Shown piece after piece: positions 1 through 46,200 of a stretch of DNA of 46,200 nt. The position numbers were made by a program, and so were the translations under genes. Every line of letters begins with the position of its first letter. Position 1 is the first letter of the stretch. The DNA is from Clostridiales bacterium (GTDB lineage Bacteria; Bacillota; Clostridia; Lachnospirales; Lachnospiraceae), in the NCBI GenBank assembly GCA_021201535.1, contig JAJQEU010000085.1, positions 1-46,200 of the forward strand. Direction: 5' to 3'. The notes below the pieces were generated by a model. It was not told where the DNA came from. It did not search any database and saw nothing but the letters and a program-made list of their open reading frames with translations.

Positions 1-90
1 TTTAATCTCGTCCGCATTAATATAATCCATATTCGGTTTCAATAATTCTGTAAATGTACTTTTTCCAGAACCATTAGGACCGGTAAACAC
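1..90 (-). CDS. Zeta-toxin-like P-loop ATPase/kinase, N-terminal part only (cut by window edge)
   Basis: The minus strand reads IVVFTGPNGSGKST followed by a helix and NADEIK. GPNGSGKST is a Walker A motif, and this N-terminal layout is that of zeta toxin/predicted ABC-type ATPase proteins, which phosphorylate a UDP-sugar in characterised zeta toxins. The gene continues beyond base 1. The start is uncertain. The reading frame is open upstream only to a TGA at about 111, and the first usable start in frame is GTG at 90, which would remove the KKPEI leader usual in relatives. A GTG at 112 with a good AGAGGG ribosome site would suit better, but from there the frame is off by one A. The small partner gene ends at 93, immediately upstream. 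Either the toxin gene is frameshifted at its second codon or it starts at 90. Confidence 0.6.
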   Translation of the reverse strand, partial: MFTGPNGSGKSTFTELLKPNMDYINADEIK

Positions 91-92
91 AA

Positions 93-311
93 CTATTTCA
101 GGCTTCTTTCACTATACCGTCCCTCTATTATTCTTTCTCCTACCTCTGTACGGCTTCCGTCACTGTTAATCTGATAAATCTTCTTATTTTTTCTATCATA
201 AACAGCTATCGGCACATCCATTGCCCGCTGCTTCTCCAACTCAATTCTCACTGCTGCTTTCGCCCGTTTTACCACCTGCTCATCAGAAAGATTTGATTGC
301 TGCTTCATCAT
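93..311 (-). CDS. Small partner protein of zeta-like toxin (putative antitoxin)
   Basis: A 72-residue charged protein, start chosen at the ATG at 311 because AAAGG lies about 7 bases upstream; a longer open frame to 416 begins in sequence that looks like promoter. The protein has an N-terminal helix rich in Lys/Glu (SDEQVVKRAKAAV, then RIELEKQRA) and a short beta-like stretch (IAVYDRKNKKIYQINSDG). Proteins of this kind are commonly found directly before zeta-like P-loop toxins in Clostridia. The toxin frame follows within a few bases, so the two are probably translated together. The antitoxin role is inferred from position, not from a recognised domain. Confidence 0.55.
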   Translation of the reverse strand: MMKQQSNLSDEQVVKRAKAAVRIELEKQRAMDVPIAVYDRKNKKIYQINSDGSRTEVGERIIEGRYSERSLK

Positions 312-348
312 AACCATCCTTTCATCGTCATTGCTAAAAACTGTTTTT

Positions 349-354
349 ATTATA
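349..354 (-). promoter_or_regulatory. Probable -10 element of the toxin/antitoxin-like pair
   Basis: TATAAT on the minus strand, about 40 bases upstream of the ATG at 311. No good -35 is visible; the upstream stretch is a T run. The AT-rich segment 340-420 therefore looks like promoter rather than an extension of the coding region. Confidence 0.4.
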
Positions 355-416
355 CTAAACATATGTGAGCAAAAAAATACATAACTAAAACAAAAAAACA
401 TCATTGTAAACAGCAT

Positions 417-626
417 TCTGCAATATCTTCAACAATCACGTAGACAGGATCATCCTCCTTCTCATTTTTTATGTAGAACTTATGTTTTGATTACCTCTTG
501 ATTACCCACCCTTGAAAAAGTAAGGTTTTATGCGGGTTTCCGGACACAGGCCGCGGGTTCGAGTGCCCTCGTACGCGATGCGTCCTGGGGCAGACCCTCC
601 CATCTCGCGCTTTTAAAGAGAGAGGA
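417..626. other. Gene-poor stretch between toxin pair and GH3 gene
   Basis: No convincing gene. Bases 530-600 are GC-richer than their surroundings and contain a TTCGAGT motif at about 559-565 that recalls a tRNA T-loop, but no tRNA can be folded around it. The segment may be a remnant of an integration site. The longest open frame across it (minus strand, 491-787) overlaps the end of the GH3 gene and has no ribosome site. Confidence 0.3.
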
Positions 627-743
627 TTATTTATCATAAAAGAACCAGCAGTCGCCATCAAGCGCATCCATCTCTCCGGCGACCTCCTGTACATCCTGAA
701 ACAGTTTGTCAGAGTAAAGCAAAACGATGATGGTAAAAATACG
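627..743 (-). pseudogene. Possible C-terminal gene remnant, unidentified
   Basis: Immediately after the GH3 stop codon, in a different frame, the minus strand stays open and reads VLLYSDKLFQDVQEV, then AGEMDALDGDCWFFYDK, and ends at TAA (627-629). The composition is protein-like (amphipathic, normal codon choice), but there is no ribosome site and no clear start. It may be the tail of a lost gene or a short coding sequence read through from GH3. I do not recognise the family. Confidence 0.25.
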
Positions 744-744
744 G

Positions 745-3165
745 CTACTCCAGTTTCAGAATCAGTCCCAGGACGCGCCGTGCGCATCGCTTCAGATCCT
801 CGCGGTCAAGTGCCCCCAGTTGCATCGCCTTCTTCACCCGCTCCGGAAAACCGGTCGCCATTTTTATGTCGTTTCCCGCTTTAATCTCCTTGTAATGCTC
901 ACCCCGGGTCCACCAGTCGGACGTAACCACGCCGCCGAAATGCCACTCTCCCCGCAGAATGTCCTCCAGCAATTCATGATTTTCCGAAGCCCGATGTCCG
1001 TTGACAGCATTGTAGGAGGACATGATCACCCAGGGATCCGCCTCCTTCACGATGATCTCGAAAGCGCGCAGATAGATTTCCCGCAGCGCCCGCTCTGATA
1101 CTCTGGAGTCGCTGTGTTTCCGGTTTGTCTCCTTATTATTCGCAGAGAAATGCTTTACCGCCGCCGCGATTTTCTGCGACTGGATACCGCGCACCATGGC
1201 GGCGCCCATCTTCCCGGAGATATAAGGGTCCTCGGAATAATACTCAAAATTTCTCCCGCACAGAGGATTTCTGTGAATGTTTACCGCCGGTGTCAGCCAT
1301 ACCGACAGATTGTTTTCCTTTACTTCCTCCGCGCCGGCTCTCCCTACCCGCTCCACCAGTTCTGTATTCCAGGTGCAGGCCAGCAGCGTCGCACAGGGCC
1401 ACGCCGTCGTGTACACGCCGCATTCCTCACCGAGCCGCAGACCGGCGGGTCCATCCGCCGTCATGACGGACGGTACGCCGTACTCCGGCAGATTGCCGAA
1501 ACCGAATGTATTTGCCACACCGGTGTTCGGTTGTCCGCCGAGAAGGCTGATCAGGTCGTCGTCACCGATCTGATCCAGAAATTCCTCTATGCCGACCTCG
1601 CCGTCCGCCACCTGTATCAATTTTTTCACATTCTTTTCATATGGATGCGTCAGCAGCTTCCTCTCACAGGGACGCACCGCCGGCGCAAGTGCCTCCTCCA
1701 TTCCCGGCTTCATTTTCTCAAACACGCAGGCATTCATATCGTTGGATTTGCCCAGGGGAAGCTCCTCATAAGTGCCGTCAGCGAGCAGACGGTTTTTCAG
1801 GTCGGTCGGCACCATCCGCGCGGACAGCTGCTCCACAACCAGATCCTGCCCGATCTCCATCTCAAAATCCGTTTTCCCGGCCTCCCGCACGGAACCGCCA
1901 ATATAAAAACAGTATGTTCCTTTTTCCAGAATCCACGCGGACTTCGCGATTTTTCCGAGGTCGTCATAAGAAGCCATATCCGCCACCTGAAAGGAAAGTT
2001 CAAGCTCCTGTGTCTCACCCGGCTGCAGCAGCCTTGTCTTCACAAAGGCCGCCAGCTCCCGCGCCGGTTTTTTCAATTTCCCCTGCGGGGCGCTGTAATA
2101 GATCTGTACCACGTCCTTGCCGGACATCCCGCCGGTATTGCTCACAGCGACAAGCGCCCGGATTTCCTCCTCTTCTCTCCTCATACCAAGGACAACGGTT
2201 GAAAATTCTGTATAGGAGAGGCCATGACCGAAGGGATAGACCACGCGTTTATCCGCGCCCGGGATCGTCTCAAAATAGCGGTACCCCACATAGATATCCT
2301 CTGTGTAATTTACATAACGCGCCGACTCATGAAAATTCGCTGTGGACGGGTAATCTGTCAGAGACACCGCAAAGGTGTCCGTCAGTCGGCCGCAAGGATT
2401 CGCCCCGCCGAAGAGAAGATCCGCCATCGCGAGACCGCCTGTCATGCCGCCCTGCCACGCGAGGAGAACGGAAGAAATAGTATCTTTCCCAAGCCAGGAG
2501 GTTTCAATCACTCCGCCGATGTTTAAAACCACCGCAATCCGGTCAAAAACCTTCTCCACACGCCGAATCATGACCCTCTCCTCCCCGCTCAGATAAAAAT
2601 CGCTCTCCGGAAAGATTTCTCTGGAAAGCTGAGGCATCGTCACCTCATTCTCCCACGGGTTCGCCGTATCTTCATCCGGGTAATCCACACCGGAGCGATC
2701 CCAGCCTTCCCCGGAAAAACGGCTGATCACGATGATCGCGGTATCTGTAAAATCTCTCGCTTTGCAAACCAGATCGTCACTGAGTTCCGGTTCTCTCGTC
2801 ATACCAGGCACAGCCCCTTCGCGATACTGCCCGGCGACATGGTTCCGATAAAAATCGGCCAGCGGCTCGTAGACTTTCACACCGCCCGCCCGCATTCGGA
2901 TACCGTCATACAGATGAAAGACTCGTGCAGACCGGACATCCCCGCTTCCGCCGCCGCCCTTGACATAATCAAAACTGCCCTTCCCGAAAAGCGCAATCTT
3001 CGCGTCGCCCGGCAGCGGCAACAGATGATTGTCATTTTTCAGAAGCACCATACCTTCCTTTGCCGCTTCCTCCGCAAGCTGCAGGTGTTCTTCCCCCGCC
3101 GTCACATAACCGCTCTCCCTCAGCGGAAGATTCGGCTGATACATGGCTCTTGCCCATTTTTCCAT
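745..3165 (-). CDS. Glycoside hydrolase family 3 beta-glucosidase, inverted domain order
   Basis: An 806-residue cytoplasmic enzyme (no signal peptide). The usual GH3 order is reversed. The GH3 C-terminal alpha/beta domain comes first (about residues 25-280, with KEGMVLLKNDNHLLPL and FGHGLSYTEF), followed by a fibronectin-III-like segment (about 330-400). The TIM-barrel domain comes last (about 520-806, with TADGPAGLR, GRNFEYYSEDPYISGK and AAAVKHFSANNKE). The predicted nucleophile is Asp750 in VVTSDWW. Inverted GH3 enzymes are known in gut Clostridia such as Ruminococcus albus and cleave beta-glucosides from plant polymers. The start at 3165 has AGAGG six bases upstream. The gene looks monocistronic. 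Substrate specificity cannot be read from sequence. Confidence 0.92.
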   Translation of the reverse strand: MEKWARAMYQPNLPLRESGYVTAGEEHLQLAEEAAKEGMVLLKNDNHLLPLPGDAKIALFGKGSFDYVKGGGGSGDVRSARVFHLYDGIRMRAGGVKVYEPLADFYRNHVAGQYREGAVPGMTREPELSDDLVCKARDFTDTAIIVISRFSGEGWDRSGVDYPDEDTANPWENEVTMPQLSREIFPESDFYLSGEERVMIRRVEKVFDRIAVVLNIGGVIETSWLGKDTISSVLLAWQGGMTGGLAMADLLFGGANPCGRLTDTFAVSLTDYPSTANFHESARYVNYTEDIYVGYRYFETIPGADKRVVYPFGHGLSYTEFSTVVLGMRREEEEIRALVAVSNTGGMSGKDVVQIYYSAPQGKLKKPARELAAFVKTRLLQPGETQELELSFQVADMASYDDLGKIAKSAWILEKGTYCFYIGGSVREAGKTDFEMEIGQDLVVEQLSARMVPTDLKNRLLADGTYEELPLGKSNDMNACVFEKMKPGMEEALAPAVRPCERKLLTHPYEKNVKKLIQVADGEVGIEEFLDQIGDDDLISLLGGQPNTGVANTFGFGNLPEYGVPSVMTADGPAGLRLGEECGVYTTAWPCATLLACTWNTELVERVGRAGAEEVKENNLSVWLTPAVNIHRNPLCGRNFEYYSEDPYISGKMGAAMVRGIQSQKIAAAVKHFSANNKETNRKHSDSRVSERALREIYLRAFEIIVKEADPWVIMSSYNAVNGHRASENHELLEDILRGEWHFGGVVTSDWWTRGEHYKEIKAGNDIKMATGFPERVKKAMQLGALDREDLKRCARRVLGLILKLE

Positions 3166-3254
3166 TTTATACCTCTTTTCTGATCATTAATGGAATGACA
3201 GGAAATAGCACCCGTCGTCTGAGGCGGATGCTATTTCTTTCATACTGTACCATA

Positions 3255-6200
3255 TTATTTTATAATATCCATCAGATAATCCGTATTTGCCAGCGGTTCA
3301 GCAAAAACATCATTCTTTACCGATATCAAAGCCATCTTCTCCGGCTTCAGCACACCGCCGATGACCTCACCCTCGGACGCTTCACGGTACCATGTCAGCT
3401 CTCCTGCCAGCTCACGTTCGATATCATCCTCTGTATCGTATGAAAACGGGATTTCCAGCGCCTCCGCCAGCTCGCAGATCAGCTGCCAGTTGTTCAGGCC
3501 GGCCTCCGGTTCCAGCGCCGCATGGGTCACCTGGAAACGTCGTTCGGTATTGATATAGCTTCCCTCTGCATGGATCGGAGCCGTGCCCGGCAGAATCACA
3601 TCCGCTCTGCGCGAAAGAGGTGTCAGATGCGTATCGCACACTGTCAGGAATTCCACGTCCTTCACAAGCGCGGGATCCGGGTTCTCACCGAGGACAAGAA
3701 GCGCTTTCACACCGTCCAGACACTCCGCGCCAGCCGTAATGCCCAGCTGCGTCAGTCCCTGGCTGTTGTTCTTCGGCTTCAGCATCACGATCCCGTCGCG
3801 CGGGCTTCCGATATGCCCGGAAAGAGCTGCGATGTCCGCGAGCAGTTCCGCACAGGGCACGGACACTGCATGCTGCTGGAACACGATCATAGCCTTTTTC
3901 GCCTTCTGATATAAACCGGCAATCTCCGCAGCCTCATCGGAGACAACCACATCCGCAACAGAATTCAGGAACGCATCATCCTCCTGTGAACCTGCCGCCG
4001 TGCCTTCTCCGGCCAGCGCTTTCGCGATCTGCTTTAAGAAATCCAGATTATTTTCTGTACAGACTGCTTTCGTCACAAATTCCATATGCGCCTGTTCATA
4101 TCCGACCGGATTGATGAGAATCACTTTCGCGCCCGCCTTCGCCGCCTGCATCAGCTTCACGCGCATCACCTGGTTAGCCTGCGCGTCAAAACCGACCGCC
4201 AGGATTACCTCCGTACCCATCAGCTCATCCATTGTATTCGGAGACGCGTTCAGACCGAGCACGGGTTCCAGCCCGCAGGCGCAGTTACTGAAGCTGAATA
4301 TCTTCGCACCCAGGCAGTCCGCCAGTTTTTTTGCCAGATAAGCTTCCTCCGTGGTAAACCGCGCAGATACTGCTATGGCGGCCGCGCCGCTGCCGTAACG
4401 GCGGGCAGTCGACTGCATGGATTTTGCAATCAGAACCAGAGCGTCATGATAGCTAACAGGGACAAATCCTTCTGCAGTTTTCTCATTTCCTTCCGTCTTC
4501 ATCATCGGAACGCATATCCTGTCCTCCTCCCGGCAAGCGCTTGAAAATCCGAATTTCCCGTTCACGCAGAGCACGCCCGCGCTCACCGGTCCGTCCGGAT
4601 CCGGAAGCGCCTTCACCGCCAGGCTGCCGCAGGTCTTGATCTTCTGTGAACAGCCCATGGAGCAGAAACCGCAGATCGTATCCGTCTCCTCTGTCTCAAG
4701 CGGAATCTGCTTCTTCATCGGGAGGTGCTCCTGCAGGGCGCCCGTCGGACAAATGCTGACACACTGCCCGCAGGAAATACAGCCGGTCTCTTCCAGATGC
4801 CTGCCCAGAGCCGGAAGCACCACCGTGTCAAACCCGCGGTTCACAAATCCGAGCGCGCCGACTCCCATGACTTCCTCACAGGCGCGGACACAGAGTCCGC
4901 ACAGGATACATTTGTTCGGATCCCGTTCAATGAAGGGATGAGGATCCTCAAACTCTGTTTTTTTGATCTCACCGGCAATGCGCTCCGGTTTCACATCATA
5001 CCGGTTCGCATAGGCCACGAGCTTACACTCAAAATAATCGCGGCACCCGCACTCCAGGCAGCGTGAAGCCTCCGCAGAAGCCTGCTCCGGCGTGAGTCCG
5101 CCTGCCACTTCCAGGAAGTTGTCCCTGCGCTCCTCCGGAGAAAGCTGCGGTATCTCCGGGCGGCACTGCCGCTCCCTGTCCTCAAAAGTCTTCTCCGTGA
5201 CGTCCTTTCGTTCCACGGTATACTCCGGCCTGTAAGCGACGGTTTTCCCTTCCAGGAAAGAGTCAACCACTTCGCTGCCCTTTTTCGCGTCCGCGATGGA
5301 CTCCACCGCGATGGATATCTTGTCGTTTCCGCAGTCGCCGCCGGCAAAAACGCCCGGAAGACTCGTCATAAAGGTCGCTTTATCGTAGATGATACCGTTC
5401 TTTTTTGTTAATTCCACACCGGTAATCCCATCGGGATCCACCGCCTGACCGATCGCAAGGATAACCATATCCACATCCAGTTCCTCGGTACAGCCCTCCA
5501 CGGGACGCGGGGAGCGCCTGCCGCTGGCATCCGGCTCGCCGAGTTCCATCACCTGCAGGGTTACGGAAGACACGCGTCCGTCTTCTCCCGCATGGATTTT
5601 TAAAGGATTGGTCAGGTTTTTGAAAATAACTCCTTCCTCCTGTGCCTCCCCGATCTCCATCCTGTCCGCCGGCATTTCATCGATCGTGCGACGGTAAACA
5701 TTATAAACTTTATCAGCGCCGAGACGGACCGCGCTGCGGCAGGCATCCATAGCCGTGTTGCCGCCGCCGACGACTGCTACCCGTCTGCCCATCTCAAAGG
5801 GTTCGTTCCGCTCGATCTTTCCGAGGAAATTGATGCCGCCGATTACGCCCGGGGTGTCCTCGCCCTCGCACCTCACGCCGGTGGATTTCCAGGCGCCGAT
5901 GCCGATGCACACCGCGTCATAATCCCTCCGGATGGATGCAAATGAAATATCCCTGCCGACCTTCGTGCCGGTGCAGATCTCCACGCCCATGTCCCGGATC
6001 AGCTGAACTTCCTCCTCCAGCACCGCCTTGGGGAGACGGTACTCCGGAATGCCGTAGCGCAGCATGCCGCCGGCATAGGGCATCGCCTCAAACACCGTGA
6101 CGGCATGCCCTTTCTGACGCAGGAAATAAGCCATGGACAGGCCGTATGGACCTGCGCCGATGATGGCGACAGTCTTCCCTGTGTCCTGGGCGCAGTCCGG

Positions 6201-6755
6201 CATGTAAGGATCCCCTTCCAGATCCAGGTCCCCGGCAAAGCGTTTCATGTTCGCAATAGAAACCGGCTCCTCGACCAGTCCGCGGCGGCATTCTGCCTCA
6301 CAGGGATGCGGGCACACGCGCCCGATGGATGCGGGGAGCGGGATCCGGTCTTTGATCAGTTCCAGCGCCTCCCGGTAACGTCCCTCCGCGATCAGGCCCA
6401 CATACCCCTGGCAGTCCGTCTGTGCCGGACATGCCTTCACGCACGGCGGGCGGCAGTCGCCCGCATGGTTCGAGAGCAGAAGCTCCAGATTTGTCTTTCT
6501 GGACTCCTCGATGCGCCTGCTTTTCGTGCGGATGACCATATTCGGCGCAACCTCCGTGGCACAGGATTTTAAAAGCTTCGGATTGCCCTCCGCCTCCACC
6601 ACACAGAGCCCGCAGGCCCCGTAAATCTCCATGCGCCCGTCATAACAGAGGGTCGGTATATAAATATCATTTTCTCTGGCCACCTCCAGGATCGTCTGTC
6701 CCGGCAGGGCAGTCACTTCTTTTCCGTCTATGTTGATTCTGTACTTTTTTACCAT
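3255..6755 (-). CDS. Large fused subunit of an Stn-type electron-bifurcating transhydrogenase: 2Fe-2S + GltD-like + ferredoxin + MopB-like
   Basis: A 1166-residue protein. Start ATG 6755 is set by AGGAGGG five bases upstream, overlapping the stop of the previous gene. The domains in order are: NuoG-type [2Fe-2S] (Cys37, 48, 51, 66); His/Cys cluster region (about 97-115); GltD/NfnB-like FAD and NAD(P) domain (about 120-510, with AIIGAGPYGLSMAY and VAVVGGGNTAMDA); a Cys cluster near 566-577; two [4Fe-4S] motifs (CILCGLCVRAC, CISCGQCVSIC); and a molybdopterin-oxidoreductase-like domain from about 690 (CGFCSMGC, VLCVNGKF). The last domain is short, lacks the C-terminal dinucleotide-binding domain, and has NCACG where formate dehydrogenases carry R-x-(C/U)-H, so formate oxidation is unlikely. 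With the two upstream genes it matches the architecture of the StnABC transhydrogenase of Sporomusa, which couples NADH, NADPH and ferredoxin. Confidence 0.8.
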   Translation of the reverse strand: MVKKYRINIDGKEVTALPGQTILEVARENDIYIPTLCYDGRMEIYGACGLCVVEAEGNPKLLKSCATEVAPNMVIRTKSRRIEESRKTNLELLLSNHAGDCRPPCVKACPAQTDCQGYVGLIAEGRYREALELIKDRIPLPASIGRVCPHPCEAECRRGLVEEPVSIANMKRFAGDLDLEGDPYMPDCAQDTGKTVAIIGAGPYGLSMAYFLRQKGHAVTVFEAMPYAGGMLRYGIPEYRLPKAVLEEEVQLIRDMGVEICTGTKVGRDISFASIRRDYDAVCIGIGAWKSTGVRCEGEDTPGVIGGINFLGKIERNEPFEMGRRVAVVGGGNTAMDACRSAVRLGADKVYNVYRRTIDEMPADRMEIGEAQEEGVIFKNLTNPLKIHAGEDGRVSSVTLQVMELGEPDASGRRSPRPVEGCTEELDVDMVILAIGQAVDPDGITGVELTKKNGIIYDKATFMTSLPGVFAGGDCGNDKISIAVESIADAKKGSEVVDSFLEGKTVAYRPEYTVERKDVTEKTFEDRERQCRPEIPQLSPEERRDNFLEVAGGLTPEQASAEASRCLECGCRDYFECKLVAYANRYDVKPERIAGEIKKTEFEDPHPFIERDPNKCILCGLCVRACEEVMGVGALGFVNRGFDTVVLPALGRHLEETGCISCGQCVSICPTGALQEHLPMKKQIPLETEETDTICGFCSMGCSQKIKTCGSLAVKALPDPDGPVSAGVLCVNGKFGFSSACREEDRICVPMMKTEGNEKTAEGFVPVSYHDALVLIAKSMQSTARRYGSGAAAIAVSARFTTEEAYLAKKLADCLGAKIFSFSNCACGLEPVLGLNASPNTMDELMGTEVILAVGFDAQANQVMRVKLMQAAKAGAKVILINPVGYEQAHMEFVTKAVCTENNLDFLKQIAKALAGEGTAAGSQEDDAFLNSVADVVVSDEAAEIAGLYQKAKKAMIVFQQHAVSVPCAELLADIAALSGHIGSPRDGIVMLKPKNNSQGLTQLGITAGAECLDGVKALLVLGENPDPALVKDVEFLTVCDTHLTPLSRRADVILPGTAPIHAEGSYINTERRFQVTHAALEPEAGLNNWQLICELAEALEIPFSYDTEDDIERELAGELTWYREASEGEVIGGVLKPEKMALISVKNDVFAEPLANTDYLMDIIK

Positions 6756-6765
6756 GTCTGCCCTC

Positions 6766-8520
6766 CTACTGAATCTCGATCGCGCCAAACCGGCAGTTTT
6801 CCGCACATCTGCCGCACTTAACGCATTTGGCCGGGTCGATTGTATGCTGATTTTTTACAGTTCCGCTGATGGCGTCCACCGGACAGTTCCGGGCACAGAG
6901 CGTGCATCCGACGCACTTGTCGGTAATCCTGTACGAAATCAGGGCTTTACATGATTTTGCGGTACATTTATGGTGATAAATATGATCCTCATACTCGTTC
7001 CTGAAATACCGCAGGGTAGTCAGAACCGGGTTCGGCGCCGTCTGTCCCAGGCCGCACATGGCGCCGTCGCGCACTTTCAGAGCCAGTTCTTCCAGAAGCT
7101 CAATGTCGCCGTCGCGGCCTTCGCCGTTTGTAATGCGCTCCAGTATCTCCAGCATCCGCCGGGTTCCCAGCCTGCAGTAATTGCACTTGCCGCAGGACTC
7201 CTTCCGCGTGAAATCCAGAAAATACCGGGCCATGTCCACCATACAGGTGTCTTCGTCCATAACGATCATGCCGCCGGATCCGACGATGGCTCCCGTCTTG
7301 TTGATATGCTCGTAGGAAACCGGTGTGTCAATCAGCTCCGCCGGAATACACCCGCCGGAAGGTCCGCCCATCTGAACGGCCTTGAACGTCTTGCCGTTCT
7401 TGATGCCGCCTCCGGTCTTATAGATCACATCCTTTAATGTCAGGCCCATCGGCACCTCGACCAGGCCGCCCTTTTGTATCTTGCCGGCCAGGGCAAACAC
7501 CTTCGTGCCATTGCTCTGATCCGTGCCGTAGGCGGCAAACGCCCCTCCGCCGCTGCGGATGATCCACGGCACATTGGCATAGGTTTCTACATTATTGATA
7601 TTCGTCGGCTTCTGCCAGTAGCCCTTCTGCGCCGGGAACGGCGGTTTTAATCGAGGCATCCCGCGCTCGCCCTCGAGGGACGCGATCAGCGCCGTCTCCT
7701 CTCCGCAGACAAACGCCCCGGCACCCGCCTTGATCCGTATATCAAAATCCCGGTCTGTCCCGAAATTTTTCTTCCCGAGAAATCCTTTTTCGCGCGCCTG
7801 CTCCAGAGCGGTCTCCAGACGTTCGATAGCCAGCGGGTATTCAGCGCGAACATAGATCACGCCCTCGCAGGCGCCCATGGCGTAGCCGCCGATGAGCATG
7901 CCCTCCAGCACAGCGTTCGGGTCGCCCTCCAGGACGCTCCGGTCCATGAAAGCGCCCGGGTCGCCCTCGTCAGCATTACAGACTATGTATTTTTCCGTCC
8001 CCTCACTCTGACGGGCCGCGTTCCATTTAAACCAGGTCGGAAATCCCGCACCGCCGCGGCCGCGCAGGCCGGAAAGTCTGATTTCCGCGATGACCTCTTC
8101 GGGCGTCATCTCTGTCAGAGCCTTCCGGGCGGCCTCATAGCCGTCCTGTTCTATGTAATCTTCAATACGCTCCGGATTGATCCGCCCGCAGTTCTGCAGG
8201 ACGATCCGCTTCTGATTGGAGAGAATGGCCGCATCCTCTTCGGAGATGGCCTGGTTGCCGCATACTTCACCACCGACCAGATGTCTGTCAACAATAGGGG
8301 AAACGTCTTTCGGCTGTACCTTCACATAGCGTGCCTGCAGTATACCGTCATTCCCGTAGACATCCACGATCGGCTCCAGATAACAGGCGCCGATGCACCC
8401 CGTCTTGTCCAGGACGACATCCGCCAGGCCGCGCTCCGTAATCTGCTTTCTGAATTCCGCCTCCGTCTTTTTCGCGCCGCCGGCAATCCCGCAGCTTCCC
8501 TGTCCGATCACTACCCTCAT
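6766..8520 (-). CDS. NuoF/HydB-like FMN, NADH-binding iron-sulfur subunit (StnB-like)
   Basis: A 584-residue protein of the HydB/HndC/StnB size class. The N-terminus is a thioredoxin-like [2Fe-2S] domain (Cys10, and CIGACYLEP near 42-50). Next comes the NuoF core with the glycine-rich NADH/FMN loop GRGGAGFPTWFKW and the GDPGAFMDRSVLEGDP motif, an SLBB segment, and the [4Fe-4S] site CGKCNYCRLGTRRM. The C-terminus carries two ferredoxin clusters (CVGCTLCARNC and CVKCGRCAENC). This is the flavin subunit expected to carry out electron bifurcation with NADH. Its ATG overlaps the upstream subunit stop by four bases, and its stop overlaps the ribosome site of the downstream fused subunit, so the three are translationally coupled. 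Confidence 0.92.
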   Translation of the reverse strand: MRVVIGQGSCGIAGGAKKTEAEFRKQITERGLADVVLDKTGCIGACYLEPIVDVYGNDGILQARYVKVQPKDVSPIVDRHLVGGEVCGNQAISEEDAAILSNQKRIVLQNCGRINPERIEDYIEQDGYEAARKALTEMTPEEVIAEIRLSGLRGRGGAGFPTWFKWNAARQSEGTEKYIVCNADEGDPGAFMDRSVLEGDPNAVLEGMLIGGYAMGACEGVIYVRAEYPLAIERLETALEQAREKGFLGKKNFGTDRDFDIRIKAGAGAFVCGEETALIASLEGERGMPRLKPPFPAQKGYWQKPTNINNVETYANVPWIIRSGGGAFAAYGTDQSNGTKVFALAGKIQKGGLVEVPMGLTLKDVIYKTGGGIKNGKTFKAVQMGGPSGGCIPAELIDTPVSYEHINKTGAIVGSGGMIVMDEDTCMVDMARYFLDFTRKESCGKCNYCRLGTRRMLEILERITNGEGRDGDIELLEELALKVRDGAMCGLGQTAPNPVLTTLRYFRNEYEDHIYHHKCTAKSCKALISYRITDKCVGCTLCARNCPVDAISGTVKNQHTIDPAKCVKCGRCAENCRFGAIEIQ

Positions 8521-9047
8521 ACCGGCACCTCCCTCTTTTCCCCGGCCCGGATCTCTTCAAGGATCTTCACCACGGAATCCTTCGTCAGATTGCCATAGGT
8601 CTCCTCCCCGTCCGCGCTCTTGATCATCATGACCGGCGCGAGAGAACAGCAGCCGAGACAGGCCACATTATTTAATGTGAATATCCCGTCCTCCGTCGTC
8701 TCTCCATCCTGTACGCACAGATATTCGCTGACCGCCTCCTGTATGCGGTCAGCGCCGTTGACATGACAGGCCGTGCCCTTGCACAGCATGATCAGATATT
8801 TTCCGATCGGTGTCAGGCGGAACTGTGCGTAAAAAGTGGCGACGCCGTAAATCCGCGCCGGCCGGATGCCGGTTTTGTCGGATATGTAATCGATGACTTC
8901 CGGCGACAGATAACCATAGATATCCTGCGCACGCTGCAGGATCGTAATCAGGCTGCCCGGTACCGGAGCATATTTTTCCAGCGTCGGCGCCAGCAGTGTG
9001 AAATCCTGTCCGGTCTCCGGCGCGGGAATCCTGTTTTCTGAAATCAT
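8517..9047 (-). CDS. NuoE/HydC-like [2Fe-2S] subunit (StnC-like)
   Basis: A 176-residue thioredoxin-like ferredoxin subunit. A helical N-terminus (LITILQRAQDIYGYLSPEVI) is followed by GVATFYAQFRL and the four cluster cysteines in CKGTACHVNGA and CLGCCSLAP. This is the first gene of the three-gene redox operon; AAAGGGG precedes the ATG by 8 bases. In HydABC, Hnd and Stn complexes this subunit passes electrons to and from the flavin subunit. The 146-base upstream gap holds no strong promoter that I can identify, so transcription may come from folD or from a weak local promoter. Confidence 0.92.
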   Translation of the reverse strand: MISENRIPAPETGQDFTLLAPTLEKYAPVPGSLITILQRAQDIYGYLSPEVIDYISDKTGIRPARIYGVATFYAQFRLTPIGKYLIMLCKGTACHVNGADRIQEAVSEYLCVQDGETTEDGIFTLNNVACLGCCSLAPVMMIKSADGEETYGNLTKDSVVKILEEIRAGEKREVPV

Positions 9048-9193
9048 TTGCCAATCCCCTTTCGTATCATGAATTAATCATTGCATTGTATCTTTTCTGT
9101 CTTTGTACGTAACTGAGTCAGACCAGAAATTCCTTTTACACTCTGTTTGTGAAAACTTTTTGACAAAACAGCTGATCTATACACATTCATGTT

Positions 9194-10051
9194 TTAAACA
9201 GCGTTGAATGCCTTCGCCGCCTCCACAACATGGGAAATCAGCACAGCGGTTGTCACCGCGCCGACGCCTCCCGGTACGGGAGTCAGCGAATCCACCATCG
9301 GTTCCACCTCCTCAGCACACACATCTCCGCAGAGTTTACCCTTGTCCTCATTCCAGGCGATTCCGACATCAATCACGACCTGTCCTTCCCGCACATACGC
9401 CCCGTTGACGCTCTCCATCTGTCCGGAGCAGGCAATGACAATATCCGCCTCCCGGGTGATGGACGGTATGTCCGGCGTCCGGGTATGGCAGGTGACGACC
9501 GTCGCGTTTTCATGCATCAGCATCATGGAGACCGGGCGCCCGACTACCAGGGAGCGCCCGATCACCGCCGCTTTTTTCCCGGCACAGCTTACCCCGTAAA
9601 ATTTCAGAATCTCCATCGCCGCCTGCGCGGTACAAGGGGAGAATCCGATCCGCGTATTCGTGAAAACACCTGCCAGAGAAGCGTCCGTGCAGCCATCCAC
9701 ATCCTTTGCCGGACTCAGCAGTCTGCGCGCCCTCTCCTCATCCAGGTGTCCCGGAAGCGGCCGGAACATCAGGATGCCATGCACGCTGTCGTCCGTATTC
9801 AGATCCTCCAATACAGAAAAAAATGTATCGCTGTCCACATCCTCCGGAAGCGCAACGCTGCGCACGGCCACTCCCACCGAATCGCAGCGTTTCACGGCTC
9901 CCCGCTCATAGGAAAGGTCGTCATCTCTCTCGCCGACACGCAGAATCGCAAGCGTCGGTGTGACACCTGTCGTCCTCAGTCTCTCAATGTCCTGCTTCAT
10001 CTTTTCACTCAGAGCCGCCGCCACCGGCGCGCCTTTTAACAATATCGCCAT
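9194..10051 (-). CDS. folD: FolD-type methylene-THF dehydrogenase, cyclohydrolase residues missing
   Basis: 285 residues, the usual FolD length. ATG 10051 was chosen because it gives the canonical N-terminus and lies after a GGAGAAGG site; an upstream ATG at 10078 is possible. Family marks are VDGCTDASLAGVFTN, VIGRSLVVGRPVSMML (NADP loop), and TPVPGGVGAVTTAVL. Aligned on Tyr48 (the Tyr of Y-x3-K), the catalytic Lys is Ala52, and the Gln of the VQLPLP motif is Phe96 (MFRPLP). The Asp of KDVDG (Asp119) is retained. Lys and Gln are needed for cyclohydrolase activity in human and E. coli enzymes, so this protein is probably a dehydrogenase only. The neighbouring FchA-type enzyme could supply the missing step. 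It lies downstream of that gene by 126 bases. Confidence 0.9.
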   Translation of the reverse strand: MAILLKGAPVAAALSEKMKQDIERLRTTGVTPTLAILRVGERDDDLSYERGAVKRCDSVGVAVRSVALPEDVDSDTFFSVLEDLNTDDSVHGILMFRPLPGHLDEERARRLLSPAKDVDGCTDASLAGVFTNTRIGFSPCTAQAAMEILKFYGVSCAGKKAAVIGRSLVVGRPVSMMLMHENATVVTCHTRTPDIPSITREADIVIACSGQMESVNGAYVREGQVVIDVGIAWNEDKGKLCGDVCAEEVEPMVDSLTPVPGGVGAVTTAVLISHVVEAAKAFNAV

Positions 10052-10177
10052 CCCTGCTTTTCCTTCTCCTCTATTCATACCCTTCTGTACTGATTCCCGA
10101 ACCAATGAATCTGCCGTGTCTTTGCAGTCTGTGCGGATTCCCCATCGGTTCTTCTTTCAAAACAGAAGACAGTCCCA

Positions 10178-10801
10178 TTATGCCGGTCTGATTTTCTCCA
10201 GGACACTCTCATAAACCCGGTCTGCCCGAATCATATACTCCTCCAGCAGATCATCCGCCCGACGTTCCAGCTCTGCCGCGTATTTCCTGTCCCGCATGGA
10301 TTTTGTGTTGATAAAAACATTCAGAGAAGCACCCTGAAGAGCAGCCTTACAGCAGACGGCACCGACGCCGGCGTCAGAAACGGCGATCCTTGATCCTTTT
10401 GCGGCAAAGCCTTCCAGAAGCTCGATTGCCTGACAGATCTGGGACATCAAAGCCAGCGGCGCATCACAGGCTTTTCGAAGCGCTTCCTCCATCACCGCCG
10501 GGCGGAAAGGATCATTCTTCGGAATACCATAGGCCTTTGAGAGAGGCAGAAATGCCTCAGCGTCCGCATCCATACCGCACAGCAGTTCCTCGCGCAGCAC
10601 TGACGCCTGTTTCATCCATACCCGCATCTCGTCCTCCACGTCTGCATAAGTCTTCTTCCCGACCGTCAGGGAACCGACCATGTTTCCGAGGGCAATCCCG
10701 ACTGCCGCGACCAGCGCGCCGGCTCCGCCCCCGCCGGGAACCGCTTCCTTAGAGGCGAGCGCCTGCGTAAAATCATCCAGGGTATATTCCTTAAAACTCA
10801 T
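10178..10801 (-). CDS. FchA-type methenyl-THF cyclohydrolase / formimino-THF cyclodeaminase
   Basis: A 207-residue all-helical protein of the cyclodeaminase/cyclohydrolase family. The hallmark PGGGGAGALVAAVG occurs at residues 22-35, with GNMVGSLTVGKK after it and a long C-terminal helix of Arg/Glu repeats. Family members either deaminate 5-formimino-THF or hydrolyse 5,10-methenyl-THF (FchA). No histidine-degradation genes (hutH, hutU, hutI) or formimidoyltransferase are nearby, while folD and a transhydrogenase follow, so the cyclohydrolase role in C1 metabolism is favoured. ATG 10801 has AAGGAG nine bases upstream. Probably co-transcribed with folD. Confidence 0.85.
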   Translation of the reverse strand: MSFKEYTLDDFTQALASKEAVPGGGGAGALVAAVGIALGNMVGSLTVGKKTYADVEDEMRVWMKQASVLREELLCGMDADAEAFLPLSKAYGIPKNDPFRPAVMEEALRKACDAPLALMSQICQAIELLEGFAAKGSRIAVSDAGVGAVCCKAALQGASLNVFINTKSMRDRKYAAELERRADDLLEEYMIRADRVYESVLEKIRPA

Positions 10802-10867
10802 ATCCCGATTCTCCTTTTATAACCGTGATTTCGTCCGAATCTTACGGACATTTTCCTTAGGAACTGT

Positions 10868-11968
10868 TCATTCTGCTTCTGTAAAGGAAATCGTTCCGTC
10901 ATATATTTTTTCCAGAAACTCTTCTTTCCCAAACAGCCGAATCAGCTGAAGCATCCCGTATGCGTAATCTTCTCTGTCCTTATAATAGATAACCGCTGTT
11001 TTCTTTCCTGCCAAGAGCAGGCGGATCAGCTCATCATCCTCCTCCGGAAAAGAATATCCGAAAAAATGAAGTACGGCCGGAACTTCAGCTCCGTCCCTGT
11101 CCACGGGAAAAATCCGCTTCTGATCCGGCACACCGATAAAATTCATCAGCTTCCGAAAATAATTTTTCATATATATCCAGTCCGCGTGATCGTCCGACTC
11201 ATCCGGACTGCCGAGGACCAGGTTCACCGGACTGCTTCCGGCCTTTCCCTTTGCATAAAAAATACAGTCCTCCGTCACCCCGTACATCCTGATCGTATCC
11301 GTAAAATTAAAATTGATGACATAGTCCGGATGTATCATCTCGATCTGAGAGGAGCGAATTTCAGTGTCTCCCGCGGAGGCGGACGCATCCTCTTTCAAAC
11401 GTCCGCTGCCATGCTCCTGCATCACACAGTTCACCATATAAAGATCCAGAGCCTCCGTAAAGCTGTCCAGTTCCCGACGGGTCTCATTCACCACAGCCTT
11501 CTTATTCAGCTGCTTTTCCGGCGTGATATACTGCTGACGGATTTTAAACAGGCCGCCCGACGGGTCGTCATAAATCTGCTCAAAGATCCTCGCAAAATGC
11601 TTATAAATCTGCAGATCACCGTAGGTAAACTCCCCGCAGATCATATTATAGCTGATCAGGTCATATTCCGGATTCTTCTGTTTTTCCAGCACGACATCCT
11701 GAAAATGAATCAGCGCATCAACAATCCTTTTCATTTCCTTCTCAAAATAAGCCCATGTCGGATCCTCTGACAGGGTAAAATGAAAATGGCGGAAAAAACC
11801 GTTGACATTGCAGAGCTCCGTCAAGCGCGTCTCAAACCATCCACGCTGTTCTTTTTTCTTCGCAAAAGCGTCCTCCACGCAACGAACAAAATCCATATAA
11901 GCGGTTTTTCGCCCGTGATACAGGTCAAATCCGTTTCCGGTTACCAGTATATTCTGTACTTTACTCAT
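10868..11968 (-). CDS. AbiH-family abortive infection protein
   Basis: A 366-residue soluble protein opening with NILVTGNGFDLYHGRKTAY, the signature N-terminus of AbiH (GNGFDL-x-HG-x-x-T-x-Y). A second conserved segment is YVINFNFTDTIRMYG, and HFFGYSFPEEDDELIRLLL near residue 320 is the typical G-H/Y-S-x-x-x-x-D motif of the C-terminal half. AbiH proteins block phage growth by an unknown mechanism. AAGGAG lies before ATG 11968. It sits alone between purine nucleoside phosphorylase and the C1 genes, and no other defence gene touches it, consistent with lateral gain of a single cargo gene. Confidence 0.82.
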   Translation of the reverse strand: MSKVQNILVTGNGFDLYHGRKTAYMDFVRCVEDAFAKKKEQRGWFETRLTELCNVNGFFRHFHFTLSEDPTWAYFEKEMKRIVDALIHFQDVVLEKQKNPEYDLISYNMICGEFTYGDLQIYKHFARIFEQIYDDPSGGLFKIRQQYITPEKQLNKKAVVNETRRELDSFTEALDLYMVNCVMQEHGSGRLKEDASASAGDTEIRSSQIEMIHPDYVINFNFTDTIRMYGVTEDCIFYAKGKAGSSPVNLVLGSPDESDDHADWIYMKNYFRKLMNFIGVPDQKRIFPVDRDGAEVPAVLHFFGYSFPEEDDELIRLLLAGKKTAVIYYKDREDYAYGMLQLIRLFGKEEFLEKIYDGTISFTEAE

Positions 11969-12029
11969 GCAGCCTCACTCCTTCTTTCGCACTAACTGTT
12001 CAGTACCTTCACAGTTACCTTCTTTCGAT

Positions 12030-12755
12030 CTAATCAGCATGCCTCCACGCAGTTTCCAGCGCGATCTCCATCATCTCGTGAAAGGATTCGCGCACCTCCT
12101 GTGCGGTAAGTGCCTCCGGTTTAAAGAAATGATCAGAAATCGAAAGGATGCTCAGCGCTTTCTTATGCTGTGCCAGCGCCTCCAGATACAGTCCGGCCGT
12201 CTCCATCTCCACACTGACCATGCCGAGTTCCCTCGCCCGCGTCGGGATATCCGGCTGCGCATTATAAAACATATCCGTTGTAAAAACGTTCCCGACTTTA
12301 ATCTTCGTCCTCCTTTCTTTACAGATTGATACAGCGTCATAAAGCATGTCGAAATCTGCCGTCGGCGCCAGTGTCCCCGGGAAATTATAATGGTGGGCAA
12401 AATTTGAATTCGTACATGCACCCATGGCAATGACAATATCCCGACACTCCATATCATCTAAAAGAGCGCCTGAAGAACCGATACGGATAATCGCCTCCAC
12501 ACCGTAAAATGTATACAGCTCATGCGCGTACAGGACGGCGGACGGTATCCCCATTCCGCTTCCCATCACGGAAATCCGCTTCCCCCGGTAGGTTCCCGTA
12601 TACCCGTACATATTTCTCACATCATTGAATAAAACCGGATCCTCAAGATACGTATCCGCGACAAATTTAGCGCGCAACGGATCTCCCGGCATAAGCACGA
12701 CCTTCGCGACCGCATTCTGATCTGCCTCAATGCAGGCTGACGGTGTCTTAAACAT
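12030..12755 (-). CDS. deoD: Purine-nucleoside phosphorylase, DeoD (trimeric/hexameric NP-II) type
   Basis: 241 residues. ATG 12755 was chosen because AAGGAGG lies eight bases upstream and the product starts as DeoD proteins do; the longer open frame to 12812 has no site. Motifs are MPGDPLRAK (phosphate-binding Arg), MGSGMGIPS, RIGSSGAL, VSVEMETAGLYLEA (ribose-binding Met-Glu) and SISDH (base-binding Asp). It cleaves purine (deoxy)nucleosides with phosphate for salvage. The gene overlaps the end of the LRR gene region only through its untranslated leader (40-base gap). A weak hairpin after the stop (about 11994-12017) lacks a T tract, so transcription may run into abiH. Confidence 0.95.
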   Translation of the reverse strand: MFKTPSACIEADQNAVAKVVLMPGDPLRAKFVADTYLEDPVLFNDVRNMYGYTGTYRGKRISVMGSGMGIPSAVLYAHELYTFYGVEAIIRIGSSGALLDDMECRDIVIAMGACTNSNFAHHYNFPGTLAPTADFDMLYDAVSICKERRTKIKVGNVFTTDMFYNAQPDIPTRARELGMVSVEMETAGLYLEALAQHKKALSILSISDHFFKPEALTAQEVRESFHEMMEIALETAWRHAD

Positions 12756-12795
12756 AATCTGTATCCTCCTTATTTTAAAAAAATTTCGGTCTGTT

Positions 12796-14400
12796 TTAAA
12801 GGGAAAAATCAAACATTCTGTAAGAAGAAAAATGTTCTTTTTTATAATTCAGCAGAAATCCCGTAAATTTCGCCTGTCCGGCACGGCCAAAAATCTCCAG
12901 ACTTTCCTCGATATTATCTTCCGTAAAAAATCCGAGCTCCGCCAGCTGCACCAGCTGTTCCATGTCGTGTGATTTCTGAATGCACTGCAAAATATCCATG
13001 AGACGATCCGCAACAAAAGAACGGTATCTGTCCGCGGAATCGGCATCCAGAAATGCCGGATATTTTAACCTGCAACAGGCCATGCCGCATCGGTCCAAAA
13101 GATTTAAATACGTGTCAAACAGAGCGTCATACCCTCTGTAATCATATATATATCCCTCAAAGGGATCGGAACGGGAGATATGTTTCAGATGTGAGGGGGC
13201 TGTGTACGCAAAAATGTTCCATTTTTCCGGCATGGCAAACGGGTCAAAAGCATGATCCGCCATTTCCCTCGTCAGTTCTGCTTCACGGGAATAAAACAAT
13301 CCGACGATCTCATCCTTCCGGTACACCGGCCGCATGGGTACATAAATCACCGCGCCGGTCTCCTCCAGTTCCAGCCGTTCCAGTTCCTTACACTCCCGGA
13401 ATGCATCCGTTCCGACATCCTTCACGGAAACAGGTACAAAACAGCTTCGCAAAGCCGCGCGACGAAAGGCTCCCGGCAAGATCCGGCTCACGTCCCCCGG
13501 AATCCGGTACTCCCGGCTCCGGCCAAAATATTTCACCAGATATCTGTCCTTATCATGCCCGATTTCGAACAAAGCATCCGCATCCGCCATAAAATGTGCA
13601 TTCTCATCAGCCACTGTAATACATTCCAGTCCGCGCAGTTCCTCGCTCCACCCGAACGTATCCGACAGGGCGCGGCAACCGATTCTTTCAACCGAGGCAG
13701 GCAGATGCAGCTGTCTCAGGCAAATGCAGTGGCTGAACGCGTTGGCTCTGACATCACGGACTCCCTCCCGTAATATCACTTCCGTCAAATTCTGGCACCC
13801 TTCAAAAGCCGCTTCGCCAATCGTATGTACGGAAGACGGCAGGATCACCTTCCGGAGCACCGCGTTGCCGGACAGCGCATTCTCACCGATCACGGTTGTC
13901 CCATCCGGAATCTCATACTCTGTCCGTTCCTCTGTCTGACGGGCAGTCAACAGTTCCGTCTCCGATCCCTCTCTCCTGTACAGACAGAATCCATCCGTGA
14001 AAAAATACGGATTCCCGGCCGCCACATGAAAGCGAACCGTACTCAGTTCCCAGGGATTTTCGATCACCTTCAACGAAGCCGGCAACGTCAGTTCCTCAAT
14101 AGGCGTCAGGAAAAAAGCGTCTCTCCCAATCCATTCCAGCCCGTCAGGCAAAAGCAGTTCCGTCAGACTGATACACATCCGAAACGCACCGTTTCCAATC
14201 CGGCGGACGGTCGACGGAACCTCGATCCGGCCGAGCTGCGCGCCGTTCTCCGAGAAAGCCTCTCTGCCAATCTCCGTCACCGGAAGACTGTTGATATGCG
14301 AGGGAATGCACAGGGAGAGTCCGGGAAGATCATCCGGAAAATAGCCTGTAATCACAACTCCCTCTTGAGTCAGGTCATAACTGTAATTTCTGTACCGCAT
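12796..14400 (-). CDS. BspA-like leucine-rich repeat protein with helical C-terminus, VWA-MoxR partner
   Basis: A 534-residue protein without signal peptide or membrane span. Residues about 30-340 form LRR_5 (BspA-like) repeats of about 23 residues, e.g. VTEIGREAFSENGAQLGRI, VRRIGNGAFRMCISLTEL and VHTIGEAAFEGCQNLTEV. Residues about 400-534 are helical and end in an ankyrin-like pair (LAELGFFTEDNIEESL, then AGQAKFTGFLLNYK). LRR_5 proteins are usually secreted surface proteins, so a cytoplasmic one is notable. Its ATG overlaps the MoxR stop by 26 bases, so it is the last gene of a three-gene cassette. It may act as a recognition or scaffolding module. Function unknown. Confidence 0.8.
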   Translation of the reverse strand: MRYRNYSYDLTQEGVVITGYFPDDLPGLSLCIPSHINSLPVTEIGREAFSENGAQLGRIEVPSTVRRIGNGAFRMCISLTELLLPDGLEWIGRDAFFLTPIEELTLPASLKVIENPWELSTVRFHVAAGNPYFFTDGFCLYRREGSETELLTARQTEERTEYEIPDGTTVIGENALSGNAVLRKVILPSSVHTIGEAAFEGCQNLTEVILREGVRDVRANAFSHCICLRQLHLPASVERIGCRALSDTFGWSEELRGLECITVADENAHFMADADALFEIGHDKDRYLVKYFGRSREYRIPGDVSRILPGAFRRAALRSCFVPVSVKDVGTDAFRECKELERLELEETGAVIYVPMRPVYRKDEIVGLFYSREAELTREMADHAFDPFAMPEKWNIFAYTAPSHLKHISRSDPFEGYIYDYRGYDALFDTYLNLLDRCGMACCRLKYPAFLDADSADRYRSFVADRLMDILQCIQKSHDMEQLVQLAELGFFTEDNIEESLEIFGRAGQAKFTGFLLNYKKEHFSSYRMFDFSL

Positions 14401-15898
14401 CCTCTATTTCCTGCTGTCTCTCATAAATCTGAAACTTTTTATTGTATTTCTCATACTCCTCACAGCCGCAGCGTGCGATAAACGCTGCACTGTCGTAGTT
14501 TACGGTGAGATCGGTCACCAGCACAAGCATCTCGTTCCCCGCGCCGAAAGTCTTCTCCACAAAAGAAAACAGATTGGACAGCTTTTCTCTGATTCCGGCG
14601 CGCACCGCCTTCATCTGCGCCACTTCCCCGTCAAAACGCTCCCTGATCAGATCAAGCACATCCTTCGGCCGGATCACACGCCTCATATGAATCGCTTTGG
14701 CGTCCCGATGCAACGCCTCGATCACCATCTGAAACTCTTTTTTCTCAATCTCACTGAGGGAACCGGCTTCATCCTCACAGACAATCCGACTTTCCAGAAA
14801 CTCCCACTTTGTCCGCAGAATATTCAGACAACTCTCCATATCCCACTGTTTCAAATCCTCCAGCTCTTTTTTCACCTCTTTCAGTGTCAGCAGCTGCTTC
14901 CGCAGTGCATCCTCCAGCTGAATGTTATCCCGGATTTCCATCTGTATCGCGTCCAGTAAAAGTCCGACCAGAGAAAGCCGCTCGTCAAATCCCGCCATTT
15001 TTGCCCTGTTGTACACATCCGCGCCGGCCTGTCCGGACAGGATCTGATGTACACGGTAATCCTTTTTATACTTTTGATACAGATCGTAGTAAGCGGCGAA
15101 CTCCCGACAGATCCGCTTATTGCGGAGATACTGACCAACCAGTATCTCATCCACCTCAAAATCATTCTCCTCATACAGATAAATCGTCTCAGACAGATCT
15201 TCCCAGCCGCGGGCCGTCACATAGGATTTGCCGTCCACCGTGTTCTCGATCACATAAAAGTCATTCTTTTTGATATCCAGATAAGTGATGACAGACCCGT
15301 GGATCCCCCGGTTCACTGCATAATTTCTCCATGTATCGTAATCCGCTTCAACCTCCAGCAGCTTCATCCGATCCATCGTCACCACGTCAAACTCCCGGAC
15401 GGAACGGTTGAACTGGGGCGGATTTCCCGCTGTGGCCACCACCCATCCCTCCGGCACGCGATGCTTTCCGAATGTCTTGTACTGCAGGAACTGCAGCATG
15501 GAAGGAGCAAGTGTCTCTGAAACACAGTTGATCTCATCCAAAAAAAGGATGCCCTCCTGCTTGCCGGTTCTCTCCATCATCTCATACACGGAAGCAATAA
15601 TCTCACTCATCGTATACTCAGACACGTCAAATTCAGTGCCGCCGTAATTTTTATGGCTGATAAACGGAAGTCCCAGCGCACTCTGTCTGGTATGATGTGT
15701 CATAGAATAGGACACCAGCGCGAGATTCATCTCCTCAGCGATCTGTTCCATAATCGCAGTCTTGCCGATTCCCGGCGCCCCGAGCAGAAAAACCGGACGC
15801 TGCCGCGCGATCGGAATGCGATAATTACCGTAAGGATCCTTCGCCAGATATATTTTTACTGCCTTTTCAATCTGTTCCTTTGCTTCCTGTATATTCAT
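14375..15898 (-). CDS. MoxR-type AAA+ ATPase
   Basis: 507 residues. The AAA+ core at 1-300 has Walker A GAPGIGKT (40-47), Walker B ILFLDEIN (Asp121-Glu122), sensor 1 VVATAGNPPQFN, and arginine-rich helices typical of MoxR. The C-terminal 200 residues are helical and Lys/Glu-rich. MoxR ATPases remodel or activate partner proteins that carry VWA domains, often in metal-centre assembly, stress or phage defence. The gene begins nine bases after the VWA gene stop, with AGGAGAGGG before the ATG, and overlaps the LRR gene start, so the cassette is a tight operon. Confidence 0.9.
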   Translation of the reverse strand: MNIQEAKEQIEKAVKIYLAKDPYGNYRIPIARQRPVFLLGAPGIGKTAIMEQIAEEMNLALVSYSMTHHTRQSALGLPFISHKNYGGTEFDVSEYTMSEIIASVYEMMERTGKQEGILFLDEINCVSETLAPSMLQFLQYKTFGKHRVPEGWVVATAGNPPQFNRSVREFDVVTMDRMKLLEVEADYDTWRNYAVNRGIHGSVITYLDIKKNDFYVIENTVDGKSYVTARGWEDLSETIYLYEENDFEVDEILVGQYLRNKRICREFAAYYDLYQKYKKDYRVHQILSGQAGADVYNRAKMAGFDERLSLVGLLLDAIQMEIRDNIQLEDALRKQLLTLKEVKKELEDLKQWDMESCLNILRTKWEFLESRIVCEDEAGSLSEIEKKEFQMVIEALHRDAKAIHMRRVIRPKDVLDLIRERFDGEVAQMKAVRAGIREKLSNLFSFVEKTFGAGNEMLVLVTDLTVNYDSAAFIARCGCEEYEKYNKKFQIYERQQEIEDAVQKLQL

Positions 15899-15907
15899 AA
15901 CCCTCTC

Positions 15908-17353
15908 CTATATCTCATCTTCACGTAGTACAAGCCGGATTGCCCAGGGGGGCGTCTCCGGGACTGCAAAACCATCCTCAATAAAAACAAAGGCAGTCTC
16001 ATAATCCGGCGCATGCTCCGGGAACGTCCCCTTCCCATCGGTGAAATAGATAAGTCCGCGCAGATTCTGAAACTCATGCCGGTCGATCAGACCGTCCACA
16101 TACTCAAACACCGGCCGGAAATCCGTCCCGCCAAAGCCCGAAAGCTGCACATCCTGCATATAGGCGTCAAACTCCTCGTCCGTCGTCACCTTTATATCCC
16201 GCTGGATTTTGGAATCACACTGGATGATGTGGATATTTACCCGTTTAAAATAGCTCTCCGTATTTTTCAGAATATCATAGGTCTTGCGCAGGAACCGCTC
16301 CACAGCGGCTCCCTGACAGGAGCCTGATGTGTCCAGCGCGATGACAAACTCACGGATACGCTTCGTCTCCCGGTACTCCAGCGGCTCCACCAGCGGCATG
16401 TTCTTATACAGCTTCAGTCCGTAGGTGTAATAAATATAATCAAACTCGTCATCGTTGATATGCATCTCCTCGCCGAGCACCGCAAACTTTTTCAGAAACT
16501 CACCGTAATCATGCTTCTCGCGCAATGTCTCCTGCAGATTCCACAGGAGGCTGCCGGCGCCGAATCCCTGCTCTCTGGAAAATGTCTCAATATCCAGCTT
16601 CGCATGCTGACTGACATCCGCCCAGTCGTCCTGAGTCTGTCCGACCAGCGCCTCGTCGATATCCTCCGCCTGTTCGCCCTCCTCGCCGGTATCCGCCTCA
16701 TGGCATCCGACCATGGCTGTCCTCGTGTCGGTCGTCAGCGTATCCCCCGTCCGATCCGCCACATCTGTCTCCTTTTTGGGAATCCAGTGCAGATGATCGT
16801 CCTGCTCAAACAGCCCGGCCAGTTCCAGATACATCTCTGCTTTCTCCGGCGTATCCAGCAGGAAACGGTAGATTCGCTCAGCGGTCAGGACCGGGATATC
16901 CTCCGCCAGGCGATCCAGCTCTCTCTCCCGTTTTTTATCATCGTCCAGCCGGACTTCCGCCAGCCGCAGATCAAGGAGCGCCTTCTCCACCGCGATATCA
17001 CAGGCCAGATCCCAGCACGCGCGGTCAAGCTTCTCATACTGAAACGGATGACTGAAAATACAGTGAAAAATCATATGGAGAAAAGCTCTCGTGCAGCGGT
17101 TCTTCTCCTGCTGAAAGGAGCGAAGCACATGATCCGTATTGTAATAGATCTCCCTCCCGTTCACACCGTAGGTCGCGACCGTATCCGCCGGTATCATCGG
17201 CATGCGAAACAAAGCCCGATCCAGGAAGCGCATGGAGATCATCAGCTGATCCCGGGCAAAAGTCATGATCTCAGCTGCCACTTCCCTGTGTTTCGCCTTC
17301 TCTATGTCCTGCGCATCCATGATGTTGCGCGCATCCTCTGTCAGCTTCGGCAT
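15908..17353 (-). CDS. DUF2201-type putative metallopeptidase/VWA-like protein
   Basis: 481 residues, no signal peptide. The N-terminal domain carries His93-x3-His97-x4-His102 (HMIFHCIFSH), which corresponds to the HExxH-like motif of DUF2201 proteins but with Met where the catalytic Glu is expected, so peptidase activity is doubtful. An acidic linker lies at about 200-260. The C-terminal VWA domain has a complete MIDAS: DTSGSC, Gly-Thr-Asp in GFGGTDF, and FTDGKG. First gene of the VWA-MoxR-LRR cassette; GGAGGAG precedes ATG 17353. VWA/MoxR pairs work as ATPase plus metal-binding adaptor. Confidence 0.85.
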   Translation of the reverse strand: MPKLTEDARNIMDAQDIEKAKHREVAAEIMTFARDQLMISMRFLDRALFRMPMIPADTVATYGVNGREIYYNTDHVLRSFQQEKNRCTRAFLHMIFHCIFSHPFQYEKLDRACWDLACDIAVEKALLDLRLAEVRLDDDKKRERELDRLAEDIPVLTAERIYRFLLDTPEKAEMYLELAGLFEQDDHLHWIPKKETDVADRTGDTLTTDTRTAMVGCHEADTGEEGEQAEDIDEALVGQTQDDWADVSQHAKLDIETFSREQGFGAGSLLWNLQETLREKHDYGEFLKKFAVLGEEMHINDDEFDYIYYTYGLKLYKNMPLVEPLEYRETKRIREFVIALDTSGSCQGAAVERFLRKTYDILKNTESYFKRVNIHIIQCDSKIQRDIKVTTDEEFDAYMQDVQLSGFGGTDFRPVFEYVDGLIDRHEFQNLRGLIYFTDGKGTFPEHAPDYETAFVFIEDGFAVPETPPWAIRLVLREDEI

Positions 17354-17422
17354 ATCGCATGTCTCCTCCGCCCGTTTATGTCACTATCACAGCTTACCAC
17401 AAAGTAATCCTCTAATCAAGAA

Positions 17423-17465
17423 AAACACCGGACAAAAAGCCATCTGGCTTTCATGTCCGGTGTTT
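17423..17465 (-). terminator. Intrinsic terminator after ppk1
   Basis: A perfect 12-base stem (AAACACCGGACA / TGTCCGGTGTTT) encloses a loop that holds a second small hairpin (AGCCATCTGGCT). A short T tract (CTTGATT after TTTTTC on the minus strand) follows. It lies 70 bases before the VWA gene and about 160 after the ppk1 stop, so it separates the two transcription units. Confidence 0.75.
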
Positions 17466-17625
17466 GTGTATTGTATCATGAATCCCGCCGTGCTCAGTTC
17501 GCGAGCCGTCGGCTCGCTCACTGTCCGGGCTTCGCCCTATATCAGATTACGAAAAGGCAGCCCCTTACATGCAAGCATGACGGGTCTGTCTTTCCGCAAT
17601 CTGCTGCACGGCTCATTGCCTGCGC
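17466..17625. repeat. Palindrome-rich intergenic element (REP-like) in the ppk1 3' region
   Basis: 160 bases between the ppk1 stop and its terminator. It contains a 7-base stem palindrome GCGAGCC-GTC-GGCTCGC (17501-17517), a GGGC-TTC-GCCC stem (17527-17537) and CATGCAAGCATG (17572-17583, partly palindromic). It is GC-richer than the flanks and not coding. Such hairpin clusters resemble dispersed intergenic repeats of Clostridia, but only one copy is in this window, so the repeat status is inferred. Confidence 0.4.
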
Positions 17626-19709
17626 TCAGTTGATCATAAAAAAGTTTTGTGCCAGAAGCGGTTCCGCGCTGCCGGGCTGAACACGTGTATAACTGCCGTC
17701 TGCCCGCTGAATGCGTGCCTTTACATTATCCTCCATCAGGACACGGAAAATTCGCAGCACCCGGTCCCGGATCTCCGGATCAAGGAGCGGAGCCGCCACC
17801 TCCACCCGGTATGTCGTATTTCTCGTCATAAAATCCGCGGAAGCGATGTACACCTCCGGATCCTCATCGCCGAAAATATAAATACGAGAATGCTCCAGAT
17901 ACCGTCCGACAATACTCCGTATGGAAATATTGTCCGTCTTGCCCGGAACGCCGGCGATCAGGCAGCAGGCACCGCGCACGATCAGTTCGATCCGCACACC
18001 CGCCTGGGAAGCCTCAATCATTTTCTCAATGAGAACCTTGTCTGTCAGGGAGTTCATCTTCGCGCCGATATAAGCGCTCACGCCGGCCTTCGCGCGTGCG
18101 ATCTGACGATCCATCTTCTCCAGAATCGGTTTGCGCAGGTACTTCGGGGCAACCAGCAGATAGTCTGCCTGCTCCACCACCTCACCGAGATACATTCTGG
18201 TAAATATCCGGCTCGCCTCCGCACCGATGCTCTGATGCGCCGTCATCAGAGAGAAATCCGTATACAGCCGGGAGGTCTTTTCATTGTAGTTGCCCGTCCC
18301 GATCTGCGTAATATAGGAAATATGGTCGCCGGTCTTCTTCGTGATCAGGCAAAGCTTGGAATGCACCTTGAGCCTGTCCAACCCGTAGAGTACGGAACAG
18401 CCAGCCTCCTCCAGTCGCCTGGACCAGCTGATATTGTTCTCCTCGTCGAAACGCGCCCGCAGCTCTACCAGTACACTGATATCCTTGCCGTTCTCCGCGG
18501 CGCGCAGCAACGCCTCGACCACTTTGCTGTCATTCGCCACACGGTACAGCGTCATTTTCATGGAAACGACGTCCGGATTGTCAGCCGCTTCCCGCAACAG
18601 CGTAAGAAACGGATCAATGCTCTCATATGGGAAGAACAGAAATCGGTCTTTCTCCTCGATCTGCTCCATCATGCTGCGCTCCGGGTCGATATCCGCCGGA
18701 AACTGCGGCGTATATTTTTCATAAAACAGATCCTTTTCATTGCGCAGAATATCACGAATCGTCGAGAAGAAGGAGAGATCCAGCGGCGAAGCAGAATGGA
18801 ATACATGCCGTTTCTTCAGGTGCAGATATTTACAGAGCAGATCGATGACAGACTCATCCATCACCCTGGTATACTCCAGCTTAATCGGGCAGAGTCTGCG
18901 CCGTCGGCTGACCAGCTGTTCCATCACCTGACGGAAATCCATATCGTCGTCATACATTTCCTCGTCCGGATCAATATCCGCATTCCGCAGGATGCGGATC
19001 AGCGATTTGCTTTTGATCTCGAAATGAGAAAATATCCGTGACACATAATGCAGGATCAGCTCCTCCATCAGAATATACCGGTTCGGATGATCCGGAATCC
19101 GCGCCAGACGCGGAAGCACGTCCAGCGTACACGGGACAATCCCCAGCTTGACATTCTTATCATTTTTTTGTCATTCTTTTTATCATTCTTTCTGTCATTT
19201 TTAGAATTCTTCTTCGAGCCCAGAATGACCACCGCATAGATCGCCTTGTTTTTCAAAAAAGGAAACGGCTGTTTCTTTCCAACAACCTGCGGCGCCAGAA
19301 GCGGTCGAATCTCATGTTCGAAATACGCGTCCAGAAACTGCGCGTCCTTCGCGTCAATCTGGTCGTGATACGTCACAATCTCAACGCCGTGTTCCCGCAT
19401 TCCCTTATTCAGGGCGGCATATGCGGAATCCTTCCGCTGTGTCAGAAGCTTTACCTGATCAAAGCAGGCAAAAATCTGTTCCTGACAGGTCATGTTCGTC
19501 TTGTTGTCCCGGATGTCCTTCGAGACAAGCATCTGGTCATACAGCGAACCGACCCGCACGCCGAAAAACTCATCCAGATTGCTCTGGAAAATTGACGCGA
19601 ACGACAGTCTCTCGCAGAAAGGATTCGTCTCATCCTCCGCTTCCTCCAATACACGGACGTTAAACTTCAGCCAGGACAATTCTCTGTTGTCAAAACACGT
19701 ATGTTCCAT
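17626..19709 (-). CDS. ppk1: Polyphosphate kinase 1, interrupted by a one-base frameshift in an A7 run
   Basis: ATP-polyphosphate phosphotransferase, present as two frames. The N-terminal part (ATG 19709, preceded by GAGGGGGAG) carries NRELSWLKFNVRVLEEA and SNLDEFFGVRVGSL, and runs until the repeat at 19151-19208. The C-terminal part then continues in another frame from VKLGIVPCTLDVLPRLARI to the stop at 17626. It carries both conserved histidines (VHSKLCLI, the phosphorylated His, and LEHSRIYIF) and YNEKTSRLYTDFSL. Adding one A to the A7 run at 19163-19169 joins the frames into 694 residues, the normal Ppk1 length. A -1 ribosomal slip there gives the same product. Alternatives are mutation, phase variation or sequencing error. 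It follows relQ by 19 bases. Confidence 0.85.
19151..19208 (-). repeat. 12-base tandem repeat in ppk1 coding K-N-D-K/R units
   Basis: The minus strand shows about four imperfect copies of a 12-mer (AAGAATGACAAA type) encoding Lys-Asn-Asp-Lys/Arg. The A7 run that breaks the ppk1 frame lies in the third to fourth copy (19163-19169). Ppk1 relatives normally go straight from the VVILxSK strand to LGIVPC without this insert. Confidence 0.8.
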
Positions 19710-19728
19710 AAAACACTCCCCCTCTTCT

Positions 19729-20370
19729 TTACAGCCGGTCGATATTCTTTCGAATCCGCAAAAACTTTTTATCGATATCTGCGATCTCAATTGCGCAGGT
19801 CTTCAGTTCCTTCTGCATTTTCTGAAACTTTGCCTCATCCATCTTTTTATTCTTATAGCTGAGCTGATGATCCAACATCGCCCAGTAATTCATGGCCGCC
19901 GATCGAACCTGAATCTCCATGCGAATCGGGGTGCCGATGGACGGAACCTCCGCGATCATATGAATACTCCGGTATCCGGTCTGTTTCGGATGAGCGATAT
20001 AGTCTTTCACCTTTATAAACTTCAATCCGGGCAGTTTCCGAATCTCCTTCATCACATGATAAACGTCATCCTGAAATGAGCATACCACCCGGATGCCCGC
20101 CATATCGTGAAGGGTCTCCACTGCTTTCTGAAGCGTCCCGCTTCGTCCCTTGCGGATCAGCTTGTTATAAATACTGTCCGGCGTCTTCACCCTGGAAGAA
20201 ATATACTGCACCACCTGGCGGTCATACTCTGCATCAACCTGCGCGGCTATTTCCTCCAGCATCGGAGTCACCATCTCGATCATCTGTTCGCAAACACGCA
20301 CCAGACCGGCCTGTTCATATTCAGATAGTAACTTTTCCCGATCATCGATCATGTCTGCTTCTTTTTCCAT
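19729..20370 (-). CDS. relQ: Small alarmone synthetase, RelQ-like GTP pyrophosphokinase
   Basis: 213 residues from ATG 20370; an upstream in-frame ATG at 20382 has no usable spacing. The single RelA/SpoT synthetase domain has GIRVVCSFQDDVYHV, YIAHPKQTGYRSIHMI (the G-Y-R-S-H substrate loop) and EIQVRSAAMNYWAMLDHQLSYK. No HD hydrolase, TGS or ACT domain is present, so it should make, not degrade, (p)ppGpp, as RelQ of Firmicutes does. The C-terminal helices match the tetramer-forming tail. It stands 19 bases before ppk1 and probably shares its transcript, which would couple alarmone and polyphosphate synthesis. Confidence 0.92.
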   Translation of the reverse strand: MEKEADMIDDREKLLSEYEQAGLVRVCEQMIEMVTPMLEEIAAQVDAEYDRQVVQYISSRVKTPDSIYNKLIRKGRSGTLQKAVETLHDMAGIRVVCSFQDDVYHVMKEIRKLPGLKFIKVKDYIAHPKQTGYRSIHMIAEVPSIGTPIRMEIQVRSAAMNYWAMLDHQLSYKNKKMDEAKFQKMQKELKTCAIEIADIDKKFLRIRKNIDRL

Positions 20371-20513
20371 AACAGATCCCATCCTTTTTCTGCCGCACCA
20401 TAAATCAGCATTTCTGCAATCCAATATATATGATGAGAAAAAATATCGCTACCATAACCATGTAAAATTTGTATAAAAGATTTTACGCAACAGCCTTATT
20501 CCATGTCAGCGTA

Positions 20514-21800
20514 TCAGCCCGCCTGCAAAATCTCCAGCGCCTTCTGTATCTGGTTATCCAGATCGTAACTATAGGAATCATCCTCACCCCCCAGGAATTC
20601 ATATTCGATCTCTACATCCGGTGTGATACCGATTCCCTGAATACAGGTACCGCCCGGCGTATAATATTTATGCGTCGTCACTTTAAATGCGCTGCCGTCC
20701 GCCAGTCTGTGCACGGTCTGCACCACACCCTTTCCGTACGTCGTGGTACCGACAATCGTTCCCGCATCCCGATCCTGAATCGCTCCGGCAAAAACCTCCG
20801 ATGCACTCGCGCTGTTTTCATTCACCAGAACGACCAGCGGAACATCCAGATAAGTATCATCCGTCGTCGTATACTCCACGCGGTTCCCATCCCTGTCCTC
20901 GGTATAAAGAATCAATCCTTCCGGTAAAATCTCATCAAGTATATCACACACTGTTGCGAGTACGCCGCCCGGGTTGGATCTCAGATCCACAATCAGAGAC
21001 TCCATTCCCTGCCCCTGCAGATCTGCCAACGCTGTTGTAAACTGCTCCGTCGTCGCATCAGTAAACTCCGACACAGCAATGTATCCGACCAATCCATCCA
21101 GCATGTCGTCTGTCACCGTCGGGAATACCAGGTTCCTGCGTTCAATGTCGTACTCAATCTTTTCTCCATTCCGATAAGTGATCAGATGAACTGTGGTATT
21201 CTCCTCTCCCCGGATAAAAGAAACCAGTTCGGACAATTCCATGGATGAAGCCTCATAATCATCCACCATGGAGATCACATCACCCGCCTGCAGCCCCGCC
21301 TCCTGTGCCGGAGAATCATCATATACATGGACGACCGTAACAGTCATTGTATCATCATCCTGCTGCAGGCTTGCACCGATGCCGCAGTAGGTACCCTCCA
21401 ACGTACTCTCCAGAAGATCCTGATACTCCTCCTCCGTGTAATAGCGGGAATAGCTGTCCAGACCGTCAAACAAACCGGTGTAAAGTCCCTCGCGAAGATC
21501 CTCCACATCCACATCCTCATAATAAGTGCTTTGGATATAAGCGGAGAGCGTCTCAATCTTTTCGACTGTCTCCTCATCCAGCACCGCCTCATAGGATGAG
21601 GATGGGAAAAGATAAATCCGGAGCAGGGACGATCGGGACAATCCGAAAACAGCCACGGCGATCACAGCTGCCGCCACAATCAGACCCGAGAGAAAACCTT
21701 TTGCGAAACCTCTCCGACGTCTGTCGGAGCGCTTCCTTTTACCGTGTTCCTCTTCCGCTTTGAACTGTCTCTGATCAAGTTCTGTTTTTTCATTCATCAT
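20514..21800 (-). CDS. S41 C-terminal processing peptidase (CtpA/CtpB-like)
   Basis: 428 residues. A short basic cytoplasmic end (KRKRSDRRRRGFAKG) is followed by one membrane span (about 37-54), so the enzyme faces outside. A PDZ domain follows (SPAQEAGLQAGDVISMVDD), then the tail-specific protease domain with the catalytic Ser in VNENSASASEVFAG and the Lys in TTYGKGVVQ. Carboxyl-terminal proteases of this type cut exported regulators, for example in sporulation signalling or envelope maintenance. The start could be either of two adjacent ATG codons (21800 or 21797), with GGTGGAG upstream. It follows ftsX by 26 bases, the common ftsE-ftsX-ctp order in Firmicutes. Confidence 0.93.
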   Translation of the reverse strand: MMNEKTELDQRQFKAEEEHGKRKRSDRRRRGFAKGFLSGLIVAAAVIAVAVFGLSRSSLLRIYLFPSSSYEAVLDEETVEKIETLSAYIQSTYYEDVDVEDLREGLYTGLFDGLDSYSRYYTEEEYQDLLESTLEGTYCGIGASLQQDDDTMTVTVVHVYDDSPAQEAGLQAGDVISMVDDYEASSMELSELVSFIRGEENTTVHLITYRNGEKIEYDIERRNLVFPTVTDDMLDGLVGYIAVSEFTDATTEQFTTALADLQGQGMESLIVDLRSNPGGVLATVCDILDEILPEGLILYTEDRDGNRVEYTTTDDTYLDVPLVVLVNENSASASEVFAGAIQDRDAGTIVGTTTYGKGVVQTVHRLADGSAFKVTTHKYYTPGGTCIQGIGITPDVEIEYEFLGGEDDSYSYDLDNQIQKALEILQAG

Positions 21801-21826
21801 TTCTGCTCCACCTTATCCAGAAATTC

Positions 21827-22735
21827 TCAAACATTTATGTGTTTATGAACCGTGATACGGCTGCCAATGTATCCGATACCGATTCCGAGGATCAGTCCGA
21901 CCGGCAGCAGAATCGTAAACACCGTTCTCGCCGGAACAAAGGTAAGCATATTATTCAGAAATCCGAAACGATCCGCAACGTAATTGATGACCCGTCCGTA
22001 CCCGAGATACAGAATGATCAGCGGAATGATTGCTCCGACCGCTCCGATCAGAATACCCTCTATGATGAAAGGCGCCCGAACAAAGAAATCTGTCGCCCCG
22101 ATCATCTTCATGATGCCGATCTCTTCCTTTCGCACGGTGATACCGGTACGAACCGTGTTGCTGATCAGAAATACAGCCACACAGATCAGAATCACGATAA
22201 TCGCCACGGAAACAATACCAATCAGCTTATTGGCATCCGACAAAGTATTCGCCACCGTCTCGGACTGACGCACTGTACGCACATTTTCCAGACTTTCCAG
22301 ATAATCAACCAGATCCTGCTGCACCGAAATATCCGACATATAAATCTCATAGGAAGCCTCATTGGCCAGCGGATTTTCGGAACCGAACGCAGCGGCCGCA
22401 TCCTCATTTCCGTCAAAATAAATCATTTTGTACTCTTCCCACGCCTCGTCCGCAGAGACATAGTTGAAATTGGACACCTCATCCCGCGACGCGATTTCAT
22501 ATCCGATCTGATCAATGCGTTCCTGCGAAGTCCCCTCGTCAAAAAATACTGTGACTGCAACGCCGGACTCTACATCCTGCACCACGCTCTGGAAATTTAC
22601 CAGAATCGAATAAAATACGCCGAACAGAAAAATACATGCCGCCATGGTCGCGATGGATGCTACGGAAAACACTTTGTTTGTCCAGACGTTCCGTATGCCC
22701 TCTTTGATTGTATAACCCAATGTACTGATCTTCAT
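21827..22735 (-). CDS. ftsX: Cell-division ABC transporter permease FtsX
   Basis: 302 residues with the FtsX layout: cytoplasmic N-terminus (YTIKEGIRNVWTNKVFSVASI), membrane span 1 (about 25-45), a large extracellular loop (about 50-170), then three spans (about 178-200, 225-250, 270-290) with the conserved VRKEEIGIMKMIGATDFFVRAPF turn. With FtsE it transmits ATP hydrolysis to extracellular peptidoglycan hydrolases. The ATG overlaps the ftsE stop by four bases. The NlpC/P60 hydrolase encoded nearby is a plausible FtsEX-regulated enzyme, but this is inference. Confidence 0.95.
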   Translation of the reverse strand: MKISTLGYTIKEGIRNVWTNKVFSVASIATMAACIFLFGVFYSILVNFQSVVQDVESGVAVTVFFDEGTSQERIDQIGYEIASRDEVSNFNYVSADEAWEEYKMIYFDGNEDAAAAFGSENPLANEASYEIYMSDISVQQDLVDYLESLENVRTVRQSETVANTLSDANKLIGIVSVAIIVILICVAVFLISNTVRTGITVRKEEIGIMKMIGATDFFVRAPFIIEGILIGAVGAIIPLIILYLGYGRVINYVADRFGFLNNMLTFVPARTVFTILLPVGLILGIGIGYIGSRITVHKHINV

Positions 22736-23412
22736 GATAACTCACCGCCCATCTGTGTGTCACTCACCACATGCCCCTGCTGCAGGGCAATCACACGCTT
22801 CTGCATCTTTGAAACAATCTCCATATTATGACTCACTACCAGAACCGTCGTACCGCGCTGATTAATCTCCTCCAGGAGTTTCATGATCTCCCACGCGTTA
22901 TTCGGATCCAGATTACCCGTCGGCTCATCTGCCAGCAGGATCTTAGGTTCATTCACCAATGCACGGGCAATGGCAACTCTCTGCTGTTCACCGCCTGACA
23001 ACTGATGCGGCTTTGACTTATACTTTGCCGCCAGGCCAACCTGAGACAGGCTTTTCGGAACCCGTTCTTTAATGGAACGGTTGGAAGCGGAAATCGCTCT
23101 CTGTGCAAACGCTACATTGTCGTAAACATTCTTATCCTTTAAAAGACGAAAGTCCTGAAATACACATCCGATATTCCTGCGGAAGTACGGAATCTGGCCT
23201 CTGCGAACCTTGCTCAGATTTTTATTGTTCACAATAATTGTCCCCGTCGTGGGTTCAAGTTCCTTCAGCAGAAGCTTGATCAGCGTAGATTTCCCGGAAC
23301 CACTGTCTCCCACAACAAATACAAACTCTCCCTCATCGATGTGAATGTTCACATCTTCCAATGCAGGGACACCCTCTATATAGGATTTACTGATATTCTT
23401 TAATGTAATCAT
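22732..23412 (-). CDS. ftsE: Cell-division ABC transporter ATPase FtsE
   Basis: 226 residues. Walker A GDSGSGKST (about 36-44), Q-loop FQDFRLL, signature LSGGEQQRVAIARAL, Walker B ILLADEPTGNLDP, and switch His in VVSHN. The FtsE-type RRNIGCVFQDFRLLKDKNVYDNV stretch separates it from LolD/MacB ATPases. AGGAGG lies ten bases before ATG 23412. First gene of ftsE-ftsX-ctpA. No clear promoter is seen in the short upstream gap, which also holds the terminator of the preceding gene. Confidence 0.96.
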   Translation of the reverse strand: MITLKNISKSYIEGVPALEDVNIHIDEGEFVFVVGDSGSGKSTLIKLLLKELEPTTGTIIVNNKNLSKVRRGQIPYFRRNIGCVFQDFRLLKDKNVYDNVAFAQRAISASNRSIKERVPKSLSQVGLAAKYKSKPHQLSGGEQQRVAIARALVNEPKILLADEPTGNLDPNNAWEIMKLLEEINQRGTTVLVVSHNMEIVSKMQKRVIALQQGHVVSDTQMGGELS

Positions 23413-23450
23413 TTATATTTCCTCCTGTTGACGGCATTTATATATGAAAA

Positions 23451-23482
23451 TGGGGGCACTCTGTTTTATTTACATGCCCCCA
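23451..23482 (-). terminator. Intrinsic terminator of the PucR/CdaR-like gene
   Basis: Eight-base GC stem TGGGGGCA / TGCCCCCA with a 16-base loop. On the minus strand it is followed by TTTTCATAT, giving a T tract. It lies about 110 bases after the regulator stop and 40 before ftsE. Confidence 0.8.
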
Positions 23483-23525
23483 TACGGATGATCTTTTTCT
23501 TGTGCACAGCCACGTGCCCATGCCT

Positions 23526-23565
23526 CTGTGCAGCGATGCATTGATACATTCACGCATCTGCACAG
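23526..23565. other. Long hairpin between regulator gene and its terminator
   Basis: CTGTGCAG-CG-ATGC pairs with GCAT-CTGCACAG across a 14-base loop: twelve base pairs with a two-base bulge. No T tract on either side, so it is not itself a terminator. It is transcribed as part of the 3' end of the PucR/CdaR-like mRNA and could be a processing or protein-binding structure. Confidence 0.5.
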
Positions 23566-23590
23566 TGTGGAAACCGTGAGATTTCCTCAA

Positions 23591-24673
23591 TCAGTAATCC
23601 AACGACTCCATATATTTCATATACTTAACAACCATCAGTGCAATCTTAAATGTAATCGCATCCTCAAACACCCGCAGATCGAGCCCCGTACTTTTCTGGA
23701 GCTTATCCAGCCGGTATACCAGTGTATTGCGGTGGATATACAGCTGCCGTGACGTCTCGGAAACATTCAGGCTGTTTTCAAAGAACTTATTAATCGTCGT
23801 CAATGTTTCCTCATCAAAATCATCCGGAGAACGACTGCCGAAAATCTCCTTGATAAACATCTTGCACAGCGGTATCGGAAGCTGATAGATCAGGCGCCCG
23901 ATGCCCAGTGTCGCGTAAGCAATGATATTATTCTCCTCAAAGAAAATCTTCCCGACGTCCAGCGCCATACGCGCCTCTTTATAAGAACGTGAAACCTCCT
24001 TGATTTCATTCACGACTGTACCGTAAGCCACATGTACGGACTTATCGCCCTTAAAGAGTCCATAAATCACCTCAGCCGTCCTGTGCAGATCCTCAGCTGT
24101 CTCCGCCGGATCCACTTCCCTCACAACAATGATATTCTTTTCATCGATCGCCGTGACAAAATTCTGGCTTTTCCCCTCAAAGATACCTCTCACATGATCC
24201 AGATCATTCCCATCCTTGTCATGACCAACCTCGATCATATATACGACACGCCGCACATCAGTCTCAATATGCAGTTTCTTGGCGCGGTTATAAATATCGA
24301 CCAGCAACAGGTTATCCAGAAGGAGATTCTTGATAAAATTGTCCTTGTCAAAACGCTCCTTATATGCAATCAGGAGATTCTGAATCTGAAAGACAGCAAT
24401 CTTCCCAACCATATAGACGTCGTCGCTGTCTCCATAAGCAAGCAGAATATATTCCATCTGATGTTCGTCAAACACCTTGAAAAACTGACATCCCGACACC
24501 ACCTGGCTGTCCGCCGGTGAATCCACAAAAGCAGCTGCCGGCTCCGTATAGCGTTCGGCATCCGAAAATGTACTCGCCAGAATCTTTCCCTCTGTATCGA
24601 TCACGCAAAAATCAATCCTGGTAATACTCCTTAACCCATCAATCGTTGTCTGTAAAACCTGATTTGAAATCAT
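23591..24673 (-). CDS. PucR/CdaR-family transcriptional regulator
   Basis: 360 residues. The N-terminal 140 residues resemble the sugar-diacid recognition (CdaR sensor) region, the middle a GGDEF-like CdaR domain (RRVVYMIEVGHDKDG, VHVAYGTVV). The C-terminus is the PucR helix-turn-helix (NKFFENSLNVSETSRQLY then IHRNTLVYRLDKLQKSTGL). CdaR homologues regulate sugar-acid use, and many Clostridia carry this version next to ftsEX with no known ligand. ATG 24673 follows AGGGGG. The gene ends in its own terminator (23451-23482), so it is a single-gene unit. Confidence 0.85.
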   Translation of the reverse strand: MISNQVLQTTIDGLRSITRIDFCVIDTEGKILASTFSDAERYTEPAAAFVDSPADSQVVSGCQFFKVFDEHQMEYILLAYGDSDDVYMVGKIAVFQIQNLLIAYKERFDKDNFIKNLLLDNLLLVDIYNRAKKLHIETDVRRVVYMIEVGHDKDGNDLDHVRGIFEGKSQNFVTAIDEKNIIVVREVDPAETAEDLHRTAEVIYGLFKGDKSVHVAYGTVVNEIKEVSRSYKEARMALDVGKIFFEENNIIAYATLGIGRLIYQLPIPLCKMFIKEIFGSRSPDDFDEETLTTINKFFENSLNVSETSRQLYIHRNTLVYRLDKLQKSTGLDLRVFEDAITFKIALMVVKYMKYMESLDY

Positions 24674-24750
24674 ATATATATCCCCCTGCTCTTGTCTGAA
24701 CTATGCCGATTCCGTCCCCGTTGAACCCTTCATTTACCTTCACTTCATCT

Positions 24751-24780
24751 ATTCTAAGTCAAAACACCCAAAAAAGTAAA
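24751..24780 (-). promoter_or_regulatory. Sigma-A promoter of the PucR/CdaR-like gene
   Basis: Minus strand: -35 TTTACT (24775-24780), 18-base spacer, -10 TAGAAT (24751-24756), about 75 bases before the ATG. Confidence 0.55.
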
Positions 24781-25195
24781 GAGCATTTCAAAAAAAAATT
24801 TGTCATTTTTCCTAAAATTCAGACTTTCTTCATATGTTTGAACAAAAACGTATGCCTTTTGGCCATCACCGTCCTCATTTGACCAGCTGCAATCCTGCAA
24901 TTAAATGGAACAGCCTGTCAAGGTTTATTTTTTTCCGGACGAAATATCAGCAGTATGAACAAAAACGAAAAATGCAAGTAAAAAATTTACACAAAAAAAT
25001 ATTTCAATAAAAAAGTTTTCCACATTGTATTTTTCAGAAAAAACCGCCATTTTCCGGACTTATACACAAAGTTATTCACATTATCCACAGAAATGAAGGA
25101 AAAAAACCGCTTCCGAACACTGTTTTCCGGAACAAACGTTTTGTGCATTCCTGATAATTTTGATTTTGTTTCACTGCATCGGACAGAAAACAAAA
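24781..25195. other. AT-rich non-coding region with DnaA-box-like cluster
   Basis: About 400 bases without a credible gene between the regulator promoter and the terminator of the NlpC/P60 gene. It is markedly AT-rich, with many A and T runs between 24770 and 25050. Its right part holds four co-oriented DnaA-box-like 9-mers (see separate entry). A 68-codon open frame on the minus strand (24987-25193) has no ribosome site and low-complexity composition. Confidence 0.6.
25016..25089 (+). promoter_or_regulatory. Cluster of four DnaA-box-like sites
   Basis: TTTTCCACA (25016-25024), TTATACACA (25060-25068), TTATTCACA (25072-25080) and TTATCCACA (25081-25089), all on the plus strand. The last is the exact DnaA-box consensus, the middle two fit TTATNCACA, and the first differs at one base. 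The last three are packed with gaps of 3 and 0 bases. Neither dnaA nor dnaN is in the window, so this is either an off-origin DnaA-binding cluster, as known in Bacillus, or a remnant origin. Confidence 0.6.
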
Positions 25196-25238
25196 ACAGA
25201 AGCCCTACAGCGCGCAGGCGCCCATCCGGCTTCTGTTT
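25196..25238 (-). terminator. Intrinsic terminator of the NlpC/P60 gene
   Basis: Stem ACAGAAGCC / GGCTTCTGT around a GC-rich loop. On the minus strand it is followed by TTTTTGTTTT. It lies about 20 bases after the stop codon at 25257. Confidence 0.85.
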
Positions 25239-25256
25239 ATATCACGACATGAACGG

Positions 25257-26300
25257 TTATGAAAAAATTCTCCTCACCGTCAGGATATTCTTATGTGTGG
25301 CTGAGGAAACAATAATACCCTTTCTCTCATTAGCCGCATGAACCACCTGCCCGTTTCCGATGTAAAGAGCAACATGTCCATCATAACAGATAATGTCGCC
25401 AGGCTGTGCTTCAGAGTAGCTCACCTCAGTCCCCACGCTGCGCAGAGCCGCGGAAGAGTGCGGCAGGGATACACCAAAATGCGCATACACACTCATAATA
25501 AAACCGGAACAGTCCGCACCATTCGTCAGGCTGGTTCCGCCCCAGACATAAGGATTGCCGACAAACTGAAGTGCATAATCTACGACTGCGGTACCACCGG
25601 AAACCTCTTCCTGTGTTTTTGCGTATAAATAGGTCTCCTCGATCGCTGCATAATCCGCTGATACATACCCTTCCGTATCGGAAGCCATCACATGAATCCA
25701 GCCCTCGATATCCTCATCCAGAATCTCCAGCTGGTCTCCCTCCGAAACCAGTGTCAGGACGGATGACTCCAGAGACGCTTCCGACCGAACCTTGAGAGTC
25801 TGTGCCTGCACCGTCGCAACCCGGATCTGAACCGACTCAATCAATTCCCTGTCTCCGACAGTAAGATAATCCGCCAGTACATACCCGGAAACTGATCCCG
25901 ATGTGATCCGGTACCATCCGTTCTCCTCTCCCTCCACGACAGCAACCGCTCCATTCTCCATCCGACCGATAATCTCACTGTCAGTAGAGGCCGCGCTCCG
26001 AACGTTCACATAATCGTTCACAACCGCCACGGCAATATTGGCATATTCCTGATCCTCGTTCTGTTCCTCTGCTTCCGCGCTCTCAGCCGTCTCTGCTTCC
26101 GCTGCCTCGGCGGATTCTATGGCCGCGCGAACATCTGTCATCAGCGCGCTCCCGGTCGTGTTCTGCGAATCATTCAGGACAATGGAAAGCGAAGACATCT
26201 GACTCGCTGTATCCGCTGCCAGTGCCGAAGACGCTCCCATACCGAACATCACCGTGCCTGCCAGCAGACAAGCTGCCAGCCGGATTTTTCGTGTTTTCAT
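25257..26300 (-). CDS. Secreted SH3b-SH3b-NlpC/P60 peptidoglycan endopeptidase
   Basis: 347 residues. A signal peptide (KTRKIRLAACLLAGTVM, cleavage after SALAA) is followed by a Glu/Ala-rich linker (about 65-88) and two bacterial SH3 domains (about 92-150 and 165-222, e.g. YVNVRSAASTDSEIIGRM and QTLKVRSEASLESSVLTL). The C-terminal NlpC/P60 domain has catalytic Cys in NGADCSGFIMSVYAHFG, His in YDGHVALYIGNG and a third polar residue in VVHAANE. Such enzymes cut the gamma-D-Glu to diamino acid bond in stem peptides. It has its own strong promoter and terminator. FtsEX is encoded 2 kb away. Confidence 0.94.
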   Translation of the reverse strand: MKTRKIRLAACLLAGTVMFGMGASSALAADTASQMSSLSIVLNDSQNTTGSALMTDVRAAIESAEAAEAETAESAEAEEQNEDQEYANIAVAVVNDYVNVRSAASTDSEIIGRMENGAVAVVEGEENGWYRITSGSVSGYVLADYLTVGDRELIESVQIRVATVQAQTLKVRSEASLESSVLTLVSEGDQLEILDEDIEGWIHVMASDTEGYVSADYAAIEETYLYAKTQEEVSGGTAVVDYALQFVGNPYVWGGTSLTNGADCSGFIMSVYAHFGVSLPHSSAALRSVGTEVSYSEAQPGDIICYDGHVALYIGNGQVVHAANERKGIIVSSATHKNILTVRRIFS

Positions 26301-26358
26301 AAATTTATCTCCTGTTGTTTCAATTTGTTACAAAATTGTTAAATTTATTACAACGAAG

Positions 26359-26387
26359 ATAATATCATAGTCCTGTTTTTCTGTCAA
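26359..26387 (-). promoter_or_regulatory. Sigma-A promoter of the NlpC/P60 gene
   Basis: Minus strand: -35 TTGACA (26382-26387), exact consensus; 17-base spacer; -10 TATTAT (26359-26364). About 58 bases before the ATG at 26300, whose ribosome site is AGGAG. Confidence 0.85.
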
Positions 26388-26430
26388 GTTGTTCACAAAT
26401 TTATAACATGTTTTTATTCCCGTGCAAGGT

Positions 26431-29037
26431 CTACTGGCCGGAAGATGTCGACGTATCGGCACTCCCGGAAGTATCCGTTGTATGTGTATCCCCGGATGAG
26501 TCGGATGTCCCCGAATCTCCGTCCGTCCCGGAACTGTCGGATGTCTCAGAGCTTTCGGACGTCTCGGACGTCTCAGATGTCTCGGACGTATGGACATCGC
26601 AGGTCTCCGTAGGTGCTGTCGATGCCCCCGTCTCGGAATCCTTCTCAAAATACTGCTTCACTATTTCATCCTCCGGACAATATTCTCCGGCGAGTTTTCC
26701 GGAAACCGAACAGATACTCACCCGCTCACTCCGATGCGAGGAGCAGACCGCTGTCGGCTCAGTACCTTCTGCAAAATACTCTGTCGTAACCGACGTGCAG
26801 TATTTAGAAGCAAGAAGCCCGGTCGAAGTGCAGACAGAACAGGTCACAATCCCTTCCGGTTCCTCAAACCCTATATCCTCCAGGCCCTCATGGATCTGCG
26901 ACATTGCCTCCCGCCACAGATTTTTCGTAAACGTCGTTGAGGAAAGTTCCGAGTTGTCGTCATACCCACCCCAGACAGCACAGGTATAATAGGGCGTATA
27001 TCCCGCGAACCAGGATGCGCGGGTGGAAGATGTCGTACCGGTCTTTCCGGCAATGGACATGCCGGAGAATCCGGCCAGTGTACCGGTACCCGACTCCACG
27101 ACATCCTCCATCGCGGATGTCAGAAGGAAAGCCGTCGTTTCCTGAATCACCCGATGTGTTTCGGGAGCCCTGTCAATCAGAACATTTCCGTCATAATCCA
27201 GAATCTTCGTATATAAAATCGGTTCATGGTAGACACCGCCGTTGGCGATCGCCGCATAAGCTGCCGTCAGTTCCAGATTTGTCACGCCATCCGTAATGCC
27301 GCCCAACGGAAGTGCCTCTACCTCATCCTCATCTGTAAGCGTTGTAATCCCGAAATCCAACGCCGACTGATAGCACTCCGCGATGGTTAACTCACGGCTT
27401 GTCTTAATCGCGATCACATTGATGGAATCCTTAATCGCCTTTCGGATCGTAACCGTTCCCCGGTATTTCCCGTCGGCATTATTCACAGTCTTTCCGTTTG
27501 CATATGTGATTTCTTCATCCACCATCGTTGTCGCAAGTGTGATCAGCCCCTGATCCAATGCCGGAGCATAGGTTGTCAATATCTTGAATGTAGACCCCGG
27601 CTGCGCCGTCGTATCCGACGCACGGTTTAAAGTCTTACTTGCCGTCTTTTCACCTCTTCCGCCGACCAGCGCTTTCACCTCCCCGGTACTCTGATCGATC
27701 ACCGTCATAGAAGCCTGCGGCTGAACCGTATAGGTGACATTCTCAGCCAGCACGGTACCACCCTCCAGCAAAATCGCCTCACGATATTCATCGATTGCCT
27801 CCATCGCCTCCTCCTCACTGCTGAAATTCAGAGAATATATACTCTGTTCCGCCTTCAGCCAGGTCAGCATCGTCTGTTCGCTGTAATTTTCCACGGAACC
27901 GTCATCTGCCTGGATTGTCAGCTCATAGGAAAACGAAACCTCTTCTGAAATATCATAATTAGAGTTGTCATTTATTACATCATCACAGATCTCCTGAATC
28001 TCCGGATCCTGCGTCGAATAGATGGTCAGGCCACCGCTGTACAGCGCAGTGTAAGCCTGCGACTCCGTATAACCCAATTCTGTCTGCAGATCCTCGATCA
28101 CCTGTTCCGTCAGAGCATCTACAAAATAGGAAGTCACATTCGTCGTATCGCTCTCATAAACAACATTGTGCTCGCTGATTCTTGAGTAAACGTCATCCGC
28201 CATCGCCTCCTCATACTCCTCCTGCGTGATATAACCCTGCTCCATCATATTCTGTAAAACCTTCTCCTGCCGTTCACGATTGTTTTCCGGATAAGAAATC
28301 GGATTATATTTCGAAGGATTCTGCGTGATCGCCGCGATCACGGCACACTCTGACAAGGTCAGATCAGAAACATCCTTTCCAAAATAACGGTTGGAAGCCG
28401 CCTGCACACCCAGCGTATTCTGCCCCAGATTGATCGTATTCAGATAATTCTCCATGATCCAGTCCTTGGATACCTCTTTTTCAAGCTCAATCGCAAGATA
28501 CTGCTCCTGCAGCTTTCTTTTGATACTCTCCTCCGTCGTCTCAGAGGTCCATCCTTCAAAAACATTATTCTTCAGCAGCTGCTGTGTGATCGTACTGGCG
28601 CCCTCGCTGAGTGAACCCGACAAAATCGAGTTCACGCCGGCCCGCGCGATCCCCTTCAGATCTATGCCATTGTGCTCATAGAAACGCTCATCCTCAATCG
28701 CAACGAAAGCATGCTGGAGGTTTTCAGGAATCTCATCCAGCGTCACATACACGCGGTTGGAGCCGCTGGAGACCAGTTGTGCCGTTACGTTTCCATCCGC
28801 ATCATAAACCGTAGACATATAACCGGTGGGGGTGGCGTCAACCGCACTGATATCAGGCGCCTCTTCCAGAATCTCCTGCACATACTCACAGGTCCGATGT
28901 GCTCCGTACCCCGCCGCGCCGACCGCAAGAATCAGCACAATCAGAAAAACCGTAGCTTTAATCCTGTTGCCAACCCAGCGACCGCGCGGTATCAACAGAT
29001 CCTTTTTTCGCTTTACCGCCTTTCTGCCATAGTTCAT
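26431..29037 (-). CDS. Class A penicillin-binding protein 1A (glycosyltransferase/transpeptidase)
   Basis: 868 residues. A basic N-terminus and one membrane span (about 28-47) are followed by a GT51 glycosyltransferase domain (about 70-250) with catalytic Glu115 in IEDERFYEH and GASTITQQLLKN. The transpeptidase domain has SxxK at Ser482 (GSTFK), a KTGTTSS motif near 665 and WFAGYTPYYTCAVWGGYDD. Several Cys pairs (CSVCTSTGLLASKYC, CSVSGKLAGEYC) follow. The last 60 residues are a Ser/Thr/Asp/Glu tail made of SET/SDS repeats encoded by 9-base units, probably lying in the wall. It polymerises and cross-links peptidoglycan. GGAGG precedes ATG 29037. The promoter overlaps that of the divergent yigZ. 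Confidence 0.95.
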   Translation of the reverse strand: MNYGRKAVKRKKDLLIPRGRWVGNRIKATVFLIVLILAVGAAGYGAHRTCEYVQEILEEAPDISAVDATPTGYMSTVYDADGNVTAQLVSSGSNRVYVTLDEIPENLQHAFVAIEDERFYEHNGIDLKGIARAGVNSILSGSLSEGASTITQQLLKNNVFEGWTSETTEESIKRKLQEQYLAIELEKEVSKDWIMENYLNTINLGQNTLGVQAASNRYFGKDVSDLTLSECAVIAAITQNPSKYNPISYPENNRERQEKVLQNMMEQGYITQEEYEEAMADDVYSRISEHNVVYESDTTNVTSYFVDALTEQVIEDLQTELGYTESQAYTALYSGGLTIYSTQDPEIQEICDDVINDNSNYDISEEVSFSYELTIQADDGSVENYSEQTMLTWLKAEQSIYSLNFSSEEEAMEAIDEYREAILLEGGTVLAENVTYTVQPQASMTVIDQSTGEVKALVGGRGEKTASKTLNRASDTTAQPGSTFKILTTYAPALDQGLITLATTMVDEEITYANGKTVNNADGKYRGTVTIRKAIKDSINVIAIKTSRELTIAECYQSALDFGITTLTDEDEVEALPLGGITDGVTNLELTAAYAAIANGGVYHEPILYTKILDYDGNVLIDRAPETHRVIQETTAFLLTSAMEDVVESGTGTLAGFSGMSIAGKTGTTSSTRASWFAGYTPYYTCAVWGGYDDNSELSSTTFTKNLWREAMSQIHEGLEDIGFEEPEGIVTCSVCTSTGLLASKYCTSVTTEYFAEGTEPTAVCSSHRSERVSICSVSGKLAGEYCPEDEIVKQYFEKDSETGASTAPTETCDVHTSETSETSETSESSETSDSSGTDGDSGTSDSSGDTHTTDTSGSADTSTSSGQ

Positions 29038-29061
29038 AGTAAGCCTCCATGCATTAAGATG

Positions 29062-29091
29062 TTTACTATTTTACCATTAATATGCTATAAT
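29062..29091 (+). promoter_or_regulatory. Sigma-A promoter of yigZ-cvfB
   Basis: Plus strand: -35 TTTACT (29062-29067), 18-base spacer, -10 TATAAT (29086-29091). The two opposing promoters share almost the same 35 bases, so RNA polymerase can probably occupy only one at a time. The transcript has a leader of about 110 bases. Confidence 0.65.
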
Positions 29092-29096
29092 GGCAA
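29068..29096 (-). promoter_or_regulatory. Sigma-A promoter of the PBP1A gene
   Basis: Minus strand: -35 TTGCCA (29091-29096), 17-base spacer, -10 TAAAAT (29068-29073), about 30 bases before the ATG. It lies face to face with the plus-strand promoter of yigZ. Confidence 0.65.
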
Positions 29097-29211
29097 GGCA
29101 ATGGATGCACCCCATCGGTTCTTCCCTTCGAAAAACCGGCGTGCAGAAATACCGGTTCACCTGATTTTATCAAAAAAGCCCAGACAGAAGCACGGCGGAA
29201 AGGAGCGCTTC

Positions 29212-29856
29212 ATGCCATATAAAACTGTCCACATCGGCGGGCAGGGAGAGATCGAAGAAAAAAAATCACGTTTTATCGCCACCGTCCGGCCGATTTCCTC
29301 AGAAAATGAAGCGCTGGATTTTCTGGCGGCCATGAGAAAGAAATATTGGGATGCACGGCATAACTGCTATGCCTACACGATCGGCAGTCGGTTTGAACTG
29401 CAGCGGTGCAGTGACGACGGCGAACCAAACGGCACCGCCGGCAGACCCATCCTCAGCGTACTTCTGAACGAAGAGATTCATAACTGCATCGTGGTCGTCA
29501 CACGATATTTCGGCGGCACGCTTCTCGGAACCGGCGGACTTGTTCGCGCCTATCAGGCAGCCACGCAGGCCGGTCTGGCAGCCAGTGTGATCATCATGCG
29601 GCAAACCGGACAAAAACTGACGATTCACACGGACTACAACAGCATCGGCAGGCTGCAGTTTCTCATGATGAACGAACACATTCCCATCCTTGAAAATCGT
29701 TATACCGATGCTGTGGAAATAGATTTGATTGTGCCGGAAGACAGAGTTTTGAGTTTCCTGGATCAGGTGACAGAAACCACCCGGGGAACAGCAGCGGTTG
29801 AGCCCGGCCACCCGGTAGAATACGCCGACATTGACGGCGATGTTGTTATATTCTGA
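29212..29856 (+). CDS. yigZ: YigZ/IMPACT family protein
   Basis: 214 residues. ATG 29212 was chosen by the AAGGAG site six bases upstream; the open frame extends far upstream through the promoter, which cannot be coding. The UPF0029 N-terminal domain (about 1-115) includes KKSRFIATVRPI, ARHNCYAYTIG, SDDGEPNGTAGRPIL and VTRYFGGTLLGTGGLVRAY, all family signatures. The C-terminal DUF1949 domain is ferredoxin-like. Homologue IMPACT/YIH1 regulates Gcn2 in eukaryotes; the bacterial role is not established, and ribosome-linked functions have been suggested. First gene of a two-gene plus-strand operon with cvfB. Confidence 0.93.
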   Translation: MPYKTVHIGGQGEIEEKKSRFIATVRPISSENEALDFLAAMRKKYWDARHNCYAYTIGSRFELQRCSDDGEPNGTAGRPILSVLLNEEIHNCIVVVTRYFGGTLLGTGGLVRAYQAATQAGLAASVIIMRQTGQKLTIHTDYNSIGRLQFLMMNEHIPILENRYTDAVEIDLIVPEDRVLSFLDQVTETTRGTAAVEPGHPVEYADIDGDVVIF

Positions 29857-29881
29857 CAAAAAACTGAAACGGAGATAACCT

Positions 29882-30718
29882 ATGAGATTAGGAGAAATAC
29901 AGACATTAACCGTTGTAAAACAGGTAGACTTCGGTGTCTATCTCGCAGAGCATCCTGAGGATGCGACCCGGGTATTGCTGCCCGCGAAACAGGTTCCAGA
30001 AGGTACTCACCCGAATGATCAGCTACGGGTCTTTCTATACAAAGATTCCAAAGACCGTCTGATCGCCACCACCAGAGAACCGCGGCTGACCATCGGCTCT
30101 TTTGCGGCCCTGCGTGTGGCACAGGTAACCCGCATCGGTGCCTTTCTGGACTGGGGGCTGGAGAAAGATCTTTTCCTTCCTTATAAAGAACAGCTTCGGA
30201 AGGTACACGAAGGCGACGAAATCCTGGTCACCTTATATATCGACAAAAGCAATCGTCTCTGCGCAACCATGACGGGACTGTACCATCTGCTTCACACCGA
30301 TTCTCCCTATCACAAAGGAGAAGCCGTGACCGCACGCATTTACGAATTCAGTGATAATTTCGGCATCTTTGCGGCAGTGGACGACCGCTACTCCGCCATG
30401 ATCCCGTCGCACGAGAATATGGCCGGTCTTCAGATCGGTGACCTCATCCACGCGACTGTCACAAACGTCAAAAAAGATGGTAAGCTGGATCTCACCATCA
30501 GAGAAAAAGCATATATTCAGATGAACACCGATGCCGAAACTGTGCTGCAGTTGATCAAAAAATATGGGGGCGTCCTTCCTTTCAATGATAAGGCTTCACC
30601 TGAAATCATAAAAAAAGAAGCATACATGAGTAAAAATGCGTTCAAGCGCGCCGTGGGACATCTTTATAAAGAAAGGAAAATCGAATTTACCGAAAAAGGG
30701 ATACGGCTGCTCGACTAA
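29882..30718 (+). CDS. cvfB: CvfB family S1-domain RNA-binding protein
   Basis: 278 residues, the usual CvfB length. Three S1-like OB folds: about 1-60 (GEIQTLTVVKQVDFGVYLA), 70-135 (VAQVTRIGAFLDWGLEKDLFLP) and 145-210 (ARIYEFSDNFGIFAAVDDRY). A C-terminal winged helix follows (KNAFKRAVGHLYKERKIEFTEKGIRLL). CvfB proteins bind RNA and affect virulence gene expression in Staphylococcus. The gene starts 25 bases after yigZ with GGAG upstream. Confidence 0.94.
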   Translation: MRLGEIQTLTVVKQVDFGVYLAEHPEDATRVLLPAKQVPEGTHPNDQLRVFLYKDSKDRLIATTREPRLTIGSFAALRVAQVTRIGAFLDWGLEKDLFLPYKEQLRKVHEGDEILVTLYIDKSNRLCATMTGLYHLLHTDSPYHKGEAVTARIYEFSDNFGIFAAVDDRYSAMIPSHENMAGLQIGDLIHATVTNVKKDGKLDLTIREKAYIQMNTDAETVLQLIKKYGGVLPFNDKASPEIIKKEAYMSKNAFKRAVGHLYKERKIEFTEKGIRLLD

Positions 30719-30738
30719 GGAACTGTCACTTCGACTTG

Positions 30739-30764
30739 CAGCCATTCATGAAAATGAATGGCTG
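30739..30764 (+). terminator. GAAA-capped hairpin after cvfB
   Basis: Eleven-base perfect stem CAGCCATTCAT / ATGAATGGCTG closed by a GAAA tetraloop, 20 bases after the cvfB stop. No T tract follows, so it may be a 3' stabiliser or a Rho-independent terminator of weak type. A further ATGAATGAATC lies just downstream. Confidence 0.45.
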
Positions 30765-30860
30765 ACACCCTCAATGAATGAATCTCATCTGTTCAGAAAT
30801 CTATAAACGTATTCAACGGCAACATTCTGAAGACTCAGTATACCGATACAGGATACAGTC

Positions 30861-31226
30861 TCATTCACTCAGACATGACCGAACCGCCTCCAGAAGCCTT
30901 TCGATAGAAAACGGTTTGAAAATATACTCTCTCGCTCCGTAGTGCAGCGCCTCTGTCACAATCTCCTGCAGGCTGACGGAAGAGCACATAATCACATTGG
31001 CTCCCGTATCCGCTGCCCGGATCTCTGCCAGCGCCTGTATGCCGTTTACCTCCGACATAACAACATCCATCAAAACCAAATCCGGTCTCCAATCCAGATA
31101 TCCGCGAACAGCATCCGATCCATTCCCCACCTCACCAATGATCTGATATCCATCGCCGGTCAGAATATCCGCCAACAGTCGTCTCACAAACACGGAATCA
31201 TCTGCGAGTAATATTTTCTTTTTCAT
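30861..31226 (-). CDS. Stand-alone CheY-like response regulator receiver
   Basis: 121 residues; ATG 31226 has GAGAGGGAG upstream, and a longer frame to 31250 lacks a site. A complete receiver fold: ADDSVFVRRLL (acidic pair near the N-terminus), phospho-acceptor Asp in DLVLMDVVM (about 55), switch Ser in MCSSVS, and Lys in YIFKPFS. There is no output domain. MxxVNGIQALAEI and the AVxSCLSE tail resemble CheY of chemotaxis, but no chemotaxis or kinase gene is in the window. It is driven by its own consensus promoter. Confidence 0.93.
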   Translation of the reverse strand: MKKKILLADDSVFVRRLLADILTGDGYQIIGEVGNGSDAVRGYLDWRPDLVLMDVVMSEVNGIQALAEIRAADTGANVIMCSSVSLQEIVTEALHYGAREYIFKPFSIERLLEAVRSCLSE

Positions 31227-31345
31227 AATTCTCCCTCTCCCACGCACCATCCCCTTTAAAATCCCCCCGAATACGGTGCCCTGAGAACAGATCTGTCAAC
31301 TTCCGTTTTTCAAAACAATGCCTAAATCATGCGTCGTTTTTTCTT

Positions 31346-31374
31346 ATTGTATAGCCGGTATTCTCTTTTGTCAA
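31346..31374 (-). promoter_or_regulatory. Sigma-A promoter of the CheY-like gene
   Basis: Minus strand: -35 TTGACA (31369-31374), 17-base spacer, -10 TACAAT (31346-31351), giving an mRNA leader of about 110 bases. The -35 overlaps the last codons of the small reading frame at 31371-31520. Confidence 0.8.
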
Positions 31375-31520
31375 TTTCCCTTTTTACGAAATATATACCG
31401 TAACAATCCACAACACCCAGCCATAACATCGCGAAATGTCGCCTCAAAATCTTCAGTATACCATGGATCTGCAAGTCCGGCAAGATACTGTGCATATGCC
31501 ATTTTGTCACGTGCTTTCAT
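31371..31520 (-). CDS. Possible small protein coupled to rlmD
   Basis: A 49-residue frame whose ATG overlaps the rlmD stop in an ATGA arrangement, the usual sign of translational coupling. It begins MKARDKMAYAQYLAGLADPW and ends in a basic tail (RYIFRKKGN), with an amphipathic helix that includes an aromatic-rich segment. No independent ribosome site and no recognised family. Alternatively it is untranslated spacer that happens to be open. Confidence 0.35.
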   Translation of the reverse strand: MKARDKMAYAQYLAGLADPWYTEDFEATFRDVMAGCCGLLRYIFRKKGN

Positions 31521-32920
31521 ATATTCGCCGTTTGCAACTGCTTTGGTTTGTTTAGCTGCACAATCGTCTCGACGTGTCCCGTAAACGGGAAACAATCATA
31601 TGGATATGCCCCCTGCACCCTAAACCCGTTCGCCGTTAAATATTTCAGATCCCTCGCCTGTGTCTCCGGATAACAGGAAATGTATACGATCCGTGCAGGT
31701 CTGACCCGAACCACAGCCCGTAAAAAAGCCTCGCTGCAGCCGCTCCTGGGCGGATCCACAAAAACCACGTCAGCCTGTTCTCCCTGAGCCGCCATCTGCG
31801 TCATAAACTCTCCCGCATCTGCATTGTAAAATAAAATATTTTTCTTTTCATTCCTCTTCGCGTTTCGGACAGCGTCCCGCACGGCATCCCGATTTAACTC
31901 AACACCGATGACCTCCCGTGCCCGAGCAGCCGCACAGATTCCGATCGTTCCGATACCACAGTAAGCGTCAATCACGCGCTCCTTTCCGCTCAGTCCCGCC
32001 AGTTCAATGGCCTTTGCGTATAATTTCTCGGTTTGCACCGAATTGACCTGATAAAAAGATTTCGATGAAATACGAAAAGTCTGTCCGCACAGAACATCCT
32101 CAATATAACCTTTCCCGTAGACCACGGTCTCCTTCTCGCCGAGAACCATGCTCGTCTTTTTATTGTTTACATTGATAATAATCGTCGAGATTTCCGGGTG
32201 AAGCTTTCTCAGAGCCTGAACGAAATTGTTTTTGGACGGCAGAATCGGTGAGCCCAGCACCAGTACCACCATGATCTGCCCGGTAGCAAACCCTCGCCGC
32301 ACCAGCACATGACGCAGAAGCCCATAGCCTGTATCCTCATCATAGGTTTTTATTTTAAATGAGCGGAGCATGCCCCGGATATCGCGGATGATGGCATCCG
32401 CTTTCTCATCTTCAACAAGACAATCGTCCACCGGAACCACCCGATGCGTCTTCTCCTCATAAACGCCGGATATGATCGTACCGTCTTTTAAATGGTCAAA
32501 AACAGCATGTACCTTGTTCCGGTAATGATAAGGATCTTCCATGCCCGCGATCGGATACACGCGGCAAAACGGCTGAAGCAGCTTTGAAACCTGCTCTTGC
32601 TTCATCGCCAGTTGTCTCTCATAGGTGACATTCCGGTACTGACATCCTCCACATTTTTTCATCACCGGACAGATTGGCTGCCGATCTGATTTTTTCAACC
32701 CGTTCTCCTGCGCGGAAGATACGACCGGCCGTTTCCTTCTGTCCGGGGAACGACGGCTCTCATCTGCAGGCTTTCTCTGCTTATCCGAAGTCTGTTTTCT
32801 TTCAATCGAAATCCGTCTGCTTCCTTCCGGCATCCTTCTGTTCCCTTCAGGCGTCTGTCTGCTTCTTTTAGAAGTCAATCTGCTCCTTTCTGTATATTTT
32901 CTCCCGGAATTCTTACTCAT
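31517..32920 (-). CDS. rlmD: 23S rRNA (uracil-C5) methyltransferase, RlmD/RlmCD type, with basic N-terminal extension
   Basis: 467 residues. The catalytic part starts near residue 82. Cluster cysteines are in CPVMKKCGGCQYRNVTYERQ (three Cys, plus a later one), SAM-binding YCGIGTIGICAAA, EVIGVELNRDAV and FVDPPRSGCSEAF, and the nucleophile Cys in YISCYPETQARDL. A short TRAM is not evident; instead residues 1-80 are a Lys/Arg/Ser-rich low-complexity extension (RSRLTSKRSRQTPEGNRR and similar), encoded by degenerate repeats and probably rRNA-binding. It methylates U747 and/or U1939 of 23S rRNA in relatives. Its ATG overlaps the upstream membrane protein gene by eight bases. Confidence 0.92.
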   Translation of the reverse strand: MSKNSGRKYTERSRLTSKRSRQTPEGNRRMPEGSRRISIERKQTSDKQRKPADESRRSPDRRKRPVVSSAQENGLKKSDRQPICPVMKKCGGCQYRNVTYERQLAMKQEQVSKLLQPFCRVYPIAGMEDPYHYRNKVHAVFDHLKDGTIISGVYEEKTHRVVPVDDCLVEDEKADAIIRDIRGMLRSFKIKTYDEDTGYGLLRHVLVRRGFATGQIMVVLVLGSPILPSKNNFVQALRKLHPEISTIIINVNNKKTSMVLGEKETVVYGKGYIEDVLCGQTFRISSKSFYQVNSVQTEKLYAKAIELAGLSGKERVIDAYCGIGTIGICAAARAREVIGVELNRDAVRDAVRNAKRNEKKNILFYNADAGEFMTQMAAQGEQADVVFVDPPRSGCSEAFLRAVVRVRPARIVYISCYPETQARDLKYLTANGFRVQGAYPYDCFPFTGHVETIVQLNKPKQLQTANI

Positions 32921-33590
32921 TTCCTCTTCCTCCCCGCTTTAAAATCGGCTGTGACACTCTCCGATTGAAGAAATCAATCAACGGTCCCATAAATAATGCT
33001 GTCAGAACTGTACCGACCCCGATCTGTGCACCCAGTTCCGACAAACTCCCGCCCGCCAGACAGTACAGCAGGCCGCCCAGCGCGACACAGACCGCATCTG
33101 TAAGAATACGAACCCAGCGGAACTGCCCCTTATGCCATGTCTGCGTAATGATCAATGCGACCGCATCATAAACCGAAACGCCCAGATCCGCTGTAATATA
33201 CAGAGAGCCGGACAAACACATCACGACGATTCCCACAATCAGAAACACAATCCGTCCCGGCATACCCAGAACAGGAAACAGCCGAAACAGAAGATTCTGT
33301 GAAAAATCAATGATATACCCTGCCAGGAACAGATTGATCAGCGTTGCAAGACCGATATAATGCCGGTCCGCGATCAGCGCAAACAACAGCAAAATGATAC
33401 AGGCAATGGTAAAAAGCATACCGAACGAAATGGGAACTGCTGTATTCAATCCCGCCATAAAAGACTGAAACGGATCAAGCCCGAAAGCAGCCCTCTTAAA
33501 AAATCCCACGCTGATTCCGCAGATCACGACCCCCAGCAGGCACATCACCAGGCGTCTCTTAAAATTTTCTTCTTCCAATATCTTGTTCAA
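32913..33590 (-). CDS. YczE/YitT-type integral membrane protein
   Basis: 225 residues with about five or six membrane spans (about 13-33, 50-72, 78-98, 108-128, 160-178, 185-205). The N-terminal GISVGFFKRAAFGLDPF and ITADLGVSVYDAVALII motifs match the YczE/YyaS/YitT family. A basic C-terminus (QPILKRGGRGNE) faces the cytoplasm. YczE of Bacillus is needed for full activity of a lipopeptide synthetase, but a general biochemical role is unknown. First gene of a short operon with rlmD; no clear ribosome site stronger than a weak purine stretch. Confidence 0.8.
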   Translation of the reverse strand: MNKILEEENFKRRLVMCLLGVVICGISVGFFKRAAFGLDPFQSFMAGLNTAVPISFGMLFTIACIILLLFALIADRHYIGLATLINLFLAGYIIDFSQNLLFRLFPVLGMPGRIVFLIVGIVVMCLSGSLYITADLGVSVYDAVALIITQTWHKGQFRWVRILTDAVCVALGGLLYCLAGGSLSELGAQIGVGTVLTALFMGPLIDFFNRRVSQPILKRGGRGNE

Positions 33591-33666
33591 TGATATATCC
33601 TCCCGTTTTTTCGAAAGACAAAATACTCTTTTTTCTCTCTTTCCGCAAGAAGATTTTCCAAAATGA

Positions 33667-35259
33667 TTAAATATTTTTGTTCTGCTTTACGTGCAGGCTG
33701 CGCCGCGTGAAGAAAATCACAATAGCCGCCGCGGCAATCACTCCCAGAACCCACGCCCACATCGGAACGTCATAAATACTGTAGCATCGGATATGAATCC
33801 ACATCTGGTTGATTTTTTCATTTGTCTCATCGTCAAAATACGTCATGATGGAAGCCCTCGCCAGCGTTTCCTCCGCCGGATACTGCGCCGCCAGCTGACG
33901 TTTTACCTGATCGGCAGGCGCCGTGATCACATATTCTGCATCTGTACTGTCCCCGCCGAAAAAATAGCCGAGCGAATATTGTACTGTTTCCTCCTCGTCA
34001 TCCTCCGCACCGTAACACCAGTCGGCATACTCAAAAATCCGCCCGTCATTCCCGCCGGAGATGACGGACGTATAACCTACATAATACATATTCCGAATCA
34101 CATTGTCCGGTCGGGAGATATAATTGATAAACGCTTCCGCGGCATGCTGCTTCGCTTCGTCACCGTCAATCCCGTTTTTTAACATCACCCAGCCGTCAAA
34201 ATAAATATTCGTGGACTCTTTCGGAACCGTGAAACACAGTTCCATCCCATCCTCCTCTGCCTGGTCCAACGTATAGACCCCATCACCGGACCACTGATAG
34301 TTGGCGACCACCTTCCCGGTGATCATATCTGATTTTCCGGAATCCGTTTCCAGCGAATACGCGTTATCCTTTACCTCCTGCAGATACACCTCCACGGCAG
34401 CAATCGTCTCCTCCGAGACATCGTTCATCTCTTCCTCCAGGCGCTGTGCGTAATCGGGATCACTCAGAAACTCCTCCGATGTCAGAAGCTCTGATTTCAG
34501 CGCTCCCACTGCCGCAAAATACGAGTCACGGACATTGTCCTTAATTGTAATCCGCCGCCAGTAATCTGTGTTGGACAAAATCTTCCATGTGGACGCGTCC
34601 TCCTCCGATACCACAGCCGGATTGTAGACAATTCCGGTAATCCCCCACATATAACCGGCCATATATTTGCTCCAGTTCTCCCCGTTGATCTCGTGTTCAT
34701 CGAAAATGCTCTGTATATAGGGAGAAACGCCGATACTATAATAATTATTGCTGTCCGACGTATCAAAAAAATCTTCCGACAGCGGCACCAGCATTTCCTC
34801 CGCCATCAGCTTCATGACCAGATATTCGGAAGGACAGACCAGATCAAACTCGTCTCCCAGAGTCAGCATATTATAGAGATCCTCATTCGTTCCGAATGTG
34901 GAATACTCCACTTTTACCCTGACGCCGTAAGTCTCATAATACCACTCTTCAAAGTCATCGATCATAGAATTGACTCCGATGATATCACCACTCTCCAGAT
35001 CAATAGTTTCATCCTCATCCCAGTCACCCAGATCAATATATTCCTCCCAGTTGCTGACGCGGAGCGTGATCTCAGTTTCCTGACCTGTATCTTCTGTGTC
35101 TGTATCTTCTGTTTTTACAGCTGTCTCATTCTCCGCGACTGAGAACGACAGACTGGTCGGCTCTCCGGCCGGCACGCGTTCCGCACTCCCCGAAAAAAAG
35201 CCGCCCGTCGCACAGAGAATAAGCGCCAGTGCCGGAACTGCCCGTTTGTTCCTTCTCAT
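33667..35259 (-). CDS. potD: Spermidine/putrescine ABC transporter substrate-binding protein, C-terminally membrane anchored
   Basis: 530 residues from ATG 35259, which overlaps the potC stop (ATGA) and has AAGGAGGG upstream. An N-terminal signal (RRNKRAVPALALILCATGG) is followed by an acidic Thr/Glu linker and a PotD fold (LRVSNWEEYIDL, DLVCPSEYLVMKLMAE, WGITGIVYNP, YFDGWVMLKNG, AEAFINYISRPDN). It lacks a clean lipobox (Leu precedes the Cys) and instead ends in a membrane span (about 500-518) followed by RRSLHVKQNKN. Most Gram-positive PotD proteins are lipoproteins, so anchoring by a C-terminal span is unusual. Delivers polyamines to PotBC. Confidence 0.92.
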   Translation of the reverse strand: MRRNKRAVPALALILCATGGFFSGSAERVPAGEPTSLSFSVAENETAVKTEDTDTEDTGQETEITLRVSNWEEYIDLGDWDEDETIDLESGDIIGVNSMIDDFEEWYYETYGVRVKVEYSTFGTNEDLYNMLTLGDEFDLVCPSEYLVMKLMAEEMLVPLSEDFFDTSDSNNYYSIGVSPYIQSIFDEHEINGENWSKYMAGYMWGITGIVYNPAVVSEEDASTWKILSNTDYWRRITIKDNVRDSYFAAVGALKSELLTSEEFLSDPDYAQRLEEEMNDVSEETIAAVEVYLQEVKDNAYSLETDSGKSDMITGKVVANYQWSGDGVYTLDQAEEDGMELCFTVPKESTNIYFDGWVMLKNGIDGDEAKQHAAEAFINYISRPDNVIRNMYYVGYTSVISGGNDGRIFEYADWCYGAEDDEEETVQYSLGYFFGGDSTDAEYVITAPADQVKRQLAAQYPAEETLARASIMTYFDDETNEKINQMWIHIRCYSIYDVPMWAWVLGVIAAAAIVIFFTRRSLHVKQNKNI

Positions 35260-36059
35260 CGACACGCCCTCCTTTTTTCCTGCCGTGAGGCATACGCATT
35301 CATACAGACTACGATCAGCACAACGATTGCAAAGATAACGGCAGCCAGTGCCCACAACGCGGTCTTGATATCCGTCTGTGCACCTTTCGTCGCATTTACC
35401 ACATAAGTGCTGATCGTATCGAATGTTGCCGGTTTCGTATATGTGGCAATAAAATAATCATCCAGCGACAGTGTGACTGCCAGCGCAAATCCGGATATGA
35501 TGCCGGGCGCGATCTGCGGCAGGATGATACTTCCAAGCGCACGCAACGGCGTCGCTCCCAGATCCAGCGCCGCCTCATAGGTGCCCGGATCCATCTGTTT
35601 CAGCTTCGGTATGACCGAAAGGTAAACAAACGGGGCGCTCAGCGTCACATGTCCGGCCAGCAGGGGAAGAAAGGTATCCTTGCTCACGCCAAACACAACC
35701 ACCATCAGAATGCAGATGGAAAAACCGGTCACCACATCCGCGTTGACGACCGGCACCTGATTCATGGCCGCCAGAAAGGATGCGGTTCTTCTTTTAGAAT
35801 AGAAACTCCCGATCGCGCCCAACGTTCCCAGAACCGCCGCGATGGCCGCGGATCCCAGAGCGAGGATGATCGTGCCGCGGATCATCTCCAACAATTCCCG
35901 CGTCGTAAACAGTGTCACGTAATTCTGCAGGGAAAATCCGCGGATCGCTCCGATATGCGTCGATGTCGTAAAACTGTATACGATCAGAATCAGAATCGGC
36001 GCGTACAGAAAAGTAAGCACCAACGCCATAAAAAACCCTTTTCCGAATTTTTTCGTCAA
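35256..36059 (-). CDS. potC: Spermidine/putrescine ABC transporter permease PotC
   Basis: 267 residues, six predicted membrane spans. The N-terminal FFMALVLTFLYAPILILIVYSF and the EAA loop EAALDLGATPLRALGSIILPQIAPGIISG identify a PotC-type permease. Partner of PotB in the transport channel. Its ATG overlaps the potB stop by four bases, and potD follows with another four-base overlap. C-terminal basic tail (ASRQEKRRACR). Confidence 0.95.
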   Translation of the reverse strand: MTKKFGKGFFMALVLTFLYAPILILIVYSFTTSTHIGAIRGFSLQNYVTLFTTRELLEMIRGTIILALGSAAIAAVLGTLGAIGSFYSKRRTASFLAAMNQVPVVNADVVTGFSICILMVVVFGVSKDTFLPLLAGHVTLSAPFVYLSVIPKLKQMDPGTYEAALDLGATPLRALGSIILPQIAPGIISGFALAVTLSLDDYFIATYTKPATFDTISTYVVNATKGAQTDIKTALWALAAVIFAIVVLIVVCMNAYASRQEKRRACR

Positions 36060-36853
36060 AGCAGAGCACCCCCTCTCCCGGTCTGTTCATTTTCATCGCT
36101 GCCGGTCACAAGTGTAAACAGACAGATGATTGCAAGCAAAATCAGTGCAATCATGGAGCCGCCGTGCCAGTTGTAGGCAGTAAAATAACTCCCGATCAGA
36201 CTTCCCATGATATAAGTACTGTTGTACAGCATTTCCAACACAACATAGTTTGTCATAGACGGCAGAAAAACCATGGAGATCCCACTGATAATACCCGGCG
36301 CAGACAAAGGCAGAGTCACCTTCAGAAAAGCTCTCCGCTCGTCCGCGCCCAGATCCCGGGCCGCCTCAACCAATGAATGATCGAGTTTTGACAACGTCGT
36401 GTAAATTGGCAGAATCATAAACGGAAGGAAGTCATAGGTCATGCCGACGATCGTATTAAAAAACGGGTAATACGCCATATTTCCTTCCAGAAGAGTCAGT
36501 ATCTCTTTCAGTGCTGTGAGGCGAAGCGAAAAATTGATCCACATCGGCATAATAAACAGAAGCAGCAGGACAGACTTTCGTTTCATCCTGCTCGAAGCAA
36601 GAATATAGGCCGTCGGATAAGCCACGGCCAGACTGACCGCCGTGGTCACCAGTGCGACGGCAAAGCTGTAGAACAGCGTGCCCAATGTGTTGGGATTCGT
36701 GAAAAAACCGCTCAGATTTTCCAGCGTAAGCTCTCCCTGTCCGTTCGTGAAGGCATAGAAAACCAGCACCGCCAGAGGCGCCGCCACAAAAATCAAAAGG
36801 AATACGGCATAGGGAATGCCCAGCGTCTTTCTGGAAAACCGAAAGCTTCTCAT
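36056..36853 (-). CDS. potB: Spermidine/putrescine ABC transporter permease PotB
   Basis: 265 residues with six membrane spans. Typical PotB features are GIPYAVFLLIFVAAPLAVL near the N-terminus, MWINFSLRLTALKEIL, and the EAA loop EAARDLGADERRAFLKVTLPLSAPGIISG that docks to PotA. It is 13 bases after potA. Part of the potA-potB-potC-potD operon. Confidence 0.95.
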   Translation of the reverse strand: MRSFRFSRKTLGIPYAVFLLIFVAAPLAVLVFYAFTNGQGELTLENLSGFFTNPNTLGTLFYSFAVALVTTAVSLAVAYPTAYILASSRMKRKSVLLLLFIMPMWINFSLRLTALKEILTLLEGNMAYYPFFNTIVGMTYDFLPFMILPIYTTLSKLDHSLVEAARDLGADERRAFLKVTLPLSAPGIISGISMVFLPSMTNYVVLEMLYNSTYIMGSLIGSYFTAYNWHGGSMIALILLAIICLFTLVTGSDENEQTGRGGALL

Positions 36854-36866
36854 ACGTTTTCTCCTA

Positions 36867-38309
36867 CTATTTTTTCAGGCTGAATTTCATCTTTTCCACC
36901 GGCATGATCAGCCCTACGTAATCGTCCATGTTCCATAAATATTCGTCATTGACGATAAAATCATGATCCAGCTCCGTGCGGACGATATAGCTGTAATGAT
37001 CGCCCATATAAAGCAGATCGATAATATGTCCATGGACAATTCCCTCGTTCTCTTCGTCAGTCATGCGGATGTCCTGTGCCTCAATAGAGACCACCACCTT
37101 TCGACGCTTCAGATCAACGGCTTTGCCGTTCTCATCCACCAGCGCACCGTCCTCCAGACGCCGGCTGCCCCGGATAATCTTTGTCACGCTGACATCCAGT
37201 TCGTGTCCGTTATACTCCAGCCGGTAATTACGGTTCATCTCTGCCGTAAAGAAATTCGTGCTATCCTCCGCAATCATGATATGCAGATCCTCCGGTGCGA
37301 CAAAAAGACCAACCTTCACGCCTTCCTTCACCGGATGCACGGCATTGACGACAATCTCATTTTTCCCGGACTCCAGCGTGAGCTCATAGTGCGTCCCCTT
37401 AAAGACGACACTCTGCACACAGCCGCAGATCTGTCCCCGGTCTGCCTCTGTCAGCGCCACCGCCTCCGGCCGAACCACCGCCGTGATCGGCGTTCCCACC
37501 GGAATATCGTCCACACACATGAAATCTCCGCCGCAGAAACGAGCTTTCATCCTTCCTGTCATAATGCCGTTGAACATATTACTCTCACCGATAAAATCCG
37601 CCACAAACGGATTGACCGGCGCATTATAAATCTCCTCCGGCGTGCCGACCTGCTGCACCGCTCCGTCGGACATAACGACAATCTTATCCGACATGGTGAG
37701 CGCCTCCTCCTGATCGTGGGTCACATAAATAAAGGTAATGCCCAGTTCCTCATGCATGGCGATCAGTTCCAGCTGCATCTCCTTGCGCATTTTCAGATCC
37801 AGAGCCCCCAACGGCTCATCCAAAAGCAGGATCTCCGGCTCATTGACCAGCGCACGGGCGATCGCCACCCGCTGCTGCTGTCCTCCGGAAAGTGTGCTGA
37901 TATGACGATTCTCAAATCCCTCCAGATCAACCAGTTCCAGCACCTTATTCACCTTTTTCGCGATCAGATCTTTCGCAATTTTTTTTTGTTTCAGACCGAA
38001 AGCAATATTTGCCTTTACATCCATATGCGGAAAAAGAGCGTATCGCTGAAACACCGTATTAATCGGCCGTTTGTTCGGCGGCAGATTGGTGATATCTTCG
38101 CCACTCAGTAAAATCTGCCCCGTCGTGGGCAGATCAAATCCGGCAATCATACGCAGCGTCGTCGTCTTGCCGCAGCCAGAAGGCCCGAGCAGTGTCACAA
38201 ACTCACCGCGCCGGATCTCCAGATTCATATCCTCCACGGCCGTAAATCCGTCCGGAAAGGATTTCGTGATATGTTTTAATTCTATAATATTCGTCTTAAC
38301 TTCCTTCAT
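36867..38309 (-). CDS. potA: Spermidine/putrescine ABC transporter ATPase PotA, extended C-terminus
   Basis: 480 residues from ATG 38309 (GAGG five bases upstream); the open frame to 38351 would start inside the promoter. Walker A GPSGCGKTT, Q-loop VFQRYALFPHM, signature LSGGQQQRVAIARAL, Walker B ILLLDEPLGALD, switch His VTHDQEEALTMSDKI. The C-terminal TOBE regulatory region is about 110 residues longer than usual PotA (350-380 residues) and repeats the TOBE-like pattern (YRLEYNGHELDVSVTKI, GHIIDLLYMGDHYSYIV). It powers polyamine import and probably senses substrate. Confidence 0.94.
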   Translation of the reverse strand: MKEVKTNIIELKHITKSFPDGFTAVEDMNLEIRRGEFVTLLGPSGCGKTTTLRMIAGFDLPTTGQILLSGEDITNLPPNKRPINTVFQRYALFPHMDVKANIAFGLKQKKIAKDLIAKKVNKVLELVDLEGFENRHISTLSGGQQQRVAIARALVNEPEILLLDEPLGALDLKMRKEMQLELIAMHEELGITFIYVTHDQEEALTMSDKIVVMSDGAVQQVGTPEEIYNAPVNPFVADFIGESNMFNGIMTGRMKARFCGGDFMCVDDIPVGTPITAVVRPEAVALTEADRGQICGCVQSVVFKGTHYELTLESGKNEIVVNAVHPVKEGVKVGLFVAPEDLHIMIAEDSTNFFTAEMNRNYRLEYNGHELDVSVTKIIRGSRRLEDGALVDENGKAVDLKRRKVVVSIEAQDIRMTDEENEGIVHGHIIDLLYMGDHYSYIVRTELDHDFIVNDEYLWNMDDYVGLIMPVEKMKFSLKK

Positions 38310-38331
38310 GGTAACCTCGTCTCCGCTAACG

Positions 38332-38359
38332 ATTATACTGATGCGCGGCAAAAAGTCAA
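38332..38359 (-). promoter_or_regulatory. Sigma-A promoter of potABCD
   Basis: Minus strand: -35 TTGACT (38354-38359), 16-base spacer, -10 TATAAT (38332-38337), about 22 bases before the potA ATG, leaving a very short leader. Confidence 0.75.
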
Positions 38360-38401
38360 TCAGACAAAATGGTTTTTCTGTGTTTATGACCGAAAAATAT
38401 T

Positions 38402-38427
38402 AAAAAAGAATGCGCCAGGGCGCATTC
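38402..38427 (-). terminator. Intrinsic terminator of the deacetylase gene
   Basis: Stem GAATGCGCC / GGCGCATTC, followed on the minus strand by TTTTTTAATATTTTT. It lies 55 bases after the stop at 38483 and just before the potA promoter. Confidence 0.85.
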
Positions 38428-38482
38428 TCGCAGAGCATGTTTGTTTTTTGTAACCATTTACGTCCCCTTATCACCGTCAATT

Positions 38483-39253
38483 TTACTCATCTGAAATCTG
38501 CATCCCGTTCGCATCCAGATGGTACTCTCCCATATATATCAGCTCTGATACCGGCACAATCTCATACCCCTGCGTCTCGAGATTTGTCAGCAGCTGATCG
38601 AGTGCCTGTGCCGTGTACTTTGCTCCGTTATGGCATAAAATAATCGCCCCTCCGTTCAGATTCTCCGAATGGCAGACACGATCAATGATTTCCTCCACGC
38701 CGTAATCCTTCCAGTCAAGACTGTCAATCGACCACTGGATCGCATAATAGCCGCAGGCAGTCACATTTGAAATCACATGATTATCGTAATCGCCGTATGG
38801 TGGGCGAAACAGAAACATATCATAGCCGGTCAGCTCCTTTACCTTCTCGTGAACAGACAGAATCTCCTCCTGTATTTCCTCATCTGTCAGCTGACTCATA
38901 TTTTTGTGGTTCTCACTGTGATTGCCCAGATCATGCCCCGCCTCGTAAATAGCGACCACATCATCCGGATAGGACTCCACCCAGCCTCCGGTCATGAAAA
39001 AGGTGGCGTGGACACTATGTTGTGCCAGAATATCCAGAATGTTTTGCGTATCGTCATTTCCCCATGCCGCATCAAAAGTGATGGCCACTTTTTTCTCCTC
39101 AGTATCTACACAATAAATCGGCAGTTCACGCCCATTCACTGTGTTACTCACAGAAATGATATCTGTTTTGGCCTGAAGTACCAGAACGACCGCAAAAACC
39201 GCAAGAACCGCTCCGATCGAAGAAACGGCAAAACGCATTTTTCTTTTCCGCAT
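38483..39253 (-). CDS. PdaB-like polysaccharide deacetylase (CE4)
   Basis: 256 residues with an N-terminal membrane anchor (about 6-27). The CE4 motifs are present: VAITFDAAWGND (motif 1, with Ala-Ala replacing the Asp-Gly of TFDDG, as in PdaB and related sporulation proteins), HSENHKN (metal His pair), FRPPYGDYD, SIDSLDWKD and GGAIILCHN. PdaB of Bacillus is needed to keep spores intact; here the enzyme may deacetylate peptidoglycan or be catalytically altered. Monocistronic, with its own terminator and an inverted repeat over the promoter. GACAGGTG serves as a weak ribosome site. Confidence 0.88.
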   Translation of the reverse strand: MRKRKMRFAVSSIGAVLAVFAVVLVLQAKTDIISVSNTVNGRELPIYCVDTEEKKVAITFDAAWGNDDTQNILDILAQHSVHATFFMTGGWVESYPDDVVAIYEAGHDLGNHSENHKNMSQLTDEEIQEEILSVHEKVKELTGYDMFLFRPPYGDYDNHVISNVTACGYYAIQWSIDSLDWKDYGVEEIIDRVCHSENLNGGAIILCHNGAKYTAQALDQLLTNLETQGYEIVPVSELIYMGEYHLDANGMQISDE

Positions 39254-39257
39254 GGTT

Positions 39258-39302
39258 CACCTGTCAGAATGATGTTACTATATTATATAGTTCGGACAGG
39301 TG
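39258..39302. promoter_or_regulatory. Inverted repeat flanking the -10 of the deacetylase gene
   Basis: CACCTGTC (39258-39265) and GACAGGTG (39295-39302) form an inverted repeat, extended by GAA/TTC after one mismatch. Between them lies a minus-strand -10 TATAAT (39282-39287) with no consensus -35. The spacing suggests an operator gripping the promoter, or use of a non-sigma-A factor. The left arm coincides with the ribosome-site region. Confidence 0.5.
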
Positions 39303-39414
39303 GGATATGTAAACCATTTTGTATCAGTTCCTTCTCTTGATTGTATCCGCGAAAAATATATCTGCAAAGCGTTACCATGAAGAATCTCTTAAAGAAACTT
39401 TTTAAAAAAAATTC

Positions 39415-39443
39415 TTGACAAATGGCCTCATCAGGCGTTTAAA
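39415..39443 (+). promoter_or_regulatory. Sigma-A promoter of the cytidylate-kinase-like gene
   Basis: Plus strand: -35 TTGACA (39415-39420), 17-base spacer containing GCCT-x4-AGGC, -10 TTTAAA (39438-39443), with a leader of about 70 bases. Confidence 0.6.
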
Positions 39444-39518
39444 ATAAACACTCGAACCGCTCAAAAGAGCCAATCAGACGAAGATTTTTTCGTTCCACAG
39501 GTGCAGAGAGGAGAAGAA

Positions 39519-40118
39519 ATGCAAACCAAAATTATCACCATCAGCAGGGAATACGGCAGCGGCGGCCGCGGCATCGGACGGCATGTGGCGGAAACCTTAC
39601 ATATCCCTTTTTATGACTCGGAAATCATTCGCGAAACGATGAAAAAAACCGGTCTCCCGGAAGAAGTAATCCAGAGCGCCGAACAGCGCGTGACAAGCAG
39701 TTTTCTGTTCAATATCGCAATGGGCGTAGATATCACAAGAAATTATATGCAACAGATTCATGTGGCAGAAAAAGAAGTCATCCTTGAAAAAATAGCGGAG
39801 GGTTCCTGCGTCATTGTCGGACGATCCGCCAATTTCATCCTTCAAAATAAGGTTCCGTCCGTGAGGGCTTTTATTTACGCGGACATGGACAGTCGGATGA
39901 AATATGCGTCGGAACATTATGGGATTGATGTCAAAAATGTACATTCTGTCATCACGCGATCCGACAGCGAACGAAGTCTGTATAGTAAAAACTTTTATAA
40001 TGAAGACTGGGGCGAACGCACCAACTATGACATGATGCTCAATTCCGCCCTGCTGGGTATCGACGGTTGTGTGGATCTTATTATAACCGCGTACAGAAAA
40101 GAAAGTAAAGAAATGTAA
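39519..40118 (+). CDS. Cytidylate-kinase-like family protein
   Basis: 199 residues from ATG 39519 (AGGAGAAG five bases upstream). The N-terminus ITISREYGSGGRGIGRHVAE is the P-loop variant of the cytidylate kinase-like (AAK-like, Cmk2) family. IPFYDSEIIRE follows, then CVIVGRSANFIL and a Lys/Arg-rich lid. These proteins are common in Clostridia as a second Cmk-like enzyme of unknown substrate. Canonical Cmk is longer and has a separate LID, so it is not called cmk. Followed 20 bases later by an MFS transporter, probably in the same operon. Confidence 0.9.
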   Translation: MQTKIITISREYGSGGRGIGRHVAETLHIPFYDSEIIRETMKKTGLPEEVIQSAEQRVTSSFLFNIAMGVDITRNYMQQIHVAEKEVILEKIAEGSCVIVGRSANFILQNKVPSVRAFIYADMDSRMKYASEHYGIDVKNVHSVITRSDSERSLYSKNFYNEDWGERTNYDMMLNSALLGIDGCVDLIITAYRKESKEM

Positions 40119-40138
40119 CATTCGGAGGTTTATGAAAA

Positions 40139-41545
40139 ATGAATACATCGAAAATTTCGATCCGCCTGACATTATCTGTCGTGGCGGCTTGTTTAGTGTC
40201 TTTTTGCGGACTTCTGACGGAAACAGCCGTCAATGTTGCGTTCCCGACCATCATGTCAGATTTTGGCGTCACCACCAAAGCAGTACAGTGGCTCACCACG
40301 GGAAATCTTCTGGTCGTCGCCATGATCACACCGCTTTCCGCCTTTCTGCAAAAGCGTTTCAAACTGAAAAGTCTGTTTTGTTTCAGCGCAATCTGTTTCC
40401 TGATCGGAACAATCTGCGCGATCATTGCCCCGACCTTTCAGATCCTGCTTCTTGCCAGATTGATTCAGGGTGTTGGAACCGGTGTCGGCGTTCCGCTCGC
40501 CTTTTGCATTATTCTGGAACAGATTCCATTTGAAAAAACGGGAACTTACATCGGTTTCGGTGCTTTAGTCTCCGCGGCTGCACCGGCCTTCGGTCCGACG
40601 TACGGAGGTATTGTCACTTCCACGCTGGGCTGGCGATTTATTTTTGTAATCCTGATTCCGGTATTGATCTTTACCGTGGTACTGGGCATTGCCACCATCC
40701 GGGAGATCCATGAACCACAAAAAGCTCCCATCGATATGCCCGGCATAACGTTGATCATGCTGACCTTTTTCTGCCTGGTGTTCGGATTCGCCAATATCGG
40801 TTCCATTGCAACTGCACCGCTTCAGGAGATCATCTTTTTTGCGGCAGGCGCTGTTGCTCTGGTTCTGTTCGTCCGTCACTGCATGCACAGCGATCATCCG
40901 CTGATTCAGATTGATGTATTCAAAAACATTCCGTTCGACTGTCATCTGATCTGTTTCTTCCTGATCAACGCGATCATGCTGGGAACCGCTTTTTTGCTGC
41001 CAAACTATTCACAGATCGTCCTGTTATGTCCCTCTATGCTGGCCGGTCTTATGCTGCTGCCGGGTGCCGGCCTGAACGCGCTCACCGGTCCGTTCAGCGG
41101 TGCCGTTCTTGACAAAATCGGGGCAAAACTGCCAATCATGACGGGTACGATATTGATGACTGCGGGCATTTTCCTTCTGATGATCTTCGGACGTGTTCTG
41201 ACGCCCGCCGTTATCGTCGGTTTTTATATCGTGTTCGGTCTTGGCTGCGGTATCTCATTCGGAAACACCATGACCATCGGCATGATGCGTCTTCCGATGG
41301 ATCTAAAAGCATACGGCAATACCGCATTCAATACATTGATGCAGTTCGCAGGAGCTGTCGGCACCAGTGTGGCAGCCGCCTGTGTCGCGTTTTCACAGAA
41401 TTCCGCCTCCGCCATGTCATATGAAGAAAAAACTGCCATCGGATCTACGCACGGATTTATCTTTCTGTTTGCGCTGACGCTCTGTTGTCTTCTTCTGCAG
41501 GCCGTGGGCTTTATATTTTATGAAAAAAAGAAGGGAAAAAAGTAA
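40139..41545 (+). CDS. MFS drug/solute exporter, DHA2 (EmrB/QacA) type
   Basis: 468 residues with about 14 membrane spans. The family marks are LTETAVNVAFPTIMSDFGVTT (motif D1 of DHA2), WLTTGNLLVVAMITPLSAFL, ARLIQGVGTGVGVPLAF (motif B) and GPTYGGIVTSTLGWRFIF (motif C, antiporter). Substrate unknown; such pumps export drugs or metabolites by proton antiport. GGAGG lies ten bases before ATG 40139; an out-of-frame ATG at 40132 precedes it. The stop lies inside the stem of the terminator at 41542-41572, which mainly serves the opposite strand. Confidence 0.93.
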   Translation: MNTSKISIRLTLSVVAACLVSFCGLLTETAVNVAFPTIMSDFGVTTKAVQWLTTGNLLVVAMITPLSAFLQKRFKLKSLFCFSAICFLIGTICAIIAPTFQILLLARLIQGVGTGVGVPLAFCIILEQIPFEKTGTYIGFGALVSAAAPAFGPTYGGIVTSTLGWRFIFVILIPVLIFTVVLGIATIREIHEPQKAPIDMPGITLIMLTFFCLVFGFANIGSIATAPLQEIIFFAAGAVALVLFVRHCMHSDHPLIQIDVFKNIPFDCHLICFFLINAIMLGTAFLLPNYSQIVLLCPSMLAGLMLLPGAGLNALTGPFSGAVLDKIGAKLPIMTGTILMTAGIFLLMIFGRVLTPAVIVGFYIVFGLGCGISFGNTMTIGMMRLPMDLKAYGNTAFNTLMQFAGAVGTSVAAACVAFSQNSASAMSYEEKTAIGSTHGFIFLFALTLCCLLLQAVGFIFYEKKKGKK

Positions 41546-41572
41546 CCCGAAAAATAACACTTTCCGGGTTAC
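41542..41572. terminator. Hairpin between MFS gene and Septu operon
   Basis: GTAACCCG / CGGGTTAC stem around a 15-base loop. On the minus strand it is followed by TTTTTTCCC and further T runs, so it is a good terminator for the ptuA-ptuB transcript; on the plus strand it stops MFS transcription less well. Confidence 0.75.
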
Positions 41573-41739
41573 GCTCCATCTTAAGCAATTTTGATGCCTC
41601 TTTGGGAAAAATACCGGTTTTTACATAACTCTGGTTAAAATGTACAATAACTCTGCCATGTTTACTGCTGTCAAACCGGGGCCTCCTCCAAATACCGGTT
41701 CCCACTCTCACCCCAGATGAGTTTCCTGGAAGTTCAGGG

Positions 41740-42381
41740 TCAAATATCATAATTTTTAAGCTTTCTGTTTATGTACCATATTGCAATTCCGGCATATTCT
41801 TTCCGTTGACCCGCATTATCCATGGAAGTATACATTTTCAGGATTCTCTCCCATTCAGTCCTGCTAAGGGTTCCCTTCTTACTGATGCGATTCTTGATTG
41901 TATTCAAAACAGCCTTTCTGTTTTCTTTTAAATACTGTTCCTGACAATTCAAATTTAATGTAACATTCAAATCATGATCTATAACCGAATCTTCTGAATA
42001 AATTTCTCCGGTCCCGGTTCTATACTTGATCTTTGCAATATGATCGCGATTCAACGGTGTCAAAGTATGTTCCGTATCGCCTTTATGCGTATCACAGGTA
42101 TCCCCTGAATGAGTACAGTGATCTTTGTGACCCTCGCAGCATCCCAGCATATTCGAGTAATCCATGCGTCCTGCCTCATCTGACTTTGATTCCGGATACC
42201 AATGCTCTATTTTCATATGTGCCTTTGAAATTCTTCTCATACAATATGCACATAAATATCCCTGTTCCTGTAAGAGGCTTTCACGGATATCATCCTTGTT
42301 ACAATTATCATAAGATGCATACGGCTGTTTTTTGTACTCTGTCAGAGAATGAGGTTCTCTTCCCTTTTCGATCAGAATCAT
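41740..42381 (-). CDS. ptuB: HNH endonuclease, PtuB-like (TIGR02646 type), Septu system
   Basis: 213 residues. N-terminal lead ILIEKGREPHSLTEYK, as in the TIGR02646 family, is followed by the HNH core: CAYCMRRI, KIEHWYPES (the catalytic His), and YSNMLGCCEGH (Asn). A second Cys/His cluster (HCTHSGDTCDTHK, TPLNRD) lies behind. In characterised Septu systems PtuB cuts DNA when its ATPase partner senses phage. ATG 42381 begins one base after the ptuA stop, with GGAGG upstream. The two-gene layout and family pair are the basis for the Septu call. Confidence 0.88.
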   Translation of the reverse strand: MILIEKGREPHSLTEYKKQPYASYDNCNKDDIRESLLQEQGYLCAYCMRRISKAHMKIEHWYPESKSDEAGRMDYSNMLGCCEGHKDHCTHSGDTCDTHKGDTEHTLTPLNRDHIAKIKYRTGTGEIYSEDSVIDHDLNVTLNLNCQEQYLKENRKAVLNTIKNRISKKGTLSRTEWERILKMYTSMDNAGQRKEYAGIAIWYINRKLKNYDI

Positions 42382-42382
42382 C

Positions 42383-43648
42383 TCAATCCTCCAATTCCAG
42401 TATTTCCAGATCCAACGTTGTCTTCATTTCCGTAATCAGAGGATTTTCAGATTTCATTTCCCCCTCAAGGCTGTTCAGGATTTTTTCTGCTTCTGAGTAA
42501 TCTCCCTTATCAACCATCATATAAAACCGCAAAATCTGCTCTTGCACTTTTGGATATACATTCTCCGTGTTCTGAAATTTTTTCAATGTATGATTCACAT
42601 CAAGTCCATACTGGGAGAATGAATATGTCACATCATCCTCCGCCATATCTATGATCCAGACATTTTTTGCGGATGCAAACAAAATAGGAGAATGCGTTGC
42701 AGCAATAAACTGCACATTCGGAAATACTGTACGAAGAGCATCTATAATATTCCACTGCCACTTTGGATGCAGATGCTGATCAATCTCATCAATCAACACC
42801 ACACCGGATGTCTCCGTGATTTTATCTTTTTTATCCGGATTTAATACCGCCATCCGATATGCAATGTCAAAAACCATCCAGACAAGCGACTGGTATCCGG
42901 AGCTTAAATCTTCAACCGGAAACGTTTCCTTTTCCGTTTTCAACATCAGTTGCCCGGTCTGTTTGTCATAAGAAATCCTGTATTCACCCTGCAGTTCCAT
43001 TTCATGCATGAACAAAGCTACCGCACGTTTGGCAGCTTCATATTCAGCAATTTTTCTTTCATGCTGCCATGAAACCATTTCCATTTTCACGCACCATTCC
43101 AACAGTAATTCTACATTTGGGCTTCCCGACAAAGCATTATCATAACCCGCAGATCTGTAATAATTATTCTCCGAATGATTCAATACCCTCCCTGATTTTT
43201 TTTTCAACGCCCTTTCTGTGCTTTCATAAAGTATGACCGGAAGCTCTGTATCTTCCTGTTGGGACATTTCCTCCGCTTTTTTCGAAACGACATACTGCAT
43301 AGTTCTAGTCACATCAGATGTGAGGCTGGTCCGTCTCCTTACCCAACGACATTTTTCTCCGTCTATTACAGCCTCAATCTCAACATCAACCGGCAGATGC
43401 AGTTTTTTATCAACCGACCCATCCCCTAATACAGGATATGTTCGTCGCACTTCCTGGGTAGAGATTCTTCTGGTTGCCTTACTGTTTATTCCGGGAACAA
43501 ATCCTCCCAATCCTACCGCAATTGCCTCAAGTGCAGATGTCTTCCCCTTTCCGTTTTCCCCAACAAGCAAATTGAAACCAGGCTTAAACTCAAGTTCTTT
43601 TGCCTCAATGCCGCGGAAATTTTTAATCTTTGTCTTTTCAACCCTCAT
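42383..43648 (-). CDS. ptuA: AAA/ABC-type ATPase, PtuA-like, Septu system
   Basis: 421 residues, an SMC/Rad50-like AAA_21-type ATPase. The N-terminal strand and KIKNFRGIEAKELEFKPG lead to Walker A GENGKGKT (30-37). The signature-like DLSSGYQS, Walker B GVVLIDEIDQHLHP, and AATHSPIL switch follow. The helical insertion between (about 130-240) is the usual sensor arm. AAGGAG lies six bases before ATG 43648. It stands directly upstream of the HNH gene, and no reverse transcriptase or msr-like RNA is seen, so this is a plain Septu and not a retron. Confidence 0.9.
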   Translation of the reverse strand: MRVEKTKIKNFRGIEAKELEFKPGFNLLVGENGKGKTSALEAIAVGLGGFVPGINSKATRRISTQEVRRTYPVLGDGSVDKKLHLPVDVEIEAVIDGEKCRWVRRRTSLTSDVTRTMQYVVSKKAEEMSQQEDTELPVILYESTERALKKKSGRVLNHSENNYYRSAGYDNALSGSPNVELLLEWCVKMEMVSWQHERKIAEYEAAKRAVALFMHEMELQGEYRISYDKQTGQLMLKTEKETFPVEDLSSGYQSLVWMVFDIAYRMAVLNPDKKDKITETSGVVLIDEIDQHLHPKWQWNIIDALRTVFPNVQFIAATHSPILFASAKNVWIIDMAEDDVTYSFSQYGLDVNHTLKKFQNTENVYPKVQEQILRFYMMVDKGDYSEAEKILNSLEGEMKSENPLITEMKTTLDLEILELED

Positions 43649-43737
43649 AATAAATCTCCTTCGTCAAATTTAATATCCAATATATATAACATTATGTGAC
43701 AACATCCCCTGATTTTATGATAGCTTTTAATATATAA

Positions 43738-43766
43738 ATGATACTACTATTTCGCATATTTGTCTA
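43738..43766 (-). promoter_or_regulatory. Candidate promoter of ptuAB
   Basis: Minus strand: -35 TAGACA (43761-43766), 17-base spacer, -10 TATCAT (43738-43743), leaving a leader of about 85 AT-rich bases before the ptuA ATG. Confidence 0.45.
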
Positions 43767-43849
43767 ACATAAGTTCGTTCAATGGACCGTGTGTGTTTAT
43801 TTTTCAGGAGATAATTCTTCAAATACTTTCGTATAAATCGTTCCGGTTT

Positions 43850-44160
43850 CTATCGAAAAAACCCCTTTACCTGCTCTGCCACATATGTCACCTGGTCCTC
43901 CGTTATACCATAATACATCGGCAGCCTTACCAGGCGCTCGCTCTCCCTTGTCGTATAGCGGTCTTCTCCCGAAAAATATCCATATTTTTTCCGGCGGCGG
44001 AGCTGTGCAGAGGCACATAGTGAAAAGCGACCCCGATCTCCTTTTCTTTCATGTGTGCGATAAAACGGTTCCGCGTCTCCAAATCGGCCAGCTTGATATA
44101 AAACATATGCGCATTGTGCTGACATTCTGCAGGGATGACCGACAGGTCAATATATCCGGC
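43850..44160 (-). pseudogene. C-terminal remnant of a WecE/RffA-like sugar aminotransferase, frameshifted
   Basis: Two frames together read as the end of dTDP-4-oxo-6-deoxyglucose transaminase (DegT/DnrJ/EryC1 family). The first gives SVIPAECQHNAHMFYIKL and VAFHYVPLHSSAAGK; the second gives YGYFSGEDRYTTRESERLV, then RLPMYYGITEDQVTYVAEQV and a stop at 43850. Adding one A to the A6 run (43985-43990) joins them. The N-terminal two thirds, with the PLP lysine, are missing; the frame is instead fused to a transposase start at about 44160. This enzyme class makes sugars for surface glycans. Not functional as it stands. Confidence 0.75.
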
Positions 44161-44412
44161 GTCCTGTCCGATGATCCTTGCAATCATCTCATCCAGCCGG
44201 TAATCGGAAATGATCTTGCGTATCACAAAGAAAGCCCCCACATGAAGGCAGCCGCTTCTGTACTGCCCTTCCTTTTCAAAAGGGAGCAGTTCCCGCGAAA
44301 AGAACTTCAGGAACTTTTCGTTTGGGTACATAAACGCTGGCTGTTCCGGGTCCCGCTTGCCGATGCATGTCCGCTTCGGTGTGTTGTACTTTTTTTCTTT
44401 CGAGTATGTCAC
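44161..44412 (-). pseudogene. N-terminal transposase fragment (IS1634/IS4-superfamily-like)
   Basis: The frame from GTG 44412 reads VTYSKEKKYNTPKRTCIGK, RDPEQPAFMYPNEKFLKFF and GQYRSGCLHVGAFFVIRKII, the N-terminal region of large IS1634-like transposases that I recall from Clostridia. After IIGQDAG it passes without a stop into the aminotransferase remnant, so the DDE catalytic core is absent. Upstream the frame stays open briefly (PSF) without an ATG. No terminal inverted repeats were located. The assignment to an IS family is from memory and should be treated as likely, not certain. Confidence 0.55.
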
Positions 44413-44576
44413 AAAAGAAGGTAAAAAGCAATGGATGATGCCAACGGAGGCGGCAGGCGCCGGCCTGACAATGCACGGCCTGGTTAACCGTTCCCCGAGG
44501 TCTGCACCTCATGGACGGGAAAATCCGACAGCGGCATTCCCGGGATGATAAAGACCGCATTGTTGAATGGCGCAGG

Positions 44577-44943
44577 TCATGGGCGGATGCCTGTAATAAG
44601 CAATTTAGGAAACCCGGGATTCATGCTTCCGAAGAACACCACCCCTACGCAGATCAGGAGATCAATAAGATACCGCAGGAGCACATGGGGCCACATGCCA
44701 ACAATGTTGAGAAGCATGCCCGGCGATTGAAGCGGGAAGGTTTCCCGGTGGATAAAATCCGCCATACAGAGCCAGGCAAACGGAACCGGCTGGTGGATAG
44801 TTGTAACCAGGCAGCGGCGGAATACCATAGGGTAAAAAATGCGGCATCAAAAGATCCGCGCAACGGCTGCAAAGATGGAAAATATCCACGTTGCGGCAAT
44901 ATACAGCAGATACTCCGCTTGTGTTGCTGCATTGATCTTTATA
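44577..44943 (-). pseudogene. Degenerate membrane-protein gene
   Basis: The minus strand shows membrane-like segments in different frames: INAATQAEYLLYIAATWIF and SIFAAVARIF (ending at a TGA near 44847), then FFTLWYSAAAWLQL, and further on LLNIVGMWPHVLLRYLIDLL then ICVGVVFFGSMNPGF ending at 44577. This pattern suggests one gene with several frameshifts. The family is not recognised. The stretch 44413-44576, between it and the transposase fragment, holds nothing I can identify. Confidence 0.35.
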
Positions 44944-44978
44944 TTATATAGAAAGATAGAAATCTAATGTCAGATGTG

Positions 44979-45128
44979 TCAGGTGTCAAGCGAGATTTTT
45001 CCAAGTCCAATGCCCGGCCAGTCAAAAGTCCTGGCGCACTGTGTACTCTCCGCGGCGAACCCCTGCACAGCTGTCGTAAAGAGGAGCACTGCCGCCAGCA
45101 GCAGGGCTGCCAGCCGTTTTACTTTCAT
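44979..45128 (-). pseudogene. Truncated secreted-protein gene (signal peptide plus short tail)
   Basis: From ATG 45128 the product begins MKVKRLAALLLAAVLLFTTA with cleavage expected after VQGFAAE, a clear signal peptide. Only about 20 further residues follow before the stop at 44979, with no domain. Probably the 5' stub of a surface or secreted protein whose body was lost. A longer frame to 45230 has no support. There is no good ribosome site. Confidence 0.4.
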
Positions 45129-45280
45129 AAGGGAAGGGCTGCCTTTATATACTGGGAGGAGCTGTGGGGGTATCTGAAGACTGGAAACTGGTGAAGCCTG
45201 TAGGAGAAAAGATGAGGGTTTTCTTTCCATACATGTACGTATATGGCGTATGAAGTTTAAAAAGCCAGGGAATTGATTGC

Positions 45281-45369
45281 CTGATATAAATGAGCCAAGA
45301 TCACCACATGAATTGATTTTATATCGGCTTTGAAAATAATCGAGGGGCGGAACTCAGTTCCTCCCCATG
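45281..45369. repeat. Duplicated palindromic element, copy 1
   Basis: Direct-repeat partner of 45780-45865, offset about 498 bases. Shared blocks include CTGATATA, TATATCGGCTTT and GGCGGAACTCAGTTCC. The 13-base palindrome GGAACT-C-AGTTCC (45349-45361) is flanked by GGGG and CCCC, extending the hairpin across a single mismatch. Non-coding. Confidence 0.7.
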
Positions 45370-45596
45370 TACGAAGGAAATATCTACGGATTAATCACCT
45401 TACCATGGATATGACATGAGCTAAGACAACCAGGAGTGACGGATAAGTAAACGATGCTTCCGGTCAAACTACGGATCCTGAAAGCTATAAATACTGGCGG
45501 AATTACATTCATATAAGATTTTGATAATTTCATTGGATTGGCTTTCAGGCAAGCGTGGCATACCCTATTGTCTTATTGGCACAGTCAGGGCATCAG
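45370..45596. other. Stretch between the two repeat copies, left part
   Basis: No gene recognised. Moderately AT-rich, with no long frame that has a ribosome site. The flanking duplicated elements suggest it is part of a mobile or formerly mobile unit, but nothing in it shows a transposase. Confidence 0.3.
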
Positions 45597-45719
45597 TCAT
45601 AACCAAACATGGTGTACATATTTTCTTGAATCATTAAAAACATCGGTGTACATTTCATCTCGATATATTTCTGCGCAACTTACTACTCTTTGGATTGCTT
45701 CCTCTTTTGTATATGACAT
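45597..45719 (-). CDS. Small protein or 5' gene fragment beside repeat copy 2
   Basis: 40 residues from ATG 45719, preceded by GGAGGGG four bases upstream, a strong site. It reads MSYTKEEAIQRVVSCAEIYR, then a short acidic stretch and YVHHVWL. The opening resembles the start of phage-type PBECR-like proteins that begin with an YTKEEAI helix, but it stops early, so it may be a truncated gene. The frame is also open upstream to a TTG at 45797 inside repeat copy 2. Confidence 0.4.
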   Translation of the reverse strand: MSYTKEEAIQRVVSCAEIYRDEMYTDVFNDSRKYVHHVWL

Positions 45720-45779
45720 TTCTCCCCTCCATCCCATATAGGGCATATTGGGCTTAAGATAACCAAAAGGATCAATGTC

Positions 45780-45865
45780 CTGATATAGAATGGGCAAAGT
45801 TAACCGATATATTGATTGTATATCGGCTTTTCAAACGGTCAGGGCGGAACTCAGTTCCGACCATG
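45780..45865. repeat. Duplicated palindromic element, copy 2
   Basis: Second copy of the element at 45281-45369. It has a CCGATATA / TATATCGG hairpin (about 45804-45826) and the palindrome GGAACT-C-AGTTCC (45846-45858), extended by GGTC / GACC instead of GGGG / CCCC. The core is conserved while the outer stem differs but still pairs, which suggests selection for structure. Confidence 0.7.
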
Positions 45866-46039
45866 CTATCCTTCATTCCATTAACGCTTGAAATATCCCA
45901 CTGATTATACCCGGCAGGGGATCCGCACGGTCAAATGGCATGATCTGTTATAAATTGTATCTGTCCGTTATGGTTATCCTGTCTTTTATGAACGCTTTGT
46001 GTGTATTGTTATTTTTTTAACACAGTGTGATTTTTTAAA
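45866..46039. other. AT-rich spacer before the terminator
   Basis: No gene or further repeat copy recognised. Contains T runs preceding the hairpin at 46040. Confidence 0.3.
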
Positions 46040-46074
46040 AGGCTGCCGCGCGAAGTGTTTTCGCGCGGCAGCCT
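46040..46074 (-). terminator. Strong intrinsic terminator of the Ig-like surface protein gene
   Basis: A 15-base perfect stem AGGCTGCCGCGCGAA / TTCGCGCGGCAGCCT with a five-base loop. The minus-strand transcript continues with TTTTAAAAAAT, giving a T tract. About 20 bases after the stop at 46094. Confidence 0.85.
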
Positions 46075-46093
46075 GTCCTTCTGTCTTCCTTTC

Positions 46094-46200
46094 TTATTCC
46101 ACGCTCAGCGTCACTATGTCGCTCACAGCCATATTCCCGTCCTCGTCCGTGATCACGCAGCGGTACTGCTGGCCGTCGCGTGCCTCCGTGATGGGTACGG
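46094..46200 (-). CDS. C-terminal end of an Ig-like domain secreted/surface protein (cut by window edge)
   Basis: The minus strand reads VPITEARDGQQYRCVITDED, then GNMAVSDIVTLSVE and TAA. The G-x-x-Y-x-C-x-V-x-D-x-x-G pattern is the last strand pair of a bacterial Ig-like fold, commonly repeated in large secreted proteins of Clostridia. The gene extends beyond base 46200. GC-richer codon choice than the decayed stretch to its left. Confidence 0.7.
   Translation of the reverse strand, partial: VPITEARDGQQYRCVITDEDGNMAVSDIVTLSVE

Follow-up and report, generated by a model that had tools for sequence, protein, structure and literature searches.

The question raised by this locus is whether a FolD protein that lacks the cyclohydrolase Lys and its partner Gln still catalyzes two reactions of folate metabolism, or whether the second reaction has passed to the FchA-type enzyme encoded beside it. 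Within the window, that is, the whole 46,200-nucleotide stretch of DNA analyzed here, the gene for the FolD-like methylene-THF dehydrogenase occupies positions 9194..10051 on the minus strand, where a plausible ribosome site precedes an ATG start and the translation comprises 285 aa. Both Pfam domains, PF00763 and PF02882, score well above their cut-offs and are complete or nearly so, which indicates a complete FolD. The residues listed in the first-pass annotation, Y48, A52, F96 and D119, were recovered at exactly those positions of the translation, and HMMER alignments to FolD/MTHFD crystal structures contain no gaps around either motif. In these alignments, SYERGAVKRC of the query faces Y-I-N-V-K of human MTHFD1 (1a4i), with A52 opposite human Lys56, and ILMFRPLP faces FLVQLPL, with F96 opposite human Gln100; KDVDG is kept. 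The two residues required of a bifunctional FolD, the Lys of YxxxK and the Gln of VQLPLP, are thus replaced by A52 and F96. Among the matches listed, no NCBIfam 'bifunctional' equivalog cut-off was reached by this protein, the best score being 239 of 333 bits.

In the FolD cyclohydrolase reaction, general acid/base catalysis falls to the Lys, which is held in place by the Gln (PMC3338484), so that the loss of both predicts the loss of cyclohydrolase activity. Lys56 and Gln100 are also said to aid the dehydrogenase step and hydride transfer (PMC3368264), and the double change could therefore weaken the dehydrogenase. The earlier statement that Lys mutants lose cyclohydrolase and not dehydrogenase activity consequently holds for the cyclohydrolase role of the Lys (PMC3338484) and is less secure in its second half, since a Lys that also supports the dehydrogenase step (PMC3368264) means that retained dehydrogenase activity is not given by Lys mutants alone. 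The same contribution to hydride transfer (PMC3368264) would favor a FolD that is impaired in both reactions and serves some other role, leaving FchA as the sole active enzyme of the pair. We regard this as highly improbable, because the protein is the only FolD in its genome and keeps the Tyr, the Asp and the NAD(P) domain, and because the fhs-fchA-folD genes of C. autoethanogenum have been assigned to the Wood-Ljungdahl pathway and used as an E. coli module (PMC9618320, PMC9040625). Retention of the Tyr, the Asp and the NAD(P) domain, together with precedent, suggests instead that dehydrogenase activity persists despite the K->A and Q->F changes. Having a catalytic and an NAD(P) domain along with the Tyr and the Asp, lacking the Lys, and accompanied by a separate FchA in the genome, the protein resembles the clostridial dehydrogenase-only FolD type, and it is predicted from its sequence to be a dehydrogenase without cyclohydrolase function.

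Directly upstream of FolD and on the same strand lies the gene for an FchA-type methenyl-THF cyclohydrolase (PF04961; 10178..10801, minus), identified by its Pfam match, a solved relative and conserved positions. The product is a stand-alone PF04961 protein of 207 aa (202.6 bits), the length expected of a stand-alone FchA (~207 aa), and its nearest solved structure is the methenyl-THF cyclohydrolase 7vg4. Comparison of 30 FchA proteins whose genes lie close to FolD or in the fetched locus that contains it yielded 14 conserved positions, and this protein keeps every one. The cut-off of the NCBIfam FchA equivalog NF045657 was not reached (182.5 of 275 bits), yet this was the sole family matched. 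At 93.8% completeness, the 2.77 Mb genome (128 contigs) contains a single FolD, a single FchA and one Fhs, the latter on another contig than the window. A genome-wide domain search found no FTCD_N (formiminotransferase), which places this FchA outside a formiminotransferase or histidine degradation route; a role in formiminoglutamate breakdown is thus unlikely, and cyclohydrolase is the natural reading. Two observations that could have overturned the first-pass proposal were a second canonical FolD in the genome and an FchA acting only on formimino-THF. One FolD only was found, in a genome whose 94% completeness means that a second could sit in a gap, and the absence of FTCD_N leaves no formiminoglutamate route.

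The wider surroundings include an AbiH-like protein (PF14253, abortive infection) at 10868-11968 (minus), directly upstream of fchA, and an AAA/MoxR-type ATPase beside a DUF2201 VWA protein at 14375-17353 (minus). Polyphosphate kinase 1 (17626-19790, minus) is encoded in two overlapping frames, with the N part at 19068-19790 and the C part at 17626-19119; the split represents a frameshift, a pseudogene or a sequencing error. A scan of the window for Rfam families, riboswitches included, gave no match.

If FchA supplies the missing step, loss of the Lys should track the presence of FchA, a co-occurrence check that had been suggested at the outset and whose outcome was near-perfect. Across a class sample of 166 genomes, in which FolD residues were read from the fetched DNA and FchA was defined as PF04961 over its cut-off, a Lys-less FolD was present in 57 of the 60 FchA-bearing genomes, with A, I, L, V or Q at the Lys position. 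The other three comprise one genome (G048) with a Lys-containing FolD only and two with no FolD found. Genomes without FchA never carried a Lys-less FolD (0/106); 100 of these 106 had a FolD with both Lys and Gln, and six had no FolD. The Fisher p value for FchA against Lys loss, ~1e-42, is inflated by shared ancestry. Both kinds of FolD occur within each of six families (f1, f6, f14, f35, f37 and f52), always matched by FchA; of 52 Lys-less genomes, 28 have FchA immediately beside FolD and in the same orientation. G048, which has an FchA homologue and no FTCD_N, is a counter-example to the rule; its PF04961 protein (L171:7151-7774, minus) is encoded near ABC-transporter and cysteine-synthase-like genes. 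A further candidate exception, G003, was ruled out: in addition to a Lys-containing FolD, it encodes a Lys-less FolD beside FchA (loci L073 and L169).

The same partition is seen at closer range. Among 20 sampled genomes of the genus, including the window's own, 17 have FchA and a Lys-less FolD, and the three without FchA keep both Lys and Gln; that all 20 obey the rule without exception is more than chance. In the whole sample of relatives (38 genomes with FolD, G052 included), FolD is Lys-less in 22 of the 23 genomes with FchA and retains the Lys in all 15 without it. The single exception, G202, retains the Lys; a distance of 1.7 kb separates its PF04961 gene from a gene for FTCD_N, an arrangement that suits a formimino-THF cyclodeaminase better than an FchA working with FolD. 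Another relative, G203, has FchA and both a Lys-containing and a Lys-less FolD (L287 and L288); this genome and G003, each combining the two kinds of FolD with FchA, possibly represent transitional states. An odd Ile/Glu version of FolD occurs in G198.

The Lys-less proteins fall into two groups. The window FolD belongs to a large one in which Lys is replaced by Ala, Ile, Leu or Val and Gln by Phe, Leu or Met, most members reading YE[RK] and FRPLP; in the second, found in Clostridium, Lys is replaced by Gln and the second Gln is mostly kept. Named relatives with the latter type, identified by a contig scan that did not place C. perfringens among them, include C. cadaveris and C. uliginosum. 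Very divergent Lys-less FolDs were also observed in three FchA-bearing genomes of family f29 (L166 in G080, L167 in G027 and L168 in G102); one of these proteins scores under the Pfam cut-off. The new conserved residues that A-type FolDs share near the lost Lys and Gln, mostly as YE[RK] and FRPLP, are what would be expected if FolD were still bifunctional by means of substitutes, e.g. the conserved Glu49 and Arg97, with FchA being accessory or acting on formimino-THF. This explanation appears quite unlikely, as Lys loss follows FchA almost perfectly, the genome has no FTCD_N, the Lys-retaining exception at the order level (G202) has its FchA homologue beside FTCD_N, and the FolD of C. perfringens is said to be dehydrogenase-only. 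A division of the two reactions between FolD and FchA is the reading that we retain.

Regarding the origin of this division, a branch of modest support (84-86) sets all Lys-less rows of reduced trees apart from the rest, several long branches meet, and the full FolD tree requires three changes. The Lys-less FolDs may constitute a single ancient subfamily that was inherited, or transferred, along with FchA, and repeated independent losses of the Lys are also conceivable. Because the Lys-less proteins may form one ancient clade, the co-occurrence counts are not independent events. A more speculative scenario, which we consider doubtful, is that an ancient Lys-less subfamily with replacement active-site residues of its own (YE[RK], FRPLP) and FchA spread together and repeatedly replaced bifunctional FolD, with methenyl-THF handed over directly from FolD to FchA.

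The three genes after FolD (3255-9047, minus) form a single run that encodes a NuoE-like subunit, a NuoF-like subunit and a GltD-NuoG fusion, and match the Sporomusa-type electron-bifurcating transhydrogenase StnABC, for which structure 8oh5 represents the S. ovata complex (PMC7483475, PMC10482914). The putative StnA (8517..9047) neighbors FolD in 10 of the 17 congeners with a Lys-less FolD; the putative StnB (6766..8520; 584 aa) matches 8oh5 chain B over its full length with 881.7 bits, and the putative StnC (3255..6806; up to 1183 aa) matches chain C over residues 20-1141 with 991 bits. NADPH, NADH and ferredoxin are the partners that Stn couples, and in S. ovata the methylene-THF dehydrogenase depends on NADP (PMC7483475, PMC10482914). 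Outside the genus, Stn was next to FolD in no other sampled genome of the class (154 genomes, flanks of ~3 kb or less). This sample had suggested an adjacency unique to the window, which was refuted by the 10 of 17 congeners in which Stn adjoins FolD; its presence in the genus and absence from other class genomes mark it as a local trait and not as part of the general split. The transhydrogenase for redox balance in the first-pass annotation is accordingly Stn-like by sequence, and its metabolic connection to the folate enzymes would be a plausible extension.

Taken together, the locus of this anaerobic bacterium very probably encodes a split form of the FolD reactions, with two neighboring enzymes and redox balance provided by Stn. 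This two-enzyme model, already put forward in the first-pass annotation, is well supported by the residues, the single gene copies and the co-occurrence; the activities, cofactor specificity and coupling to Stn are inferred. FolD would interconvert methylene-THF and methenyl-THF with NAD(P) and carry out no further step; FchA would interconvert methenyl-THF and 10-formyl-THF, which the Fhs encoded elsewhere in the genome would link to formate; and the adjacent Stn complex would balance NADPH, NADH and ferredoxin. Annotation family models call such Lys-less FolDs bifunctional, and a single FolD residue predicts the presence of the second enzyme across the class, with cyclohydrolase loss as the probable corollary. 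This matters for metabolic models, for the choice of C1-pathway enzymes and for antifolate work, given that FolD inhibitors would hit a different reaction set in these bacteria. The two FolD states within one genus offer a ready natural comparison.

The split FolD/FchA system is already established, with C. perfringens and the acetogens as precedents. According to Aluri et al. in 2016, C. perfringens FolD is reportedly dehydrogenase-only, FchA supplying the cyclohydrolase; as in the window's genome, separate dehydrogenase and cyclohydrolase enzymes are accompanied by Fhs. The class-wide and nearly all-or-none partition of FchA and Lys-less FolD may be new; a partial literature search found no paper on it. 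In acetogens, fhs, fchA and folD are all present and have been given separate activities (PMC9040625, PMC9618320), and a 1982 reference cited in PMC13391211 covers the purification of a methenyl-THF cyclohydrolase from C. formicoaceticum. In C. autoethanogenum (CAETHG_RS07850-07840), as in the window, FchA adjoins FolD and two separate activities are named, a comparison that concerns gene order and not FolD residues. The window differs from the acetogen fhs-fchA-folD cluster in that Fhs is encoded on a different contig of its genome and that the genes after FolD are those of Stn. Clostridium FolDs, a set without C. perfringens, mostly show Lys->Gln with the Gln mostly kept, as opposed to Lys->Ala and Gln->Phe in the window. 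The StnABC of Sporomusa ovata likewise has NuoE, NuoF and GltD-NuoG subunits in one run, but is located downstream of metVF, whereas the window Stn is linked to fchA-folD. Finally, the window FolD shares with bifunctional FolD and MTHFD1 both Pfam domains, the Tyr, the Asp and the NAD(P)-binding domain, and differs from them in lacking the catalytic Lys and its partner Gln.
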